60,516 nucleotides of DNA. Source: Acidimicrobiia bacterium. Lineage in GTDB: Bacteria > Actinomycetota > Acidimicrobiia > Acidimicrobiales > MedAcidi-G1. The notes beneath the pieces are model-generated. The model ran no database searches. It was not told the DNA's origin and saw only the letters and a list, made by a program, of their open reading frames with translations. Location: the NCBI GenBank assembly GCA_012959995.1, contig DUCC01000032.1, positions 1 through 60,516 on the forward strand, in the 5' to 3' direction. Below are positions 1-60,516 of the stretch, one piece after another; the stretch's first letter is position 1; every line of letters begins with the position of its first letter. Both the position numbers and the translations under genes were made by a program.

Positions 1-73
1 AAGCGACCACGAACCGCCAGAAGTGGCAAAAGAAACCACAGCGTTAATGGCTTGCTTTTGTAGATAACGGATG

Positions 74-109
74 TTATATTCAGGATAATCCTTCTTATCC
101 AGAATATAA
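74..109. other. dif-like Xer recombination site (candidate)
   Basis: Two 15-base arms (74-88 and 95-109) form an inverted repeat with one mismatch, separated by a 6-base spacer TCCTTC (89-94). The inner part, 78-105, has the 11-6-11 layout of bacterial dif sites: left arm ATTCAGGATAA, right arm TTATCCAGAAT, with the ATAA-N6-TTAT core that dif sites share. The stretch is AT-rich compared with the rest of the window and ends 14 bases before a Xer-type recombinase. It could instead be a phage-like core site or an operator for the recombinase gene. Geometry is seen directly; function is inferred. Confidence 0.55.
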
Positions 110-123
110 GGTGCTGTATTACA

Positions 124-1206
124 ATGAATGAAACAAATTTTCAAAAAATTGATCTTGGGCCGGACTTCGAGCGTTGGGTAGAGCGACTAAGTGGCGAAGG
201 TAAGTCAGAAGCAACGAAACGCGCATACATACAAGGCTTGAGGCGAACGGCCAAACTCTTGTCACCAAATGGTGGTTTCAACCCATGGGAGGTTGGCGAC
301 GACAAGGCGGTCCTAACTGAGAAATCGATTGACAGTCTCATGTCGTGGATGACGGCCAATAAGTTGAAACCACAAACTATGAGTACGACGTTAACCGCCC
401 TTAAACATTTTCTGGACTGGACTGCTGCCGAGGTAGAAGAAACGCTCCGTAGAGAGGACCCACAGCGCATCTACGAAGGAAAAATGTTTGAATGGCCTAT
501 TAAGTGGGAACAAGTGCGAAAGACCTACAAAAAAGCCCTCTCTGCGCCGGAGCGGGCGCCCTCGCATTTGCGCGATACTGAGGTTATTGATCTCTTTGCA
601 GCAGCTGGACGTTACCCACAAAAAGGAGACAAGGGGGAGCGAGTACGGTGGCCGGTTCGCGATCAAGCATTAATCATGCTTCTTATGTGGGGCGGGCTCC
701 GAGTGGCTGAAGTCTGTAGTCTCAAAGTGAGTTCAGTTTTGAGAAAAGATGAGAACGGACAGCGGATGCTGCGAATAATTGGCAAGGGGAAGAAGATGCG
801 CCTACTCCCCCTCTCCCCCACAGCAGAAGATTTTCTTGACCGGTATTTAGAGAAACGTGAAGACATCCCGGAAGTTGACCTCAAAAAGGACCCGCTTTTG
901 GTCGACATTAATGGTAAAGGTTTAACCGCAAACAAAGTGACCTATCTCATGCAATTGTTGTATAAAGATGCCAAAGTGTCCGCCCCAGAAGGCGCTTTGG
1001 TACATGGTCTACGACATACCGCAGCGATCCAGTTGATCGGCGAAGGAGTTTCCGCTAATGAAGTACAAAACTGGCTCGGCCACAGTTCCCTCGAAACTAC
1101 CGGTCGATACACCAAGGTAGTAGCCGTTGAGTTGGCCAAAGCAGCAAAAAAGTCGGGAATGAATAAAGTAATGAAAAATGCACCTATGAGTGAAGAGAAA
1201 CAATGA
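124..1206 (+). CDS. Xer-type tyrosine recombinase/integrase
   Basis: A site-specific recombinase that would cut and rejoin DNA through a tyrosine-phosphate intermediate. The N-terminal SAM-like core-binding domain spans about residues 10-115 and the catalytic domain about 150-335. The catalytic set is complete: Arg193 (GGLRVAEV), a hairpin Lys near 222 (GKGKKMR), His294-x-x-Arg297 (HGLRHT), His320 (LGHSS) and Tyr329 (GRYTK). At 360 residues it is longer than XerC/XerD (about 300) and close to the stand-alone XerS/XerH enzymes, which have their dif site next to the gene, as seems to be the case here. The gene is visibly richer in A/T than its neighbours, suggesting acquisition. It ends in an ATGA overlap with yqgE. 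A phage or island integrase is the alternative; no other mobile gene is visible. Confidence 0.85.
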   Translation: MNETNFQKIDLGPDFERWVERLSGEGKSEATKRAYIQGLRRTAKLLSPNGGFNPWEVGDDKAVLTEKSIDSLMSWMTANKLKPQTMSTTLTALKHFLDWTAAEVEETLRREDPQRIYEGKMFEWPIKWEQVRKTYKKALSAPERAPSHLRDTEVIDLFAAAGRYPQKGDKGERVRWPVRDQALIMLLMWGGLRVAEVCSLKVSSVLRKDENGQRMLRIIGKGKKMRLLPLSPTAEDFLDRYLEKREDIPEVDLKKDPLLVDINGKGLTANKVTYLMQLLYKDAKVSAPEGALVHGLRHTAAIQLIGEGVSANEVQNWLGHSSLETTGRYTKVVAVELAKAAKKSGMNKVMKNAPMSEEKQ

Positions 1207-1739
1207 CTTATACCAAGGGGAAACTTCTGGTGGCGGGGGCGGCTTTAGAGGATCGTCACTTCAACCGGACGGTCGTTTTTATGCTTGAACACGACCATCA
1301 AGGTGCTTTAGGTGTGGTGCTGAACGACCCCATGTTGGTGCATCCCGAGGAAATCATTAAAGACTGGGCCGACCAGTTCGAAGACCAAGCGGTTATCTAT
1401 CGGGGCGGCCCGGTAGCCACCGACGCCGTAATCGGTATTGCCCGTACTCAGGCAAGCAGCGAAAAGTCTTTGGTGGGCCGGGTGGAGATTATTGACCTGC
1501 ACCTCTCGCCCGCCGAACGTTCCGACGTTAAACAGATACGGGTTTTTGCCGGTTACGGAGGTTGGTCGGCCGGTCAACTTGAGGCCGAAATCGAAGAAGG
1601 CTCCTGGTTGGTTCTCGAAGCCCAAGAAGACGATATTTTTCACCCCGAGGCCGACACGCTGTGGACCAAAGTGCTCACCCGGCAGGGTGGCCTAGTGGGT
1701 CGCATGGCGCAAGCACCCGACGACCTCTCGCAGAACTAA
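1203..1739 (+). CDS. yqgE: YqgE/AlgH family protein (UPF0301)
   Basis: A conserved cytosolic protein of 178 residues, near the usual family length of about 185. The N-terminus carries the family pattern: GKLLVAGAAL, then HFNRTVVFMLEH and GALGVVLND, and later VIYRGGPV. The biochemical role of the family is not settled; AlgH was named for an effect on alginate regulation in Pseudomonas. Its ATG overlaps the stop of the upstream recombinase (ATGA), so the two are probably co-translated, an odd partnership. The 3' end overlaps the convergent L,D-transpeptidase gene by four bases. Confidence 0.9.
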   Translation: MTYTKGKLLVAGAALEDRHFNRTVVFMLEHDHQGALGVVLNDPMLVHPEEIIKDWADQFEDQAVIYRGGPVATDAVIGIARTQASSEKSLVGRVEIIDLHLSPAERSDVKQIRVFAGYGGWSAGQLEAEIEEGSWLVLEAQEDDIFHPEADTLWTKVLTRQGGLVGRMAQAPDDLSQN

Positions 1740-2545
1740 TCGCTTACCACCACTAAAGCCCCCAACGGCAAAGCAAAGAGTGCTTCGGCAACCTCCGGGG
1801 CTACCCGCAGGCAACCCAACGAAACGGCTTGGCCTAGGAGCGACAGATCGACAGCCTCGTGGATGGCCACCGCAGGCACTCCCCCATCGACAATGGGCAG
1901 CACTTCTGAAAACCCTGAGGTCCCGAGAATCCGGTGCCCGAACACCGGGTCTTGGGCGGTCAGCGTTTCTTTATGGATCAAGAAAAAAGTACCGACCGGG
2001 GTCGGGCTGTCTACAGCGCCAATGGCTACTACGGCATCGGCAATCAACTCCCCGTCTAACCAAGCCTGCAAGGTGTGTTCACCTAAATCAATTTCTACCC
2101 GGGCGGCGTGTGTTGAGAGTTCGACACTAGACCGGAGCACCCAACCGGTGGTGCCGTTGGGTTTTACCGGCAAAGCTACTTGGAGCCAGTCGGGGTCTGA
2201 ATCGTCAAGCACCCGAACTACCCGTGGGCCATCGCCGGGCCCGGGCGACAAAAACTCCCACCAAGGGTCGCCCCCGGGTTCTCGGTAGGTGACCAAAGAG
2301 TCCCCCAGCGCGGTAGCTACCTGCACCCAGTGATTGGCGGGGATTTCCACCAGTGTGGTGGTTGATGAACTGGTGGATGTTGTGCTGGTGCTCGTGTTAC
2401 CCGCCGGGGTGGTGGTTGAAGGGGCTTGGGCGGGTACCGGGCCTCGGTTGGCCATGGTGGCCCATGCAGAAGGCTCAGGATCTCCAGAAGCGCTACAACT
2501 CACTATCAAAGCAGTGAGCAGGCCGACGGCCATCCATCGTCGCAT
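1736..2545 (-). CDS. Lipoprotein L,D-transpeptidase (YkuD domain)
   Basis: Likely makes 3-3 peptide cross-links in peptidoglycan or anchors proteins to it, outside the membrane. The first 17 residues form a lipoprotein signal with a lipobox ending IVSC (Cys17). A Thr/Ser-rich linker follows (about 45-65), then an SH3b-like segment (about 70-145) and a YkuD catalytic domain (about 148-268). The domain has the typical motif with His229, SLGC Cys245 and Arg247. Its length of 269 residues is normal for actinobacterial enzymes. The gene converges on yqgE with a four-base overlap, and the exonuclease gene lies 30 bases upstream on the same strand. Confidence 0.88.
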   Translation of the reverse strand: MRRWMAVGLLTALIVSCSASGDPEPSAWATMANRGPVPAQAPSTTTPAGNTSTSTTSTSSSTTTLVEIPANHWVQVATALGDSLVTYREPGGDPWWEFLSPGPGDGPRVVRVLDDSDPDWLQVALPVKPNGTTGWVLRSSVELSTHAARVEIDLGEHTLQAWLDGELIADAVVAIGAVDSPTPVGTFFLIHKETLTAQDPVFGHRILGTSGFSEVLPIVDGGVPAVAIHEAVDLSLLGQAVSLGCLRVAPEVAEALFALPLGALVVVSD

Positions 2546-2575
2546 ACTATTTTCTAGCCGAAATAAGCGCAGGTT

Positions 2576-3157
2576 TCACGGCGAAGGCCTCAGCCACACC
2601 TTGCCAGTGGCTGCAGGGGTAAATAACGGCGGGCTAAAAACGGGGAAAGGCTTGGACATATCGTGGTCTTTAAGCAACTCCACCAGCACTCCAGCAAGTG
2701 CTCGAGTGTCATCAAGTGCCTGGTGGGCATCGACCAAGGGAACCCCCAGCGACTCGGCTAGAGCCCCTAACCGGCCGGGACGGCCTTGCTCGCGGGCCAT
2801 GGCCAAAGTATCTAAGGCGGCAAGAGGCAGCGGACCCAGGTTGGCTCGTTCCCACTCGGTAGAAACAAACTTGACATCAAAACTGGCATTGTGAGCCACC
2901 GGAATGCAACCGTTGAAGAGTTCAGCGAGGTCGCCGGCGATTTCTACAAAAGTGGGTGCTCCAGCCAGCATGGAAGCAGAAATACCATGAATGTCGGGGC
3001 GCCCCATAACACTGGTGCCGGCATCCACTAATGAACACCATTCGGTGAGCACCTTGCCTTGGGCGGTTATTTGAACCACGGCGATTTCAATAATGTGGCC
3101 CGCTGAGGCATCCAAACTGGTGGTCTCAACATCAAAACACGCAAAGGGAGGGGTCAC
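2576..3157 (-). CDS. DnaQ-like 3'-5' exonuclease (DEDDh)
   Basis: A 193-residue exonuclease of the DNA polymerase III epsilon superfamily. The metal-binding motifs are present: FDVETTSLD near the N-terminus (Exo I), HNASFDVKF (Exo II) and HQALDDTRAL (Exo III with the DEDDh His). The start is GTG at 3157, preceded by an AGGA-type site. The protein is short and has no BRCT, GIY-YIG or polymerase part, so it could be a stand-alone proofreading subunit or an RNase T/oligoribonuclease-like repair enzyme. It lies 30 bases upstream of the transpeptidase gene on the same strand; no functional link is obvious. Confidence 0.85.
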   Translation of the reverse strand: MTPPFACFDVETTSLDASAGHIIEIAVVQITAQGKVLTEWCSLVDAGTSVMGRPDIHGISASMLAGAPTFVEIAGDLAELFNGCIPVAHNASFDVKFVSTEWERANLGPLPLAALDTLAMAREQGRPGRLGALAESLGVPLVDAHQALDDTRALAGVLVELLKDHDMSKPFPVFSPPLFTPAATGKVWLRPSP

Positions 3158-3231
3158 GTCCTAAACCGTAGCCGCCCGGTGTGATAGTCCCGGTTACTAG
3201 TTTTCATGCACCTACCCGCTAGGTTCTGCCG

Positions 3232-4485
3232 GTGACCGAACTTACTGCTCCCAATCATTCCGTTTTACAACGTCGGACCATCCGCACACTGATGATGGGT
3301 TTGGTGCCCGGAGGGGCGGCGTTAAGCGCTGCGTACTCCACAGCAGCGGTATTGGGTGAAGAACTCACTGGATCAGAAACCCTGGGCGGATTAGCGGCTG
3401 CCGGCATGACCACCGGTGCCGCTTTGGCTACGCTGCCTCTGGCCAAGGTGATGGCCGCTCGGGGCCGACGCCCTGGGTTGATGTTGGGCTATGGCTTGGC
3501 TGCGGTGGGCGCCTTGCTGTCGGTGGGGGCCGCGGTAAGCGGTGTGTACGTTTTGTTGCTCCTCGGGATGTTGGGGGTAGGCATCGGAAACGCCGCCAAC
3601 CTGGCCTCTCGTTATGCTGCGGCGGATCTCGCCACCCCCGACCACCGGGCGCGAGCGATCGGCACCTTGGTCTGGGCCTCTACTTTTGGATCGGTTTTGG
3701 GGCCGACTATTGGCTTTGGTCCGGCAAAAGATTTTGCGAACTTTATAGGAATCCACGAGCTGGCCGGGCCGCACCTCTTTGCTGCTGTGCTCTTTACTGT
3801 TTCGGCACTGGTTGTTTTCTTTCGACTCAAGCCTGACCCTCTTGTGGTGGCTGGTGGTTTGGGAAAAGACGCTGCTGACCGGGGATTGAAGGAAGCGGCT
3901 AAGTCACTTTTTGCTTCTCCGGTAGGGCGTCTCTCGGTTGGGTCCATGGTGGCTGGCCACTGGGTGATGGTGGGGGTTATGACCATGACCCCGTTGCATC
4001 TCAAAGCGGGCGATCATAATTTGGAAGTAATCGGTTTTGTTATCTCGTTGCACATTATTGGCATGTACGCCGCTTCTCCGGTGGTGGGGTGGCTCACCGA
4101 CCGCATTACCGCTCCCCCGGTGATGGCTATGGGTGGGGCGCTGCTTTTTCTGGGTGCGCAAATGGCGGCCAATACTCCGGCCCAAGAAAGCGACGGGATC
4201 TTTTTCGGATTGTTCTTTATCGGCTTGGGTTGGAGCTGTGGCCTGGTGGCCTCCTCCGCCTTGTTGGCGGTGACCTTTGACGGACCCGATCGAGTGCGGG
4301 TGCAGGGCTTGGCCGACCTCTCTATGACCACGGCTGGAGCCTTGGCGGGAGTGAGCGCAGGGCTGGTGGTGGCCGCTACCAGTTATCAGACACTCGGTGA
4401 CATTGCCTCAATAGTCGGGTTGTTGCCCATCCTAGGTTTTGTTGCTTTGATGATCTCGCAGCGCAAAGCCGCCAGCGCTGCCTGA
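3232..4485 (+). CDS. MFS transporter
   Basis: A major facilitator permease of 417 residues with about 12 hydrophobic segments. The loop after the second segment reads MAARGRRPGLMLGYG, matching the MFS motif A, and GWLTDR appears in the second half. The start is GTG (VTEL). The substrate cannot be told from sequence; drug or metabolite efflux is the usual default. Its TGA overlaps the ATG of the following hydrolase by one base, so the two are translationally coupled and may handle the same compound. Confidence 0.85.
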   Translation: MTELTAPNHSVLQRRTIRTLMMGLVPGGAALSAAYSTAAVLGEELTGSETLGGLAAAGMTTGAALATLPLAKVMAARGRRPGLMLGYGLAAVGALLSVGAAVSGVYVLLLLGMLGVGIGNAANLASRYAAADLATPDHRARAIGTLVWASTFGSVLGPTIGFGPAKDFANFIGIHELAGPHLFAAVLFTVSALVVFFRLKPDPLVVAGGLGKDAADRGLKEAAKSLFASPVGRLSVGSMVAGHWVMVGVMTMTPLHLKAGDHNLEVIGFVISLHIIGMYAASPVVGWLTDRITAPPVMAMGGALLFLGAQMAANTPAQESDGIFFGLFFIGLGWSCGLVASSALLAVTFDGPDRVRVQGLADLSMTTAGALAGVSAGLVVAATSYQTLGDIASIVGLLPILGFVALMISQRKAASAA

Positions 4486-5171
4486 TGTCTGCTCCCCCGG
4501 TACTTCTGCTCCATGGATTCGGTACGTCGTTTTCTGCTACATGGGAAGGCAACGGTTGGACAGAGATTTTGGCGGAAGCAGGCCGGCAAATAATTGGCGT
4601 TGATTTACTCGGCCATGGCCAGGCTGCCAAGCCGACCGACCCGGAGGCTTATCGAGCGGTGGCTGATGAGGTTCTCAAAGAGTTGCCGAACGAACCGGTT
4701 GATGTGGTGGCTTTTTCTTATGGGGCTCGTATTGCGTTGGAGTTAGCGGCGCTTTACCCGGAGCGCTTTCACCGCTTGGTGGTGGGCGGGGTAGGCCAGA
4801 ATCTTTTTCGCCACGAGCCAGAACGGCGAGCGGCCCTGATCGAAGCAGTGCGCACCGGTCAGGCCCCAGATCCTGAACTACGGTATTTTGCCAACCTGCC
4901 TGAAGCTCCCGGGGCGGAACGCTTAGCTTTGGTGGCTTTTTTAGAGCGGCCGGTTGACCAAGAAATGAACGAAGAACTTTTGAGCAAAGTTACGGCCCCT
5001 GTTTTGGTGGCTTTGGGTGACCGAGATTTTGCCGGCCCCGGCCAACCGTTGGTGGATGCCTTGCCGCAGGGTGAGTTAACGACCTTGCGTGGCCTGGATC
5101 ATTTTGCCACACCGAAAGATTTTGGTTTCCTTGACGCCGCTTTGACTTTTTTAGACGCCCACCCCTTTTAG
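4485..5171 (+). CDS. Alpha/beta hydrolase
   Basis: A cytosolic serine hydrolase of 228 residues with a standard alpha/beta fold. The oxyanion-hole region is LLLHGFGTS near residue 10, the nucleophile elbow is AFSYGAR with Ser78, and a late acid/His pair appears in ALGDRD and GLDHFAT near residue 205. Small size and lack of a large lid suggest an esterase or an acyl-ester/thioester hydrolase, but the substrate is unknown. It is coupled to the upstream MFS gene (TGATG overlap). The palindromic element at 5183-5223 begins 11 bases after its stop and may end the transcript. Confidence 0.85.
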   Translation: MSAPPVLLLHGFGTSFSATWEGNGWTEILAEAGRQIIGVDLLGHGQAAKPTDPEAYRAVADEVLKELPNEPVDVVAFSYGARIALELAALYPERFHRLVVGGVGQNLFRHEPERRAALIEAVRTGQAPDPELRYFANLPEAPGAERLALVAFLERPVDQEMNEELLSKVTAPVLVALGDRDFAGPGQPLVDALPQGELTTLRGLDHFATPKDFGFLDAALTFLDAHPF

Positions 5172-5182
5172 GCCTTCCGCTA

Positions 5183-5223
5183 AAAGTTCGTGCTGTGGGG
5201 ACAGTCCCCGTGGCACGAACTTT
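5183..5223. repeat. Palindromic intergenic element with GGGGACAGTCCCC core (copy 1)
   Basis: Outer arms AAAGTTCGTGC (5183-5193) and its exact complement (5213-5223) enclose a core GGGGACAGTCCCC (5197-5209). The RNA would fold as one long hairpin in either direction. It lies between two convergent genes (hydrolase and gltD), where it could serve as a two-way terminator, although there is no long T-tract. The core is the same as in the element at 34851, and the outer arm starts with the same AAAGTTCGTG as the element at 36625. Confidence 0.8.
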
Positions 5224-5265
5224 CCTTTTGGAGAGATGAGCAGAAACCGGCAATGGCGCCGTGGA

Positions 5266-6726
5266 TTAGCGAAGGGGGGCAGTGGTGGGCTGAATGGGTG
5301 CCGGAAGTTGGCTGCTGCCCGTGAGGAAGACATCTACCGCATGGGCGGTCGAGCGGCCTTCGGCGATGGCCCAGACGATGAGCGACTGGCCACGCCCCAT
5401 GTCACCGCACACGAACACGCCGTCTACGTTGGTGGCAAAATTTTCGTCGCGAGCCACGTTGCCTCGGGTGTCAAGGGCTACGCCTAGTTCAGCCAAAAGC
5501 GGACTCTGCTCGGGCCCGGTAAAGCCCATGGCGAGCAAAACCAAATCGGCAGGAAAGTCTTTTTCCGTGCCGGGTACCGGCTCAAAACTCATGCGGCCCT
5601 CAACGAATACTTGTTCAACTTGGTGGGTACGTAACCCAGTTACCTGGCCGTTTTCGCTCAAAAACTGTTCGGTATTGATAGCAAACTGGCGCTCGCCGCC
5701 TTCTTCGTGGGCCGAAGAAACCCGATAAATCATGGGCCAGGTAGGCCACGGGTTGGCTTCGGGGCGGTCATCAGATGGCCGCGGCATGATCTCGAACTGC
5801 TGGACCGAAGCGGCCCCCTGGCGCAATGAAGTACCTAAACAGTCGGCTCCAGTGTCTCCCCCGCCAATAACCACAACGTGTTTTCCGGCCGCACTTACCG
5901 GCGGGGCATCAATGTCGCCTTCAACAACTTTGTTTGCGCCGGGAAGAAACTCCATGGCCTGCATAATACCGGTGTTCTCTCGCCCGGGAATAGGCAGGTC
6001 ACGCCACTGGCCCGCACCCCCTGCTAACACGACGGCGTCGTAGTCGGCACGCAAATCCTCCACCGAGAAATCGACGCCCACCTCGGTATTGGTGCGGAAC
6101 TCGGTGCCTTCGGTTTCCATCTGGGCCAAGCGGCGATCCAGATGATGTTTTTCCATTTTGAACGAAGGAATGCCGTAACGCAGTAAACCGCCGATGCGGT
6201 CAGCTTTTTCGAACACGCTTACTTCGTGTCCGGAACGAGTGAGTTGCTGAGCGGCCGCTAAACCAGCAGGCCCGGAGCCCACAATGGCGATACGTTTTCC
6301 GGTGAACTGGTCGGCAATCGCTGGGATGATCCAGCCCTCGGCCCAAGCCCGATCAACAATGCTGACCTCTACTTGTTTAATAGTGACCGGTGGTTCGTTA
6401 ATACCAAGGACACAAGCAGATTCGCAAGGTGCAGGGCAAAGCCGTCCGGTGAATTCGGGAAAGTTGTTGGTGGCGTGCAATCGGTCAAAGGCCGCTTTCC
6501 ATTGCTCTCTATAGACCAAATCATTCCAGTCAGGTATCAAGTTCCCTAAAGGGCACCCGTTGTTACAAAAGGGAATCCCGCAGTCCATGCACCGGCTGGC
6601 TTGTTTTTGCAGGTCTTCGGCGGGGAACGGTGCGTTTACTTCTCGCCAGTCGCCTAACCGCACCGGCACCGAACGGCGTTCCGGAAGCTGTCGATCGTGG
6701 TTTAGAAACCCTCGTGGGTCGCCCAT
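5266..6726 (-). CDS. gltD: Glutamate synthase small (beta) subunit
   Basis: Passes electrons from NADPH through FAD and Fe-S clusters to GltB for making glutamate from glutamine and 2-oxoglutarate. At 486 residues it is of normal length. Two cysteine groups are present near the N-terminus (CMDCGIPFCNNGC and CPAPCESAC), then the FAD motif GSGPAGLAAA, the NADPH motif GGGDTGADC, and a late FAD-binding segment GVFVCGDMGRG. The reading frame stays open 71 codons further upstream, but I chose the ATG at 6726: it begins MGDPRGF, as the family does, and has AGGAGA six bases in front of it. It follows gltB with an 8-base gap, so the two form an operon. Confidence 0.97.
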   Translation of the reverse strand: MGDPRGFLNHDRQLPERRSVPVRLGDWREVNAPFPAEDLQKQASRCMDCGIPFCNNGCPLGNLIPDWNDLVYREQWKAAFDRLHATNNFPEFTGRLCPAPCESACVLGINEPPVTIKQVEVSIVDRAWAEGWIIPAIADQFTGKRIAIVGSGPAGLAAAQQLTRSGHEVSVFEKADRIGGLLRYGIPSFKMEKHHLDRRLAQMETEGTEFRTNTEVGVDFSVEDLRADYDAVVLAGGAGQWRDLPIPGRENTGIMQAMEFLPGANKVVEGDIDAPPVSAAGKHVVVIGGGDTGADCLGTSLRQGAASVQQFEIMPRPSDDRPEANPWPTWPMIYRVSSAHEEGGERQFAINTEQFLSENGQVTGLRTHQVEQVFVEGRMSFEPVPGTEKDFPADLVLLAMGFTGPEQSPLLAELGVALDTRGNVARDENFATNVDGVFVCGDMGRGQSLIVWAIAEGRSTAHAVDVFLTGSSQLPAPIQPTTAPLR

Positions 6727-6734
6727 AGCGTCTC

Positions 6735-9700
6735 CTATACCCGAGAGGAAGCCATGATGGCGGCTACCTCGTCTTGTCCGGCGTTTCGTGCTGCTGCGGC
6801 AGCCTCTAACACGCGTTTGTAATCGGTAGGCATGACCTTGACAAAGCGGGCTGCGGGGGTTCCCCAGCGGCTTAAGAGTCGTTCGGCCACGCTTGACCCG
6901 GTTTCTTCTCCGTGGCGGGCAATCACTTGCTGTAGCCACGCCAAGTCTTCGTCAGAGGGGCTCTCTAAGAGAACCATTTCTAAGTTCACGGAGTGAGTGA
7001 ATTCGCCCAGAGGGTCAGCTACGTAAGCGATGCCGCCAGACATGCCGGCAGCGAAGTTGCGTCCGGTGGGCCCCAATATGACTGCTCGGCCGCCGGTCAT
7101 ATACTCGCACCCGTGATCGCCGATACCTTCAACAACCGCTAAGGCACCGGAGTTGCGTACACAGAACCGTTCCCCTACTTTGCCGCGGATGAAAGCTTCG
7201 CCGCTGGTGGCTCCGTAAAGAAGAACGTTGCCGGCGATGATTTGCTCTTCGGCCACAAAAGAGGCGTCGCTGGGTGGTTGTACGACGAGTCGCCCACCGG
7301 AGAGCCCTTTGCCGACGTAATCGTTGGCGTCACCGGTGAGGCGCAAGGTAATGCCTCGGGGCACGAAAGCGCCAAAACTGTTGCCGGCCGACCCCGCAAA
7401 ATCTATGGTGATGGTGTTGTCTTCCAGCCCGGTGCCGCCGTGGAGGCGGGTGAGCGCAGAGCCCAGCATGGTGCCGGTGGAGCGGTCCACGTTAGAGATC
7501 GGGTGGCGGAGGTGCACGCTTTGCCCAGATTCAAGGGCGGGCTGAGCTTCTTTTATTAACGTTTGGTCCAATACGTTTTCTAATCCGTGGTCTTGGCCGG
7601 TGGTTTGACGGCGGGCCGCTCCGGGTTCCAAGACCGGTACATGAAGTATCGGTGAGAGGTCCAGCCCGGAGGCTTTCCAATGGTCTACGGCGCTTCGAAC
7701 ATCTAGCGATTCCACTTGCCCGATGGCTTCATCAAGGGTGCGGAAACCCAATTCGGCGAGCAGTTCACGTACCTCTTCGGCGATGTATTCGAAAAAGTTG
7801 ACCACGAATTCGGGGCGGCCGGTGAAGCGTTTGCGGAGTTCGGGGTTTTGGGTGGCTACGCCTACGGGGCAGGTGTCGAGGTGGCAGACCCGCATCATGA
7901 CGCACCCAGAAACCACCAAAGGTGCGGTGGCGAACCCGTACTCGTCGGCGCCCAGCAGGGCGGCCACCATGACGTCTCGTCCGGTTTTTAACTGGCCGTC
8001 GGTTTGAACTACTACTCGTTCCCGCATGCGGTTCAGAAGCAAGGTTTGCTGGGTTTCGGCGAGGCCGAGTTCCCAGGGCCCGCCGGCGTGTTTAACAGAG
8101 GTCAACGGTGAGGCCCCGGTGCCCCCGTCGTGGCCAGAGACTAACACTACGTCGGCGTGGGCTTTGGCGACCCCGGTGGCTACCGTGCCGACCCCTTGTT
8201 CGGCGACCAACTTGACGTGCACCCGGCTTTGCGGGTTGGCGTTTTTGAGATCGTAAATAAGTTGAGCTAAGTCCTCGATGGAGTAGATGTCGTGGTGAGG
8301 AGGTGGAGAAATGAGCGCCACTCCGGGGGTGGAGTGCCGGGTTTTGGCTATCCACGGGTACACCTTGTGGCCGGGAAGTTGCCCGCCCTCTCCTGGTTTC
8401 GCCCCTTGGGCCATTTTTATTTGGATGTCGTCGCTGTTAACGAGGTACTCCGAGGTGACCCCGAAACGCCCAGAGGCCACTTGTTTAATGGCTGACCGTC
8501 GCGAGTCTCCGTTGGCGTCAGGGGTGAAGCGTTCGGGGTCTTCGCCGCCTTCGCCGGTGTTTGATTTAGCCCCCAAGCGGTTCATGGCTACGGCCAAAGT
8601 TTCGTGGGCTTCTGAAGAGATCGACCCGTAAGACATCGCACCGGTAGAGAAGCGTTTTACGATTTCGCTGACTGGCTCTACTTCGCTTAGCGGTACGGCG
8701 GGTCGTTGGTCGCTGTGGAAGGTAAACAGTCCGCGTAAGGTGGCTAGTTCAGTTGATTGGTCGTTGACTAGTGCGGTGTATTCTTTGAACAGGTCGTAGC
8801 GGCCTTTTCGGGTGGCGTGTTGGAGGCGGAACACTGTTTCTGGGTTAAAGAGGTGGTGTTCGCCTTCTTGGCGCCACTGGTATTCGCCCCCAACTTCGAG
8901 GCTGCGGTGAGCGCGTTGGTGTGGGTTACTGGGGAAAGCCAGGTCATGGCGGAGCGAGATTTCTTTGGCCAGTACATCAAAACCGATTCCGCCGAGGCGA
9001 CTGGTGGTTCCGGTGAAGCAGTCGTCGATGACTTCTTGGTTCAAGCCGATGCTTTCAAAAATTTGTGCCCCGGTGTAGGAGGCCACGGTAGCGATGCCCA
9101 TTTTGGACATTATTTTCAAGAGGCCTTTGTCGCAGGCCGAGAGATAGTTTTTTCGTGCTTGTTCTTTGCTCATTTTGGGAGAAAGACCGTGGTAGCCACC
9201 TTCGATCATTTGGTCGATGCTTTCAAAGGCCATGTAGGGGCAAACGGCGGTAGCGCCGTACCCCAAGAGGAGGGCCATATGGTGGGTTTCCCGGGCGTCG
9301 CCGCTTTCTACTACCAGGCCGACCTGGCTGCGGCGGTGGGTGGCGATCAAATGGTGGTGTACCGCTCCTACGGCTAGCAAGGAGGGAATCGGTGCGGTGG
9401 TTGGTGTTGCTCCTCGGTCGCTAATCACGAGGATGCCTGCCCCGTCGTCTACTGCTTTTTCGGCGGCTTGTCGTAGCGCTTGGAGCCCTACTTCGAGCCC
9501 CTGGGTGCCTTCGCTTACCGTATACAGCGTGCTTATTTGGATGGTTTTTAAGGCTGCCGGGCGTTCTTCGTTGCGGAGGATTTTGGCTAATTGCGCTTCG
9601 GTAATAATCGGCCGGTTGAGTTGTATCTGTCGGCAACTCTCCGCTGAGGGTTCAAGGAGGTTGCCGCGTGGCCCCAAGGTGGCGCAAACGGCGGTTACCA

Positions 9701-11366
9701 GTTCTTCGCGCATGGCGTCAAGCGGCGGGTTCGTGACTTGAGCAAAAAGTTGTTGAAAGTAATCGTAGAGCAGTCGCGACCGGCCGGAGAGTACGGCCAT
9801 CGGTGTGTCGGTGCCCATGGAGCCGATGGCTTCTTTGCTGTCTCGGGCCATGGGGGCCACCAACATCTTGAGTTGTTCGTGGGTGTAGCCGAACGTTAGT
9901 TGGCGCTGCTCTAAAGAGGCTGGGTCGATTATTTCACGCGTGGCCTCGGGCAGATCGTTGAGGCGAATCAAGTTTTCGTCTAGCCATTGGCGGTAGGGGT
10001 GCGTTTTGACGATCCCATTTTTGATTTCTTCGTCACGGATTATTCTTCCTTGTTCCATGTCAATGAGAAACATTTTTCCGGGCTCAAGGCGGCCTTTTTC
10101 GACGATTTGGTTGCTGGGTACGTCTACTACCCCAACTTCGCTGGCCATGATGACCAAGTCGTCTTCGGTAACCCAGTAGCGACTGGGGCGTAAACCATTG
10201 CGGTCCAATACTGCACCCATGACGGCGCCATCGGTGAAGGCAATAGAGGCTGGGCCGTCCCAGGGTTCCATCAAGGTGGCGTGAAACTCGTAGAAAGATT
10301 TTTGGTGGTCATCCATGGTGGCATGACGTTCCCACGGTTCGGGGATCATGATCATCATGGCTTCAGGCAGCGAATACCCGCCCATGGTTAAGAGTTCTAG
10401 GGCTTCGTCAAAACCGGCGGTGTCGCTGGCCCCTGGGGTACAGATGGGGAAGATGCGCTCCAGGTCGCCGGGCAGCAGGTCGGTGGCCAGTACGGCTTGG
10501 CGGGCTCGCATCCAGTTGCGGTTGCCTTGTACGGTGTTGATTTCGCCGTTGTGGGCCACCAGTCGGTAGGGGTGGGCTAGTGGCCATGAGGGGAAGGTAT
10601 TAGTAGAAAAACGTGAGTGCACTAGTGCTAAGGCACTCTCGGTGCGTGGGTCGGCTAAGTCAAGGAAGAACTCCGCTAGTTGAGGGGTGGTTAACATGCC
10701 TTTGTAAATCATGGTGCGGGCGCTTAGCGACGGGAAGTAAATGCCGGTGTAGGCCGCTGATGCCCCGGCCATGCCGGCGGCTGGTTGGCCGGCCGTGCTG
10801 ATCTTTATTTCGTGTTCCGACCGTTTGCGTAATAAGTAAGTGCGCCGGTCAAGCTCCAACCCCGCCAAAAGTTCTCCGTCGGGTCCGGCTGGAGCAGTCA
10901 GAAATACCTGTCGAAACATGGGCTGAGCTGCTTTGGCCGCCGGGCCGATCATGTGGTCAGCGATGGGTACCTCGCGCCAGCCCAAAATGGTTAGACCTTC
11001 CGCTTGTACCAACGATTCAAACTGGGCCACTGCCGCATCGGCCAACTCGAGGCTTTGTGGGAGAAAAGCAATCCCCGTGGCGTATTGGCCGGCGGTCGGC
11101 AAAGCAAAGTCAACGTCTGCTCGGTAAAGCCCATCCGGTACTTGCAACAGAAGCCCGGCTCCGTCGCCGGTATTGGTTTCTGCCCCTAATGCTCCCCGGT
11201 GCTGCATTTTACAAAGTGCGCCGATGCCCAATTGCACGATCTCATGGCTGGCCTGGCCGCGCAGATGGCAGACAAAGTTGACCCCACAAGCATCGTGTTC
11301 GAAAGCAGGGTTATAGAGCCCCTGGGCGGAGGGGAGGTCAAGGTTTTGTTGGCCGTGCTGAAAAAT
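6735..11366 (-). CDS. gltB: Glutamate synthase large (alpha) subunit, probable ATT start
   Basis: Makes glutamate from glutamine and 2-oxoglutarate. The order is an N-terminal Ntn-type glutaminase domain, a central domain, an FMN-binding synthase domain with a 3Fe-4S ligand set (C-x5-C-x4-C in [12 protein letters not shown]), and a C-terminal GXGXG beta-helix domain. No ATG, GTG or TTG start is available before the catalytic cysteine: the first such codon, GTG at 11237, would remove it. Reading in the same frame upstream gives [15 protein letters not shown], the expected start of the glutaminase domain. The frame closes at a TAG 15 bases beyond the ATT at 11366. That ATT has AGGAGA six bases ahead and gives 1543 residues with the nucleophile at Cys27 after a short propeptide. 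A sequencing frameshift is the alternative. Confidence 0.93.
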
Positions 11367-11378
11367 AACCGGTCTCCT
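11364..11378 (-). promoter_or_regulatory. Ribosome binding site and ATT start codon of gltB
   Basis: On the minus strand AGGAGA (11378-11373) is followed by a six-base spacer and ATT (11366-11364). This site decides the start of gltB, because no ATG, GTG or TTG codon lies in frame between an upstream TAG and the glutaminase nucleophile codon at 11288-11286. ATT starts are known but rare (infC of E. coli uses one). Confidence 0.65.
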
Positions 11379-11593
11379 GGGTGGATACTAAAAGGTTCGC
11401 TACCTGTGGAGCATCGTTGATCCGGAGCAGAGACTAATAATAGATGGTTTTCACTCATTCGCCTACCCGGGCGGCAGGCATTAACTTCTGGTATGAGTTT
11501 GGGGAACGCTTATGGCGCTGATGGGCAAACTAAACATAAAAATTCCGACACCCAAACACCACATTGCGGTAAATTCTTGCCAACATAGAGCAC

Positions 11594-12841
11594 ATGACTA
11601 CCGCCGAACAAAAAACCGTCCAAAACCTGTGCGCTTTCATTGACGCTTCACCGAGCCCTTTTCACGTGGTGCAAACCGCCGCCAATCAACTCGCTACCGC
11701 CGGTTTTACCGAAATCTTCACAACTTCCGAAGCCGCCGGTGGCCACCCCGTGTACCTCCGTCGTGACGGCGCCCTCCTGGCGGCCGCCGGCACCGGAACC
11801 CAAGCCGCCAAAATCATTGGCGCCCACACCGACAGCCCCAACCTCCGTTTAAAGCCAAACCCCGACCAAACCGCATCCGGCTGGCGCTCCCTCGGCATAG
11901 AGGTCTACGGCGGAACCCTCAACAACACCTGGTTAGACCGCGACCTGGGCTGTTCGGGCCGACTAATTGTTCAAGACCCAGACGCCCTACGCGAAGTTTT
12001 GGTCTTGTTGGACCGCCCCGTAGCGCGAATACCCCAGTTGGCTATCCACCTTGACCAAGGGGTCAACGAAAAAGGTTTAATCCTCAACCGCCAACAACAC
12101 CTCCGACCGTTGCTGGGCTTAGGCGATGGGCCTGGCCTGCTGGATGCACTAGCCCAACAAGCCGACGTAAACCCCGAGCACATCGTTTCTTTTGATCTGA
12201 TGCTTCACGACCTCACCCCAGCCACCCTGGCCGGACTCGACCAAGAATTCATCAGCGCACCCCGACTCGACAACCAACTCTCCTGCCACGCCGGGCTAAA
12301 CGCCTTGTTGACCGCCCACCAAAACCCCGGACCCAACGCCATGGTCCTGGCCCTCTACGACCACGAAGAAGTAGGAAGCACCACCGCCACCGGAGCCAGC
12401 GGACCCCTACTAAACGCCTTCCTCGCCGCCCGATGCTCTACAGAAACACTGGCCGCTCCAGAAACATTAGTTATCTCCGCCGACGGCGCCCACGCCACCC
12501 ACCCCAACTACCCCGACCGCCACGACCCCGACCACCAAATATTTTTAAACCAAGGGCCCGTACTCAAACACAACGCCAATCAGCGCTACGCCACCGACGC
12601 CCCCGGCGCTGCCCAAATACACCAAGCAGCAGAAAAAGCCGGTGTACCTCTACAAACCTTCGTGAGCCGCAGCAACCTGGCCTGTGGGTCGACCATCGGG
12701 CCACTAACCGCCGCCGCCACCGGCCTACGTACCGTAGACCTCGGCGCCGCCCAACTCGCCATGCACAGCGCCCGAGAACTCTGCGGTAGCCAAGACCCAG
12801 AAATGCTGAAGCAACTCCTGGTTGCTTTGCTTTGCAACTAG
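11594..12841 (+). CDS. M18 family aminopeptidase
   Basis: A cytosolic zinc or cobalt aminopeptidase removing N-terminal, often acidic, residues from peptides. At 415 residues it is slightly shorter than the usual 430. Family features are AFIDASPSPFH at the N-terminus, the metal ligand stretch GAHTDSPNLRLKP (about residue 76), the catalytic Glu pair in YDHEEVGS (about 257), the ISADGAHATHPNY segment (about 295) and a late metal-binding His in DLGAAQLAMHSARE near the C-terminus. The gene diverges from gltB across about 227 bases and converges on trkH with only 10 bases between stops, with no hairpin terminator visible there. Confidence 0.92.
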   Translation: MTTAEQKTVQNLCAFIDASPSPFHVVQTAANQLATAGFTEIFTTSEAAGGHPVYLRRDGALLAAAGTGTQAAKIIGAHTDSPNLRLKPNPDQTASGWRSLGIEVYGGTLNNTWLDRDLGCSGRLIVQDPDALREVLVLLDRPVARIPQLAIHLDQGVNEKGLILNRQQHLRPLLGLGDGPGLLDALAQQADVNPEHIVSFDLMLHDLTPATLAGLDQEFISAPRLDNQLSCHAGLNALLTAHQNPGPNAMVLALYDHEEVGSTTATGASGPLLNAFLAARCSTETLAAPETLVISADGAHATHPNYPDRHDPDHQIFLNQGPVLKHNANQRYATDAPGAAQIHQAAEKAGVPLQTFVSRSNLACGSTIGPLTAAATGLRTVDLGAAQLAMHSARELCGSQDPEMLKQLLVALLCN

Positions 12842-12851
12842 CGGACGGTAT

Positions 12852-14396
12852 CTAGAGGCGAGGCAACCGGTGACGGAGCGTGCGATACGGCGCCACCAGC
12901 ATCAAAACCATAGGGAAAATCTCTAAACGCCCCACCAGCATCATGAACGCCAAAACCAGACGAGCCGGCGCCGAATAGCCATCCACAAACGAAGCAGTCG
13001 GCCCCGCATTTTGTAACGCCGGCCCCATATTGCCCAACGAACTAATCACCCCGCTGGCCGCCGTCAACAAATCGGTACCTAAAGCCGCCAAAACAAAAGT
13101 ACCGCCCACCACCAGCATGGCGTAAATCACCATAAAACCGGCAATGCGCTCCACCAAGGAATCCGGGATGGGGCGACGCCCAAGAAACACCGGAAAGACA
13201 GCCCGGGGATGACGGAAACTCCGCAACGAGCGCCGAGCATGCGCTAACCCCACCTGAAGGCGCAACACCTTCACCCCGCCCGAAGTAGATCCCGTACAGC
13301 CGCCAAAGACCAGCAGGATCAGCAAAATAACCTGCGCTCCCCCGGCCCACAAAACAAAGTTCCCATCGCTCATGGTGCTGGTGGCGTTACCGAACCCGGT
13401 GCTGGTGCCCAAAGTAACCACATTGAAAACAGCGGCCCGGACCGAACGGCCAAAAGTCAAGCCGTTCGCAAAAAGTATCCAAATAACGGCGGCCGAAGCA
13501 GCGGTCAACATAAAAAGGTAACCCCGAAACTCCGGGTCGGAAAAATGAACAAGCCTCTTTTTGTTAAAAGACCGCCAATGGAGGGTGAAGTTCGCCCCAC
13601 CAAAAATCATGCCCGCAATCAACACCGCCTCAATCGTGGCGCTATCCCAATAACCGATCGAAGTATCCCGAGTCGAAAACCCTCCCGTGGAAGCAGTGGT
13701 CAAAGCATGAGCCACCGCATCAAAAATACTCATGCCAGCAAACAAAAGAGCACCAGCCACCGCCGCCGTAAACACAAAATACAACTTCCAGAACCGCTGG
13801 GCAGTATCAGTAACCCGAGGTGCCAAACGATCAGCAGAACCAGTGCCCGGCGCTTCAGCACTCATAAGCCCCAGGCCAGAAGCCCGCAACGACGGCAAAA
13901 TCGAAACAACCAACACGACAATGCCCATCCCGCCCATCCACTGCGTCAACTGTCGATAAAAAAGTATGCCCGCCCCTTGAGACTCAATAGGATTATGTGC
14001 CCCAAAAACGGTCGAACCCGTACAAGAAAACCCCGAAATCGACTCAAAAAGAGCATCGGCTACCTCCACCGGAAAACCAATACCCGGCCGAGCAAAAGTA
14101 GCAGCCAACAAGTAAGGCAAAGCCCCGAAAACCGAAACAATCAACCACGTGCCGCCCACCGCCGCAAAAATCTCCGCCTGCCCCGTCTTTCCCGTTTCTG
14201 TAGACAAACGAGCCACCGTGCCCACCGCCAAAGTAAACAAACCAGCAGCCAACAAAGGAACAATCGACCCACCGTCATTTAGCTCTAAAAACGAACAAAA
14301 CACCATGCCCAAAGCCACAAACTGCAAGGCAATCCCCGTGATATGCCAAGTAGTCGACGACCAGCGCGGCGAAGAGGCAAGACGATAAGCGGTCAT
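12852..14396 (-). CDS. trkH: Trk-type potassium transporter, TrkH (distal copy)
   Basis: Membrane potassium translocation subunit with four repeated M1-P-M2 units. Pore loops with filter glycines are readable: GFSCTGSTVFGA, TTASTGGFST, TLGTSTGFGN and SSLGNMGPAL. At 514 residues it is of normal TrkH length. It is the last gene of a four-gene operon and its start overlaps the stop of the first TrkH copy by four bases. The two copies are clearly diverged rather than a recent duplication, so they may form a mixed pore or differ in affinity. The gating subunit TrkA is encoded in the same operon. Confidence 0.93.
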   Translation of the reverse strand: MTAYRLASSPRWSSTTWHITGIALQFVALGMVFCSFLELNDGGSIVPLLAAGLFTLAVGTVARLSTETGKTGQAEIFAAVGGTWLIVSVFGALPYLLAATFARPGIGFPVEVADALFESISGFSCTGSTVFGAHNPIESQGAGILFYRQLTQWMGGMGIVVLVVSILPSLRASGLGLMSAEAPGTGSADRLAPRVTDTAQRFWKLYFVFTAAVAGALLFAGMSIFDAVAHALTTASTGGFSTRDTSIGYWDSATIEAVLIAGMIFGGANFTLHWRSFNKKRLVHFSDPEFRGYLFMLTAASAAVIWILFANGLTFGRSVRAAVFNVVTLGTSTGFGNATSTMSDGNFVLWAGGAQVILLILLVFGGCTGSTSGGVKVLRLQVGLAHARRSLRSFRHPRAVFPVFLGRRPIPDSLVERIAGFMVIYAMLVVGGTFVLAALGTDLLTAASGVISSLGNMGPALQNAGPTASFVDGYSAPARLVLAFMMLVGRLEIFPMVLMLVAPYRTLRHRLPRL

Positions 14397-15931
14397 GAGC
14401 GTCTTAAATTCTTACGCACTCGACGGCCCGCAAAATGCAGTTTCTGCTGGGTAACGGCCACCACCGAGGTAGCAGTCACCAAGACAGGGAAAATAGCCAT
14501 ACGACCCGCCACCATGGCTGGTATCAAAACCAATCGGGAAAGCACGCCCCAGTTCGCCGGATCTTGAGGAATGCCGTCAATGCTGCGCACCGGGCCACCG
14601 GTAGCCGTGGCATGCACCGCCATCCCAAGAGCATCAACAACGCTGAAACCAGTAAGGGCGACCGCCAAAGACGTAGCGATCACCGTGGCAATAAACAAAA
14701 ACTGCAAAACCACCATTCGTTCAATAGTGCGTTCGTCCACCGGCACGCCCCCCAACCGAAGCGGTAACACCATGCGAGGGTGAAGTTGTCGAAGCAATTC
14801 ACGACGAGAAAGCCGAACCAAAGCCACCAAAGGCTGCAGATGAAAGCCCCCAGAGATTGACCCAGACATACCGCCAATGGCCGTGGCACACAAAATAGCT
14901 ACCGGCACCAACGGCACCCAAGGGCCAAAAGGTTGGGCCGCAAAACCAGTGGTAGAAATAGCAGAGGAAGCAATAAAAGCGGCATGGCGAACACTGTCTA
15001 GGCCAAAATCCCCTGCGGAATAAATCAAAAGCAAGGCAAGCCCGAGGGTGCCCAGAAGATAAAACCGAAGTTCCATAGAGCGCCAAAGACCCTGAGTTTT
15101 GCGTTGAGCAAGCCGCCACAAAACAACCAGGCTGACCCCACTAAGCGACATGCCGGCAACGGCAATCCACTGAACCACGCCGCTGCGAAAAGGGTCCCCG
15201 GGAACAGCTAAACCGCCCGTAGAAACAACCGAAAGAGCCAACAAAAGCCCATCAAAAACACCCATGCCGGTTAGCGCGAAAGCCAGCCAAAGGACCAGAG
15301 AAAGAGGCAAATAGATAAAAAGAATATTTCTGGCCGCTTGCCCACCGCTGGGGGCCAACGGCAACATCCCGCTCTGCCCAACCCGGTCAGCGAGGTCACG
15401 CCCCGCACCCAAAGTCGGAATAATTGCCACCCCCAAAAGCAAAGTAGCGAGCCCACCCGTCCACTGCAGACCGGCCCGAAAAATCTGCGACCCTGCACTC
15501 AGAGCCTCAACGTTTACCCCGCTCAGCGCAGTCGTAGTAATGGCATTGGCAGACTCATAAAGGCCCAAAGAAAATGAAGGCACAGCCTCTGTGAGAACCA
15601 TGAGATAACCAGCAGCAAAGATTACTGTCACCATGGCGACGGTAAGCCCGCCCAAAATATCGGCGCCCCGATGCCGCTCTGGTCGCTGGACAAAAGTCAA
15701 TAAAACCCACCCGCACAGCAAGAGAAAAACCCCGGCCAGAAAAAAAGTCCCTCCGTGCGGAGCAGCAACAAGACGATTAGTGGCGGCGGCCAACAATGCG
15801 TTGCCGCCTACCGCCAAAAACCCAAGAGCAAACCCCAAAGCGCTGGCCGAACGCCATGACGACCACGTACGGCGAGTTTCATGACCAGAAAAGCCAGAAG
15901 CCAACCCCTCGGCAAATTTGAGGGAACTCAC
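14393..15931 (-). CDS. trkH: Trk-type potassium transporter, TrkH (proximal copy)
   Basis: A second TrkH-like membrane subunit, 512 residues, with an N-terminal region distinct from the next copy. Its four pore loops read TTTALSGVNVE, SVVSTGGLAV, AISTTGFAAQ and HATATGGPVRS. The first is less like the classical loop, so this copy may be the more derived partner. It is joined to trkA upstream and the other trkH downstream by four-base overlaps, which implies coordinated synthesis of all three. Direct evidence of transport is lacking, but the family assignment is firm. Confidence 0.9.
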   Translation of the reverse strand: MSSLKFAEGLASGFSGHETRRTWSSWRSASALGFALGFLAVGGNALLAAATNRLVAAPHGGTFFLAGVFLLLCGWVLLTFVQRPERHRGADILGGLTVAMVTVIFAAGYLMVLTEAVPSFSLGLYESANAITTTALSGVNVEALSAGSQIFRAGLQWTGGLATLLLGVAIIPTLGAGRDLADRVGQSGMLPLAPSGGQAARNILFIYLPLSLVLWLAFALTGMGVFDGLLLALSVVSTGGLAVPGDPFRSGVVQWIAVAGMSLSGVSLVVLWRLAQRKTQGLWRSMELRFYLLGTLGLALLLIYSAGDFGLDSVRHAAFIASSAISTTGFAAQPFGPWVPLVPVAILCATAIGGMSGSISGGFHLQPLVALVRLSRRELLRQLHPRMVLPLRLGGVPVDERTIERMVVLQFLFIATVIATSLAVALTGFSVVDALGMAVHATATGGPVRSIDGIPQDPANWGVLSRLVLIPAMVAGRMAIFPVLVTATSVVAVTQQKLHFAGRRVRKNLRRS

Positions 15932-17319
15932 CCGAAGAGTTCGCTCACCCGGTCCGCCGACTCGGGAAGGGCAATAACAATCACATGATCACGGTCTCGC
16001 AGAACACTTCGACCGCGAGCAATCTGTGGTTTGCCATCACGCACAATGGCCGCTACCAATGCCTTATCCGGCACCCCAATTTCGGCAATAGTTTTACCTT
16101 CGCAGCGACTGTCATCGTGAATGGCGAACTCAAGGATTTCTGCTTCGCCTTGCAGAAAGGTAGCCACCTGGGCCACGTCACCGCGAACAAAACGCAGCAC
16201 ACTGTTTGCGGTAGCAGTACGGGGGCTCAAGGTGGCTCCCACATCATGGGCAGCGAGCAAGGGCATAAGCTTGAGCCGGTGCACCACGGCAATAGTCTGG
16301 GGCCCGCTTTTACCCTTGCCCCCTGAGGCTGAGCGGGTGCCAACATCTTGGGCATACAAACTGGCCAGAACATTTGCATCGTCTTCGCCGGTGAGCGCAA
16401 CCACTACGTCTTGTTCCCCCACCTCGGCTTCTTCGAGCACATCTACATCGGTGATGTCACCATGAAAAATTGTTGTGCCAGGCAGCGACTCACTAAGCTC
16501 GGTTGCTCGTTGCAGGTTTTTTTCAATAATGGCCACGCTGATGCCTTCTTTGCCTAACGACTCCGCCAACATAGAGGCGGTACGACCCCCACCGAGCAAC
16601 AAGGCGCGATCGGGCGAGTCAAAGGCGATTCCCAAACGATGGGTGACATCGTCCAAGGCCCGGTTTTTGCAAATCACCCGAATCAGGTCGCCTTCTTGCA
16701 GCGTTTCATCTTGGCGAGGGATAATGGTGGTTTCGATATCGTCACGGCAACGCGTAATAGTGCCCACGATGAAATCCCAATCGGGTTCGAGTTCTTTACC
16801 AAGGTCATGAAGAGAGACGCCAACGAAAGGGGCGTCGGCTTCCAAACGAGCGCTGATTACCACGACCTCTCCCCCGGCCATGTCAATCTTGTCAAGCGCC
16901 CCCGGGTATTTCATAAGGCGCTGCACGTCGTGAGCGATTTCTTGATCAGGGTCGATCATAAGAAACGACCCGGGGCTGCCTAAAAGTTTGCCCACCTCTT
17001 TGTTGCGTAGCCGTCGAGATTCAATGCGAACCACGGTGCGTTCAACACCCGCTTGACGGGCCAGCAAAGCGGCCACAATATTTGCTTCATCATTTTTGGT
17101 AACCGCCACCAGAAGTTCGGTGTCGGCAAGCCCCGCAGCACTCAAAGCATCAGGGTCAGTGCCGCTGCCATAAACCGTCAGCACATCGAGGCTGCTGTCG
17201 GTGTCGATTTCTCGAAACCGCTCCAGGTTGTTTTCAACCAAAGCCACGTCGTGTTGTTTGTTGAGACGTTCGGCAACATACGTGCCGACCTCTCCTGCTC
17301 CTACCACAATTATTTTCAC
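15928..17319 (-). CDS. trkA: Trk potassium transporter regulatory subunit TrkA
   Basis: Cytosolic NAD(H)-binding ring protein that gates TrkH. It is the duplicated form: a first RCK-N domain (IIVVGAGEVGTYVAERL, about 1-125), RCK-C (about 145-225), a second RCK-N (ALLLGGGRTASMLAESL, about 228-350) and RCK-C (about 375-460). At 463 residues it matches E. coli TrkA. It starts 3 bases after the stop of the 5-FCL gene and overlaps trkH by four bases. Carrying both halves on one chain agrees with operation as a TrkA/TrkH system rather than a KtrAB one. Confidence 0.94.
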   Translation of the reverse strand: MKIIVVGAGEVGTYVAERLNKQHDVALVENNLERFREIDTDSSLDVLTVYGSGTDPDALSAAGLADTELLVAVTKNDEANIVAALLARQAGVERTVVRIESRRLRNKEVGKLLGSPGSFLMIDPDQEIAHDVQRLMKYPGALDKIDMAGGEVVVISARLEADAPFVGVSLHDLGKELEPDWDFIVGTITRCRDDIETTIIPRQDETLQEGDLIRVICKNRALDDVTHRLGIAFDSPDRALLLGGGRTASMLAESLGKEGISVAIIEKNLQRATELSESLPGTTIFHGDITDVDVLEEAEVGEQDVVVALTGEDDANVLASLYAQDVGTRSASGGKGKSGPQTIAVVHRLKLMPLLAAHDVGATLSPRTATANSVLRFVRGDVAQVATFLQGEAEILEFAIHDDSRCEGKTIAEIGVPDKALVAAIVRDGKPQIARGRSVLRDRDHVIVIALPESADRVSELFG

Positions 17320-17322
17320 GGT

Positions 17323-17907
17323 CTAATCTTTCCCTATGGGCGGCTCAAGGTGGTTCATACCCGGGCCGGCAAGGCCAGTATCGGTGATGATGAGATCTAA
17401 GGGGACGTCCCAAGGTTGAGAAATGAGGGCGTCCACTACTTGGAAGCTATGCGCTACCCCCACTAAAAATGGTGGTTTTCCGGCTTGGCGGTTGGCGAAC
17501 GTTCGGTCATAAAAGCCGGCCCCGTGACCGATGCGGTTGCCTTGCAGGTCTGCCGCCACCAACGGCATCAAGACCAGATCCAAGTCTAACGGGTCGACTT
17601 CTTGACCGACCATCGGCTCTTTGGTGCCAAAGGGGCCGTCGACCAAAGGCCCGTTGGGAATCATAAAACGCAACGGCTCGCCAGGCATGGTGAGAGGAAA
17701 AGCTAACTGTGGCCCCGTTTGATTTTCTAAAGCCGACAAATCAATCTCGCCCCGGATGCTGTGATAAGTCCCCACCACCGCGGCCTGCCGATACGCCGGC
17801 AAGCAAGAAATGCGGCCCGCCACCAAAGTGCTGGTCGCAGCAACCTGGGTCGAGTTCAAAGCACGACGCTGAGCGAGGAGTCGCTGGCGGGTTTCTGCGG
17901 GGTCCAT
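17323..17907 (-). CDS. 5-formyltetrahydrofolate cyclo-ligase
   Basis: Converts 5-formyltetrahydrofolate to 5,10-methenyltetrahydrofolate using ATP, returning stored folate to the C1 pool. The C-terminal signature GHGAGFYDRTF (after GNRIG) and the N-terminal basic RQRLLAQRR region are typical, and 194 residues is normal. I start at the ATG at 17907 (MDPAETRQ); the frame extends 13 codons further and includes a GTG at 17925 that could also serve. It is first in an operon with trkA and the two trkH genes, with only 3 bases before trkA. There is no functional reason for this pairing beyond shared expression. Confidence 0.9.
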   Translation of the reverse strand: MDPAETRQRLLAQRRALNSTQVAATSTLVAGRISCLPAYRQAAVVGTYHSIRGEIDLSALENQTGPQLAFPLTMPGEPLRFMIPNGPLVDGPFGTKEPMVGQEVDPLDLDLVLMPLVAADLQGNRIGHGAGFYDRTFANRQAGKPPFLVGVAHSFQVVDALISQPWDVPLDLIITDTGLAGPGMNHLEPPIGKD

Positions 17908-18108
17908 AAGCCCATGCTTACTCACCCGGGAGCAAAACGCCAACAATCTTTCTGGTCAGATGTCACCAACTGGTTTTGCGCAAAGGTATGAACACTCGGC
18001 CAGTCTTTGCTAGCGTTGTCTCGGTTCCGGTCGGGCTTTGTTCGACTGGACCCGCCTTGCCGATGTGGTGAGTGCGGCCTTTACCCCCAATACCTAGGAG
18101 AGCAGTCC

Positions 18109-20205
18109 TTGGACGCCATCCCTTACCTGGCAGGACTATCAGCCTTACTCGGCCTTGTCCTTGCTGGTTATTTTTTCACAAAAGTTAAAGCAGCCGATCC
18201 CGGCGACGAACGTATGGTCTTTTTGATGACCGAAATCCAGAAAGGAGCCCGGGCCTTCCTTAAGCAGGAATACATCTGGGTTTCGGGTTTCGTAGTTGTT
18301 ATGGCCATTTTGATCGGCGCCTTGATCGTGCCCACCGCCGCTATTACCTACGTCATTGGGGCCGTTCTGTCGGCTACCGCTGGGTATGTCGGCATGACCG
18401 TGGCCACCATGGCTAACGCTCGTACCACGCAAGCCGCTAAAGACGGCCCTGGCCCAGCTTTGTCTGTGGCGTTCCGCGGCGGTGCCGTGATGGGCTTCTC
18501 AGTAGCTGGGTTGGCTTTGGCTGGCCTTATGGCCGTGTACATCATCTTCGTGCTCATGTTCGAAGTTGACAAAGCATTCGAAGTTGTTACCGCATACGGC
18601 TTGGGCGCCAGTTCTATTGCCCTGTTCAGCCGGGTAGGTGGCGGCATCTACACCAAAGCAGCCGACGTAGGAGCGGACTTGGTAGGCAAGGTTGAAGCGG
18701 GCATCCCAGAAGATGACCCTCGTAACCCAGCCACCATTGCCGACAACGTCGGTGACAATGTTGGCGACGTCGCCGGCATGGGCGCAGACCTTTTCGAAAG
18801 CTACGCCGGCTCCATTTTGGCTCCCATTTCTTTGGTGGCTTTCGCTACAGGTTTGGCGGCAGAAAACGCCTCCGATGCAGTAACCATTTCGCTGTTGGGT
18901 TTCCCAATGGCCATTGCCCTAGCGGGCATGGTGGCGTCCATCATCGGTTCCTTCTTTGTCAAGGGCGGCGACTCCACCGACTCCAAGGCGCTCTCCCATG
19001 CGCTACACATGGGCACCAACGTAGCCATGGGCTTAACCATTGTCGCCACGGTTGTGCTGGCCGGTTGGATGTTCGGCTCAGACTCTGTCTTTGAAAACCC
19101 TTACGGCCTGGCTATTTCCGTCATCGGCGGTTTGATCATTGGTTGGGCGCTGGGCAAGACCGCCGAGTACTACACCTCAGACCAGTTTGGCCCGGTTAAA
19201 AAGATTGCCGACCAAACCAAAACCGGCCCCGCTACCACCATTTTGGGTGGCATTTCTGCCGGCATGATTTCGGTAGCTGCTTCGGTGGGCCTTTTGGTCC
19301 TCGGGATAGGCGTGGCTTACTGGGGTGGCGAGATGGCGTTTGATTCCATCGGCAACCTCGACGGCGGCATTTACGGCATCGCCGTAGCGGCCATCGGCAT
19401 GTTGGCCACCACCGGCGTGGTTGTTTCGGTTGATGCTTACGGGCCAATCGCTGACAACGCCGGCGGCATCGCTGAAATGGCCGAATTGGACCCCAGCGTG
19501 CGTGAAGTAACCGATGCTTTGGATTCCTTGGGTAACACCACGGCCGCCATTGCTAAGGGCTTTGCCGTTGGTTCTGCAGCACTCACCGCTTTGGCTCTTT
19601 TCAAGAGTTTCGAGTTTGCGGTCATTCAGGCTGGCGGAACGCTCTCGCTAAACATTGGCGAGGTCAGCGTATTTATCGGCATGTTCCTCGGAGCAATGCT
19701 GCCCTTCTTGTTTGCTGCTTTGACCATCGATGCTGTTGGTCGTGCCGCACAAGAAATGATCGAAGAAGTACGCCGTCAATTCAGGGAAATCCCGGGCTTG
19801 CGTGAAGGCTTGCCAGGGGTTAACCCTGATTCAGCTCGCTGCGTCGAAATCTCTACCAAAGCCTCTCTTAAAGAGATGGTGGTTCCCGGGGCCTTGGCCA
19901 TCGTGGTTCCTTTGGTAATCGGCTTCATAAGCGTAAACGCTTTGGGCGGCTTCTTAGCTGGCGCTTTGGTTACCGGTTTCTGCTTGGCCATCTTTATGGC
20001 TAACGCCGGTGGTGCTTGGGACAACGCGAAAAAGTACATCGAAGCCGGTGCGCTTGGTGGCAAGGGTTCCGACAACCACAAAGCAGCCGTAGTTGGCGAC
20101 ACCGTAGGCGACCCCTTCAAAGACACTTCTGGCCCAGCCATGAACATTTTGATCAAGGTCATGACCATTGTTTCACTGGTCTTTGCCTCAGCCTTTGTTG
20201 GCTAA
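18109..20205 (+). CDS. hppA: Potassium-dependent membrane pyrophosphatase (H+ or Na+ pump)
   Basis: Integral membrane pump driven by pyrophosphate hydrolysis, with about 16 hydrophobic segments in 698 residues. Substrate-site motifs include DVGADLVGKVE, the DNVGDNVGD stretch and, near the C-terminus, a DTVGDPFKDTSGP motif. I chose the TTG at 18109 because AGGAG lies nine bases upstream; the frame is open 34 codons further, but that extension does not look like this family. Ala479 (GNTTAA) replaces the lysine of potassium-independent enzymes, so K+ should be needed. The gate glutamate is Glu230 in LFESYAGS, the position seen in Na+-pumping members, so a Na+ pump is possible. A strong terminator follows. 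Confidence 0.95.
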   Translation: MDAIPYLAGLSALLGLVLAGYFFTKVKAADPGDERMVFLMTEIQKGARAFLKQEYIWVSGFVVVMAILIGALIVPTAAITYVIGAVLSATAGYVGMTVATMANARTTQAAKDGPGPALSVAFRGGAVMGFSVAGLALAGLMAVYIIFVLMFEVDKAFEVVTAYGLGASSIALFSRVGGGIYTKAADVGADLVGKVEAGIPEDDPRNPATIADNVGDNVGDVAGMGADLFESYAGSILAPISLVAFATGLAAENASDAVTISLLGFPMAIALAGMVASIIGSFFVKGGDSTDSKALSHALHMGTNVAMGLTIVATVVLAGWMFGSDSVFENPYGLAISVIGGLIIGWALGKTAEYYTSDQFGPVKKIADQTKTGPATTILGGISAGMISVAASVGLLVLGIGVAYWGGEMAFDSIGNLDGGIYGIAVAAIGMLATTGVVVSVDAYGPIADNAGGIAEMAELDPSVREVTDALDSLGNTTAAIAKGFAVGSAALTALALFKSFEFAVIQAGGTLSLNIGEVSVFIGMFLGAMLPFLFAALTIDAVGRAAQEMIEEVRRQFREIPGLREGLPGVNPDSARCVEISTKASLKEMVVPGALAIVVPLVIGFISVNALGGFLAGALVTGFCLAIFMANAGGAWDNAKKYIEAGALGGKGSDNHKAAVVGDTVGDPFKDTSGPAMNILIKVMTIVSLVFASAFVG

Positions 20206-20222
20206 CTAAACCAATCTTTACA

Positions 20223-20258
20223 AAAAAGGAGCGGGGCTTTTGAGCCTCGCTCCTTTTT
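20223..20258 (+). terminator. Rho-independent terminator after hppA
   Basis: A 16-bp stem (20223-20238 with 20243-20258; one G-T pair) and a TTTG loop. The arm carries GGAGCGGGGCT and ends in TTTTT, starting 17 bases after the hppA stop. The flanking A and T runs make it usable from both strands, so it can also stop transcripts of the convergent M23 peptidase gene. Confidence 0.9.
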
Positions 20259-20267
20259 GCTTTTCCA

Positions 20268-20302
20268 AGGTGAAACCTGGAGCCTGGTCCCATGTTTCAC
20301 CT
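20268..20302. repeat. Palindromic intergenic element (GGTGAAAC type)
   Basis: Arms AGGTGAAAC (20268-20276) and GTTTCACCT (20294-20302) are exact complements around a 17-base centre that itself contains GGAGCCTGGTCCC. It lies between the convergent hppA and M23 genes, just past the hppA terminator. The layout (gene-distal arms plus a GC-rich near-palindromic core) resembles the three other elements in this window, but the sequence differs. Confidence 0.65.
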
Positions 20303-20337
20303 CGGGGGAAGTTCCTGCTACGGGCGGACAGCGGGCG

Positions 20338-21480
20338 TTAGGGCAGAACGAGAAGGGGGTCACGGGCTTCGCCGCCTACCCTCACCTCGAAGTGAAGGTG
20401 GGGGCCAGTGGACCAGCCGGTTGAGCCACACTTGCCGATGAGTTCACCGGTATCTACGGTGTGTCCGGTAGATACGAGCACCTGGTTTTGGTGGGCATAG
20501 ACGGTCACTACCGAGCCTTGATGCTCAATAAGTACCACATTGCCGAAGCCGTTACGCCAGCCAGAAAAAAGGATGGTGCCTGCTTTGGCTGCCCAAATAG
20601 GTTGGTCGGTGACGCAGCCGATGTCCACCCCGTTGTGTTGGCGGGTGGTGCCGAAAATCGGGTGTACGCGTGGACCAAAGCCCGAGCCGATGCGACCCTC
20701 CATGGGCATGATGAAACCAGAGGCGGACTCTGAGGTGAAATCAGGAGCGGAAGCACGGAGCTCTTCGGCAATCAACGTGTCGATGAGTATGGCCATGCGG
20801 TATTGCTCGCGTTCAAACTGGCGTATTTCTTCTTCATAGTTCAATATTCGTTGACGAAGTTCGTCTTGGGCTGCTTCTTGCGCCACGATGCGTTGGTCTA
20901 AAATAGTTAGCGAAGCTTCAAGTTCACGTTGTTGGCGTTCGGCATCCACGATGGCGTTGTCGGCAAAACGAGCAACATCTTCTCGGTCAGACTCTAAAGA
21001 ACGAAACTGTTCTATAAGGTCGCCACGGTCACCAGTTACTGCTTTAAGAATGGCTGATTTGCGTATGCCTGCGGTGAGGTCTTCGGCCTCCAGCAGCGTC
21101 CCGGGACGAATGCTCTGCACATAAGCGTCAACAGCAAGTTCTTGTATCTGTTGTCGGAGGGCCACGATTTCTTTGTCGACCGACCCGGCTTCGATCCAAC
21201 GGAGGGTGGCTTCTGCTTCGGCGGCTTCTATGGATTGGCGAGCGCTGGCTATTTTGGCCATCTGTAAAGCCACATAATCATCAAGAGCATCAAGGGCTTC
21301 AGCCACTTCAATATCTTCGGCTTCGATGAGGTCCAGTTCCTCGGCCGCAGAAGCCTCTTGGTCTGCGGCCTCTTCACGGCGATCGCGGGCATCACGAATC
21401 GACTCAGAAACCCCAAAAGCCACGGTGGGCAGTGAGAGGGCAGCCACTACCAAAAGCGCTGCGGGGAGGTGCCGTTTCAT
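20338..21480 (-). CDS. Secreted M23 peptidase with coiled coil (EnvC/LytM-like)
   Basis: An exported cell-wall hydrolase or hydrolase activator. Residues 1-23 (MKRHLPAALLVVAALSL onward) form a signal peptide, followed by a long charged coiled coil (about 28-245) and a LytM/M23 domain (about 265-380). The domain has zinc-site motifs HNGVDIGC and HLHFEV, so it may be an active endopeptidase rather than a degenerate activator. I start at the ATG at 21480, where the signal peptide begins; the open frame extends 24 more codons without signal character. It probably acts in daughter-cell separation with FtsEX-type control, but no ftsEX is in the window. Confidence 0.9.
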   Translation of the reverse strand: MKRHLPAALLVVAALSLPTVAFGVSESIRDARDRREEAADQEASAAEELDLIEAEDIEVAEALDALDDYVALQMAKIASARQSIEAAEAEATLRWIEAGSVDKEIVALRQQIQELAVDAYVQSIRPGTLLEAEDLTAGIRKSAILKAVTGDRGDLIEQFRSLESDREDVARFADNAIVDAERQQRELEASLTILDQRIVAQEAAQDELRQRILNYEEEIRQFEREQYRMAILIDTLIAEELRASAPDFTSESASGFIMPMEGRIGSGFGPRVHPIFGTTRQHNGVDIGCVTDQPIWAAKAGTILFSGWRNGFGNVVLIEHQGSVVTVYAHQNQVLVSTGHTVDTGELIGKCGSTGWSTGPHLHFEVRVGGEARDPLLVLP

Positions 21481-21579
21481 GACGGCAGGGTAACCGCCAA
21501 AAGGCCGTGATGGCGGTACCCCGAGATGCAGGCAGAGCAGTTGTCTAAACAAAGCCCGGTTGGGCTCTATGCTGTCCTA

Positions 21580-22491
21580 GTGACTGAGAACAAGATTTCT
21601 GCAACCTTTGACCCTGAACTTTGGCAGGAAGTGCCAGGCTTCGATTTTGGCGACATTACTTATCATCGAGCAATCGGTAAAGGCACGGTGCGCATAGCTT
21701 TTGCTCGGCCCGAAGTGCGCAACGCTTTTCGGCCTCGTACCGTCGATGAGCTTTATCAAGCGCTTGATCATGCCCGCATGACCGCCGACGTGGGCACAAT
21801 TTTATTGACCGGAAACGGCCCGTCGCCCCGAGACGGTGGGTGGGCTTTTTGTTCCGGTGGGGATCAACGCATCCGTGGCCGCGATGGTTATCAATATGCG
21901 GAAGGGGAAACGGCGGAAAGCGTTGACCCGGTGCGAACCGGCCGTTTACATATTTTAGAAGTCCAGCGCCTCATCCGTTTTATGCCTAAAGTAGTTATTG
22001 CCGTGGTCCCGGGGTGGGCAGTGGGAGGCGGCCATAGTTTGCATGTGGTTTGCGATCTCACCTTGGCCAGCCGTCAGCACGCAGTGTTTAAACAAACGGA
22101 CGCCGACGTGGCCAGTTTTGACGGAGGTTTTGGTTCGGCCTACCTGGCTCGTCAAGTGGGGCAAAAACGGGCCCGAGAGATCTTCTTTTTAGGTCGGGAT
22201 TATTCCGCCGAAGAGGCGCACGCCATGGGCATGGTTAATGCGGTGATCGACCATCAAGAGTTAGAAGCCACCGCTTTGGAGTGGGCTGAAGAAATTAACG
22301 CAAAGAGCCCGACCGCTCAACGCATGTTGAAGTTTGCTTTCAACATGATTGACGACGGCTTGGTGGGTCAACAGTTGTTTGCTGGAGAAGCTACTCGGTT
22401 GGCTTACGGCACCGATGAGGCCGCCGAAGGTAGAGACGCCTTTTTAGAAAAACGATCGCAAGATTTTAGCGAGTTCCCTTACCACTTTTAG
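21580..22491 (+). CDS. menB: 1,4-dihydroxy-2-naphthoyl-CoA synthase
   Basis: Closes the naphthoquinol ring from o-succinylbenzoyl-CoA in menaquinone synthesis, a crotonase-fold enzyme. Diagnostic stretches are ARPEVRNAFRP, WAFCSGGDQRIRG, PGWAVGGGHSLHVVCDLT and TDADVASFDGGFGS, which separate MenB from ordinary enoyl-CoA hydratases. I use the GTG at 21580 (VTENKISATF), giving 303 residues; an upstream extension of 18 codons looks non-coding. No other men genes are nearby, so the pathway is scattered. It diverges from the M23 gene and ends 33 bases before the metal ABC gene. Confidence 0.95.
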   Translation: MTENKISATFDPELWQEVPGFDFGDITYHRAIGKGTVRIAFARPEVRNAFRPRTVDELYQALDHARMTADVGTILLTGNGPSPRDGGWAFCSGGDQRIRGRDGYQYAEGETAESVDPVRTGRLHILEVQRLIRFMPKVVIAVVPGWAVGGGHSLHVVCDLTLASRQHAVFKQTDADVASFDGGFGSAYLARQVGQKRAREIFFLGRDYSAEEAHAMGMVNAVIDHQELEATALEWAEEINAKSPTAQRMLKFAFNMIDDGLVGQQLFAGEATRLAYGTDEAAEGRDAFLEKRSQDFSEFPYHF

Positions 22492-22519
22492 AACAGGTTG
22501 TGTCTCGGCCTTCGCTGAG

Positions 22520-22534
22520 CGAGAATGATTCTCA
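22520..22534. promoter_or_regulatory. Zur/Fur-like palindromic operator (candidate)
   Basis: The 15-base site CGAGAATGATTCTCA contains a perfect palindrome, GAGAAT-G-ATTCTC (22521-22533). It fits the shape of actinobacterial Zur boxes as I recall them (TGAnAATGATTnTCA) in all but the first base. It overlaps the first possible start codon of a histidine-tailed metal ABC ATPase gene, a sensible target for a zinc-responsive repressor. The palindrome is seen; the regulator is inferred. Confidence 0.55.
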
Positions 22535-22536
22535 CT

Positions 22537-23307
22537 ATGAACGATTTACCTCCGCTTTCACTCCACGAGGTATACGTAGAGCGCGGCAACAAATGGGCCC
22601 TAGAAAACTTATGTTTAGACTTCCCGGCCGCCAGCATCACCGCTTTGGTGGGCCCCAACGGCTCGGGAAAAACAACCCTTCTGGAAGTCCTCGCCGGACT
22701 ACGCAAACCAACCAAAGGGACCATAACCCACCTCCCCGACTCGATTTCCTTAGTAACCCAGCACCACGAAAACCCGTGGATGCCGTTAACCGTGGCCGAA
22801 GTCGTACGCATGGGCCGCTACCAAAAAAAACTCCTCCCCAACCGCCTCTCCCCCGCCGACCATGCCCATGTGGAACAAGCACTAGAAAAACTCGACATCT
22901 CAGCGCTGGCTGGGCACCCCATAAGCGAACTTTCCGGCGGCCAACGCCAGCGGGCCTTTATCGCCCAAGCATTGGCTCGAGACGCCTCACTGCTGCTCCT
23001 CGACGAACCAATAACTGGCCTAGATTTTTCTAGCCAAGAAATCATTATGCGGGTCATTGAACAAACCCGCCAGGCCGGAGGAACCGTGGTTCTCTCTACC
23101 CACCATTTAGACGAAGCCCGCCATGCGGATCAAGTAGCGGTGCTGGCTACCACCTTGGTGGCCGCCGGTGCACCCGACGCGGTGCTCTGCCCAGATGTGT
23201 TGCGTCAGGCCTACGGAGCCCGCCTCTTAGGCGACCACAGCGAACATGATCACCGCCACGAAATGCTACTCATTGACGATCACGGCCACGGTCACCACGA
23301 AAATTAG
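22537..23307 (+). CDS. Metal (zinc/manganese-type) ABC transporter ATP-binding protein
   Basis: ATPase subunit of an importer of the zinc/manganese class. It has Walker A GPNGSGKTT, the Q-loop, signature LSGGQRQRAF, Walker B LLLLDEP and H-loop LSTHH. The last 24 residues carry eight histidines (HSEHDHRHE and DHGHGHHEN), suggesting metal sensing or buffering. I prefer the ATG at 22537 because the ATG at 22525 lies inside the palindrome at 22520-22534. Strangely, no permease or binding protein gene is next to it: the next gene is convergent plsC, which overlaps by four bases. The partners must be elsewhere or lost. Confidence 0.88.
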   Translation: MNDLPPLSLHEVYVERGNKWALENLCLDFPAASITALVGPNGSGKTTLLEVLAGLRKPTKGTITHLPDSISLVTQHHENPWMPLTVAEVVRMGRYQKKLLPNRLSPADHAHVEQALEKLDISALAGHPISELSGGQRQRAFIAQALARDASLLLLDEPITGLDFSSQEIIMRVIEQTRQAGGTVVLSTHHLDEARHADQVAVLATTLVAAGAPDAVLCPDVLRQAYGARLLGDHSEHDHRHEMLLIDDHGHGHHEN

Positions 23308-23954
23308 CTGTCCTTGCGGACTTGGTCGGCAAGATTCACCTGGCGCCGCACGCCCTCCCAGATTTTTTCGAGTGCTACACGAGCCTCAAGGTTTTCAACG
23401 ACCCCAATTACCTCATGGCGAGCTACCAACAAGGGGCGACGCCACGGCCGCACCCGAGGCAACGTGCTCTTACGAGGCCACAACACCTCGGTGCCCGCAG
23501 CCCCCACCGCGATAACCGGACGTTTGCTTTCCAAAGCCAAACGCCCCACCCCGGTACGCGCCTCCCCAACCCCCGTGGGCTGCCACTCTTCGGGCCGCAC
23601 CACGCGCCCCTCGGGCATAATGGCCACCGAGGTACCTTCCGCTAAGATCTCGGCCGCTCTTTCAACGGCTTCTCGGCCAGAAACCGGGATGCACCCCAAG
23701 CCTCGCAAAAGAGACCCAATGCCCGGTTTTTCAAAATAAGCAGCAGCCACCAGCGAACGAACCGGCCAACCCCAGAGGTGATACAAAGCGGCTGCGAACA
23801 AAAGATCAGCCAAGCTTCGATGGTTGGCGGCCAAAATAACTGGGCCGTCTACCCCCGTGGGGGGCGGCCCCAAATCAAAACGAGCCATTGGGCGAATGGC
23901 ATGGTAGAGCCGGCGCTGAACCAGAAGTTGCTTTTTCTCTTCCTGAGGAGTCAT
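23304..23954 (-). CDS. 1-acyl-sn-glycerol-3-phosphate acyltransferase (PlsC family)
   Basis: Membrane-associated acyltransferase for phospholipid synthesis. The catalytic motif is NHRSLADLLF (His-x4-Asp), then the substrate motif MPEGRVVRPEEW and a late VAVGAAGTEVLWPR segment. With the ATG at 23954 (MTPQEEKK) it has 216 residues, normal for the family. A longer open frame runs back into the upp gene, but the added 90 residues do not look like a real protein. It lies 28 bases downstream of upp on the same strand, and its 3' end overlaps the ABC ATPase gene by four bases. It may be a lysophospholipid-type paralogue rather than the main PlsC. Confidence 0.88.
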   Translation of the reverse strand: MTPQEEKKQLLVQRRLYHAIRPMARFDLGPPPTGVDGPVILAANHRSLADLLFAAALYHLWGWPVRSLVAAAYFEKPGIGSLLRGLGCIPVSGREAVERAAEILAEGTSVAIMPEGRVVRPEEWQPTGVGEARTGVGRLALESKRPVIAVGAAGTEVLWPRKSTLPRVRPWRRPLLVARHEVIGVVENLEARVALEKIWEGVRRQVNLADQVRKDS

Positions 23955-23982
23955 AGCTTTAAAAACACAAGCGGGCGGATGC

Positions 23983-24606
23983 TCACGTGGTGCCGAAGAT
24001 GCGATCACCGGCGTCGCCCAGACCAGGTACGATGTACCCCACCTCGTTGAGGCACTCGTCCACGGAAGCAGTCCAAATAGGCACATCAGGGTGCGCTTCA
24101 TGCAAAGCGGCGATTCCCTCAGGAGCAGCCAACAAACAAAGAAAACGAATGGCTGCCGGCCCATCGGCTTTAACACGCTCAAGAGCAGCGGCGGCCGAGT
24201 TTCCGGTAGCCAACATAGGGTCAACCACGATCACCGTTTGCCCCTCCAACGAAGGAAACTTGCAATAGTACTCGACCGGTTGAAGAGTTTCATGGTCTCG
24301 ATAAAGCCCAACATGGCCGACACGAGCCCCAGGGATGACCTGCAACACGCCATCAAGGAGCCCGTTGCCGGCTCGCAAAATAGAGACCACTACCGGGTGT
24401 TCAACTAGTTCAGGCGCTTCAGTTTCAACCAAAGGGGTCGTGATGGTCGTCGTGGTGAGCGGCAATTCGCGCGTCACCTCATAAGTAAGCAACAAACTGG
24501 TTTCAGTAAGCAGTTGGCGAAAACGCTCACTGGGAGTATCAAACCGGCGCATCTGGGTCAACTTGTGTTGAACAAGGGGATGGTCTACGACATGAAGTTC
24601 TGGCAT
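23983..24606 (-). CDS. upp: Uracil phosphoribosyltransferase
   Basis: Salvages uracil with PRPP to give UMP. The PRPP loop [15 protein letters not shown] is clear, with the N-terminal [15 protein letters not shown] and C-terminal uracil-binding [13 protein letters not shown]. With the ATG at 24606 (MPELHVV) it has 207 residues, the usual size; a further ATG six codons upstream is possible. It diverges from the Rieske gene across about 90 bases that contain an inverted repeat (24638-24662), so its promoter may feel that site. Confidence 0.96.
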
Positions 24607-24637
24607 ACCTGCACTGTAGGGCATGTCGACAGAAAAA

Positions 24638-24662
24638 AGTGTTCCCGCAATATGGGAACACT
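24638..24662. promoter_or_regulatory. Inverted-repeat operator candidate before the Rieske-sox operon
   Basis: Perfect 9-base arms AGTGTTCCC (24638-24646) and GGGAACACT (24654-24662) flank a 7-base AT-rich centre. It lies in the divergent space between upp and the Rieske oxygenase gene, 36 bases before the chosen Rieske start. A weak promoter-like pair (TCGACA at 24626, CAATAT at 24648) would put the site across the -10, as expected for a repressor. No regulator gene is adjacent. Confidence 0.6.
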
Positions 24663-24698
24663 GGCGCGGGAATGGGAACTTGCTCTACGCTCACCGAG

Positions 24699-25952
24699 AT
24701 GACCGGTGAGCAGAGACAGTCTCCCTCAGCACCATGGACCGATGACGCATTCTGGGCCCCCACGCGCCGAGCGGTAGAAGAGGCCTCAGCATTACCCGCC
24801 GACTGCTATGCCGACCAAGAATTTTTTGATTTAGAGAGTGAAAAAGTTTTTGAAACCGCATGGGTCTGTGTCGGGACAGCCAACGAACTAAACGCACCCG
24901 GCCAAGTGTTGGTCAGGAAACTTGGTAAACGATCGGTGCTCTTAATGCGCACCGAGGCCGGAGAACTTCACGGTTTTTACAATTCGTGCCGCCACCGAGG
25001 CACCGAACTTTTTGCTAACGACTGCACCGCCGGAGCCACCCTGCGCTGCCCCTATCACCGTTGGGGGTACGACCGAGACGGGGTGCTCAACACCACGCCG
25101 CTCTTTGAAGAAGTAACGGTAAAAGATTTTGACCCCACAGATTTTAGTCTGCACCCAGTGCGTACCGCCCAGTGGGGGTGCTTGCTCTTTGCCTGCGCCG
25201 ACCCCCACACCGTTGAAATAGACGAATGGTTCGGCGACCTCACCGAACGAGTAGCCAACTACCAATTGGAAAACTGGGTAACCCACCTTGAAGTCGACCT
25301 TGAAATGAACGCCAATTGGAAACTTATTTCAGAGAACTATCAAGAATATTATCATGTCCCGTGGATACACCCAGAACTCGCCAAGGTCTCTCGAGTAGTC
25401 GACCACTACCGCTTTCAAGGCCCTGGCATGTATTGCGGGCAAACCACCACACCCATAACTGAAACCAGTCGTGACGACTGGACGGTCATGCCTAAAGCAA
25501 CCACTCTGAGTAACGGCGAAGCGGTAAGCGGACGCTTCTTAGCCATTTTCCCAAATGTCTTGTTGAGCCTGCTCCCCAACCACGCCTTCGTGTTACGCCT
25601 CGAACCTCTTGAACCCGGCAAAACCCGCGAACATTGCACGTGGCTCCTCCCTCCAGGAAACGAAAAGGTTTCCGACGAAGAGTTTGCCGCAACCCGTGAT
25701 TTTTGGATCGACATCAACAACGAGGACATCGACATCGTAGAACGCAACCAACGAGGCATCAGCCAAGGCGCCTACACCCCCGGTCGCCTCTCCCCCCGCT
25801 TTGAAGAACCACTTCACCGCTTTTATAATATGTTGGCCGACCATATGACCGGAACCCGCCGCATACCAAAAGGCGACGAATCCGACAAAATTCCCTCCTA
25901 CGGAGAAGGAACAAACCCGGACCCATGGACAAAAGAAGCAAGAAAGTCCTGA
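24699..25952 (+). CDS. Rieske non-haem iron oxygenase, alpha subunit (glycine betaine/carnitine type)
   Basis: Oxygenase that probably removes N-methyl or trimethylamine groups from a quaternary amine. It has a Rieske cluster with Cys97-x-His99 (CRHRG) and Cys117-x2-His120 (CPYHRW), then a SRPBCC catalytic domain with mononuclear iron ligands His219 and His224 in ENYQEYYHVPWIH. At 417 residues it fits the GbcA/CntA branch more than aromatic-ring dioxygenases. The frame is open back to GTG 24639, but that part overlaps the inverted repeat, so I prefer the ATG at 24699. No reductase (GbcB/CntB) gene is in the window. It is four bases upstream of soxB, hence co-transcribed with sarcosine oxidase. 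Confidence 0.85.
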   Translation: MTGEQRQSPSAPWTDDAFWAPTRRAVEEASALPADCYADQEFFDLESEKVFETAWVCVGTANELNAPGQVLVRKLGKRSVLLMRTEAGELHGFYNSCRHRGTELFANDCTAGATLRCPYHRWGYDRDGVLNTTPLFEEVTVKDFDPTDFSLHPVRTAQWGCLLFACADPHTVEIDEWFGDLTERVANYQLENWVTHLEVDLEMNANWKLISENYQEYYHVPWIHPELAKVSRVVDHYRFQGPGMYCGQTTTPITETSRDDWTVMPKATTLSNGEAVSGRFLAIFPNVLLSLLPNHAFVLRLEPLEPGKTREHCTWLLPPGNEKVSDEEFAATRDFWIDINNEDIDIVERNQRGISQGAYTPGRLSPRFEEPLHRFYNMLADHMTGTRRIPKGDESDKIPSYGEGTNPDPWTKEARKS

Positions 25953-25956
25953 ACTG

Positions 25957-27246
25957 ATGCCCCAACACGCCTACAAATATTCGGCAGCCAAACTGCTGCG
26001 CCACGGCTTAACCCGCGGCACCTGGCCCCGCATGTGGCGCCAACCCGAATTCAAAGACACCTATGACGTAGTCATCATCGGCGGCGGCCTCCACGGCCTC
26101 GCAACTGCCTACTACTTGGCCACCGAACACGGCATAACCAACGTGGCCGTAGTGGACAAGGGCTACTTGGGCGGCGGCGGGTCGGGCCGCAACACGGCCA
26201 TCGTGCGCTCCAACTATCTGACCCCGGAAGGCGTGGCCTTTTACGACCGCTCGCTGCATCTTTATAACCAAATGGCCGATGACCTAAACCTCAACGTCAT
26301 GTTCTCTCGCCGTGGCCACTTGACCCTGGCCCACACCGACTCGGCACTGCGCACCATGCACTGGAGAGCCGAAGTCAACAAGTTGCAAGGCATCGACTCC
26401 AGCGTTATCGACCCGGCAGACGTCAAAAAAGAAGCCCCCAGCTTGGACGTCTCGCCCAACACTCGTTACCCCATTTTAGGCGCCCTCTTTCACCCTCCCG
26501 GAGGCACCGTGCGCCACGACGCAGTGGTTTGGGGCTACGCCCGAGCCGCCGACCATCACGGCGTGCATTTACACCAACAAACCGAAGTGCTCGACATTTT
26601 GTGCGAAGGAGGCACCGGACCCGAAGGCAAAGGCCCGGGCGGCAAAGTCACCGGAGTGAGAACCAGTCGAGGTGACATCAGCGCACCCGTAGTCGTCAAC
26701 TGCACTGCAGGGTGGGCATCGCTTATCTCCAACATGGCGGGAGTCCCCCTACCCATCACCACCCACCCTCTGCAAGCTGCAGTCACCGAACCAACCAAAG
26801 TTTTCCTGCCTACCGTGGTGGTCTCGGGTTCGCTGCACGTCTATGTCAGCCAAACCGACCGCGGCGAACTGGTCTTCGGCGCATCAGTAGACCCCGTTGG
26901 CACCTACCGGGTCAACGGCACCTTGGAATTCACCGAAGAACTGGCCGGCCACGTATTAGAACTCATGCCGGGAATCTCCAAAATGCGGCTCATGCGGCAA
27001 TGGTCCGGCCTCTGCGATATGACCCCCGACTACTCCCCCGTCATGGGTTTCACCCCAGTAGATGGCTATTTAGTTGATGTGGGATGGGGTACCTACGGTT
27101 TTAAAGCCGGCCCAGTCTCCGGTGAAACCATGGCCCGAACCATTGCCACCGGAAAGACCGATGAAATGATCGCCCCCTTTAACCTCAGCCGATTTACCGA
27201 AGGCGACCTGGTCGGCGAAAAAGGCGCCGCTGCGGTGGGTCACTAA
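25957..27246 (+). CDS. soxB: Sarcosine oxidase subunit beta
   Basis: FAD-containing subunit that oxidises sarcosine to glycine plus a C1 unit. It has the dinucleotide motif VVIIGGGLHGLATAYYLA near residue 40, the GSGRNTAIVRSNY flavin contact, and GGTVRHDAVVWGYARAAD with the His that covalently carries FMN in characterised enzymes. At 429 residues it is slightly longer than usual because of about 25 extra N-terminal residues. It follows the Rieske gene by 4 bases and shares one base with soxD. Dimethylglycine oxidase is the nearest alternative, excluded by the separate delta, alpha and gamma genes. Confidence 0.95.
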   Translation: MPQHAYKYSAAKLLRHGLTRGTWPRMWRQPEFKDTYDVVIIGGGLHGLATAYYLATEHGITNVAVVDKGYLGGGGSGRNTAIVRSNYLTPEGVAFYDRSLHLYNQMADDLNLNVMFSRRGHLTLAHTDSALRTMHWRAEVNKLQGIDSSVIDPADVKKEAPSLDVSPNTRYPILGALFHPPGGTVRHDAVVWGYARAADHHGVHLHQQTEVLDILCEGGTGPEGKGPGGKVTGVRTSRGDISAPVVVNCTAGWASLISNMAGVPLPITTHPLQAAVTEPTKVFLPTVVVSGSLHVYVSQTDRGELVFGASVDPVGTYRVNGTLEFTEELAGHVLELMPGISKMRLMRQWSGLCDMTPDYSPVMGFTPVDGYLVDVGWGTYGFKAGPVSGETMARTIATGKTDEMIAPFNLSRFTEGDLVGEKGAAAVGH

Positions 27247-27488
27247 TGATCATTGTTCCTTGCCCCCACTGCGGCCCCCGCAACTCGGCCGATCTCCGTA
27301 ACTGCGGCGAAGTTGTCCATCGCCCCAACCCCGACACCGCCACGCTCACCGAGTGGCGCACCTACCTTTACCTACGCGAAAACGCTGCCGGTTGGGTAAC
27401 CGAAACCTGGTACTGCCGTGCTGGCTGCCGCCGCTATTTCACCATTGAGCGCAACACCGTGACCAATGAGATTCGAGACCACTCATGA
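27246..27488 (+). CDS. soxD: Sarcosine oxidase subunit delta
   Basis: Small zinc-binding subunit of heterotetrameric sarcosine oxidase, 80 residues. Cys6 and Cys9 (PCPHCG) match the first half of the known zinc site. In the second half the usual His is replaced: the sequence is WYCRAGC, giving Cys57 and Cys61, so this subunit probably has a four-cysteine site. A tail of about 19 residues follows. It overlaps soxB by one base (ATG in TAATG) and soxA by four bases. Confidence 0.93.
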   Translation: MIIVPCPHCGPRNSADLRNCGEVVHRPNPDTATLTEWRTYLYLRENAAGWVTETWYCRAGCRRYFTIERNTVTNEIRDHS

Positions 27489-30343
27489 GTAGCCATCGCC
27501 TACCCCCACAACCCGGTGAGGCCATCGACCGCTCAACGGCCATCAACTTCACTTGGAACGGGCAACCAGTCACCGGTTTTGCCGGCGACACCATTGCCTC
27601 TGCCTTAGCAGCCCAAGGCGTTGACGTGTTTTCTCGATCCATGAAATACCACCGGCACCGGGGCATCATGACCGCCGACCATTGGGACCCAAACCTGTCG
27701 CTCCAAGTAGGCGACGAACCCAACGTGCGCGCCGGCACCCGTCTTTTAGAAGAAGGCATGCAGGTAAGCACCCAAAACGTGTGGCCCAGCCTAAAACACG
27801 ATGTGGGCGTTTTAAACAAGGTGGTTGGACGCTTTCTTTCGGCCGGGTTCTATTACAAAACGTTCATGAAGCCGAAATTCTTGTGGGACAACGTTTATCA
27901 GTCTGTCTTGCGCAAGTTCGCCCCTGGCGGCCGAGTGCATTGGAAAACCAGCACCCACGGGGCCTACGACAAGCGATACGCGCACCCCGACGTGCTGGTA
28001 GCCGGTGGCGGCCCTGCCGGAATGGCTGCCGCTTTAGGAGCGGCACAGTCCGGAGCCGCCGTCTTGCTGGTAGAGATGGGTCCCGACTTAGGCGGTCACC
28101 TGCGCTGGGGTAATGAGAACAACCGGGCCGACCTCGCCAAACTGGTAGCCGCCGTCACTGCCGAAGAAAACATTGAGGTGATGACCCGGTCTACGGTGAC
28201 CGGCCGTTACGACCACAACTGGGTGGCCATAATGCAAGGCGACCACCACCTCGCCCCCGAACGCTTAGTCAAGGCTCGTGTCGGCTCGTTGGTTGTGGCC
28301 CCGGGCCTTATCGAACGACCGCTTATTTTCTCTGGCAACGACACCCCTGGGGTCATGTTGTCGGGAGCGGCACGCCGCCTAATTAACCTCTGGGCAGTTA
28401 AACCCGGCCAACGAGCGGTCGTGCTGACCGCCAATGCCGAAGGAGACGCCGCAGTAAAAGACCTCCAAGCCGCCGGCGTGGTAGTCGTCGAGGTGGTAGA
28501 TGTACGCACCGGCGCCATGGTGGCCTCCGCGGTAGGCAAGAGCCGACTGCAAAAAGTTGTACTCGAAGACGGGCGCACTATCGAGGCCGACCTTTTGGTC
28601 ACCGCTACCGGCTGGACCGCCCCGACCTCGCTCCTCAACATGGCCGGCAACCGCCCAATCTACGACCCGCAGGCCGCTCGCTACTTTCCAGAAAACCTCC
28701 CCGAAGAAATATTGACAACCGGCGGCATCGCTGGCAACGGCAGCACCGACGAACTCGTGGCACACGGGAGCGCTACCGGTGTTTTGGCTGCCAACCGGTC
28801 GTTGCGTTTGCGTCATAGTCGCCGAGCGGCCACCGCTCGCTCACGCGGCCCAGAAGGACCCGCACCGGAATCTTTGACCGACGCCCGTACGCCGCTCCGG
28901 CGAGAAGCCCACCCCGAGTGTTACCGGGCTAGCACCCATGGTTTGGTTGATTACGCCGAAGACGTTTCGTCAAAAGACTTGATTCAAGCGGCTGGTGAAG
29001 GCTTTGACTCCATTGAGTTGATGAAGCGCTACACCACAGTCACCATGGGGCCCGCCCAAGGCAAGCTCGAAACCGTAAACGCCGCGGCGGTGCTTGCTGA
29101 GTCTCGCAACATGGACTTAGCCGACATCGGCACCACGGTCTGGCGACCCCCATTTGCGCCCATTTCTTTAGGTGCGCTAGCGGGCCGCATTTTTGAGCCA
29201 GTACGCAGGTCTGCTCTGCAAGACTGGCACGAAGCCCACGGAGCGACGGCTTTACTGGCCGGCCAATGGGTGCGCCCCGACCACTACGGCGATGCGGTAG
29301 CCGAGGCCTTAAACGTGCGCAACGGAGTGGGCATCATTGACGTTACGCCTCTGGGGAAAATTGACCTTCAAGGCCCCGACGTGGCCAAACTTTTGGAACT
29401 GGTTTACGTAAACCGTTGGGAATCACTGCAAGTCGGGCGGGTGCGTTACGGTGCCATGGTGGCCGAAGACGGAGTGGTCTCCGACGATGGAGTAACCGGC
29501 CGCTTGAGCGAAAACCATTGGCTCATGACCACCACCTCATCAGGGGCAGGCGCCGTATGGGAGATGCTCGAAGACTGGCTCCAAACCGGACACCCAGAAT
29601 GGCAAGTACACGTCACCCCGGTCACCGGCGGCTTAACCAGTATCAACGTGGCGGGGCCGCATTCACGACAACTCTTGGAGCGCCTAGTTTCAGACGTTAA
29701 TTTGTCTTCGGAGGTATTCCCGTATTTCAGCGTGCGCAGCGGCACCGTGGCGGGGGTTCCCGACTGTGTGATCTGGCGTATTGGCTTTACTGGAGAGCTC
29801 TCCTTCGAAGTACACGTGCCCTCTGGGCACGCCCTGGAGGTCTGGGAAGCACTGCTTGCTGAGGGCCAAGACCTCGGTTGCGCTCCCTTTGGTGTTGAAG
29901 CGCAACGGATTCTTCGCCTAGAAAAAGGGCATTACATCGTTGGTCAAGACACCGATGGTCTTTCTAAAGCCCCGACCGCTGGCTTGGGTGGGCTGGTAAA
30001 ACTAGACAAAACCGACACCATCGGGCTCCCGGAGTTACGGGCCGCTTACCAACGAGAAGATCTGCCGATTCTGGTTGCCGTGCAACCCGACGACCCCACG
30101 GTGCTCCCCGAAGAGGCCGCTCAAATAGTAGATGGCCAGACCACAACTATTTTGGGCCGGATTACCTCCAGCCGTCACTCCCCTACCTTGGATCGTTCCA
30201 TCTGCTTAGCCCAGGTGGCCCCCCAACTGGCCGCCCCGGGCACGATCATTACCGTATTGATGGCCGACGGGCGGCGCATCCCAGCCACCGTGCAGGGGCA
30301 TCATGCGCATTTCGATCACCAAGGAGCACGCCAACGTGTCTGA
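27485..30343 (+). CDS. soxA: Sarcosine oxidase subunit alpha
   Basis: Large subunit, 952 residues. An N-terminal ferredoxin-like fold without cluster cysteines (about 20-105) is followed by an NAD/FAD-binding domain (VLVAGGGPAGMAAALGAAQ, about 170-440) and a C-terminal GcvT-like aminomethyltransferase domain (about 565-940) that hands the methyl-derived carbon to tetrahydrofolate. This is the classical layout, giving glycine, 5,10-methylene-THF and peroxide. It overlaps soxD by four bases and soxG by eight. Confidence 0.96.
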   Translation: MSSHRLPPQPGEAIDRSTAINFTWNGQPVTGFAGDTIASALAAQGVDVFSRSMKYHRHRGIMTADHWDPNLSLQVGDEPNVRAGTRLLEEGMQVSTQNVWPSLKHDVGVLNKVVGRFLSAGFYYKTFMKPKFLWDNVYQSVLRKFAPGGRVHWKTSTHGAYDKRYAHPDVLVAGGGPAGMAAALGAAQSGAAVLLVEMGPDLGGHLRWGNENNRADLAKLVAAVTAEENIEVMTRSTVTGRYDHNWVAIMQGDHHLAPERLVKARVGSLVVAPGLIERPLIFSGNDTPGVMLSGAARRLINLWAVKPGQRAVVLTANAEGDAAVKDLQAAGVVVVEVVDVRTGAMVASAVGKSRLQKVVLEDGRTIEADLLVTATGWTAPTSLLNMAGNRPIYDPQAARYFPENLPEEILTTGGIAGNGSTDELVAHGSATGVLAANRSLRLRHSRRAATARSRGPEGPAPESLTDARTPLRREAHPECYRASTHGLVDYAEDVSSKDLIQAAGEGFDSIELMKRYTTVTMGPAQGKLETVNAAAVLAESRNMDLADIGTTVWRPPFAPISLGALAGRIFEPVRRSALQDWHEAHGATALLAGQWVRPDHYGDAVAEALNVRNGVGIIDVTPLGKIDLQGPDVAKLLELVYVNRWESLQVGRVRYGAMVAEDGVVSDDGVTGRLSENHWLMTTTSSGAGAVWEMLEDWLQTGHPEWQVHVTPVTGGLTSINVAGPHSRQLLERLVSDVNLSSEVFPYFSVRSGTVAGVPDCVIWRIGFTGELSFEVHVPSGHALEVWEALLAEGQDLGCAPFGVEAQRILRLEKGHYIVGQDTDGLSKAPTAGLGGLVKLDKTDTIGLPELRAAYQREDLPILVAVQPDDPTVLPEEAAQIVDGQTTTILGRITSSRHSPTLDRSICLAQVAPQLAAPGTIITVLMADGRRIPATVQGHHAHFDHQGARQRV

Positions 30344-30890
30344 ACAACTTTTTCACAGCCCACTAAATGATCGAACGTTGACCTCGTCAGACGGAGTCAT
30401 TGAGCTAACCGATGAGTCGGCCACCACCAAGATTTTGGTACGTGGCCAGGGGCCCGTCGTGGCCTATGGCCAAAGTAAACTGCTGCCCAACGGCACGCTA
30501 ATTTGCGGCAGTCGGCCTGATGAATGGCTCTTTTTGGCCGGCCCAGGCAAAAGCACTGAGGTGCAAGCCGCAATTGACCAATCAGAGGCCACCTCGATCA
30601 TTGATATCACCCACGGGCGAGCCATGATGCGTCTCTCTGGTCCGGCGGCGACACAAGCCTTAGCAAAAGTTTGCAGCATCGACCTGGCCGATGACCTGAC
30701 CCCGGACGGCGCAGCATTTTCTGCTTCGGTGGCCAAAGTAACCTGCGATCTCGTGCGCGCCGACCGCCAAGGCATCCAAACCTATTTGATTTCCTGTGAG
30801 CGTTCTTTTGGGGCTTACCTCTTTTCTGCGGTGGCTGATGCCTCACTAGAATTCGGTCTTTCCGTGCCGGCCGAGTTATCCCTGCACTAA
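30336..30890 (+). CDS. soxG: Sarcosine oxidase subunit gamma
   Basis: Fourth subunit, 184 residues, with the GcvT-related fold typical of SoxG (IIDITHGRAMMRLSGPAATQALAKVC in the middle, then CDLVRADRQ). I choose the GTG at 30336 (VSEQLFHSP) because AAGGAG lies nine bases upstream; an ATG at 30303 would overlap soxA by 41 bases. It ends the sox set. Its likely role is assembly or electron-path support in the heterotetramer. The following amidase starts 23 bases downstream, so it may share the transcript. Confidence 0.92.
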   Translation: MSEQLFHSPLNDRTLTSSDGVIELTDESATTKILVRGQGPVVAYGQSKLLPNGTLICGSRPDEWLFLAGPGKSTEVQAAIDQSEATSIIDITHGRAMMRLSGPAATQALAKVCSIDLADDLTPDGAAFSASVAKVTCDLVRADRQGIQTYLISCERSFGAYLFSAVADASLEFGLSVPAELSLH

Positions 30891-30913
30891 GCCGGCCGTT
30901 GTAGTGTTTGTCC

Positions 30914-32281
30914 ATGGACCTTCCTGACCTCTCTGCAGTAGCCCAACAAGAATTGCTCAAATCTGGTGAAATTTCTGCAGCTGAGTTGCTTGCTGCTTGT
31001 GCAGAGCGGGCGGCTTTGGTTGAGCCCGTAGTTAACGCTCTCCCGATGGAACGCTGGGAACAAGCGACGCAGCAAGCGAATGCCGTAGCGGTCGACGGAC
31101 CTTTGGGCGGGTTGGTGACTGCTTTTAAAGACCTCGCCGATACCAAAGACCTCCCCACCACCTACGGGAGTCTCGTTTTTGCTGACCATCAACCGGTTGC
31201 CGACCACCCGGCGGTTGCTTTGGTGCGCCAAGCAGGGGTACAAGTGGTGGGTAAAACCAACACGCCTGAGTTTGGCGCCGGGTCGCACACCTTTAACCCT
31301 GTTTATGGATTGACCCGAAACCCCTGGGACCCCACCCGGAGTGCCGGGGGCTCGAGCGGCGGAGCGGCGGCCGCCGTGGCCTGCGGGGTGCTCTCAATCG
31401 CCGATGGATCCGATTTGGGCGGATCGTTGCGCAACCCGCCCTCTTTTTGCGGCGTAGTGGGTTTGCGGCCTACCTCGGGCCGAGTGCCCGGCGGCGACCC
31501 AAAATATGTGATGGCTACCCAAGGGTCTATTGGCCGCACGGTGGCCGACGTTGCTCTGCACGATGCAGTCTTAAGCGGGCAAGATGACCGGCCACTTACC
31601 GAAATGCCTCTCCCGGTGGCTTACTCCCCGGACCTCGGCGGCCTCCCCGTAGCACCAGAGGTGCACCGCATTATCAAAAAAGCTGCCGAAACCATTGAAC
31701 AACTGGGGTGGAGCGTCGACCAGCAAGAGCCTGACTTCTCTAAAGCCGACCGTTGCTTTGAAACCCTGCGAGCCGCCTTTTACGCCCAGAAGTTTTTTGC
31801 TCTGGCGGAAGATGAACGAGTCAAAGCAACGGTACGAGCTGAGGTCAACTTAGGCCTCGGGTTGCCTGCCGAAAGCATCGAACAAGCACTAGCCACCGAG
31901 CAGAACCTTCGAGAAGATTGGGACGTGTTCTTTAGCAAATACGATCTGCTGATAGCCCCCACCAGTCAGGTGCCGGCTTTTCCGGTGGGTCAAGAGTGGG
32001 TAAGGGAAATCAACGGCACCTCTTTAGATCACTACACCAACTGGATGCGGTCCTCTTCTCGGGTCACCGTGTCGGGCTGCCCCTCAATAAGTTTGCCCGC
32101 GGGTTTCACCTCAGAGGGACTACCGGTGGGAGTACAAATTGTGGCTCCACGGGGCACAGACCGGCAGTTATTGTCTTGGGCCGGCCTCATTGAAGAAGCG
32201 CTCGGGGTACCGGTTCGCCCGCCTATCGAAGCGCTTGCAGCCACGGACCCATCTCGGTTGCCGCCGGGCCCCTTGGGGTAA
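30914..32281 (+). CDS. Amidase (amidase-signature family)
   Basis: Hydrolyses a C-N amide bond. The Ser-cisSer-Lys triad is present: Lys72 (TAFKDLADT), cis-Ser147 (SAGGSSGG) and nucleophile Ser171 (DLGGSLRNP). At 455 residues it is a free-standing enzyme, not a GatA: the window has no gatB or gatC and the chain has no long tail. I start at the ATG at 30914; a TTG two codons earlier is possible. It follows soxG in the same direction, so it might release a methylated glycine or betaine-like amine from an amide, but the substrate is not readable from sequence. Confidence 0.87.
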   Translation: MDLPDLSAVAQQELLKSGEISAAELLAACAERAALVEPVVNALPMERWEQATQQANAVAVDGPLGGLVTAFKDLADTKDLPTTYGSLVFADHQPVADHPAVALVRQAGVQVVGKTNTPEFGAGSHTFNPVYGLTRNPWDPTRSAGGSSGGAAAAVACGVLSIADGSDLGGSLRNPPSFCGVVGLRPTSGRVPGGDPKYVMATQGSIGRTVADVALHDAVLSGQDDRPLTEMPLPVAYSPDLGGLPVAPEVHRIIKKAAETIEQLGWSVDQQEPDFSKADRCFETLRAAFYAQKFFALAEDERVKATVRAEVNLGLGLPAESIEQALATEQNLREDWDVFFSKYDLLIAPTSQVPAFPVGQEWVREINGTSLDHYTNWMRSSSRVTVSGCPSISLPAGFTSEGLPVGVQIVAPRGTDRQLLSWAGLIEEALGVPVRPPIEALAATDPSRLPPGPLG

Positions 32282-32398
32282 AGAAAAAGCGGTCACCGGT
32301 GGTTGCAACTTAAAGAGTTTTGGGCATAGATTGCCGGGTCTTCTCACGAATTTGTGCCAAGATAACCCTGCTAAACGAGCGAAGCGAAAGGTCATACT

Positions 32399-32890
32399 AT
32401 GGCTGATGCCTTGAAACCTGTTGAACGGTGGCGCACTGTGGTGCCCCCCGAGTGGATCGACTACAACGGCCATCTAACCGAAGGCTTTTACGGCGTGGCT
32501 TTTGGCTCGGCGGGCGATGCTTTACTTGAGTATTTATCTTTCGGCGAAAACTACCGGCAGGCCCACGGCACTTTTTACACAGTAGAAAGCACCATCCATT
32601 TTTTACGTGAGATTCATCAAGGGGCAGAAATCTGGGTAAAAGGCTGGTTGTTGGGAGCCGATCAAAAACGCCTCCACTGGTACCAAGAACTCTTTGTCGC
32701 CGATGACCCAGAACCCGCAGCCAGTCAAGAAGCCATGTTGTTGCACGTCGTGCAAGGCGCAGATGGCCAGGCACCCAAAGTGGGTCCCATGGCAGAACCC
32801 GTACTCTCGGCTGCTCAAGATTTAGCTGCGACCCATACAGGTTTTCCTCGCCCGAGCCACGTAGGCCGAGGCATCCGGTCGCTGCAATGA
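32399..32890 (+). CDS. Thioesterase, betainyl-CoA thioesterase-like (hotdog fold)
   Basis: A 163-residue hotdog thioesterase. The N-terminal pattern PPEWIDYNGHLTEGFY, with the catalytic-type Asp/Asn/His cluster, and FYTVESTIHFLREI match the thioesterases found in carnitine-degradation clusters, which hydrolyse betainyl-CoA to glycine betaine. That fits the adjacent Rieske and sarcosine genes, although carnitine dehydrogenase and the beta-keto cleavage enzyme are absent here. A site AAAGG lies 8 bases before the ATG. Its stop overlaps the following MFS start (ATGA). A generic acyl-CoA thioesterase remains possible. Confidence 0.75.
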   Translation: MADALKPVERWRTVVPPEWIDYNGHLTEGFYGVAFGSAGDALLEYLSFGENYRQAHGTFYTVESTIHFLREIHQGAEIWVKGWLLGADQKRLHWYQELFVADDPEPAASQEAMLLHVVQGADGQAPKVGPMAEPVLSAAQDLAATHTGFPRPSHVGRGIRSLQ

Positions 32891-34191
32891 GCGACACCAT
32901 GACCCCGAGCGCCCCCTCGGCCCGGTCAGGACCCGCTATGGCCGGCATCGGGGCCCTCTTTGTGGCTTTCTTGCTTTTACAAGTGGGTAATGGTTTGCAG
33001 CGCATTTTGTTGCCGTTGCGCGCCGAGGCCGAAGGCTTTACCGCCTTGGCCATGGGTTTAGTTATGGCGGCCCACTTTTCTGGCTATCTCGTTGGGGCTC
33101 GAATAATTCGCACCATGCTCACCTCGGTGGGTCACATCCGTGCCTTTGCTGCGCTGGCTTCTACCGCTTCGGCTGCCGTTTTAGTAAACGCCGTGATCGT
33201 TCTGCCTGCTTCTTGGATGTTGGTTTATTTCATCAGCGGGATATGTAACGCCGGGGTGTTCGTGGTCTTAGAAAGCTGGCTTAACGACCGCGCCACCAAC
33301 GAGACCCGAGGCAAAATATTGGGCTGGTACATGATGATCATGATGGGAGGCACGGCGGGCGGCTTACTGCTGGTCAACTTGGGGTCAGTCGAAGGCTTCG
33401 AAATGTTTGTCCTTTCTTCGGTCTTGATCTCGGCGGCGGTTATCCCCGTGACCCTGTCGGCGTCTTCTGCCCCACCCATGCCTTCTACCGAGCAAATGTC
33501 AATAAAAGAGCTCTACCGCTTAGTCCCCTCAGCGGTTGTTGGCTTATTCCTTGCTTCTTTTGTACAAGCCTCGGCCAGTTCGATGAGTTCTGTTTATGGG
33601 ACCGAATCAGGAATGCCAGGTAGCCAAGTCGCCTTGTTTGCCGCTGCCGGTGTTTCTGGAGCGGTCCTTTTGCAAGTTCCGTTGGGCAAGCTTTCCGATC
33701 GCTACCCCCGCCGCTCGGTCATCATGGTGGTGGCTATCACAGCCGGAGCGGTGGCTCTTTTTGCAACCACCGTGGAACCAACCGGATGGTTAATCATTTT
33801 GGCCAACTTCACTTTCGGGGCTTTTGTTTTCCCTCTTTATGGGCTATTTGTCGCTCTGGCTAACGACTGGGTCCCGACCGAGAAACGCACCGCTGCTGCC
33901 TCTGCTTTGGTGTTGACCAGCAGTTTCGGTGCGGTGGCCTCCCCCATGGTCACCTCAATGGCTATGCGTGCGCTGGGCCCCGCCGGCTACTACTGGACCT
34001 TCGCCGTAGTCATGGGAATCTTGGTGGTTTATCTGAGTTACCGCATCAAGGTCCGCGATGCTGTGCCGGTTGAACGACAGTCAAAGTTCCAGCCTTTGGG
34101 TGCTCGTTCCGGCGAGATGGCTCACGCCGTAGGGCGTTGGGTACGTAAACCAGTGCAGCGCAAAAAACCGACTACTGGCGAGAAAAAGTAA
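32887..34191 (+). CDS. MFS transporter (YcaD-like)
   Basis: A 434-residue permease with about 12 hydrophobic segments. It has a motif-A-like loop GKLSDRYPRRSV in the middle and ESWLNDRATNETRGKILG in the first half, which is characteristic of the YcaD-like subgroup. The last 40 residues are basic and cytosolic. It is coupled to the thioesterase gene by a four-base overlap, so a role in moving a carnitine/betaine-type substrate or its product is plausible. Its 3' end overlaps the convergent methyltransferase gene by 20 bases. Confidence 0.85.
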   Translation: MSDTMTPSAPSARSGPAMAGIGALFVAFLLLQVGNGLQRILLPLRAEAEGFTALAMGLVMAAHFSGYLVGARIIRTMLTSVGHIRAFAALASTASAAVLVNAVIVLPASWMLVYFISGICNAGVFVVLESWLNDRATNETRGKILGWYMMIMMGGTAGGLLLVNLGSVEGFEMFVLSSVLISAAVIPVTLSASSAPPMPSTEQMSIKELYRLVPSAVVGLFLASFVQASASSMSSVYGTESGMPGSQVALFAAAGVSGAVLLQVPLGKLSDRYPRRSVIMVVAITAGAVALFATTVEPTGWLIILANFTFGAFVFPLYGLFVALANDWVPTEKRTAAASALVLTSSFGAVASPMVTSMAMRALGPAGYYWTFAVVMGILVVYLSYRIKVRDAVPVERQSKFQPLGARSGEMAHAVGRWVRKPVQRKKPTTGEKK

Positions 34192-34822
34192 GCACCAACC
34201 CCAGGTGGCCTTCATGCTCGCCACGACTATAAACCGATGAAGTGTGCACCACTGGATCGGTAATGCGGCCCTGCTGGGCGTCTTTGCTAAAACGGTGGGC
34301 AAAGCCTTGCTCGGCGTAGAACTCTTTGTTTATGCCGACAACAAATAATGCCCCGGGGCGGGTGATTCGGTACAACTCATCGAAGGCTTCGGGACCCACA
34401 TGGCCATGGGTAAATGTGCCAGCGCTCATTACGGCCCCATAGGCTCCGGCGTCGATAGGCAGGGTTTCTTTAAGGTTGGCTTGGTGGAAAGCCCGGTAAA
34501 CCTGCGCTCCATGTGGGTCTTCTTTTTGTGCCGCTTCGGCAATCATCTCGGCGGAGAGGTCCAGTCCGTCTACCAGAATCGGCCCGTCGGCCACGAGGGC
34601 CTGGCCGCCCAAACCGGTCCCGCACCCCACATCTAACACGGGTTGGTGGTCTCGCCCGCCCAAGGCCAACAACTCAGCGGCCACCATAAACGGGTGCTGA
34701 TACCCGTTGCGTTCCACGAAAGTTTCGTAAGTGCTGGCCCAACGAGCGTAAAGTTCTACGTTGTCTTGCGGCGTCTCTACGGCATACGCCTCATCAAGAT
34801 CAAAATCTTCCGACTGAGTCAC
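34172..34822 (-). CDS. SAM-dependent methyltransferase (class I)
   Basis: A 216-residue class I methyltransferase. Motif I is LDVGCGTGLGGQAL (about residue 66), followed by the acidic loop DGLDLSAEMI and a post-motif segment AYGAVMSAGTFTHGHV. The start is GTG at 34822 with AAGGAA six bases ahead. It belongs to a broad group with no clear substrate; small molecules are likelier than RNA or protein because of its size. Its 3' end overlaps the convergent MFS gene by 20 bases. The palindromic element at 34851 lies in its 5' region. Confidence 0.82.
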   Translation of the reverse strand: MTQSEDFDLDEAYAVETPQDNVELYARWASTYETFVERNGYQHPFMVAAELLALGGRDHQPVLDVGCGTGLGGQALVADGPILVDGLDLSAEMIAEAAQKEDPHGAQVYRAFHQANLKETLPIDAGAYGAVMSAGTFTHGHVGPEAFDELYRITRPGALFVVGINKEFYAEQGFAHRFSKDAQQGRITDPVVHTSSVYSRGEHEGHLGLVLTFSRQ

Positions 34823-34850
34823 GGAGTTCCTTTCGGTTGCAACCTACCAA

Positions 34851-34891
34851 AAAGTCCGTTACACGGGGACAGTCCCCATGTAACGGACTTT
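34851..34891. repeat. Palindromic intergenic element with GGGGACAGTCCCC core (copy 2)
   Basis: Arms AAAGTCCGTTAC (34851-34862) and its exact complement (34880-34891) surround GGGGACAGTCCCC (34865-34877). The core equals that of copy 1 at 5183, while the arms differ but keep the AAAGT start. It sits between the sulP stop and the methyltransferase start on the minus strand, so it could end the sulP message. A small dispersed REP-like family is the simplest reading. Confidence 0.8.
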
Positions 34892-34930
34892 AGACAAGGA
34901 GGGACTGTGTGATATGGCCTCAGAGGCGGG

Positions 34931-36499
34931 TTAGTGCGAGGGAGTGAGCGAATCTGTGGTGTCGCGGTGAAGTTTTGCTGCGTGACGGTTTAGGCCAACT
35001 AATTCGGCTTTGATTCCACGCTGGGCAAACTTGGCCACTACGGCATCGATAGCCACAATGGCTGAGGTATCCCAAATACGGGCCTCGCTCACATCAATCT
35101 CAACTCGCTTCACCTTTACGGCGTCATAGTCAAAGGAATGCACGAGGTCGTTTGTTGAAGCAAAGAACAACTGGCCGGTGACTGCATAGAGGCGTTCAGC
35201 ATTGTCAGGGTCAAGCACGCTGGTTACTTCCACCAAGTGCGACACACGCCGGACAAAGAAGATCGCCGAAAGGGCTACCCCACCACCGACGCCGTAAGCC
35301 AGGTTGTGGGTTAAAACCACGATGCCGACCGTAGCGACCATCACGATGGTCTCGGTACGGGGCATGACCCGCAGCGTGGCCAGTCGAGCGCTCTTCCAAT
35401 CAAAGGTGCTAGCAGAAACCATAATCATTACGGCAACTAGCGCTGCCATGGGGATACGAGCCACAAAACCTCCGAGGGTCAGGATCATGACCAGCAAAAA
35501 CACCCCCGAGGCCAAAGTTGACAATCGGGTACGTCCACCCGAGCGGTAGTTGATGATGGACTGGCCAATCATGGCGCAGCCGGCCATACCACCCAAGAAA
35601 CCCGTAGCAATGTTGGCCACTCCCTGGCCACGGGACTCACGGTTCTTGTCGGAGTTTGAGTCGGTGAGGTCATCAAGGATTTGAGCAGTGAGGAGCGACT
35701 CAAGTAGCCCCACGAGGGCCAGGGTAATAGAGAACGGAAGAATTATCCGTAGCGTTTCAACGGTCCAAGGGATGTTTGGTATCGCTAATCCAGGTAAAGA
35801 ATCAGGCAACGCTCCCATGTCGCCCACCGTGGGGAGATGCAGGTCAAAGCCAATGGCGACCCCAGCCAACACAATGATGGCCACCAGAGGGGACGGCACG
35901 GCAGTGGTGATTCGCGGCAAACCGTAAATGATGCAAAGCCCAGCAGCAATAAAGGCCAGATTCAGCCAAAGGACGCTTTGGTCAACATGGCCCGACGGGA
36001 AGATATGCGGCAGTTGGGCCAGAAAAATAAGGATGGCCAGCGCATTAACGAAGCCCACCATGACCGTTCGGGGGATAAACCGCATAAGAGAGCCAACGCC
36101 CAACCGGCCCAAGCCAACCTGAATTACTCCGGCCAGAATCGTGGCGGCGAAAAGATGGCCGAGCCCGTAGTCGGCAACTAAAGGCACAACCACTAAGGCC
36201 ATGGCGCCGGTGGCGGCCGAGATCATGCCTGGACGACCCCCGGCGAAAGAAATAATTATGGCAATAGAGAACGATGCGTAGAGTCCAACTTTGGGGTCAA
36301 CCCCCGCGATGATAGAAAAGGAAATGGCTTCAGGAATCAAAGCAAGAGCTACCACCATGCCCGACAGCAGGTTCGCCGTGGGGTTCACCAACCACTGGTC
36401 ACGGAACCTTTGGCTGGTGGCTCGCTGGGCCGGGGACCGCCAATCGAAGCGACGACCAGGTGAACGGTCGCGCACTGATGTCTGAGAATTCTGAATCAT
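34931..36499 (-). CDS. SulP/SLC26-family anion transporter with STAS domain
   Basis: Membrane anion permease of 522 residues: a transmembrane domain with about 14 segments (55-420) and a C-terminal STAS domain (about 435-520). [16 protein letters not shown] and [15 protein letters not shown] match the family's transport core. Sulfate, bicarbonate and dicarboxylate carriers all share this build, so the substrate is open. The start ATG has AGGGGTG just upstream. A structured leader (36530-36596) and a palindromic element lie in its 5' region. No carbonic anhydrase or sulfate-assimilation gene is nearby. Confidence 0.88.
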
Positions 36500-36529
36500 T
36501 TACACCCCTGAAAGCGATAAACAACGCCT

Positions 36530-36596
36530 CCGGTTTAGGGCGTAGGCAAGGCTACCAATTGCCCGCCCTCGCCTGATGTCGCAAGAGTCACACCGG
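36530..36596 (-). promoter_or_regulatory. Structured 5' leader of sulP (candidate)
   Basis: On the minus strand, CCGGT (36596-36592) can pair with ACCGG (36534-36530). Inside this lies a long hairpin at 36569-36537 with stem parts AGGGCG/CGCCCT and GGCAA/TTGCC around a 9-base loop. The nested helices lie about 30 bases before the sulP start and could be an attenuator or an unknown ligand-binding leader. I do not recognise it as a known riboswitch, and there is no T-run to make it a terminator. Confidence 0.4.
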
Positions 36597-36624
36597 CCTT
36601 CGCCCACCAATCGCCGCTTTCCCA

Positions 36625-36667
36625 AAAAGTTCGTGTGGTGGGGATAGCCCCCACCACACGAACTTTT
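36625..36667. repeat. Perfect 19-bp-arm palindromic element (copy 3)
   Basis: Arms 36625-36643 and 36649-36667 are exact complements (AAAAGTTCGTG, then TGGTGGGG) around a 5-base loop. The outer AAAGTTCGTG equals copy 1 at 5183; the GGGGATAGCCCCC centre is a variant of the GGGGACAGTCCCC core. Unlike the other copies it lies between divergent genes (sulP and a hydrolase), where it cannot be a simple end-of-gene terminator. Confidence 0.85.
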
Positions 36668-36728
36668 GCCGATTCGCTTAGCAAGATGCAAGACGCTATG
36701 TTTTGAGTACCCTCTATAAGGAGTTTTC

Positions 36729-37517
36729 ATGCCATTCGCTGACGTAAACGGACAAAACCTTCATTATGTAGACCACGGAGGCGAAGGGCCGGCCATTATT
36801 TTGAGCCACGGTTTCGCCATGGGCCACGAAATGTGGGATGAACAACTCGCCCCGCTAGCCGCCGCCGGGTGGCGGGTTATTACCCACGACGAACGTGGCT
36901 GGGGGCAAACCGTCTATAGCGGGGCCTTTACCTACTGGGATTTAGCCGACGACGTTTTTGGCCTTATGGACCACCTCGGAATCGAACAAGCAGTGCTGGG
37001 CGGCATGTCCCAAGGCGGCTTCCTCTCCATGCGGGCCGCGCTAAAAGCCCCAGAACGCGTTCGAGCTTTAGTACTGGTCGACACCGAAGGCGGCGCCTAC
37101 GGAGACGAAGAACGCCAACAATTCGAGGCGCTCTTCGGCGCCATGATGGAACACGGTTTCGTCGGCCCAGTTGGCGACATGTTGGCTAGCGTTTTGTTTG
37201 CCCCCGGTTTTGCCGGAGCAAACATTTGGCGAGCCAAGTGGAACGCCCGGCCCGGCGCAGCCTGGCTCGATGCCAAAGAATGCTTATTTGAACGCGACGA
37301 CATCAACGCCCGTTTAAGTGAAATCTCTTGCCCCTCCATCACTTTCCACGGAGAAGGAGATGCTGCTATCCCGTTAGCACGCGGCCAAGAAATGGTCGAA
37401 ATGCTAGGCGGCGACACCACCATGGTGGTGGTACCCGGGGCCGGTCATTCAGCGAACCTCGAGAACCCTGCGGTGGTGAACCCCGCCCTGGTGGAGTTTC
37501 TCAGTAACTTGAGTTAG
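36729..37517 (+). CDS. Alpha/beta hydrolase (haloperoxidase/esterase-like)
   Basis: A 262-residue serine hydrolase. The N-terminal motif SHGFAMGHEMWD carries the oxyanion hole, the nucleophile is Ser94 in GGMSQGG, and the late acid and His appear in GEGDAAIP and GAGHSANLE. The fold and length fit 3-oxoadipate enol-lactonase-like or non-haem haloperoxidase-like hydrolases; the actual reaction is unknown. AAGGAG lies six bases before the ATG. It diverges from sulP and converges on the YciI gene with a four-base overlap. Confidence 0.87.
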   Translation: MPFADVNGQNLHYVDHGGEGPAIILSHGFAMGHEMWDEQLAPLAAAGWRVITHDERGWGQTVYSGAFTYWDLADDVFGLMDHLGIEQAVLGGMSQGGFLSMRAALKAPERVRALVLVDTEGGAYGDEERQQFEALFGAMMEHGFVGPVGDMLASVLFAPGFAGANIWRAKWNARPGAAWLDAKECLFERDDINARLSEISCPSITFHGEGDAAIPLARGQEMVEMLGGDTTMVVVPGAGHSANLENPAVVNPALVEFLSNLS

Positions 37518-37786
37518 TGCCCCAACACCGGTTTCAAACCGGTAATGGTTACCTGAGCAAATAGGCCAGCGAGGGCGTAAGGATCGCCCGCGGCCATGGC
37601 TTCAATCTCTGCGCGGTCATCCATGTCGGTAACTATGAGCGATCCACACATGTTTCCCTCGGCATCCATGAGCGGCCCGCCGTAAACAATGTTGAAGTTA
37701 CTCATGTAAGCCAGATGCTCCTCACGAGTTTGGCTGCGCAAATCGCCAGCGTCGGGGCGGTCAAGAGCGTGGAGTACAAAATGCAT
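37514..37786 (-). CDS. YciI-like protein
   Basis: A small dimeric alpha-beta barrel protein of 90 residues, with the family His-Asp pair in LHALDRPDAGDLR, the REEHLAYM segment and GSLIVTDMDDRAEIEAMAAGDPY. The role of most YciI proteins is unknown; some act as small dehalogenases or in ring-opening pathways. It starts 2 bases downstream of the FAD monooxygenase stop, so the two are a likely pair, and YciI might process the hydroxylated product. Confidence 0.87.
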   Translation of the reverse strand: MHFVLHALDRPDAGDLRSQTREEHLAYMSNFNIVYGGPLMDAEGNMCGSLIVTDMDDRAEIEAMAAGDPYALAGLFAQVTITGLKPVLGH

Positions 37787-37788
37787 GT

Positions 37789-39054
37789 TTATTCCTGGGG
37801 TTGTTGGGCGAGTGCTTGAAGTTGAGAAATGTCAAAACCGGCAAGTTTTTTGTAAGCGTTGGCTTCTCGTTCGAGGTCGCTGGTCGGCACGCACTGGTGC
37901 TGACCTTGACAAGTCCCGTCGCAGCGGTCGTGCACCCATTGCATGACTCGCTCGGGCCCGGCCTGCCGGTTTGCTAAAACCAAGCGCCCAGTTGGGTCAA
38001 CCCGTTGCTGATCGTAAGCCAACAAAGCACGCTCTGGGTCGGCATGTTCACTTAGTGCACCGGTAAGTGCTTCGGCATCCAAAATCCCTTGCGCTGCTCC
38101 ATTGCTGCCGTTGGGGCGCATGGGGTGGGCAGCATCGCCCAACAAGGTGACCCGCCCGTGGCTCCACTGAGACAACGGATGACGGTCCACCATGGGGAAC
38201 TCGTAAGCCACCGGGGTAGAAGCAATTAACTCCCCCACGTTTAGCCAGCCGAAGTCCCAGTCCTTAAACATTTCGGCAATAACCAGCGGGTCGGTTTCGG
38301 AGTTCCAGTCGGCTGCAGCCACATCCATGTCTACCGGCCGCTCGGCCACCCAGTTGGTTAGCACGGTTCCACCGAATTCTTGAGGGCCGCGTATTGGGTA
38401 AATCACCGCTTTTTGCTGATCATGGCCGGCCATGATCATGGTGCGACCATCCAGAAAAGCCGGGGCTTCCACGGCGCCCCGCCACAAAACCAAACCACTA
38501 TAAAACAAATCGTCGTTCCCGGTGACCAGCAACTTCCGCAAAACCGAGTGCAACCCGTCGGCACCCACCAGTACATCCCCAGTGAAACTTTTACGAGGTC
38601 GGCCAGATTTCCGGTCGGTGAAATGCGCCTCGACGTGATCGCTTTGCTCGGTGTAATGCGAAAAATGGTGGCCCAAGAAAAGTGCCTCGGAGCCAAGCGT
38701 TCTTTTTACGGCATCCAGCAAAACCATTTGCAATCGGCCACGGTGTATCGAATACTGCGGCCAAGGGTTGCCGGCCGCTTCACCGCGTGGTTCTTCCCAA
38801 ATGGTGACCCCATTTTCGGAACAAAACCTTAATGCTGAGGTTTGTACGGCCGCCGCCGCCAACTGATCAGCTAATCCAAGGTCATGAAGAATTCGCACTG
38901 AGTGAGGTAAAAGGTTGAGCCCCACGCCGAGTTCTCGAGGTTCAGCGACCGATTCGAAAACCTGCACTTGGTGACCCGCTCGGTGCAGGCACAATGCAGC
39001 GGTTAAGCCACTGATGCCGCCCCCCGCAATGAGAACTCTTTTCGACCCGCTCAT
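37789..39054 (-). CDS. FAD-dependent aromatic-type monooxygenase
   Basis: A group A flavoprotein hydroxylase of 421 residues. It has FAD motif AGGGISGLTAALCLHRAG, the DG-type segment DVLVGADGLHSVLR and the GD motif GDAAHPMRPNGSNGAAQGILD. Closest in style to 6-hydroxynicotinate, salicylate and 3-hydroxybenzoate hydroxylases. The start is the ATG at 39054 (MSGSKRVLI); eight further codons are open. A late cysteine-rich stretch (HDRCDGTCQGQHQC) is unusual. It lies between a small basic protein (27 bases upstream) and yciI. Confidence 0.88.
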   Translation of the reverse strand: MSGSKRVLIAGGGISGLTAALCLHRAGHQVQVFESVAEPRELGVGLNLLPHSVRILHDLGLADQLAAAAVQTSALRFCSENGVTIWEEPRGEAAGNPWPQYSIHRGRLQMVLLDAVKRTLGSEALFLGHHFSHYTEQSDHVEAHFTDRKSGRPRKSFTGDVLVGADGLHSVLRKLLVTGNDDLFYSGLVLWRGAVEAPAFLDGRTMIMAGHDQQKAVIYPIRGPQEFGGTVLTNWVAERPVDMDVAAADWNSETDPLVIAEMFKDWDFGWLNVGELIASTPVAYEFPMVDRHPLSQWSHGRVTLLGDAAHPMRPNGSNGAAQGILDAEALTGALSEHADPERALLAYDQQRVDPTGRLVLANRQAGPERVMQWVHDRCDGTCQGQHQCVPTSDLEREANAYKKLAGFDISQLQALAQQPQE

Positions 39055-39081
39055 GGAAAGTGACCATACCGCAAACAAACC

Positions 39082-39297
39082 TTAGGCCGGTACGGGGAGC
39101 CCCAAAGCCTGGTAACGGCGACGACGCTCCGTAATCACCCACTGCTTCCGAACTTCAATTGCTAAACGAAAATTACGGTCAGCTTGGAATTGGCTCCATC
39201 GGCGCTGAAACAGACCAGCAAGGCCAAAACTTAGGCTGTTGGCCAGGCATTGAGCGAGGCCTCCGGGAATCTTGTTACTTCCTCCAGTGGTGTGCAT
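39082..39297 (-). CDS. Small basic protein of unknown function
   Basis: A 71-residue protein that I do not recognise. I accept it because a strong AAGGAG lies six bases before its ATG and it sits 27 bases upstream of the FAD monooxygenase in the same direction. The N-terminus is Gly/Ser-rich with a short hydrophobic patch (LANSLSFGLAGLF), and the C-terminal half is rich in Arg and Gln (RRWSQFQADRNFRLA, ERRRRYQALG), reminiscent of short DUF1127-like proteins. It may be a small partner or regulator of the monooxygenase. A leader-peptide role cannot be excluded. Confidence 0.55.
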   Translation of the reverse strand: MHTTGGSNKIPGGLAQCLANSLSFGLAGLFQRRWSQFQADRNFRLAIEVRKQWVITERRRRYQALGLPVPA

Positions 39298-39394
39298 AAT
39301 GTCTCCTTTGTGGCTTTCCTTAATGACCCGCCAGGGAGGTTTTTCTGACAGGTTCGATTTTTTTATTCCCTAGGCCGGCAGGTAGACTGCGGTC

Positions 39395-40123
39395 ATGACC
39401 CAAGAGGAGACACTCCGAGTTGATTTAACGGCTGCTTTCCGCCTTGCAGTACGTTTTGGGTGGCACGAGTCAGTAGCGAACCATTTCAGCGCTGCAGTCT
39501 CTGACGATGGAAAAAAGTTTCTCCTCAACCCACGATGGCGCCATTTTTCTCTCATCAAGGCCAGCGACTTGTTGCTGCTTGATGCTGACGACCCAGCCAC
39601 CCTGGAGCGCCCCGATGCTCCGGACCCATCGGCCTGGTGCATCCATGGTGCCGTACATGCGGCAATCCCCGAAGCAAAAGTGCTGCTTCATCTGCACCCG
39701 CCTTATGCCACCGCACTGGCCGGGCTAGCCGACCCAACCATTTTGCCCATTGATCAAAACACGGCACGATTTTACGACCGAGTGGCCTACGATTTGAACT
39801 TTGGTGGCATGGGCGACGTCATCGAAGAAGGTCAACGTATCGCACAGGTCATGCAAGACAAGCCAGTGATGATGATGGGAAACCATGGGGTCATGGTGGC
39901 TGCTGCCTCCGTGGCCTATGCCTTCGAAGAAATGTATTACTTAGAAATTGCTTGCCGAACCATGGTTTTGGCACTCTCTACCGGGCAACCACTCAGTATT
40001 ATTAGCGACAAAATTGCAAGAAAAACGCTCCTCGGTTGGGAAAAGTTTCTCCCGGTAGGGCAGTATCACTTTACGCAACTCAAAGAGTTACTTGACCGGG
40101 ACGACCCCTCATACCGTGATTAA
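39395..40123 (+). CDS. Class II aldolase/adducin family protein
   Basis: A 242-residue zinc-dependent aldolase-fold protein. HLHPPYATALAGL holds the metal histidines, HESVANHFSAAV the phosphate-binding region, and a third metal His is expected in GNHGVMVAA. The family covers fuculose-phosphate aldolase, ribulose-phosphate epimerase and decarboxylase-like enzymes; members without a kinase nearby often act on non-phosphorylated compounds. It lies 39 bases upstream of the thiolase gene in the same direction, so it may feed a catabolic path ending in acyl-CoA. Confidence 0.85.
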   Translation: MTQEETLRVDLTAAFRLAVRFGWHESVANHFSAAVSDDGKKFLLNPRWRHFSLIKASDLLLLDADDPATLERPDAPDPSAWCIHGAVHAAIPEAKVLLHLHPPYATALAGLADPTILPIDQNTARFYDRVAYDLNFGGMGDVIEEGQRIAQVMQDKPVMMMGNHGVMVAAASVAYAFEEMYYLEIACRTMVLALSTGQPLSIISDKIARKTLLGWEKFLPVGQYHFTQLKELLDRDDPSYRD

Positions 40124-40162
40124 AAATCTATCAGGCCATACCGGCCGCCTAAGGAGAAAATT

Positions 40163-41335
40163 ATGTACGAAGCAGTAATCGTTGATGCTGTACGAACCCC
40201 TGGAGGACGCCGTAATGGCCGACTCAAAGACTGGCATCCGGCAGCGCTGGCTGCCCACGTACTTAAAGCCTTAGAAGAGCGCAACAACCTTGACCCTGCG
40301 TTGGTCGACGATGTGGTCATGGGCTGTGTAATGCAGGTCGGGCAGCAGTCGCTCAACATTGGACGTAGCGCCGTGTTGGCCGCTGGTTGGCCAGAATCGG
40401 TTCCTTCAACCACCGTAGATCGCCAGTGTGGTTCTAGCCAGCAAGCAATTCACTTTGCCGCCCAAGGGGTTATGGCCGGAGCCTACGACATAGTTGTTGC
40501 CGCAGGTGTTGAGTCCATGAGCAACGTCCCCATGGGGTCTTCGGTAGTAGGCGGAGAAATGGGCCACCCCTTTCCCCCCGCCATGTTGGAGCGCTACAGC
40601 GAAACCGGTCTCCCTCCCCAGGGCATCGGCGCCGACATGATTTCCGATGAGTACAACATTAGCCGAGAAGACCTGGATGCTTTTGGAGCTCAGTCTCAAC
40701 AACGGGCCGAACAAGCCACCACCGAAGGCCGTTTCGACAACGAGATCATTCCGGTCCCCATCGACATTGATGGTGTTACCGAAATGCATACGGTAGACGA
40801 GGGCATACGCCCAGGAACTACTGCGGAAAAACTCGGCGCCTTAAAGCCAGCGTTCAAAGAGGATGGCCGCATTACTGCAGGCAACTCTTCGCAAATTTGC
40901 GATGGCGCCGCGGCTATTTTGATTATGAGCGCAGAAAAAGCCGCCGAACTGGGCTTGAAGCCTCGGGCACGCTTTCATACCTTTGCCTTGGCTGGCACCG
41001 ACCCCGTGACCATGCTTAAGGGCCCTATTCCGGCTACTGAAAAAGTATTCGAACGCAGCGGTCTGACCGTTGAAGACATTGACTTGTTCGAAATTAACGA
41101 AGCATTTGCGTCGGTTGTATTGGCCTGGCAAAAAGAAACCGGTGCTGACCTCAGCAAAGTAAACGTCAACGGCGGCGCCATTGCTCTGGGCCACCCCCTT
41201 GGTTGCTCGGGAGCCAAGCTCATGACCACTTTGCTTAACGAACTTGAACGCACCGACGGCCGTTATGGCCTCCAAGCTATGTGTGAAGGCGGTGGCTTAG
41301 CTAATGCCACCATTATCGAAAGGATTGGCGCCTAA
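40163..41335 (+). CDS. Acetyl-CoA acyltransferase (thiolase)
   Basis: Cleaves 3-ketoacyl-CoA to acetyl-CoA plus a shortened acyl-CoA, or runs in reverse. Catalytic residues are visible: Cys89 (DRQCGSSQQA), the HPLGCSGAK His near residue 345, and Cys near residue 375 (MCEGGGLANA). At 390 residues it is of normal length. AAGGAG lies before the ATG. It is the first of three genes, each a beta-oxidation step, with one base overlapping the SDR start. Branched-chain, isoleucine or fatty-acid breakdown would all use such an enzyme. Confidence 0.93.
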   Translation: MYEAVIVDAVRTPGGRRNGRLKDWHPAALAAHVLKALEERNNLDPALVDDVVMGCVMQVGQQSLNIGRSAVLAAGWPESVPSTTVDRQCGSSQQAIHFAAQGVMAGAYDIVVAAGVESMSNVPMGSSVVGGEMGHPFPPAMLERYSETGLPPQGIGADMISDEYNISREDLDAFGAQSQQRAEQATTEGRFDNEIIPVPIDIDGVTEMHTVDEGIRPGTTAEKLGALKPAFKEDGRITAGNSSQICDGAAAILIMSAEKAAELGLKPRARFHTFALAGTDPVTMLKGPIPATEKVFERSGLTVEDIDLFEINEAFASVVLAWQKETGADLSKVNVNGGAIALGHPLGCSGAKLMTTLLNELERTDGRYGLQAMCEGGGLANATIIERIGA

Positions 41336-42114
41336 TGCCACGTATGAACCTTGAGGGGTCTTCCTCGATCATTACCGGGGGTGCCTCGGGTATCGGCGAG
41401 GCCAGCGCCCGCCAATTGGCTGCTGCGGGTTCTCGAGTGGTCATAGCCGACCTCAACGAAGAGCGCGGCACCGAAGTTGCTTCGGAACTTGGCGGCTTAT
41501 TTGTTAAGTGCGATGTTTCCAGCACCGAAGACGCAGAGACCGCAGTAGCGGCAGCCAGCGAAATGGGGCCCTTGCGGGCTTTGGTTAACTCGGCCGGCTT
41601 AGGTTTCGCCGGTCGCACCATTGACCGCAACAACGAACCCATGGACTTAGAGAAGTTCCGCTTCGTCATTAACGTCAACCTGATTGGCTCGTTCAACATG
41701 TTGAGCCGGGCCGCCGGTGCTATGGCACAAACTGAGCCGGTAGACGACGACGGCACACGGGGAGCCATTGTTAACATGGCTTCAGCGGCGGCCTTCGACG
41801 GCCAGATCGGTCAGTGCGCCTACTCAGCCTCAAAGGGCGGCGTGGTCGGCATGACGCTGCCCATTGCCCGTGACCTGTCCGTGGTGGGCATTCGGGTAAA
41901 CACCGTGGCCCCCGGGCTTATCGACACCCCGATCTACGGTGAAGGCGAAGCCAGCGAACAGTTCAAAGCCCACCTTGGGCAGTCGGTGTTGTTTCCTAAG
42001 CGTTTGGGAAGCGGCGAAGAGTTGGCTTTCATGGTGATGGACCTAATTACCAACCCTTACATGAACGGCGAAACCATTCGCGTGGACGGCGGCATTCGCA
42101 TGCCACCCAAATAG
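41335..42114 (+). CDS. SDR 3-hydroxyacyl-CoA dehydrogenase (HSD10-like)
   Basis: NAD-dependent short-chain dehydrogenase of 259 residues. The cofactor motif is TGGASGIGEA, the active site has Ser-x-Tyr-x3-Lys (GQCAYSASKGG), and VNTVAPGLIDTPIYG follows. The whole reads like the type 2 3-hydroxyacyl-CoA dehydrogenase (17-beta-HSD10) group, used for isoleucine and short branched acyl-CoA oxidation. It lies between thiolase (one-base overlap) and enoyl-CoA hydratase (8-base gap), giving hydratase-dehydrogenase-thiolase in one operon. Confidence 0.92.
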   Translation: MPRMNLEGSSSIITGGASGIGEASARQLAAAGSRVVIADLNEERGTEVASELGGLFVKCDVSSTEDAETAVAAASEMGPLRALVNSAGLGFAGRTIDRNNEPMDLEKFRFVINVNLIGSFNMLSRAAGAMAQTEPVDDDGTRGAIVNMASAAAFDGQIGQCAYSASKGGVVGMTLPIARDLSVVGIRVNTVAPGLIDTPIYGEGEASEQFKAHLGQSVLFPKRLGSGEELAFMVMDLITNPYMNGETIRVDGGIRMPPK

Positions 42115-42122
42115 GAGTCGAT

Positions 42123-42884
42123 ATGTCTGAAAATACTGCGGTACTGACCGAAAAACGTGGCCGGGTTCTGCTCATTACCTTAAACCGTCCCGAGGCCATG
42201 AACGCCATCAACGGTGACTTAGCCAACGGTCTTTGGGATGCCGTGCAAATGCTTAACGATGATCCAGACTTAACCGCCGGGGTACTCACCGGTAACGGGC
42301 GAGGGTTTTGCGCTGGCATGGACCTCAAAGCTTTCTTGCGGGGTGAAAACATTGGCCCCTTTATGGAATTCGTTAAAGAAGGAGCGCAAAAGCCTTTGAT
42401 TGGTGCCATCGAAGGCTTTGCCTTAGCTGGTGGCTTGGAGTTGGCTTTGAGCTGCGACCTTCTGGTGGCTTCGGAGGGCGCCAAAATGGGCATTCCTGAA
42501 GTAGGGGTGGGCCTATTTGCGGCCGCCGGTGGCGTACTGCGCTTGTCTAGCCGCGTCGGCCACGGCAAAGCAATGGAAATGGCTATCACCGCCGACCCGA
42601 TCTTGGCCGAAGAAGCTTTGCAGTTCGGGCTGATTGCCCGCATGACCGAAAAAGGTGGAGCGGTAGAAGGAGCACTCAAACTTGCGGAACGAGTCGCTCA
42701 AAATGCTCCACTTGCCGTGGCCGCTTCCAAAAAATTAGTCCAGGCAGCTTCCTCGGGAGCCAGCGAAGAGGAACTCTGGGCATTGAACACGGAAATGCAA
42801 ATGAAGGTGTTTGTTTCCAACGACTCTAAAGAAGGCCCCAAAGCTTTCGCTGAAAAACGCCCACCCGAGTGGACCGGTACTTAA
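42123..42884 (+). CDS. Enoyl-CoA hydratase/isomerase (crotonase family)
   Basis: A 253-residue crotonase. The oxyanion-hole motifs are GRGFCAGMDLKAF (about residue 60) and EGFALAGGLELALSCDL (about 99). The catalytic Glu region is IPEVGVGLFAAAGG, with only one of the usual two acidic residues evident, so it could act as an isomerase or hydrolase rather than a simple hydratase. It ends the thiolase-SDR-hydratase operon, and a convergent thioesterase gene begins four bases later. Confidence 0.9.
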   Translation: MSENTAVLTEKRGRVLLITLNRPEAMNAINGDLANGLWDAVQMLNDDPDLTAGVLTGNGRGFCAGMDLKAFLRGENIGPFMEFVKEGAQKPLIGAIEGFALAGGLELALSCDLLVASEGAKMGIPEVGVGLFAAAGGVLRLSSRVGHGKAMEMAITADPILAEEALQFGLIARMTEKGGAVEGALKLAERVAQNAPLAVAASKKLVQAASSGASEEELWALNTEMQMKVFVSNDSKEGPKAFAEKRPPEWTGT

Positions 42885-42888
42885 ACCT

Positions 42889-43692
42889 TTAACCCTCCGG
42901 GGTTAACAACATGGCCAGTTGTCGTGACTGAGCAACCAACGCTCCGGTGGAATCCCAGAGCCGACCGCTTTCAATCATGCGGCCATCGTGAAGGTCTTCG
43001 GTGACAAATTCTGCTTGCACCCAACCAGGTGCAGGTAGCCGGCGAATATGTACCGTGAGTTCGATGGTGGGAACCCAGCCTATTCTTCCCAGCAAGCCAA
43101 AAATGGGGGGCGGGAAGGCATCGGCAAACAACACCAGACCCAATGGGTCGGGTTGGCGGCCATCTAAGAAGCGTATCCAACCAGAGATTTTGGCTTTCTC
43201 TGGGGCTCCTGCCTTGACCTGCTCTGGATGAATGCGCATCTCGACTCGGTTCTGAATCACCAGTTCCACGCCCTGTTCAAGGCCTGAGCGGGACCGACAT
43301 TGGTCGGGCCCTGATATTTCTGGGGCGGGGATACTCACTTGAGGTGCTTGATCAGAACCGGCGCCCAAGGTGCCAAAGGCCGCCAAAACCTCTACTCGGG
43401 TTTTTTCTGCTTGCTCTAACGAGCCCCGCAACGTGCTGATGTTGCGGCCCGAACGGACCAGAGAACCATGCACCAGGGCCGAGGCGTTGCCGCTTCCGGG
43501 GCGCAAATAGTGTGCGGTCACGCTGAGCGGGTCGCTATGTGGGCTCAAGGTGCTCAAGCCACGCAGCAAGGGAGCCAACAAGTAGCCCCCGTTGGGGTTG
43601 TCGCCAATATTCCATTGGTCGCTTAAGGTCAGCGACCACTCCCCCGGGCTTTGCTCGGTGAGTTGGGTTTCGGTATCAAATTGAAAAGCCAC
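42889..43692 (-). CDS. Acyl-CoA thioesterase family protein (TesB-like, two hotdog halves)
   Basis: A 267-residue double-hotdog protein of the TesB-like thioesterase group. SLTLSDQWNIGDNPNGGYLLAPLLRGL is the usual N-terminal motif, with HGSLVRSGRNISTLRGSLEQ in the middle. In the second half the LTVHIRRLPAPGWVQAEF strand is typical. The acyl chain handled is unknown. It follows the aldehyde dehydrogenase by 56 bases on the same strand and may belong to the LLM/ALDH operon or stand alone. Confidence 0.85.
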   Translation of the reverse strand: MAFQFDTETQLTEQSPGEWSLTLSDQWNIGDNPNGGYLLAPLLRGLSTLSPHSDPLSVTAHYLRPGSGNASALVHGSLVRSGRNISTLRGSLEQAEKTRVEVLAAFGTLGAGSDQAPQVSIPAPEISGPDQCRSRSGLEQGVELVIQNRVEMRIHPEQVKAGAPEKAKISGWIRFLDGRQPDPLGLVLFADAFPPPIFGLLGRIGWVPTIELTVHIRRLPAPGWVQAEFVTEDLHDGRMIESGRLWDSTGALVAQSRQLAMLLTPEG

Positions 43693-43748
43693 AAGGTCCC
43701 TTGATTCTTAAATACAGATGGGCGTACCTTAGAGGGCGGCTGGCCGGT

Positions 43749-45224
43749 TTAACGCATCACGAAAGGATTAGCCATGGGTTCTTTTGAGGTGTTGATCCAC
43801 ACGGTTTTGGTGCGGGTGTAGTCGTAGATGGCGTCGATGCCGGCTTCTCGCCCGTAACCGCTTTGCCCAAACCCTCCAAAGGGAGCCACCGGCGAAATCG
43901 CTCGGTAAGTGTTGACCCAAACGATGCCGGCGTGCAGGCCAGCGGCTACCCGATGGGCTCGCCCTAAGTCGTTGGTGAACACACCAGAACCCAGTCCAAA
44001 GACCGTGTCGTTGGCCATAGCGATGGCTTCTTCTTCCGTACTGAATTTGATGACCGACATGACGGGCCCAAAAAGTTCTACCTGGGTGCTGAGAATTTCT
44101 TGGTTGGGGCAAGACACCACGGTGGGTTCGAAATACCACCCCTGGTCAAACCCTTCGGGGCGTTGACCGCCGGCCATAATCTCGGCGCCTTGGGCCACTG
44201 ATTCACTCAAGGTTTTTTCAATGTTGTCTCGCTGCTTTTTTGTGGCCAACGGCCCAACTTGTGTAGTTGCATCAAGCGGGTCGCCAATTTGCACCGCTCG
44301 GGCACGTTGGGCAACGGCCTCCAAAAAACGGTCGAAGATACCCGCTTGTACAAAAACCCTGGACCCTGCTACGCAACTTTGGCCGGAGGCACCAAAGTTG
44401 CCTGCTACTGCACCGTTAACGGCGGCTTCAAAGTCGGCGTCGTCAAAAATTAAGATAGGAGACTTGCCGCCCAGTTCTAACGAAACGGGGGCAAAGTTTT
44501 GTGCCGTGTTGGCCACCACCTGGCGGGCGGCGTCGATGCCTCCGGTGAAAGAAACTTTGCTGACCAGTGGGTGGCTGGTGAGGGCCCGACCGCAGGGCTC
44601 GCCAAAACCGGTGATGAGGTTAAATACTCCCGGGGGAAAACCTGCCTGGTCAACCAATTCGGCAAACGCTAAAACAGGGGCTGGCGCTTCTTCTGAAGAT
44701 TTAATCACCACGGTGTTGCCGGCCGCCAAAGCAGGAGCGGCTTTGGTGGCGGTGAGGAGCATTTCGGCATTCCAAGGCACGATGCCGGCCACTACCCCGA
44801 TGGGTTCCCGAGTGGTAAAAACGTGCAAGTTGGGTTTGTCAATAGGCAAGGTGCTGCCTTGCAGTTTGTCGGCCAGCCCCCCGTAGTAGCGGTAGTACTC
44901 GGCCACGTAGGCCGACTGGCCACGAGTTTCGACGGCTAATTTACCGCTATCGGTGGTTTCCACGGAACCTAAATGTTCAGAATGTTCGGCCAGCAAATCG
45001 GCTAAAACAAAAAGCAATTTGCCCCGTTCGGTGGCTGTCATGTCAGCCCAAGGGCCCTCGTGGAGCGCTCGGTGGGCTGCTTTGACGGCACGGTCTACAT
45101 CATCTTCGGTGGCCGCCGGAGCAGTAGCCCAAGCCTCGCCCGTCGCCGGGTTGAGAGTTTCGAAGGTCGCTCCGTCGGAGGCCGAACAAAACTCGCCGTC
45201 GATGTACATCAGGTAATCGTGCAT
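43749..45224 (-). CDS. NAD(P)-dependent aldehyde dehydrogenase
   Basis: A 491-residue aldehyde dehydrogenase. Catalytic Cys is in GQSCVAGSR (about residue 285) and the general-base Glu in LELGGKSP (about 252); cofactor contact is PWNAEMLLTATKAAPAL. It is close in build to betaine-aldehyde and gamma-aminobutyraldehyde dehydrogenases. AAGGAG lies before the ATG at 45224. It is the last gene of an operon with LLM, AA_synth and hydrolase, overlapping the hydrolase gene by 16 bases. It probably oxidises the aldehyde formed by those enzymes to a carboxylate. Confidence 0.93.
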   Translation of the reverse strand: MHDYLMYIDGEFCSASDGATFETLNPATGEAWATAPAATEDDVDRAVKAAHRALHEGPWADMTATERGKLLFVLADLLAEHSEHLGSVETTDSGKLAVETRGQSAYVAEYYRYYGGLADKLQGSTLPIDKPNLHVFTTREPIGVVAGIVPWNAEMLLTATKAAPALAAGNTVVIKSSEEAPAPVLAFAELVDQAGFPPGVFNLITGFGEPCGRALTSHPLVSKVSFTGGIDAARQVVANTAQNFAPVSLELGGKSPILIFDDADFEAAVNGAVAGNFGASGQSCVAGSRVFVQAGIFDRFLEAVAQRARAVQIGDPLDATTQVGPLATKKQRDNIEKTLSESVAQGAEIMAGGQRPEGFDQGWYFEPTVVSCPNQEILSTQVELFGPVMSVIKFSTEEEAIAMANDTVFGLGSGVFTNDLGRAHRVAAGLHAGIVWVNTYRAISPVAPFGGFGQSGYGREAGIDAIYDYTRTKTVWINTSKEPMANPFVMR

Positions 45225-46003
45225 GGGGTGATCTCCTTATTTAAAAAGATAAGTAATGAGGTAGTGAACAAAAAGGGGTCTTCCCACAGGGGAAGGTGAT
45301 GCAAGTCCGGCAGTATTTGGGCTTCGCCGCAGGGCAAAGCGGCGGCGAGGGCTTCGCTCATTTCGGGAGTTGACCCGGCATCAAGGGATCCCGTCATGAC
45401 GAGCGTGGGCGCTTCTATTTGCTTAAGAGATTCCGGCACCATGGGGTCGCCATCTAAAAAACATTGGTAAGCCGCCAAATAACCTTGATGGTCGGTGGTG
45501 CGTAAGCGGGCAGAAATTTTGTCCACCAGTTTAGGGTTTGCTTCTTGCCAATCCGGGGTGAACCAACGGTCTTGCGCCAGTTGCGCAACTGCCGCCATAC
45601 CACCTTGGCGGCAGAGGTCTAAGCGCTGCTGTTGAGCAGAGTGCTGTTCGGCGCTACGTTCGAACACCGTGCTAAGCAGCGCCACACGACGAACCAGTTC
45701 CGGCTGGCGTAAAGCTAGCGCCAAAGCGATGCTGCCACCCAGTGAAAGGCCGGCTACATCCAGTTTTTCACCTTCGGCCACTGCAGCGACTTCTCGGGCC
45801 TGATGAACGAAGTCAGCAATAGTTAATGGACCGACTCCCGCGGAGGTCTGCCCATGGCCGAGGAGATCGTAACGAATAACCGTGCGCTCATCTTGGAGCT
45901 GCTCCATGGCGGGATCCCACATGGTGTGATCAAGCCCCACCCCATGAATGAGCAGCAACGGCGGACCTTGGCCCTCCATACGAAGATAGGTTTGCCCACT
46001 CAC
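45209..46003 (-). CDS. Alpha/beta hydrolase
   Basis: A 264-residue serine hydrolase. The oxyanion-hole motif is LLLIHGVGLDHTMWDP, the nucleophile is Ser87 in AGLSLGG, and acid and base are near GSLDAGSTPEM and PDLHHLPLWEDP. The start is GTG at 46003, overlapping the AA_synth stop (GTGA). Such enzymes cut C-C or C-O bonds (for example enol-lactonase, meta-cleavage hydrolase). In this operon it probably follows a flavin monooxygenase step. Confidence 0.87.
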   Translation of the reverse strand: MSGQTYLRMEGQGPPLLLIHGVGLDHTMWDPAMEQLQDERTVIRYDLLGHGQTSAGVGPLTIADFVHQAREVAAVAEGEKLDVAGLSLGGSIALALALRQPELVRRVALLSTVFERSAEQHSAQQQRLDLCRQGGMAAVAQLAQDRWFTPDWQEANPKLVDKISARLRTTDHQGYLAAYQCFLDGDPMVPESLKQIEAPTLVMTGSLDAGSTPEMSEALAAALPCGEAQILPDLHHLPLWEDPFLFTTSLLIFLNKEITPCTIT

Positions 46004-46587
46004 TGCGGGTCGATTCCCATTTCTTCCATGTCTTGATAACGGTTACCGATGCGATGATGCGGCCGCCCACCTACCGAAGCACCAATAGCCACCACGATTT
46101 CATCGGGTCCAGGCGCATCGGCGATGGTCATTTCAAGGGTGAGGTAGTGAGAGCGCCAACCGGGATCTTCTTTGTGCATCATGGGAATACTCACCGTGGC
46201 TCCCGGGCCACCTCGGGTATTGGTAAACGACAAGTAAGCCGTGCCATTAACGGCGTCACGAAAAACATTACCAAAGCGCAAAGTATGTATAAGCGCCGAC
46301 CCGTGCTCTATCTCACCACTGGTCCCCACCATGGAGGCTTTCCCATAGGCCTCGATGGCCTCTCCCCCGCCAGCCAAGGCAGTAAGGCGAGGCACCAGCA
46401 CCTCACCTAAAGCCGGAGCGGTCGCCAATATTGCCGGGCGGAGATCTTCTACAAAGCCTTGACCAGCCCACGGGTTAGCAAGCACGGCGGCCACTCCGTA
46501 CAGGTGCAACGAGGGGGCGGCGGCTTTTCCGCCTTCCACCAAGACTTCTTCGTGGTGCGAAACGATTTTGCGTATTTCTAAACTCAT
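46000..46587 (-). CDS. Amino acid synthesis (AA_synth, PF06684) family protein
   Basis: A 195-residue member of the family earlier called DUF1185. Characteristic segments are RKIVSHHEEVLVEGG, VAAVLANPWAGQGF, GKASMVGTSGEIEHGSALIHTLRFGNVFR and the C-terminal GGRPHHRIG. Despite its name, the biochemical role is not established; in many genomes it lies with flavin monooxygenases, amidases or hydrolases, as here. AGGAG lies before the ATG, inside the 3' end of the LLM gene. Of the four operon members it is the least understood. Confidence 0.87.
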   Translation of the reverse strand: MSLEIRKIVSHHEEVLVEGGKAAAPSLHLYGVAAVLANPWAGQGFVEDLRPAILATAPALGEVLVPRLTALAGGGEAIEAYGKASMVGTSGEIEHGSALIHTLRFGNVFRDAVNGTAYLSFTNTRGGPGATVSIPMMHKEDPGWRSHYLTLEMTIADAPGPDEIVVAIGASVGGRPHHRIGNRYQDMEEMGIDPQ

Positions 46588-47738
46588 GAGTTGTTCTCCT
46601 CAGCAAATTGGGGTATCACATCTTCGGTGAAACGCTGCACACTGTCCATCACGGCTCGTTGATCCATCCCGGGGAAGTTGGACCACACCAGCAAAGACTG
46701 CAGGTTTAGTTTTTCTTTCATTTCCTGAATTTGTTCGGCCACATAGTCTGCAGTGCCGAACAACATGTTGCGCGGGTGTAGCCACTGGTAGCTCAAGAGG
46801 TCCAGTTTTCCCGGGGTTTCCGGGAGCTCTTCCCCTGGGTACCGATGGTTGCTTAGCCCCCGAAAATGGCAGACCCACTCCATGTAACGTAAGAAGGCTT
46901 CTCCGGCTAAATCCTCGGCTTCAGCCATAGTTTCGGTAATAAACATGTCGCGCACTAAAGTGACTCCCTCCCCCATTGGCACGTCATGACCTCGGGCCTC
47001 CGAAGCAGTCTCGCTATAGAGTTCAAAGCGGTCCACCATGGCATCGGTGGGGGGAATCCAAAACATTCCTTGCAAACCGTTGCGGGCCGCGAACTCAATA
47101 GAAGGAGCGGAGTCAATAACTTGCCACAGGGGCGGGTGCGGCGACTGGTAAGGCTTCGGCACAACAGACAGCGCCGTAATGTGCCCGGTTACTGGGTCAG
47201 TGTTATCGCTACGAGGCGGGCTCATGGCGTGGTTAAAGGTGACGCCCGGGTAAGGGAACTCAAAAAATTCCCCTTTGAAGGAGAAGAATTCATCGGTCCA
47301 GCAGTGCCTTATTACTTCAAGAGTTTCTTCAAAGAGCGACCGGTTGACCGCCGGGTTGCGTACATCGGCCACCGGGTTCATGTTGACCGTCTCTCGAGGG
47401 TAGACGCCACGGCCCACCCCTACTTCAAGGCGGCCAGCGCTCATGTGATCCAACATGGCGAGGTCTTCGGCCATCTGCACCGGATGGCGGAAGGTAATAA
47501 TGTTGGCCGCTTGCCCCAGGCGAATTCGTTCGGTGTGGGCGGCTAGGTCAACACACATCAGCACGGGGTTAGGGCAAACTTCTAGCCCTTCATGACCAAA
47601 ATGGTGTTCGGTGGTCCAAATGGACTCCCAGCCGTTTTGGTCACAATACTGAGCGATTTCTCGCCCCTCGTTGACCACCTCATGGAAAGGTTTGGTTAAA
47701 CCCCAATTGTTTTGATTCAGAAAATACCCGAATCGCAT
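46584..47738 (-). CDS. LLM-class flavin-dependent oxidoreductase (luciferase-like monooxygenase)
   Basis: A 384-residue FMN-dependent, bacterial-luciferase-fold enzyme. Starts MRFGYFLNQNNWG; typical segments are WESIWTTEHHFG, GQAANIITFRHPVQMAEDLAMLDHMSAGRLEVGVGRG and PPLWQVIDSAPS. It needs a flavin reductase, not present in the window. A longer frame of 14 codons exists upstream but lacks a plausible start. A promoter-like pair (47818-47846) lies ahead. It is first in an operon LLM-AA_synth-hydrolase-ALDH, so it likely starts the attack on the unknown substrate. Confidence 0.9.
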   Translation of the reverse strand: MRFGYFLNQNNWGLTKPFHEVVNEGREIAQYCDQNGWESIWTTEHHFGHEGLEVCPNPVLMCVDLAAHTERIRLGQAANIITFRHPVQMAEDLAMLDHMSAGRLEVGVGRGVYPRETVNMNPVADVRNPAVNRSLFEETLEVIRHCWTDEFFSFKGEFFEFPYPGVTFNHAMSPPRSDNTDPVTGHITALSVVPKPYQSPHPPLWQVIDSAPSIEFAARNGLQGMFWIPPTDAMVDRFELYSETASEARGHDVPMGEGVTLVRDMFITETMAEAEDLAGEAFLRYMEWVCHFRGLSNHRYPGEELPETPGKLDLLSYQWLHPRNMLFGTADYVAEQIQEMKEKLNLQSLLVWSNFPGMDQRAVMDSVQRFTEDVIPQFAEENNS

Positions 47739-47817
47739 GATTGCGCTTTCTGTCGAGGAACAATGGCCATGGGCGCACACCTTTTATTCTCGCTGCCTGC
47801 CCGACTCGAGTGAGCAC

Positions 47818-47846
47818 AAGGTACCGCAAAAATTTTCAAGGGTCAA
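47818..47846 (-). promoter_or_regulatory. Sigma-70-like promoter for the LLM operon
   Basis: On the minus strand TTGACC (47846-47841) and TACCTT (47823-47818) are 17 bases apart. It overlaps the stop codon of the lactate-dehydrogenase-like gene and lies about 75-80 bases before the LLM start. Matches to consensus are 5/6 and 4/6; not verified. Confidence 0.4.
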
Positions 47847-49057
47847 TATTTGTTAACCGACAGGTATTGGGGACCTAACTCATCTACGGACGGGCAGCCC
47901 AGCAGAGCCAAGGTTCGCTCCAACCCGGTGGCAAAGTGATCAATAACAAAGTCCACCCCGACCTCTCCGGCCGCACCCAGACCATAAAGGTACGGGCGGC
48001 CCACCATGCATGCGTTGGCTCCCAAGGCCACCGCTTTAACAATGTCGGACCCCCTCCGCACCCCTCCGTCCACAATTATTTCTGTTTGCCCGCCGAGAGC
48101 AGCGACTACCTCCGGCAAAAGATCAATCGGTGCTGGGGCATCGTCTAACTGCCGCCCCCCATGATTTGAGAGTGCCACCGCATCCACCCCGTAATTCACG
48201 GAAAGTAGTGCATCGTTTACCGACTGGATGCCTTTGATGACCAACTTCCCTTTCCATCGGTCGCGCAACCACGCCAGATCTTCCCAACTCAGGCTGGGGT
48301 CCAATTGGGTATTGATGTAGGTGGCGAGAGAGACCGGGTCCGACCCATCGCCAACCGTGCTTTCGGTCAGGTTGGCAAACTTTATGGGTTCTGACGTTAT
48401 GAAGTCCCAAGTCCAACTGGGGTGACGAAGGCCGTCAAAAATCGTGTCTAAGCCGATTTTGGGCGGCAAGGTGAAGCCACGCCGAACGTCTCGCTCACGC
48501 CTGCCCAAAACCGTGTTGTCGACCGTCAAAATGATGGTCGAATAGTTACATGCCGCAGCCCGTTCGAGCATTTCATCAACCAGGTCGCGGTCTCTCCAAA
48601 CATAAACTTGGAACCATCTCTCGCCGGACGAAACCGCCGCTACCTCTTCGATAGAGCGCGTGGACAGCGTGGAGAGACCGTAGGGAAGCCCGGCCCGTTC
48701 AGCGGCTCGGGCCACCGAAAGTTCACCGGCCGAGTTAGCCATGCGAGTAAAGCCCGTGGGCGCTAAAATCAGAGGCAAAGGGAGCCGCTTGCCCAGTAAT
48801 TCTGTAGAGGTGTCGATGCTTTCAATACCTCGTAGAACCCTGGGTTTAAATGTAATGGCAGCAAAACCCTGCATGTTGCGGGCCGCCGTGCGCTCATCTT
48901 CAGCCGCACCATCGATGTAATCAAAAACCCCACCGGGGAGGCGCTTTTTTGCCAACAAGCGGAGATCCTCCAAATTGCTGGCTCGCTCTAAGCGGCGAAG
49001 TGCCCCGTTGCGTTCAAATCTTCTCAACCGCACTACCGAGCGAAGGGCTTTTAACAT
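47843..49057 (-). CDS. FMN-dependent alpha-hydroxy-acid oxidase/L-lactate dehydrogenase-like
   Basis: A 404-residue FMN alpha-hydroxy-acid oxidising enzyme (LldD/glycolate oxidase superfamily). The catalytic His is in ALSNHGGRQLDDAP (about residue 300) and the FMN-contact Arg in VDGGVRRGSDIVKA (about 330). The N-terminus VFDYIDGAAEDE and the internal LPLPLILAPTGFTRM are standard. The substrate (lactate, mandelate, glycolate or other) is unclear. It has no visible partner; the LLM operon follows on the same strand 104 bases away with its own promoter. Confidence 0.92.
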   Translation of the reverse strand: MLKALRSVVRLRRFERNGALRRLERASNLEDLRLLAKKRLPGGVFDYIDGAAEDERTAARNMQGFAAITFKPRVLRGIESIDTSTELLGKRLPLPLILAPTGFTRMANSAGELSVARAAERAGLPYGLSTLSTRSIEEVAAVSSGERWFQVYVWRDRDLVDEMLERAAACNYSTIILTVDNTVLGRRERDVRRGFTLPPKIGLDTIFDGLRHPSWTWDFITSEPIKFANLTESTVGDGSDPVSLATYINTQLDPSLSWEDLAWLRDRWKGKLVIKGIQSVNDALLSVNYGVDAVALSNHGGRQLDDAPAPIDLLPEVVAALGGQTEIIVDGGVRRGSDIVKAVALGANACMVGRPYLYGLGAAGEVGVDFVIDHFATGLERTLALLGCPSVDELGPQYLSVNKY

Positions 49058-49099
49058 GTAACTATTGTGCCATCTGCCGTCTCCAAGACAAGACTCGGC

Positions 49100-50101
49100 C
49101 TAATACATGATGGTTCGCGTTAGGTGATGAGGCCAAAAGGTGGCGTGATAAGTATTCCAGAAGCGGAAGTCCACTTGGGGCACAACGATTTGTTGATCAG
49201 GCGGCCGTAGCTCGTTGATGGCATCGGTTAGCAAGGCCGTGGCATAAACCGTGTGGGCACGAATCTCGATTTCTTGGTCGCTGTCACGTTCAATAATTTG
49301 ACCCGCCATAATCTTGGCCTCTAACGCCGGCGCATACGAGATCAACCCCATAAGGCGCAACCCCACCGGCACGATGTAGTCAGCAAATGCGGTCATGTCG
49401 TCAAGGTCTTCTAATGCCCACTGACCGCTGCGAAAGAGCGCTCGGTGGAGCGACCACAGGGTGAGTTGGGGCAATTTATGAAACTCAACTTTTTGTCCGT
49501 GGTAGATGCTGGAATCATCAAAGCGAGGAAACTCTTGAGCCATACGCTCCATAAGGCCGTTGCCATCGGCATACATCGCTGGAGCGCACGAACGCACAAA
49601 GGCATGAAAAGAACCCTGGTGTCGGTCAACCAAGGTGGCGCCGATTTCGTTCAAAATGGCCACTCGATCGTCCAGCATGGGGAGTTCCACATTGCCGGCA
49701 AACAATAGTTTCAAATCTCTTCTGGTCACCGACGCCAAATATTGACCGCTAAAAATGTCTTGCCCTGCAGCGAGGGCTTCATGGATGCGGGCAAACATGC
49801 CTTCGGTGTCGGACCAAGTTTGGCCGCGATAGTCAACGGCAAACTTTACGCTGGTGGAAAAGTCAGTAAAAGCAAAATTAAGCGCCCCAATAAAAAAGTT
49901 TACGTCAAACAATAAATCCGGATCATTGCCCATATCAAAAGGCCCGGTGCCGGTGTCATCAGGAATGGAGAAATGCTCGTAAGCCATCCAACTGGCCACT
50001 TCCTGGACCTTCGCCAAAGAAGTGGAAACATGGGTCGACTGTTCAATAACCGGGAGCACGGATTTCAGCACCGGCTTTTGCCATTTACTACTGGTTTGCA
50101 T
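49100..50101 (-). CDS. Queuosine-salvage N-glycosidase (DUF2419/Qng1-like)
   Basis: A 333-residue homologue of the eukaryotic queuosine salvage protein Qng1 (C9orf64 in humans), which frees queuine from queuosine 5'-phosphate. Shared landmarks across the whole chain are ALNFAFTD, VDYRGQTWSD, GQYLASVTRRDLKLLF, ERMAQEFPRFDDSS, DDMTAFADYIVP and EIEIRAHTVYATALLTDAINEL, in the order of the human protein. GGAGA lies five bases before the ATG. Bacteria with this gene are a minority. It is divergent from a PfkB kinase gene, 74 bases away. No tgt gene is in the window. Confidence 0.88.
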   Translation of the reverse strand: MQTSSKWQKPVLKSVLPVIEQSTHVSTSLAKVQEVASWMAYEHFSIPDDTGTGPFDMGNDPDLLFDVNFFIGALNFAFTDFSTSVKFAVDYRGQTWSDTEGMFARIHEALAAGQDIFSGQYLASVTRRDLKLLFAGNVELPMLDDRVAILNEIGATLVDRHQGSFHAFVRSCAPAMYADGNGLMERMAQEFPRFDDSSIYHGQKVEFHKLPQLTLWSLHRALFRSGQWALEDLDDMTAFADYIVPVGLRLMGLISYAPALEAKIMAGQIIERDSDQEIEIRAHTVYATALLTDAINELRPPDQQIVVPQVDFRFWNTYHATFWPHHLTRTIMY

Positions 50102-50175
50102 TTGGTCTCCGTTTAGTGAACAGAATCAACCATACTGACATGAACGAACGCCGCTCCGGGTGACCAAAGGAAACC

Positions 50176-51069
50176 ATGACCCACGAAACTCAACCAACCT
50201 TGGCCGTTGTCGGCTCCACCATGATCGACTTGGTTGCTTATGCCGAAGTGCTGCCCGGAGATGGCGAGACCCTGCTCGGTGAAAAGTTTCAAATGGGCTT
50301 CGGCGGCAAGGGCGCCAACCAAGCGGTAATGGCCAAACTGATGGGCGCCGAGGTAGCCATGATCAATTGTCTCGGCGACGACGACTACGCCCAGTTGTAC
50401 CGTAAAAACTTTGCCGACTACGGCATCAACACCGACCACGTTTACCCCTCACCCGGGGCCAGCGGGGTAGCCCCCATTTGGGTGGACGGTCAAGGCAATA
50501 ATCGCATCATCATTATTCCCGGCGCCAACCATGCGCTTACGCCAAACCAAGCAGCAGCAGCCATACACGCATTGGCCCCCCTGCAGGTAGTGGTCGGCCA
50601 GTTTGAGATTCCTCAAGAGGTCACCCAAGCCGGGTTTGCGGCAGCCCAAGAACTTGGTGCCGTTACCGTCTTGAATCCTGCCCCGGCCAGTGCGCTGAGC
50701 CCAGAACTCCTCGCCGTTACTGACTGGGTGATTCCTAACGAACACGAGTTTGCCCTTTTGGCCGGGAGCGAACCTACCGACACAGCAATTATGGATTTTG
50801 CCACACAAACCTCTACGAATCTTTTGGTTACGCTCGGCCAATCCGGGGTGGCCCTCGTTGCCGATGGCCAGGTTCTGCGTTTGCCTGCCCAGCAGGTCAC
50901 CGCCCTTGACACCACAGGAGCCGGCGACGCTTTCGTAGGAGCTTTTGCTTACGGACTGGCCAAAGGCCTAGATCCAGTAGTGGCCGCCAAACTGGGCATG
51001 GATCGGGCCACCGACTCGGTCACCAAATTGGGCACTCAATCTTCTTACGCCCCGCTTTCACTAGAATAG
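50176..51069 (+). CDS. PfkB-family sugar/nucleoside kinase (ribokinase-like)
   Basis: A 297-residue carbohydrate kinase. Motif 1 is GFGGKGANQAVMAKLMG, and motif 2 with the catalytic Asp is DTTGAGDAFVGAFAYG. Overall it resembles ribokinase, whose substrate signature includes NQA and GGKGANQA. AAAGGA lies five bases before the ATG. It starts 74 bases from the divergent Qng1 homologue. It may phosphorylate ribose for entry to the pentose pathway, or it could make queuosine 5'-phosphate for Qng1; no ribose ABC genes are nearby. Confidence 0.9.
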   Translation: MTHETQPTLAVVGSTMIDLVAYAEVLPGDGETLLGEKFQMGFGGKGANQAVMAKLMGAEVAMINCLGDDDYAQLYRKNFADYGINTDHVYPSPGASGVAPIWVDGQGNNRIIIIPGANHALTPNQAAAAIHALAPLQVVVGQFEIPQEVTQAGFAAAQELGAVTVLNPAPASALSPELLAVTDWVIPNEHEFALLAGSEPTDTAIMDFATQTSTNLLVTLGQSGVALVADGQVLRLPAQQVTALDTTGAGDAFVGAFAYGLAKGLDPVVAAKLGMDRATDSVTKLGTQSSYAPLSLE

Positions 51070-51091
51070 TTTTCCTTATTAGGGTAGAGAA

Positions 51092-52567
51092 ATGACCTCA
51101 CCTCAACATTTTGATGTCCTCATTGTGGGCGCCGGTATTTCGGGCATCGGCGCTGCCTACCATTTGCAAAAAAACTGCCCCGATCATTCCTTCGCAATTC
51201 TCGAAGGCCGGCCCGACCTAGGCGGCACTTGGGATCTCTTTCGCTACCCCGGTATTCGTTCTGATAGCGACATGCACACCCTGGGTTACAGTTTTAAGCC
51301 TTGGACCAACGCAAAATCCATTGCCGACGGCCCCTCGATTTTGGCATACCTTCTAGAGACTGCCGAAGAACACAATATTGGCCCACACATTCGCTTCAAC
51401 CATCAAGTTTCTGACGCCCAATGGTCAAGCCAGAACAGCACCTGGACCCTGACTGCTGATGTCCAAGGAGAGTCAACAACCCACACTTGCAACTTTTTGT
51501 TCATGTGCTCCGGTTACTACAGTTACCGAGAGGGTCACAGCCCCGAATTTGCTGGCCGAGAAAACTTCCATGGCCAAATAGTACACCCCCAAGAGTGGCC
51601 AGAAGATTTGGATTACGCCGACAAGAAAGTCGTGGTCATTGGCTCAGGAGCAACCGCCATGACGCTGATTCCCGCTATGGCTGACCAAGCAGCACACATC
51701 ACCATGTTGCAGCGCTCCCCCACCTACGTGGTAGCCCGACCCGACCATGACGTCGTCGCCAACCGTCTCCGTAAGTTCCTGCCCGAGAAACTTGCCTACT
51801 GGTTGACCCGCAAAAAGAATGTGTTTCGCCAAGGTTTGGTTTATCGCAAGTCTCGCACCGACCCCGAAAAAGTTAAAGAAATGCTTTTGGCCGGAGTACG
51901 AGAAGGCCTGGGGCCCGACTACGACGTAGAGAAACACTTCACCCCTTCCTACAACCCGTGGGACCAACGACTTTGCTTGCTTCCCAACGGGGACCTTTTT
52001 GACTCCATAAAGTCTGGCCAAGCTTCGGTAGTGACCGACACCATTGACACTTTTACCCCCAACGGTATTCGCTTGACTTCTGGCCTGGAACTCGAAGCCG
52101 ACATCATCGTGACTGCTACTGGTTTGAATCTCGTGACCTTAGGAGAAATGAGTTTTAGTGTCGACGATCAACCAGTCGATTTTGCGCAGACCTGGAGTTA
52201 CAAAGGTTTGGCCTACTCGGACATTCCTAACCTGGTTTCCTCATTTGGTTACATCAATGCCTCGTGGACGCTGCGCTCCGATTTGATCGGTGAACACGTG
52301 TGCCGTTTATTGAACCACATGCGTAAAACCGACACCACGCAATGCACCCCAAGGCTGCGGGCCAGCGACCACGACATGCCGCCACGGCCATGGGTAGACG
52401 ACTTCCCCGCCGGTTACATGAATCGAGTCATGCCGTTGCTGCCTCGCCAAGGCGACCGGGCCCCCTGGCTAAACACCCAGGACTACCGTAAAGACGTCAA
52501 ATTGCTGGGCAAAGCCCCCGTGGACGACGGGGTCATGGAATTCAGCAAACCTGAGGTCTCGCAGTAA
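51092..52567 (+). CDS. Flavin-containing monooxygenase (Baeyer-Villiger/FMO type)
   Basis: A 491-residue NAD(P)H- and FAD-dependent monooxygenase. FAD motif is IVGAGISGIGAAYHLQ, then GGTWDLFRYPGIRSDSD, and NADP motif VVIGSGATAMTLIPAM. The BVMO fingerprint F-x-G-x3-H-x3-W/D is represented by FAGRENFHGQIVHPQEW. The class oxidises ketones to esters, or amines and sulfides to oxides. It runs with pfkB 22 bases upstream and converges on the PLP lyase gene, 17 bases away. Confidence 0.9.
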   Translation: MTSPQHFDVLIVGAGISGIGAAYHLQKNCPDHSFAILEGRPDLGGTWDLFRYPGIRSDSDMHTLGYSFKPWTNAKSIADGPSILAYLLETAEEHNIGPHIRFNHQVSDAQWSSQNSTWTLTADVQGESTTHTCNFLFMCSGYYSYREGHSPEFAGRENFHGQIVHPQEWPEDLDYADKKVVVIGSGATAMTLIPAMADQAAHITMLQRSPTYVVARPDHDVVANRLRKFLPEKLAYWLTRKKNVFRQGLVYRKSRTDPEKVKEMLLAGVREGLGPDYDVEKHFTPSYNPWDQRLCLLPNGDLFDSIKSGQASVVTDTIDTFTPNGIRLTSGLELEADIIVTATGLNLVTLGEMSFSVDDQPVDFAQTWSYKGLAYSDIPNLVSSFGYINASWTLRSDLIGEHVCRLLNHMRKTDTTQCTPRLRASDHDMPPRPWVDDFPAGYMNRVMPLLPRQGDRAPWLNTQDYRKDVKLLGKAPVDDGVMEFSKPEVSQ

Positions 52568-52583
52568 ACCGCATTAAACGTGG

Positions 52584-53789
52584 CTAAATACGAGAAAGAC
52601 CGCTTTCAAGGTCAGCCACCAAGTCTTGAGCATCTTCGATACCTACCGAAATGCGCACCATGCCATCGGTGATGCCCGAAGCGGCTCGGTCTTCCGGCGG
52701 CACAACCCGGTGGGTCATAGAAGCCGGATGCTCAACCAAAGTGTCAACGTTGCCCAAACTTACCGCTAGCGAGCAAATGCTAAGCCCATCAAGAAACTGG
52801 GTAGCTGCCGAATAACTGCCCAAATCAATGGTGATCATGGCCCCAAAATCGTCCATTTGTTGAGCAGCTAAAGCGTGCTGCGGGTGGCTCGCGAGCCCCG
52901 GCCAAAGCGTGACGCCCACCTTGGGATGTGCCTCTAAGAATTCAGCAACAGTACGCGCATTGCTGCAATGTTGTTTCATACGCAAAGGCAAAGTTTTGAG
53001 GCCAATGCTGGTTAGCCAACAATCGAAGGGGCTCGGCACTGCACCTACAAAACGGATCATGGACCCGGCGCCGGTATCCATAAACTCGGCGTCGGCACTT
53101 ACTACAGCCCCACCCAGAACGGTTCCGTGGCCGTTAATATATTTGGTTGTGCTGTGCACCACCACATCGGCGCCCAAGGTTAAGGGCCGCTGCAAAATAG
53201 GGGTGGCGAAGGTGTTATCCACTACGACTTTTGCCCCATGGGCGTGGGCCAACTCGGCCGTTCGGGCAATGTCTATAACCGTCATGGTGGGGTTAGCGGG
53301 GGTCTCTAAATAGACCGCCGTGGTTTCTGGGTGGGCGGCCAACTCTTGTTCTAAAAGATCCGGGTCCAGAAGAGGAACCCGGGTGTTGGTAACTCCATAG
53401 TTGGGAAGTACATCGGAAATCAAGTGGTCGGTGGAGCCGTAGAGGGCCCGCTGGGTGATCACATGGTCCCCCGCTTTGGTGAGACCCAGCAACGCTGCGC
53501 TGACCGCACCCATGCCCGAGCCAAATATTTCTGCGTTTACTGGCTCTGAGCCTGGATAGTCAAAACCTTCCAAGGCGGCGATCTTGGCTGCTAACGCTTG
53601 GCGTGTGGGGTTCGAGCCACGGGAATACATGTAGCCGGCCGTTTCTCCATTTCCGTAAGATTCAACGGCCGCCGCATCGGCAAAAGTAAAGGTAGAGGTT
53701 TGGTGGATGGGTGCCACGTGGGCGCCCGAGGGGTCATGGGGTTCACCGGCATGTACTGCTTGGGTGGCCAGTTGATGCTTTTTGCTCAT
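52584..53789 (-). CDS. PLP-dependent Cys/Met metabolism lyase (methionine gamma-lyase-like)
   Basis: A 401-residue fold-type I PLP enzyme. The Schiff-base Lys is in HSTTKYINGHG (about residue 220), PLP contacts are YSRGSNPTRQAL and GSGMGAVSAALLG, and GSMIRFVGAVPSPFD is present. It could be a methionine gamma-lyase, cystathionine gamma-lyase or O-acetylhomoserine sulfhydrylase; the sequence alone does not decide. GGAGA lies before the ATG, which overlaps the amidase stop by four bases. It is therefore third in the phyH-amidase-lyase operon. Confidence 0.9.
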   Translation of the reverse strand: MSKKHQLATQAVHAGEPHDPSGAHVAPIHQTSTFTFADAAAVESYGNGETAGYMYSRGSNPTRQALAAKIAALEGFDYPGSEPVNAEIFGSGMGAVSAALLGLTKAGDHVITQRALYGSTDHLISDVLPNYGVTNTRVPLLDPDLLEQELAAHPETTAVYLETPANPTMTVIDIARTAELAHAHGAKVVVDNTFATPILQRPLTLGADVVVHSTTKYINGHGTVLGGAVVSADAEFMDTGAGSMIRFVGAVPSPFDCWLTSIGLKTLPLRMKQHCSNARTVAEFLEAHPKVGVTLWPGLASHPQHALAAQQMDDFGAMITIDLGSYSAATQFLDGLSICSLAVSLGNVDTLVEHPASMTHRVVPPEDRAASGITDGMVRISVGIEDAQDLVADLESGLSRI

Positions 53790-55246
53790 GATTTCTCCGT
53801 TGTTAGATTTTCTTCAAGGGTAGTAGCGGTCTGATACAGGAGTGCTTCGCTGTGCGGTGCCCCAATAAGCATCAAACCGATAGGTAGGCCGTCGCTAAAC
53901 CCGCAGGGTAGCGACATGGCCGGGTGACCGGTGTTGTTGAAAGGCCAAGTGTTGCTTAGCGGCTCACCAGAGCGAGTCATCACTTCGGCTAACCCGGCAT
54001 CGGACCCCGGCAGTCGAGTAGCCCGCATGGGGGTGGTAGGCATGACCAGCAAGTCGAAATCTTCTAAAGCAGTGTCGTAGGCCGCCCGCAACTGGTTTGT
54101 TTCTTCTAGCGCTCGCCCTACCAGCGCGGTGCCGTGGCGTTGGCGCAAGATCTCACGAGACACCAACGAGACTTGTACCGATTGAGGCAAATCGTTGGGG
54201 CGGGTGCGCCACTGCGCTTGCTGGCGCAAAAAAGCTTCGTCCACCGGTTCGCCGCCCAAGGCTTGACCGTCGTTGGTGAAAATGTTGTCTATGACCAACT
54301 GGGCCAAGGCTGCAGAGATCGGTGCGCCGGCGAGATGGAGAGGTATGGAGACCTCGCTTACTGAGGCCCCTTGACTGGACAGTTGGTGCACAGCCGTCCG
54401 GACAGAGTCATCAACCACAGTTTCCGAGGTGGGGCGACCAAAACCTTCGCTGACTAGGCCGATGCGTAAGCCTTGAACCCCTGAAGTTTTGGGAAACACC
54501 TGCTCGCTATTGGCCAGCACCGAAAGCACTAAAGCATTTTCTGCCACGGTGCGAGTAATCGGCCCGACATGGTCGATGCCGGGGGCCATGCCGAGAATCC
54601 CGGTATAAGGCACCAGGCCGTGCGTAGCTTTCATGCCCACTAAGCCGCAAAAAGAGGCTGGCACCCGCACCGACCCGCCTTGGTCGCACCCTAAAGCGTA
54701 GTCCACTCCCCCGCTGGCCACCAAAGCAGCACTCCCCGACGATGACCCTCCGGCCGAGCGTTCAGGGTCGTGCGGGTGCAATACCGGGCCGGTGTCGCTC
54801 ACATGGCTGCCTCCGGAAAAGCAATAAGCATTGCAGGTGGATTTTCCGGCGATGGTGGCTCCGGCGCCCAGGAGCCGGGTGACCACCGTGGCGTCAACTT
54901 GCGGTACATAGCCTTCAAGAATTTTTGTGCCGTTCATGAGGGGTACGCCGGCCACACGAATGTTGTCTTTAATGGCGACGGTTTTTCCCGCTAGCGGCCC
55001 GGAGGTGGCCTCGGTTATCTCGGTGCGCACATACCAGGCGTTAAGGGGGTTTTCTTGCGCAGAGGGAACCGACCATTGGCGGCGCACCGGTTCTTGGCGA
55101 CTAGTGGGAAAGTCAAGAATTCCTTCGGCGTCAGCTACTTGCCGCCGCACGGCTGCCACGTAAGCCTCTGGTTCATCAACGGAGAGACCTAAGGCTTGCG
55201 CCCGGTCAAGGATCTCTTGATCTTCGAGTCGTTTATCGGGGGGCAT
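53786..55246 (-). CDS. Amidase (amidase-signature family)
   Basis: A 486-residue amidase. The Ser-cisSer-Lys triad is Lys93 (AIKDNIRVAG), Ser168 (SAGGSSSG) and Ser192 (DQGGSVRVP). Style and length fit the AtzF/6-aminohexanoate-type or generic amidases, not GatA. I start at the ATG at 55246 (MPPDKRLED); a longer frame runs 17 codons further into phyH. It overlaps the phyH stop by 14 bases and the lyase start by four, so the three are one operon. Confidence 0.88.
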   Translation of the reverse strand: MPPDKRLEDQEILDRAQALGLSVDEPEAYVAAVRRQVADAEGILDFPTSRQEPVRRQWSVPSAQENPLNAWYVRTEITEATSGPLAGKTVAIKDNIRVAGVPLMNGTKILEGYVPQVDATVVTRLLGAGATIAGKSTCNAYCFSGGSHVSDTGPVLHPHDPERSAGGSSSGSAALVASGGVDYALGCDQGGSVRVPASFCGLVGMKATHGLVPYTGILGMAPGIDHVGPITRTVAENALVLSVLANSEQVFPKTSGVQGLRIGLVSEGFGRPTSETVVDDSVRTAVHQLSSQGASVSEVSIPLHLAGAPISAALAQLVIDNIFTNDGQALGGEPVDEAFLRQQAQWRTRPNDLPQSVQVSLVSREILRQRHGTALVGRALEETNQLRAAYDTALEDFDLLVMPTTPMRATRLPGSDAGLAEVMTRSGEPLSNTWPFNNTGHPAMSLPCGFSDGLPIGLMLIGAPHSEALLYQTATTLEENLTTEKS

Positions 55247-56096
55247 CTTGTTGATCAAAAAATGAGGCGGTAACGGGCATTTGGGGGCGTTGAACATCGA
55301 AATCTATGCTGCGAATACGCCCGCTGCGCTGCCCGGCGACCAGCAAGCCTTCGTACTCGGTGGGCATAGGGTTCGGGGCACACGGCACGGCATCGTCGGC
55401 CGAGTAAACCGAAATAAATAAGGTACGTGGCAGATCAGAGCGATTGGCTGCAGAGCCGTGCAAAAGGCGGGTGTGCATCAAACAAACAGAGCCCGCCGAC
55501 CCCGTGCAGAGGACCGCTTTTTCTTTGCTTTGTTCAACCACTTGGTCGGCCACTGCACCGGTAAATAATCCGTCATGCCAAAGGCTATAAAGCGGGCCTC
55601 GGTGTGAACCCGGCACCACCTCGAGGGCACCATTTTCTTCGGTCACTTCGTCAATCATCAACAAAGCGGTCACCAGGTCGTCGTTGGTATGCGGGGTATA
55701 AGGAAAATCTTGATGCCATTTAACTTCGGTATGACCACCGGGCTGTTTGGAATTAATCTTGGTGTGGTGCAGTTTGACATTCGGCCCGATGAGGTCCACC
55801 ACACAGTCCGCCATATGGCTATCGGCCATGGTTTGGTAGTAGGCCGCTGAGGCTTCCACCGGGGCGTTCACCCGACGCAACCGGGGTTGGTCTGCGGCGT
55901 GGCCGCTTTCCATATCGAAACGAGGGCGGCCGTCCAGAGTGTCGCCGTAGGGAGCCTCATGGCTGCGGCTCTCTTGTACCCAGGCCGCGAAATCTTCTTG
56001 CATTTCTCGTAACAACTCGGTACTTACCGCTTGGTCCACTACCAAAAACCCGTCACGCCAAAACTGGTCTTTTTGTTCTTGAGTTAAGGCAGGCAT
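55233..56096 (-). CDS. Phytanoyl-CoA dioxygenase family protein (PhyH)
   Basis: A 287-residue Fe(II)/2-oxoglutarate oxygenase. The metal motif His-x-Asp is HQDFPYTPH, the second His is in RLLHGSAANRS, and the 2-oxoglutarate Arg lies a little further on (LPRTLFISVYS). The start is the ATG at 56096 (MPALTQEQ) with AAGGAA seven bases ahead. Substrates of bacterial members range from ectoine to methylphosphonates and are not predictable here. It heads a three-gene operon, divergent from another 2OG-type oxygenase 76 bases away. Confidence 0.9.
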   Translation of the reverse strand: MPALTQEQKDQFWRDGFLVVDQAVSTELLREMQEDFAAWVQESRSHEAPYGDTLDGRPRFDMESGHAADQPRLRRVNAPVEASAAYYQTMADSHMADCVVDLIGPNVKLHHTKINSKQPGGHTEVKWHQDFPYTPHTNDDLVTALLMIDEVTEENGALEVVPGSHRGPLYSLWHDGLFTGAVADQVVEQSKEKAVLCTGSAGSVCLMHTRLLHGSAANRSDLPRTLFISVYSADDAVPCAPNPMPTEYEGLLVAGQRSGRIRSIDFDVQRPQMPVTASFFDQQDAPR

Positions 56097-56172
56097 AAGC
56101 GTTCCTTTTGTCGGGTTCTGGCAGTCTAGACTCCGGGGCGAAAGCACCAAGAACCCCGCAAGGAGATTTCTC

Positions 56173-56838
56173 GTGGCCACTAGCGTAGAAAAAGATCAGC
56201 GATCCATGGCTCAGTGGCTCGGCAACGTCCCCGACAAAGAGGCCGTTAAAAACTTTGTGCACGGGCCGGGTATCGATTTGTTGGATTTGCGTTTCGACAT
56301 CAATGAGTTAAAGACCGCCTTAAGCGACCTTCGCCAGGCAACAGATTTCACGGCGGCTGCCGAAGCCGACAGTTTCGGAGCGCTAGCGGTTACCCGCCGG
56401 CCAGGGGTTGAAGTGCCTACCGCCAACGATTTGTCTGGGCTCTACTGGCTACGGGCCGACGACCGCTACCAAGAAGAACCTCGCGAAGAGGCCGTAAACG
56501 AAGCCGCCTTCACCGAGTTAGTTCCTACCTTTGTCGGGACCTACTTTGAACACGTTCATCAAGAGTTGACGGCCCGCTTCCCTATAGGGCGTATGCGTTT
56601 GTTGTGGAAAGACCTCTACAACTGCAATTCGTGGCACCGAGACCCCGAGCCACGCATTCACGTACCTATTGTGTCCAACCCCGGGTCGCTGTTTGTGGTC
56701 AACAACCATTGCACCCACTTGCCGGCCGATGGGTCGGTTTACTTCACCGATACCCGGGGCTACCACACCGCCCTCAACGGTGGGCTCGTTGAACGGGTGC
56801 ATTTGGTAGCAACCGTTCCTTGGGTTGCTCCGGAGTGA
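56173..56838 (+). CDS. Aspartyl/asparaginyl beta-hydroxylase-like Fe(II)/2OG oxygenase
   Basis: A 221-residue cupin-fold oxygenase. The metal triad looks complete: His155-x-Asp157 (SWHRDPEPR) and His198 (GYHTALNGG), with the 2-oxoglutarate Arg208 (VERVHLVAT). RIHVPIVSNPGSLFVV and THLPADGSVYFTDT match the Asp/Asn-hydroxylase domain. The short N-terminal part has no membrane anchor, so it probably acts on a small molecule. The start is GTG with AAGGAG seven bases ahead. It overlaps the MmgE/PrpD start by four bases (GTGA). Confidence 0.82.
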   Translation: MATSVEKDQRSMAQWLGNVPDKEAVKNFVHGPGIDLLDLRFDINELKTALSDLRQATDFTAAAEADSFGALAVTRRPGVEVPTANDLSGLYWLRADDRYQEEPREEAVNEAAFTELVPTFVGTYFEHVHQELTARFPIGRMRLLWKDLYNCNSWHRDPEPRIHVPIVSNPGSLFVVNNHCTHLPADGSVYFTDTRGYHTALNGGLVERVHLVATVPWVAPE

Positions 56839-58163
56839 ACACGCTGGCGGAGTTCGCTTTAGATCTCACCTTTGACGACCTCCCCGACCCGGTGGTGGCC
56901 TTTACCCAACGCTGCCTGCTCGATGTTCTGGGGGTTGCCGCTTCGGGCACGACCACCGATTTATCAATACTCATTCGCCAACATGCGGTAGAGCAGTTTG
57001 CTTCGGGTGGCCGGCCCGCCCGCTTGCTCTTCGATGGTCGGCCGGTAAGCGCTGCGGGGGCCACCTTGGCTGGCGGCATGACCATTGATGCCATCGATGC
57101 CCACGACGGTCACAAACTCACCAAAGGGCATGTGGGCTGCGGGGTAGTACCGGCCGTTCTGGCCCTCGGGCAAGCCGAAACCATCATGGAGTCTCGCGAA
57201 CTGCTCACCATGGTGGCTGTGGGCTACGAAATCGGCACTCGAGCAGGCATCGCTATGCACCAGACGGTGCCCGATTATCACTCTTCGGGAGCATCCATAT
57301 CTTTAGCAACCGCAGCGCTGGGGGCACGAGCCCTCGGTCTTGACGGTCGGGGCCTGGCCGAAGCACTAGGTATTGCCGAGTATCACGGCCCACGCAGCCA
57401 AATGATGCGGGTCATCGACCACCCCACCATGGTAAAAGACGGTTCAGGGTGGGGTGCAATGGCCGGGGTAAGCGCGGCCTACCTGGCGGCTAATGGGTTT
57501 ACCGGGGCGCCGGCCATCACCGTGGAAAGCCCAGAAGTCAACGACCTTTGGCAAGACCTGGGCAGCAACTGGCGTATTTTTGAGCAGTACTTTAAGCCTC
57601 ACCCGGTCTGCCGGTGGGCACAACCTGCCGTAGAAGCAGCGTTGGCTCTACGCCAAAAACATGGTTTGGATGGTTCTGAGATTTCTGAAATCAAGATCAC
57701 CACTTTCCACGAGGCCTTTCGCTTAGCCACCGTGGCACCCACTTGTACAGAACAAGCCCAATACAGTTTGCCCTTTTCGGTAGGGGCCGCTCTGGCCCAT
57801 GGGCAACTTGGTGTACAAGAAATAACCAAAAGTGGCCTCACCGACCCAGAAAGTTTGCGTTTAGCAGCGGCCATCACCATTGTAGAGAGCCCGGGATTCA
57901 ACGCAGCTTTTCCGGCGCAACGCTTTGCCCAAGTTTCATTAATCTGCCAAGACGGAACGACCTTTGTCTCGCCCGTAACCGAGCCTCGGGGTGACCCAGA
58001 AAACCATCTGTCGTCGGCGGAGATTAACGAAAAGTTTCACCGCCTGGCCGACCCCATCTTGGGTACACATAGAGCCCATGCGCTCCGTAGTCAGGTGGCC
58101 GCACTTTCTGATGGTGGGGAAACCACCACTTTGCTTTCACTGCTTACCGAACCGGTGGCCTGA
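56835..58163 (+). CDS. MmgE/PrpD family protein
   Basis: A 442-residue member of the 2-methylcitrate dehydratase/immune-responsive gene 1 family. Landmarks are DAHDGHKLTKGHVGCGVVPA, with the family HDG-x-x-H... cluster, GYEIGTRAGIAMH and FEQYFKPHPVCRWAQPAVEA. It may dehydrate or decarboxylate a tricarboxylate-like acid, but without prpB or prpC nearby a methylcitrate cycle role is unlikely. I use the GTG at 56835, coupled to the upstream oxygenase. Its last 73 bases overlap the convergent IPNS-like gene. Confidence 0.9.
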   Translation: MNTLAEFALDLTFDDLPDPVVAFTQRCLLDVLGVAASGTTTDLSILIRQHAVEQFASGGRPARLLFDGRPVSAAGATLAGGMTIDAIDAHDGHKLTKGHVGCGVVPAVLALGQAETIMESRELLTMVAVGYEIGTRAGIAMHQTVPDYHSSGASISLATAALGARALGLDGRGLAEALGIAEYHGPRSQMMRVIDHPTMVKDGSGWGAMAGVSAAYLAANGFTGAPAITVESPEVNDLWQDLGSNWRIFEQYFKPHPVCRWAQPAVEAALALRQKHGLDGSEISEIKITTFHEAFRLATVAPTCTEQAQYSLPFSVGAALAHGQLGVQEITKSGLTDPESLRLAAAITIVESPGFNAAFPAQRFAQVSLICQDGTTFVSPVTEPRGDPENHLSSAEINEKFHRLADPILGTHRAHALRSQVAALSDGGETTTLLSLLTEPVA

Positions 58164-59080
58164 AACTTTTCTTTAAGCCACGGCCCGGCTTGGACAGGTT
58201 GATAAAGCGCCGGATGCTCGGCATCTTGGCAAGTGGGAAGACAATCTAGGAAAGCATCCCAGTTGGCCATATGAAAAAAGGCCAAAGATTGCCTTTGTTC
58301 TGAAGAAGCGGTGGTTACCCGGTGCAGGGTAGACCGCCAACGATCGTTCGTCCAACGAGCAATGGAGTCACCCAGGTTGACCACAAAAACATCTGGGTTG
58401 GGGGTAACGCTTTGCCAGTTTCCCGCTGAGTCTTGGATCTCTAAGCCCGGCACTTGGTCGGTGTGCAACACGGTGAAGGTTCCATAATCAGTATGCGCAC
58501 CAGCGCGGAGAGCATTCTTAGGGGCCGCCGACGAGTGCTTCGGGTAGTTGATGGCCCGTAGCGAACTTATGGGTTGATCAATAAGTGGGACAAAGAAATC
58601 CGTCGGGAGGTCCAAGGCCCGTGCCATGACCGCCATGAGGTGTTCGGCGACTTGCGCCATGGCCGAAAAATACTCTTCTAAGGCGAAACGCAGACCCGAG
58701 GGGCGGTCGGGCCAAAGACTGGGTGAGCGAACCCACGCCTGGTCGGGGTCATCGCCCAGCGAACCCCCACCGGTATCGGGGCCCACCGAAAAGGTTTCTT
58801 TCAAATCAGCCGGGCTAGCCATGCCCAAGGAGGCGGCCAGTCGTTCGTAGCCCAAAGGGGCGTAGCCGTAGGGGTAGCCATCGGAGGGGAAGGCCACCAG
58901 CATTTTTTCTTCGGTTGGCAAGGCAAAGAACTCCGCTATCGCTTGGCTGGCGGCCGGCAAGGTTTCCGGCGGAATAACCGATTGAGGGATGCTAAAAAAA
59001 CCGTATTCGGCGCACGCTTGGCCCAAGGTAGCGGCTTGTCTTTCTGGGCTATCGGCGAAGTCAACGAGGGGGAGGTCCAT
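58091..59080 (-). CDS. Isopenicillin N synthase-family Fe/2OG oxygenase
   Basis: A 329-residue non-haem iron oxygenase of the IPNS/gibberellin-oxidase group. The His-x-Asp is in AHTDYGTFTVL, the distal His in STLHRVTTA and the Arg-x-Ser in RQSLAFF. The N-terminal DIOX-N-like domain begins LPLVDFADSPERQ. The C-terminus overlaps the convergent MmgE/PrpD gene by 73 bases, and the last 20 residues are Ser/Val-rich and probably not catalytic. It is the third member of the non-haem iron oxygenase cluster. Confidence 0.9.
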   Translation of the reverse strand: MDLPLVDFADSPERQAATLGQACAEYGFFSIPQSVIPPETLPAASQAIAEFFALPTEEKMLVAFPSDGYPYGYAPLGYERLAASLGMASPADLKETFSVGPDTGGGSLGDDPDQAWVRSPSLWPDRPSGLRFALEEYFSAMAQVAEHLMAVMARALDLPTDFFVPLIDQPISSLRAINYPKHSSAAPKNALRAGAHTDYGTFTVLHTDQVPGLEIQDSAGNWQSVTPNPDVFVVNLGDSIARWTNDRWRSTLHRVTTASSEQRQSLAFFHMANWDAFLDCLPTCQDAEHPALYQPVQAGPWLKEKFQATGSVSSESKVVVSPPSESAAT

Positions 59081-59161
59081 AGCGGCACGCTAATGGCAAA
59101 AAACTAAAGTTTTCCGTCCTGCGATGCGTGGGGCGACGGCATTTAGTGCTAAAACAGGCAG

Positions 59162-60379
59162 GTGAACCCTAACTATTCAGAAGAATCAGACGCTTTTCGC
59201 GCCGTTGTAAAAACCTTTCTCGCCGACAACCTCCCCGATGGGTGGAAAGGCATCGGGGGCCTTGAACCCGAAGAGATTCATGACTTTTTGTCGCAGTGGC
59301 GAGTCAAGTTGGCAGAAGCCCGCTTTTTGGCGCCCTCCTGGCCGGTGGAATACGGTGGGGGCGGCATGTCTTCCTTGGAGTCGGTCATCATTGCCGAAGA
59401 GTTCGAACGGGTTGGGGCCCCTACCGGTGGCGGCAACGACGCTTTTAGCATTTCTATGTTTGGCAACACCTTGCTCATGTGGGGAACCGATGAGCAAAAA
59501 GCAGACTTTCTGCCAAAAATTATTAGCGGCGAGTACGTTTTCTGTCAAGGCTATTCCGAACCCGATGCGGGTTCTGACCTCGCTGGGTTGGGTTGCAAAG
59601 CCGAACTCGACGGCGACGAATGGATAATCAACGGGCAAAAAATATGGACGTCATCGGCCCAGTACGCCAACTGGATTTTTGTGCTTTGCCGTACCGACCA
59701 AGAGGTCTCCAAGCACAAAGGGATCTCCTTTTTGGCCTGTCCGATGGATCAACCTGGCTTAGAGATTCGCCCCATCGCCATGTTGTCCGGTGATACAGAA
59801 TTCAACGAAACCTTCTTCGACGAGGCTCGCACCCCCAAAGAAAACGTGGTGGGTGGAGTAAACAACGGGTGGGGCGTGGCCATGACGCTGCTGGGCTTAG
59901 AGCGCGGTGAAGCAGCAGCCACCATGCCTTTACAATTCCGAGAAGAAGCGGACAAATTGATGGCCTTAGCCAAGAAACACGGCAAAGCCGACGACCCCCG
60001 CATTCGCCAGCGTTTGGCCCAAGTGCACTGCGAAGTAGAGATCATGCGCTACATGGGTATGCGTACTTTGACAAACTTTTTAGGCGGCGGTCACCCCGGC
60101 CCACAAGAATCCACCTTTAAGTTGTACTGGTCTGAGTATCACAAACGTATGACTGAATTAGCGGTAGACATTTTGGGCGCCGAAGCCATGACCCCCACGG
60201 GCTCGTGGCGTGGCCGAGCCTTTCATGGCGACTGGACCGGTTCACCCAACTCTTCGACCTCTTGGGTGGGGGCTTTCTATAACGCTCGAGCCGGCACCAT
60301 TTATGCTGGCACCTCACAGGTACAGCGCAACATCGTAGGCGAAATGGTGCTCGGCTTACCCAAAGAGCCGCGGGTTTAA
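59162..60379 (+). CDS. Acyl-CoA dehydrogenase
   Basis: A 405-residue FAD-dependent acyl-CoA dehydrogenase. Standard segments are CQGYSEPDAGSDLAGL, IINGQKIWTSSAQYANW and GTSQVQRNIVGEMVLGLP at the C-terminus. The catalytic Glu is not in the usual C-terminal spot seen in many short-chain enzymes; the acidic residues in the central helices need alignment. The start is GTG at 59162. It stands between the IPNS-like gene (divergent) and the partial DJ-1 gene (convergent), with no partner ETF. Confidence 0.9.
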   Translation: MNPNYSEESDAFRAVVKTFLADNLPDGWKGIGGLEPEEIHDFLSQWRVKLAEARFLAPSWPVEYGGGGMSSLESVIIAEEFERVGAPTGGGNDAFSISMFGNTLLMWGTDEQKADFLPKIISGEYVFCQGYSEPDAGSDLAGLGCKAELDGDEWIINGQKIWTSSAQYANWIFVLCRTDQEVSKHKGISFLACPMDQPGLEIRPIAMLSGDTEFNETFFDEARTPKENVVGGVNNGWGVAMTLLGLERGEAAATMPLQFREEADKLMALAKKHGKADDPRIRQRLAQVHCEVEIMRYMGMRTLTNFLGGGHPGPQESTFKLYWSEYHKRMTELAVDILGAEAMTPTGSWRGRAFHGDWTGSPNSSTSWVGAFYNARAGTIYAGTSQVQRNIVGEMVLGLPKEPRV

Positions 60380-60516
60380 CTCTCGTACTGCTTGCTTAAC
60401 AGCAGCTCCATCATTTCTCGGGCCACCATGGGTGCTGCATTCTGGTTTTGGCCGGTAACTAAGTTGCCATCGACCACCCAGTGGTTGGCTAATGGGTCAC
60501 GAAACTTGGTGGCGCT
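60376..60516 (-). CDS. DJ-1/PfpI (type 1 glutamine amidotransferase-like) protein, 3' end only
   Basis: The last 46 codons of a gene that runs off the right edge. The C-terminal pattern, WVVDGNLVTGQNQNAAPM followed by an amphipathic helix, fits the DJ-1/PfpI/ThiJ family, where the D-G-N-L-x-T-G-Q-N motif lies near the end. Its catalytic Cys lies outside the window, so activity (protease, chaperone or glyoxalase-like) cannot be judged. The stop overlaps the acyl-CoA dehydrogenase stop region. Confidence 0.7.
   Translation of the reverse strand, partial: SATKFRDPLANHWVVDGNLVTGQNQNAAPMVAREMMELLLSKQYES

Follow-up and report, generated by a model that had tools for sequence, protein, structure and literature searches.

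A one-recombinase Xer/dif arrangement in a family of Acidimicrobiales and the probable local replacement of recombinase and site together

A family of Acidimicrobiales appears to use a single-recombinase module, in which a 28-nt dif-like site followed by a Xer protein of ~330-360 residues would stand in for XerC plus XerD, and the locus described here is probably a local replacement allele of both the recombinase and its site. Classical XerC and XerD act at dif sites in other bacteria. The single-recombinase arrangement is a well supported reading of the compared genomes, and a role of the module in dimer resolution is suggested by analogy. As described for XerS and XerH in the available excerpts of PMC5357621, one recombinase would bind both dif half-sites, exchange strands at the spacer borders and resolve dimers. 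In part of the population, the resident xer and most of the right arm of the resident dif would then have given way to a divergent recombinase with a dif-like site of its own. With the gene right beside its site, one exchanged segment of ~1.1 kb can alter the two at the same time, and a new enzyme may arrive with its site.

The stretch analysed (the window, 60.5 kb) is the entire contig C32 of genome G000, a metagenome-type draft of 2.03 Mb in 37 contigs that is 96.7% complete. Its left flank (1-77, plus strand) is identical to positions 1171-1247 of contig C26, these being the two copies of the 77-nt run in the genome, and ends inside a truncated resident dif (57-77, plus strand) consisting of TTTGTAGATAA (57-67), CGGATG (68-73) and TTAT (74-77); the window lacks CATCTAT, with which the right arm continues in the resident site. 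An inverted repeat of 15-6-15 geometry (74-109, plus strand), the proposed recombination site of the window recombinase, has arms at 74-88 and 95-109 that are complementary at 14 of 15 positions (93%). A reading of this DNA from sequence alone had described the repeat as dif-like, and its 28-nt core bears this out: ATTCAGGATAA TCCTTC TTATCCAGAAT (78-105, plus strand) has an 11-6-11 layout, carries ATAA-N6-TTAT and is symmetric at 10 of 11 arm positions. The same reading correctly placed a 360-residue recombinase 14 nt after the repeat, as an intact open reading frame (124-1206, plus strand) that represents the alternative xer allele. The stop codon of this gene is overlapped by an algH/YqgE-like gene (DUF179; 1203-1739, plus strand), the conserved neighbor downstream of xer in the family. 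The right flank (1201-1289, plus strand) marks the right edge of the allele and is an 89-nt run identical to the first 89 nt of C26 in opposite orientation.

ATAA-N6-TTAT occurs twice in the window, both times at the xer locus (28-mers from 57 and 78), against 0.20 occurrences expected under a first-order Markov null, or 0.005 with 10/11 symmetry. The motif at 64-77 overlaps the repeat and is what the window retains from the left side of the resident dif; the earlier reading had overlooked it, as well as the fact that the window is an entire contig whose first 77 nt recur on C26. The arms of the window core share 7 and 7 of 11 bases with the resident dif and 8-9 of 11 with sites beside Xer genes of another Acidimicrobiales family (f88), 4 of the 11 in each arm being the fixed ATAA/TTAT. 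Many copies of the site around mobile genes would, by the earlier reading, have spoken against a resolution system; instead, the site is single-copy, with no extra copies in the 2.03 Mb genome at ≤3 mismatches, and it is present in 1 of 397 genomes of the order, namely its own. One further 15-6-15 repeat of equal quality lies in the window at 20223. By eye, this is a G+C-rich hairpin (20223-20258) followed by a T run and situated after a membrane pyrophosphatase-like gene, likely a terminator.

The 360-residue protein has a Phage_integrase domain (PF00589, 2e-24) and a SAM-like N-terminal domain (PF02899, 2.5e-5). In keeping with the full catalytic set claimed earlier, R193, K221, H294, R297, H320 and Y329, which are presumably the catalytic positions of a tyrosine recombinase, are invariant in a 17-row alignment. 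With these R-K-H-R-H-Y residues and this two-domain make-up, the protein qualifies by its sequence as a Xer-type tyrosine recombinase. Its scores lie far under the curated cut-offs of the named Xer subgroups: 140.3 bits with the XerC model TIGR02224 (equivalog cut-off 335.15), 124 bits with the XerD model TIGR02225 (equivalog cut-off 329.6), 72.8 bits with the XerS model NF003462 (267) and 114.8 bits with the XerA model NF040815 (220). Four resident Xer proteins of the family likewise fall far under all four. A phmmer search places XerH (5jjv; 9.5e-8, 34.5 bits) after an archaeal Xer (3.3e-16). The AlphaFold model is of middling quality (pLDDT 70.6, with residues 326-360 below 50), and with this model VIA-align ranks XerA best (Z 15.8, rmsd 11.3, 271 aligned), with Cre at Z 15.4 (rmsd 17.6, 273 aligned) and XerH 5jk0 at Z 13.6 (rmsd 16.9, 269 aligned). 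In the tree, the Xers of its own family form the sister group of the window protein (100/99), which has a very long branch (1.8) and stands apart from f88. Eight family rows were left out of both trees, seven full-length by thinning and the cut L043, as was the short L046; the second tree was also built without L188 and without L039, L051, L052, L054 and L055, five rows that were long or doubtful.

The layout of the locus is conserved across the family, whose named members are Acidimicrobiales genomes from metagenomes and single cells, including AG-410-I20, ANT-33 and MedAcidi-G1. A xer match at E≤1e-10 is found in 30 of 48 family genomes, one in each except G000. In 28 of 29 relatives' loci ATAA-N6-TTAT stands 22-102 nt upstream of xer, and the 29th locus is cut by a contig end. 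The family form of the site is GATAA-N6-TTATC, and the family Xers have ~330-360 residues. The algH gene is downstream of xer at all 29 of these loci, in four of them ~840-850 nt after it with another gene between. Within the genus, TTGTAGATAACGKATGTTATCATCTAT is found directly upstream of xer on C26 and in five other genomes; of the 8 genus genomes, 6 carry this resident dif exactly once and with 0 mismatches, and it is these 6 in which a xer match is present; controls have 0 matches to the site.

A sample of 1.08 Mb from five family genomes contains GATAA-N6-TTATC 5 times, and 4 of these copies are at xer. The fifth, at ~314.3 kb of a G028 contig, was set aside: it is a short perfect palindrome before another gene and probably an operator. 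That operator-like example, and the position of the window repeat 14 nt before a start codon, where a repressor could act, would suit an explanation in which the inverted repeat serves xer as operator or terminator, with the recombinase having another role, such as inversion. Such an explanation is highly improbable given that all 28 relatives for which upstream sequence exists keep the geometry before xer, at 22-102 nt, and that it is rare elsewhere. No T run follows the repeat at 74-109, which argues against a terminator.

Symmetric sites before Xers of ~330-370 residues also occur in other actinobacterial lineages, at 3 of 5 loci in family f51 and, within 210 nt of the gene, 4 of 9 in f88; none was found at 8 loci of f90 or 4 of f108. 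These counts suggest a repeated origin or spread of one-recombinase modules. The individual loci with a symmetric ATAA-N6-TTAT upstream of a divergent Xer are L047, L048 and L049 (f51), L112, L117, L120 and L123 (f88), and L054, L055 and L056. In addition, a dif-xer-algH module of the type seen in genus g3 was observed on a small contig (G463:C13, 6729 bases; L115/L198) of an f97 genome that has a XerD-grade match. The xer of this contig groups with L031 at 100/100, and the module is probably binning contamination.

Three genes of G000 match PF00589: the window gene, a gene for a 350-residue protein at the start of C26, and a 398-residue integrase on C22 (L006:7600-8796). A tRNA suspected by eye beside the C22 integrase found no confirmation with ARAGORN, which reports 0 genes. 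The earlier reading had named a normal xerC and xerD elsewhere as a result that would speak against a lone recombinase. None of the three matches is a classical XerC or XerD, although a completeness of 96.7% leaves some room for a missing gene. Thus the proposed lone recombinase beside dif stands in so far as the layout is conserved in the family and no XerC/XerD was found among these matches. What fell was the proposal that the window site is the dif of the lineage: the resident dif is the conserved site on C26.

The wider order presents a different picture, in a survey made with the XerD model only. All 128 order genomes sampled have a match, 103 of them at E<1e-60, and 99 of these 103 have two or more matches. 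The 25 that miss E<1e-60 include three sampled family members, with E values of 1e-32 to 1e-35. The term classical rests here on the 1e-60 line, which was set by the analysis, because the curated XerD cut-off is strict: of the 128 order genomes 22 pass it, as do 4 of the 14 controls, and the sister-family proteins listed score about 260-345 bits against a cut-off of 329.6. The classical-type Xers of the sister families have ~300 residues and fall on a separate side of the tree (10 rows, 100/100).

Two versions of xer stand between identical flanks in the draft genome G000. On C26 the 350-residue Xer is preceded by the whole resident dif, TTTGTAGATAA CGGATG TTATCATCTAT, which is identical in the sister genome G003; the C26 protein shares 34% identity (120/350) with the window Xer. 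In G003 both flanks are contiguous around one xer, and G003 is ~88.6% identical to the window over 58 kb. In 100-nt bins against G003, the flanks (~1.3 kb upstream and 0.8 kb downstream) are 85-97% identical, save for a 74% bin at the outer edge of the alignment, whereas the C26 xer allele is mostly at 37-69%, with a first bin of 83%, and the window allele mostly at 16-51%. The simplest reading is that these are two alleles of one locus in one population, presumably from two strains. The new recombinase would act at the new site beside it, and may have taken over the function of the resident one.

An alternative is that no swap took place, and that both recombinases lie in one chromosome, by tandem or dispersed duplication, or that one contig is chimeric. 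The contigs do end as expected if the 77- and 89-nt stretches were repeats. The 77-nt overlap was considered as a de Bruijn word of the assembler, an idea dropped when other contig-end pairs in the assembly proved to overlap by 98 and 50 nt, so that it can be called bubble-like at most and its length alone does not identify the assembler's word. However, each common stretch lies at the very contig end of one partner, like a bubble between two haplotypes, all 29 other family genomes with a match at E≤1e-10 have one each, and chimerism would require two separate joins, each at a matching position. Duplication or chimerism is thus distinctly unlikely.

The left edge of the swapped segment would be the border of the resident dif spacer and right arm, plus TTAT, and the right edge the start of algH. 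Cleavage at dif is one possible cause of the left edge, a common TTAT another. The expected product of simple Xer exchange, one hybrid dif, is not seen in the window. The left edge also fits a selfish cassette that mimics dif, close to the mobile element that the earlier reading offered as its second option, in which the 360-residue gene landed on the resident dif-xer and disabled it in some cells: the resident dif is interrupted in the window at that border, which leaves neither the resident xer nor more than a small part of the right arm. The GC content of the allele (48.6%) is below that of algH (56.4%), though the C26 xer allele is also low (47.8%). Such a cassette is nonetheless rather unlikely, as its site is single-copy and confined to 1 of 397 order genomes, no cargo was found, and a scan of viral contigs for close relatives gave none. 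Moreover, the resident layout is kept, with the repeat 14 nt before the gene and the gene running into algH as on C26. The likelihoods given to the rival explanations are not exclusive of one another, and the cassette partly overlaps the preferred reading of a local replacement of recombinase and site.

Several comparisons across the family bear on local replacement elsewhere. The xer genes of L041 and L042 (genus g5) group with that of L044 (genus g6) at 100/100, whereas in the algH tree L041/L042 and L044 each group with their own genus (97/89 and 98/92), a conflict that supports, from tree topology, exchange of xer between genera. In a comparison of dif, xer and algH, made over the rows other than the window and L043, the dif spacer follows xer when algH is accounted for (partial r 0.48, reached by 0 of 2000 permutations) but not algH when xer is accounted for (partial r -0.05). 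For the whole 28-nt dif, the values are 0.51 for xer and 0.25 for algH. The outer dif arms follow xer (0.36) and algH (0.34) about equally, so the spacer alone separates them. At L039 and L026, the ends of algH (56 residues) are 94.6% identical and the xer genes 58%. Taken together, the tree conflict, the spacer and the L039/L026 contrast indicate that local replacement seems to recur, and it is suggested to have occurred more than once in the family, in one case by trees and in the others by divergence. Within genus g5, L041 (G026) and L042 (G024) are 99.7% identical in xer and 85.9% in algH, as if this xer had spread recently.

These comparisons also bear on the possibility that there was no replacement and that xer simply diverges very fast in this lineage. 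The window protein is, after all, still sister to the family's Xers, and the C26 allele is itself long-branched (0.84 vs 0.19 for the Xer of G003) yet keeps the resident dif and a first bin of 83%. On the other hand, two alleles that are 34% identical stand between identical flanks, and in 378 pairs that exclude G000 the mean identity of xer exceeds that of algH by 7.1 points, with some pairs opposite; most of those in which algH is more conserved involve L036, L037, L039, L041/L042 or L044. The g5/g6 conflict likewise points to exchange, and fast divergence is quite improbable.

The distribution of xer in draft assemblies is uneven. It is absent from 18 of 48 family genomes, vs 1 of 48 for recA (p=1.3e-5), and lies ≤5 kb from a contig end at 19 of 29 loci (7.8 expected), vs 14 of 30 (10.9 expected) for recA. 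Assembly breaks were considered as a sign of general hypervariability and set aside, since recA behaves similarly and the difference in contig-end positions is not significant (p=0.19). When algH was sought in 20 genomes (the 18 without a xer match, G043 with its cut xer, and G003), it was present in 5. G003 apart, the contig breaks off at the locus in all four of these, and three of the ends encode an ordinary resident-type xer, so those breaks are no evidence of alternative alleles.

Searches for a donor of the window allele gave consistently negative results. Among the matches listed, and the window aside where it was included, none exceeds 45% identity, a value reached over only part of the protein, in 48 family genomes (E≤1e-10), 396 phylum genomes (E≤1e-20) or 397 order genomes (E≤1e-15). 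Single-sequence scans of genome contigs and viral contigs, suited to close relatives only, gave none, and the 20 loci that the family alignment matched in viral contigs are without exception distant (23-40% identity). Family f88 was suggested as donor by its sites, a likeness that is modest; this origin is unsupported because the protein tree places the window protein elsewhere, beside the Xers of its own family.

A broader proposal is that dif-xer is polymorphic under diversifying selection, with recombinase and dif swapped as a pair within species and between genera because phages or other elements integrate by way of the resident Xer and dif. This is a tentative idea, doubtful on present evidence. 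A scan of viral contigs for TGTCAAGATAA-N6-TTATCA gave a raw count of 18 contigs, 5 of which are near-identical pieces of one phage. Of the 13 others, 12 have the match in open frames of ≥100 codons and one does not. In the phage contig L299 (IMG/VR 3300009412_001200) the site TGTCAAGATAA TGGACA TTATCA lies at 9830-9852 on the minus strand, outside frames of ≥100 codons. The five pieces (L299, L302, L303, L304 and L308) come from five metagenome datasets, and the end of L303 coincides with the site. Among the products encoded on the longest piece are a WhiB-like protein and a cytosine methylase; WhiB-like genes are typical of actinobacteria. The phage is a candidate for an element using an actinobacterial Xer/dif. 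The genus dif and the window site have no matches in the viral contigs.

Comparison of the position of the site with GC skew, which the sequence-only reading had proposed, yields mixed results. On a 352-kb contig of G028, skew is positive or near zero to ~130 kb and negative past ~150 kb, with dif at 161.6 kb, and the coding strand bias flips as well; the sign change is about 32 kb from dif on both the G028 and G024 contigs. In G003 the cumulative skew peaks in the dif bin and is irregular further out. In G025 the skew is weak and ~20-30 kb off dif, and G000 is mixed. On its C26 contig, skew is positive near dif only and negative over about 150 kb beyond, opposite in sign to what a simple terminus at dif would give in that orientation. 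In the region ~70-220 kb from the C26 start, it reaches -0.22 per 10 kb in the orientation leading to dif.

Resolution systems are regarded as conserved housekeeping. If the replacement is real, a living chromosome can exchange its site and enzyme as a unit, which opens tests of specificity changes in Xer systems, of the loss of XerCD and of a possible driving role of dif-integrating elements.

With XerCD as a guide, a survey was able to predict dif in all 66 Actinobacteria with a single chromosome that it covered (PMC3025954, in the excerpt at hand), and the available excerpts of the open-licence PMC literature describe neither a single-Xer system in Actinomycetota nor swapping of a dif-xer module. 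Dimer resolution by a single recombinase is described for streptococci and lactococci, some epsilonproteobacteria, Legionellales and archaea (excerpts of PMC5357621, PMC2731167 and PMC9765430). The sister-family XerC/XerD proteins belong to the same protein superfamily as the module recombinase but have ~300 residues and a separate place in the tree.

Among the closest known systems is XerS of Streptococcus and Lactococcus, a lone recombinase of 356 residues with its site immediately beside the gene (available text of PMC5357621). The Acidimicrobiales family shares the single recombinase and adjoining site. However, difSL is 31 bp long with an 11-bp central region, compared with a spacer of 6 nt here, and the window protein scores 72.8 bits against the XerS cut-off of 267. 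XerH of Helicobacter and Campylobacter is a lone recombinase of 354-362 residues with a site near the gene, and it too is a lone system within a class whose other species use the classical one (available text of PMC5357621 and PMC2731167). It belongs to another phylum, is a weak match to the window protein (9.5e-8) and, in those excerpts, comes with no description of an allele swap. XerL of Legionellales, compared by description from the accessible part of PMC9765430, is from another phylum again, and the arms of its site are perfect over 10 bp and show no homology to Xer-binding motifs already known. Like the Acidimicrobiales module, it is a single recombinase at a palindromic site, and in its case that site is used by a mobile element, LME-1 (PMC9765430).
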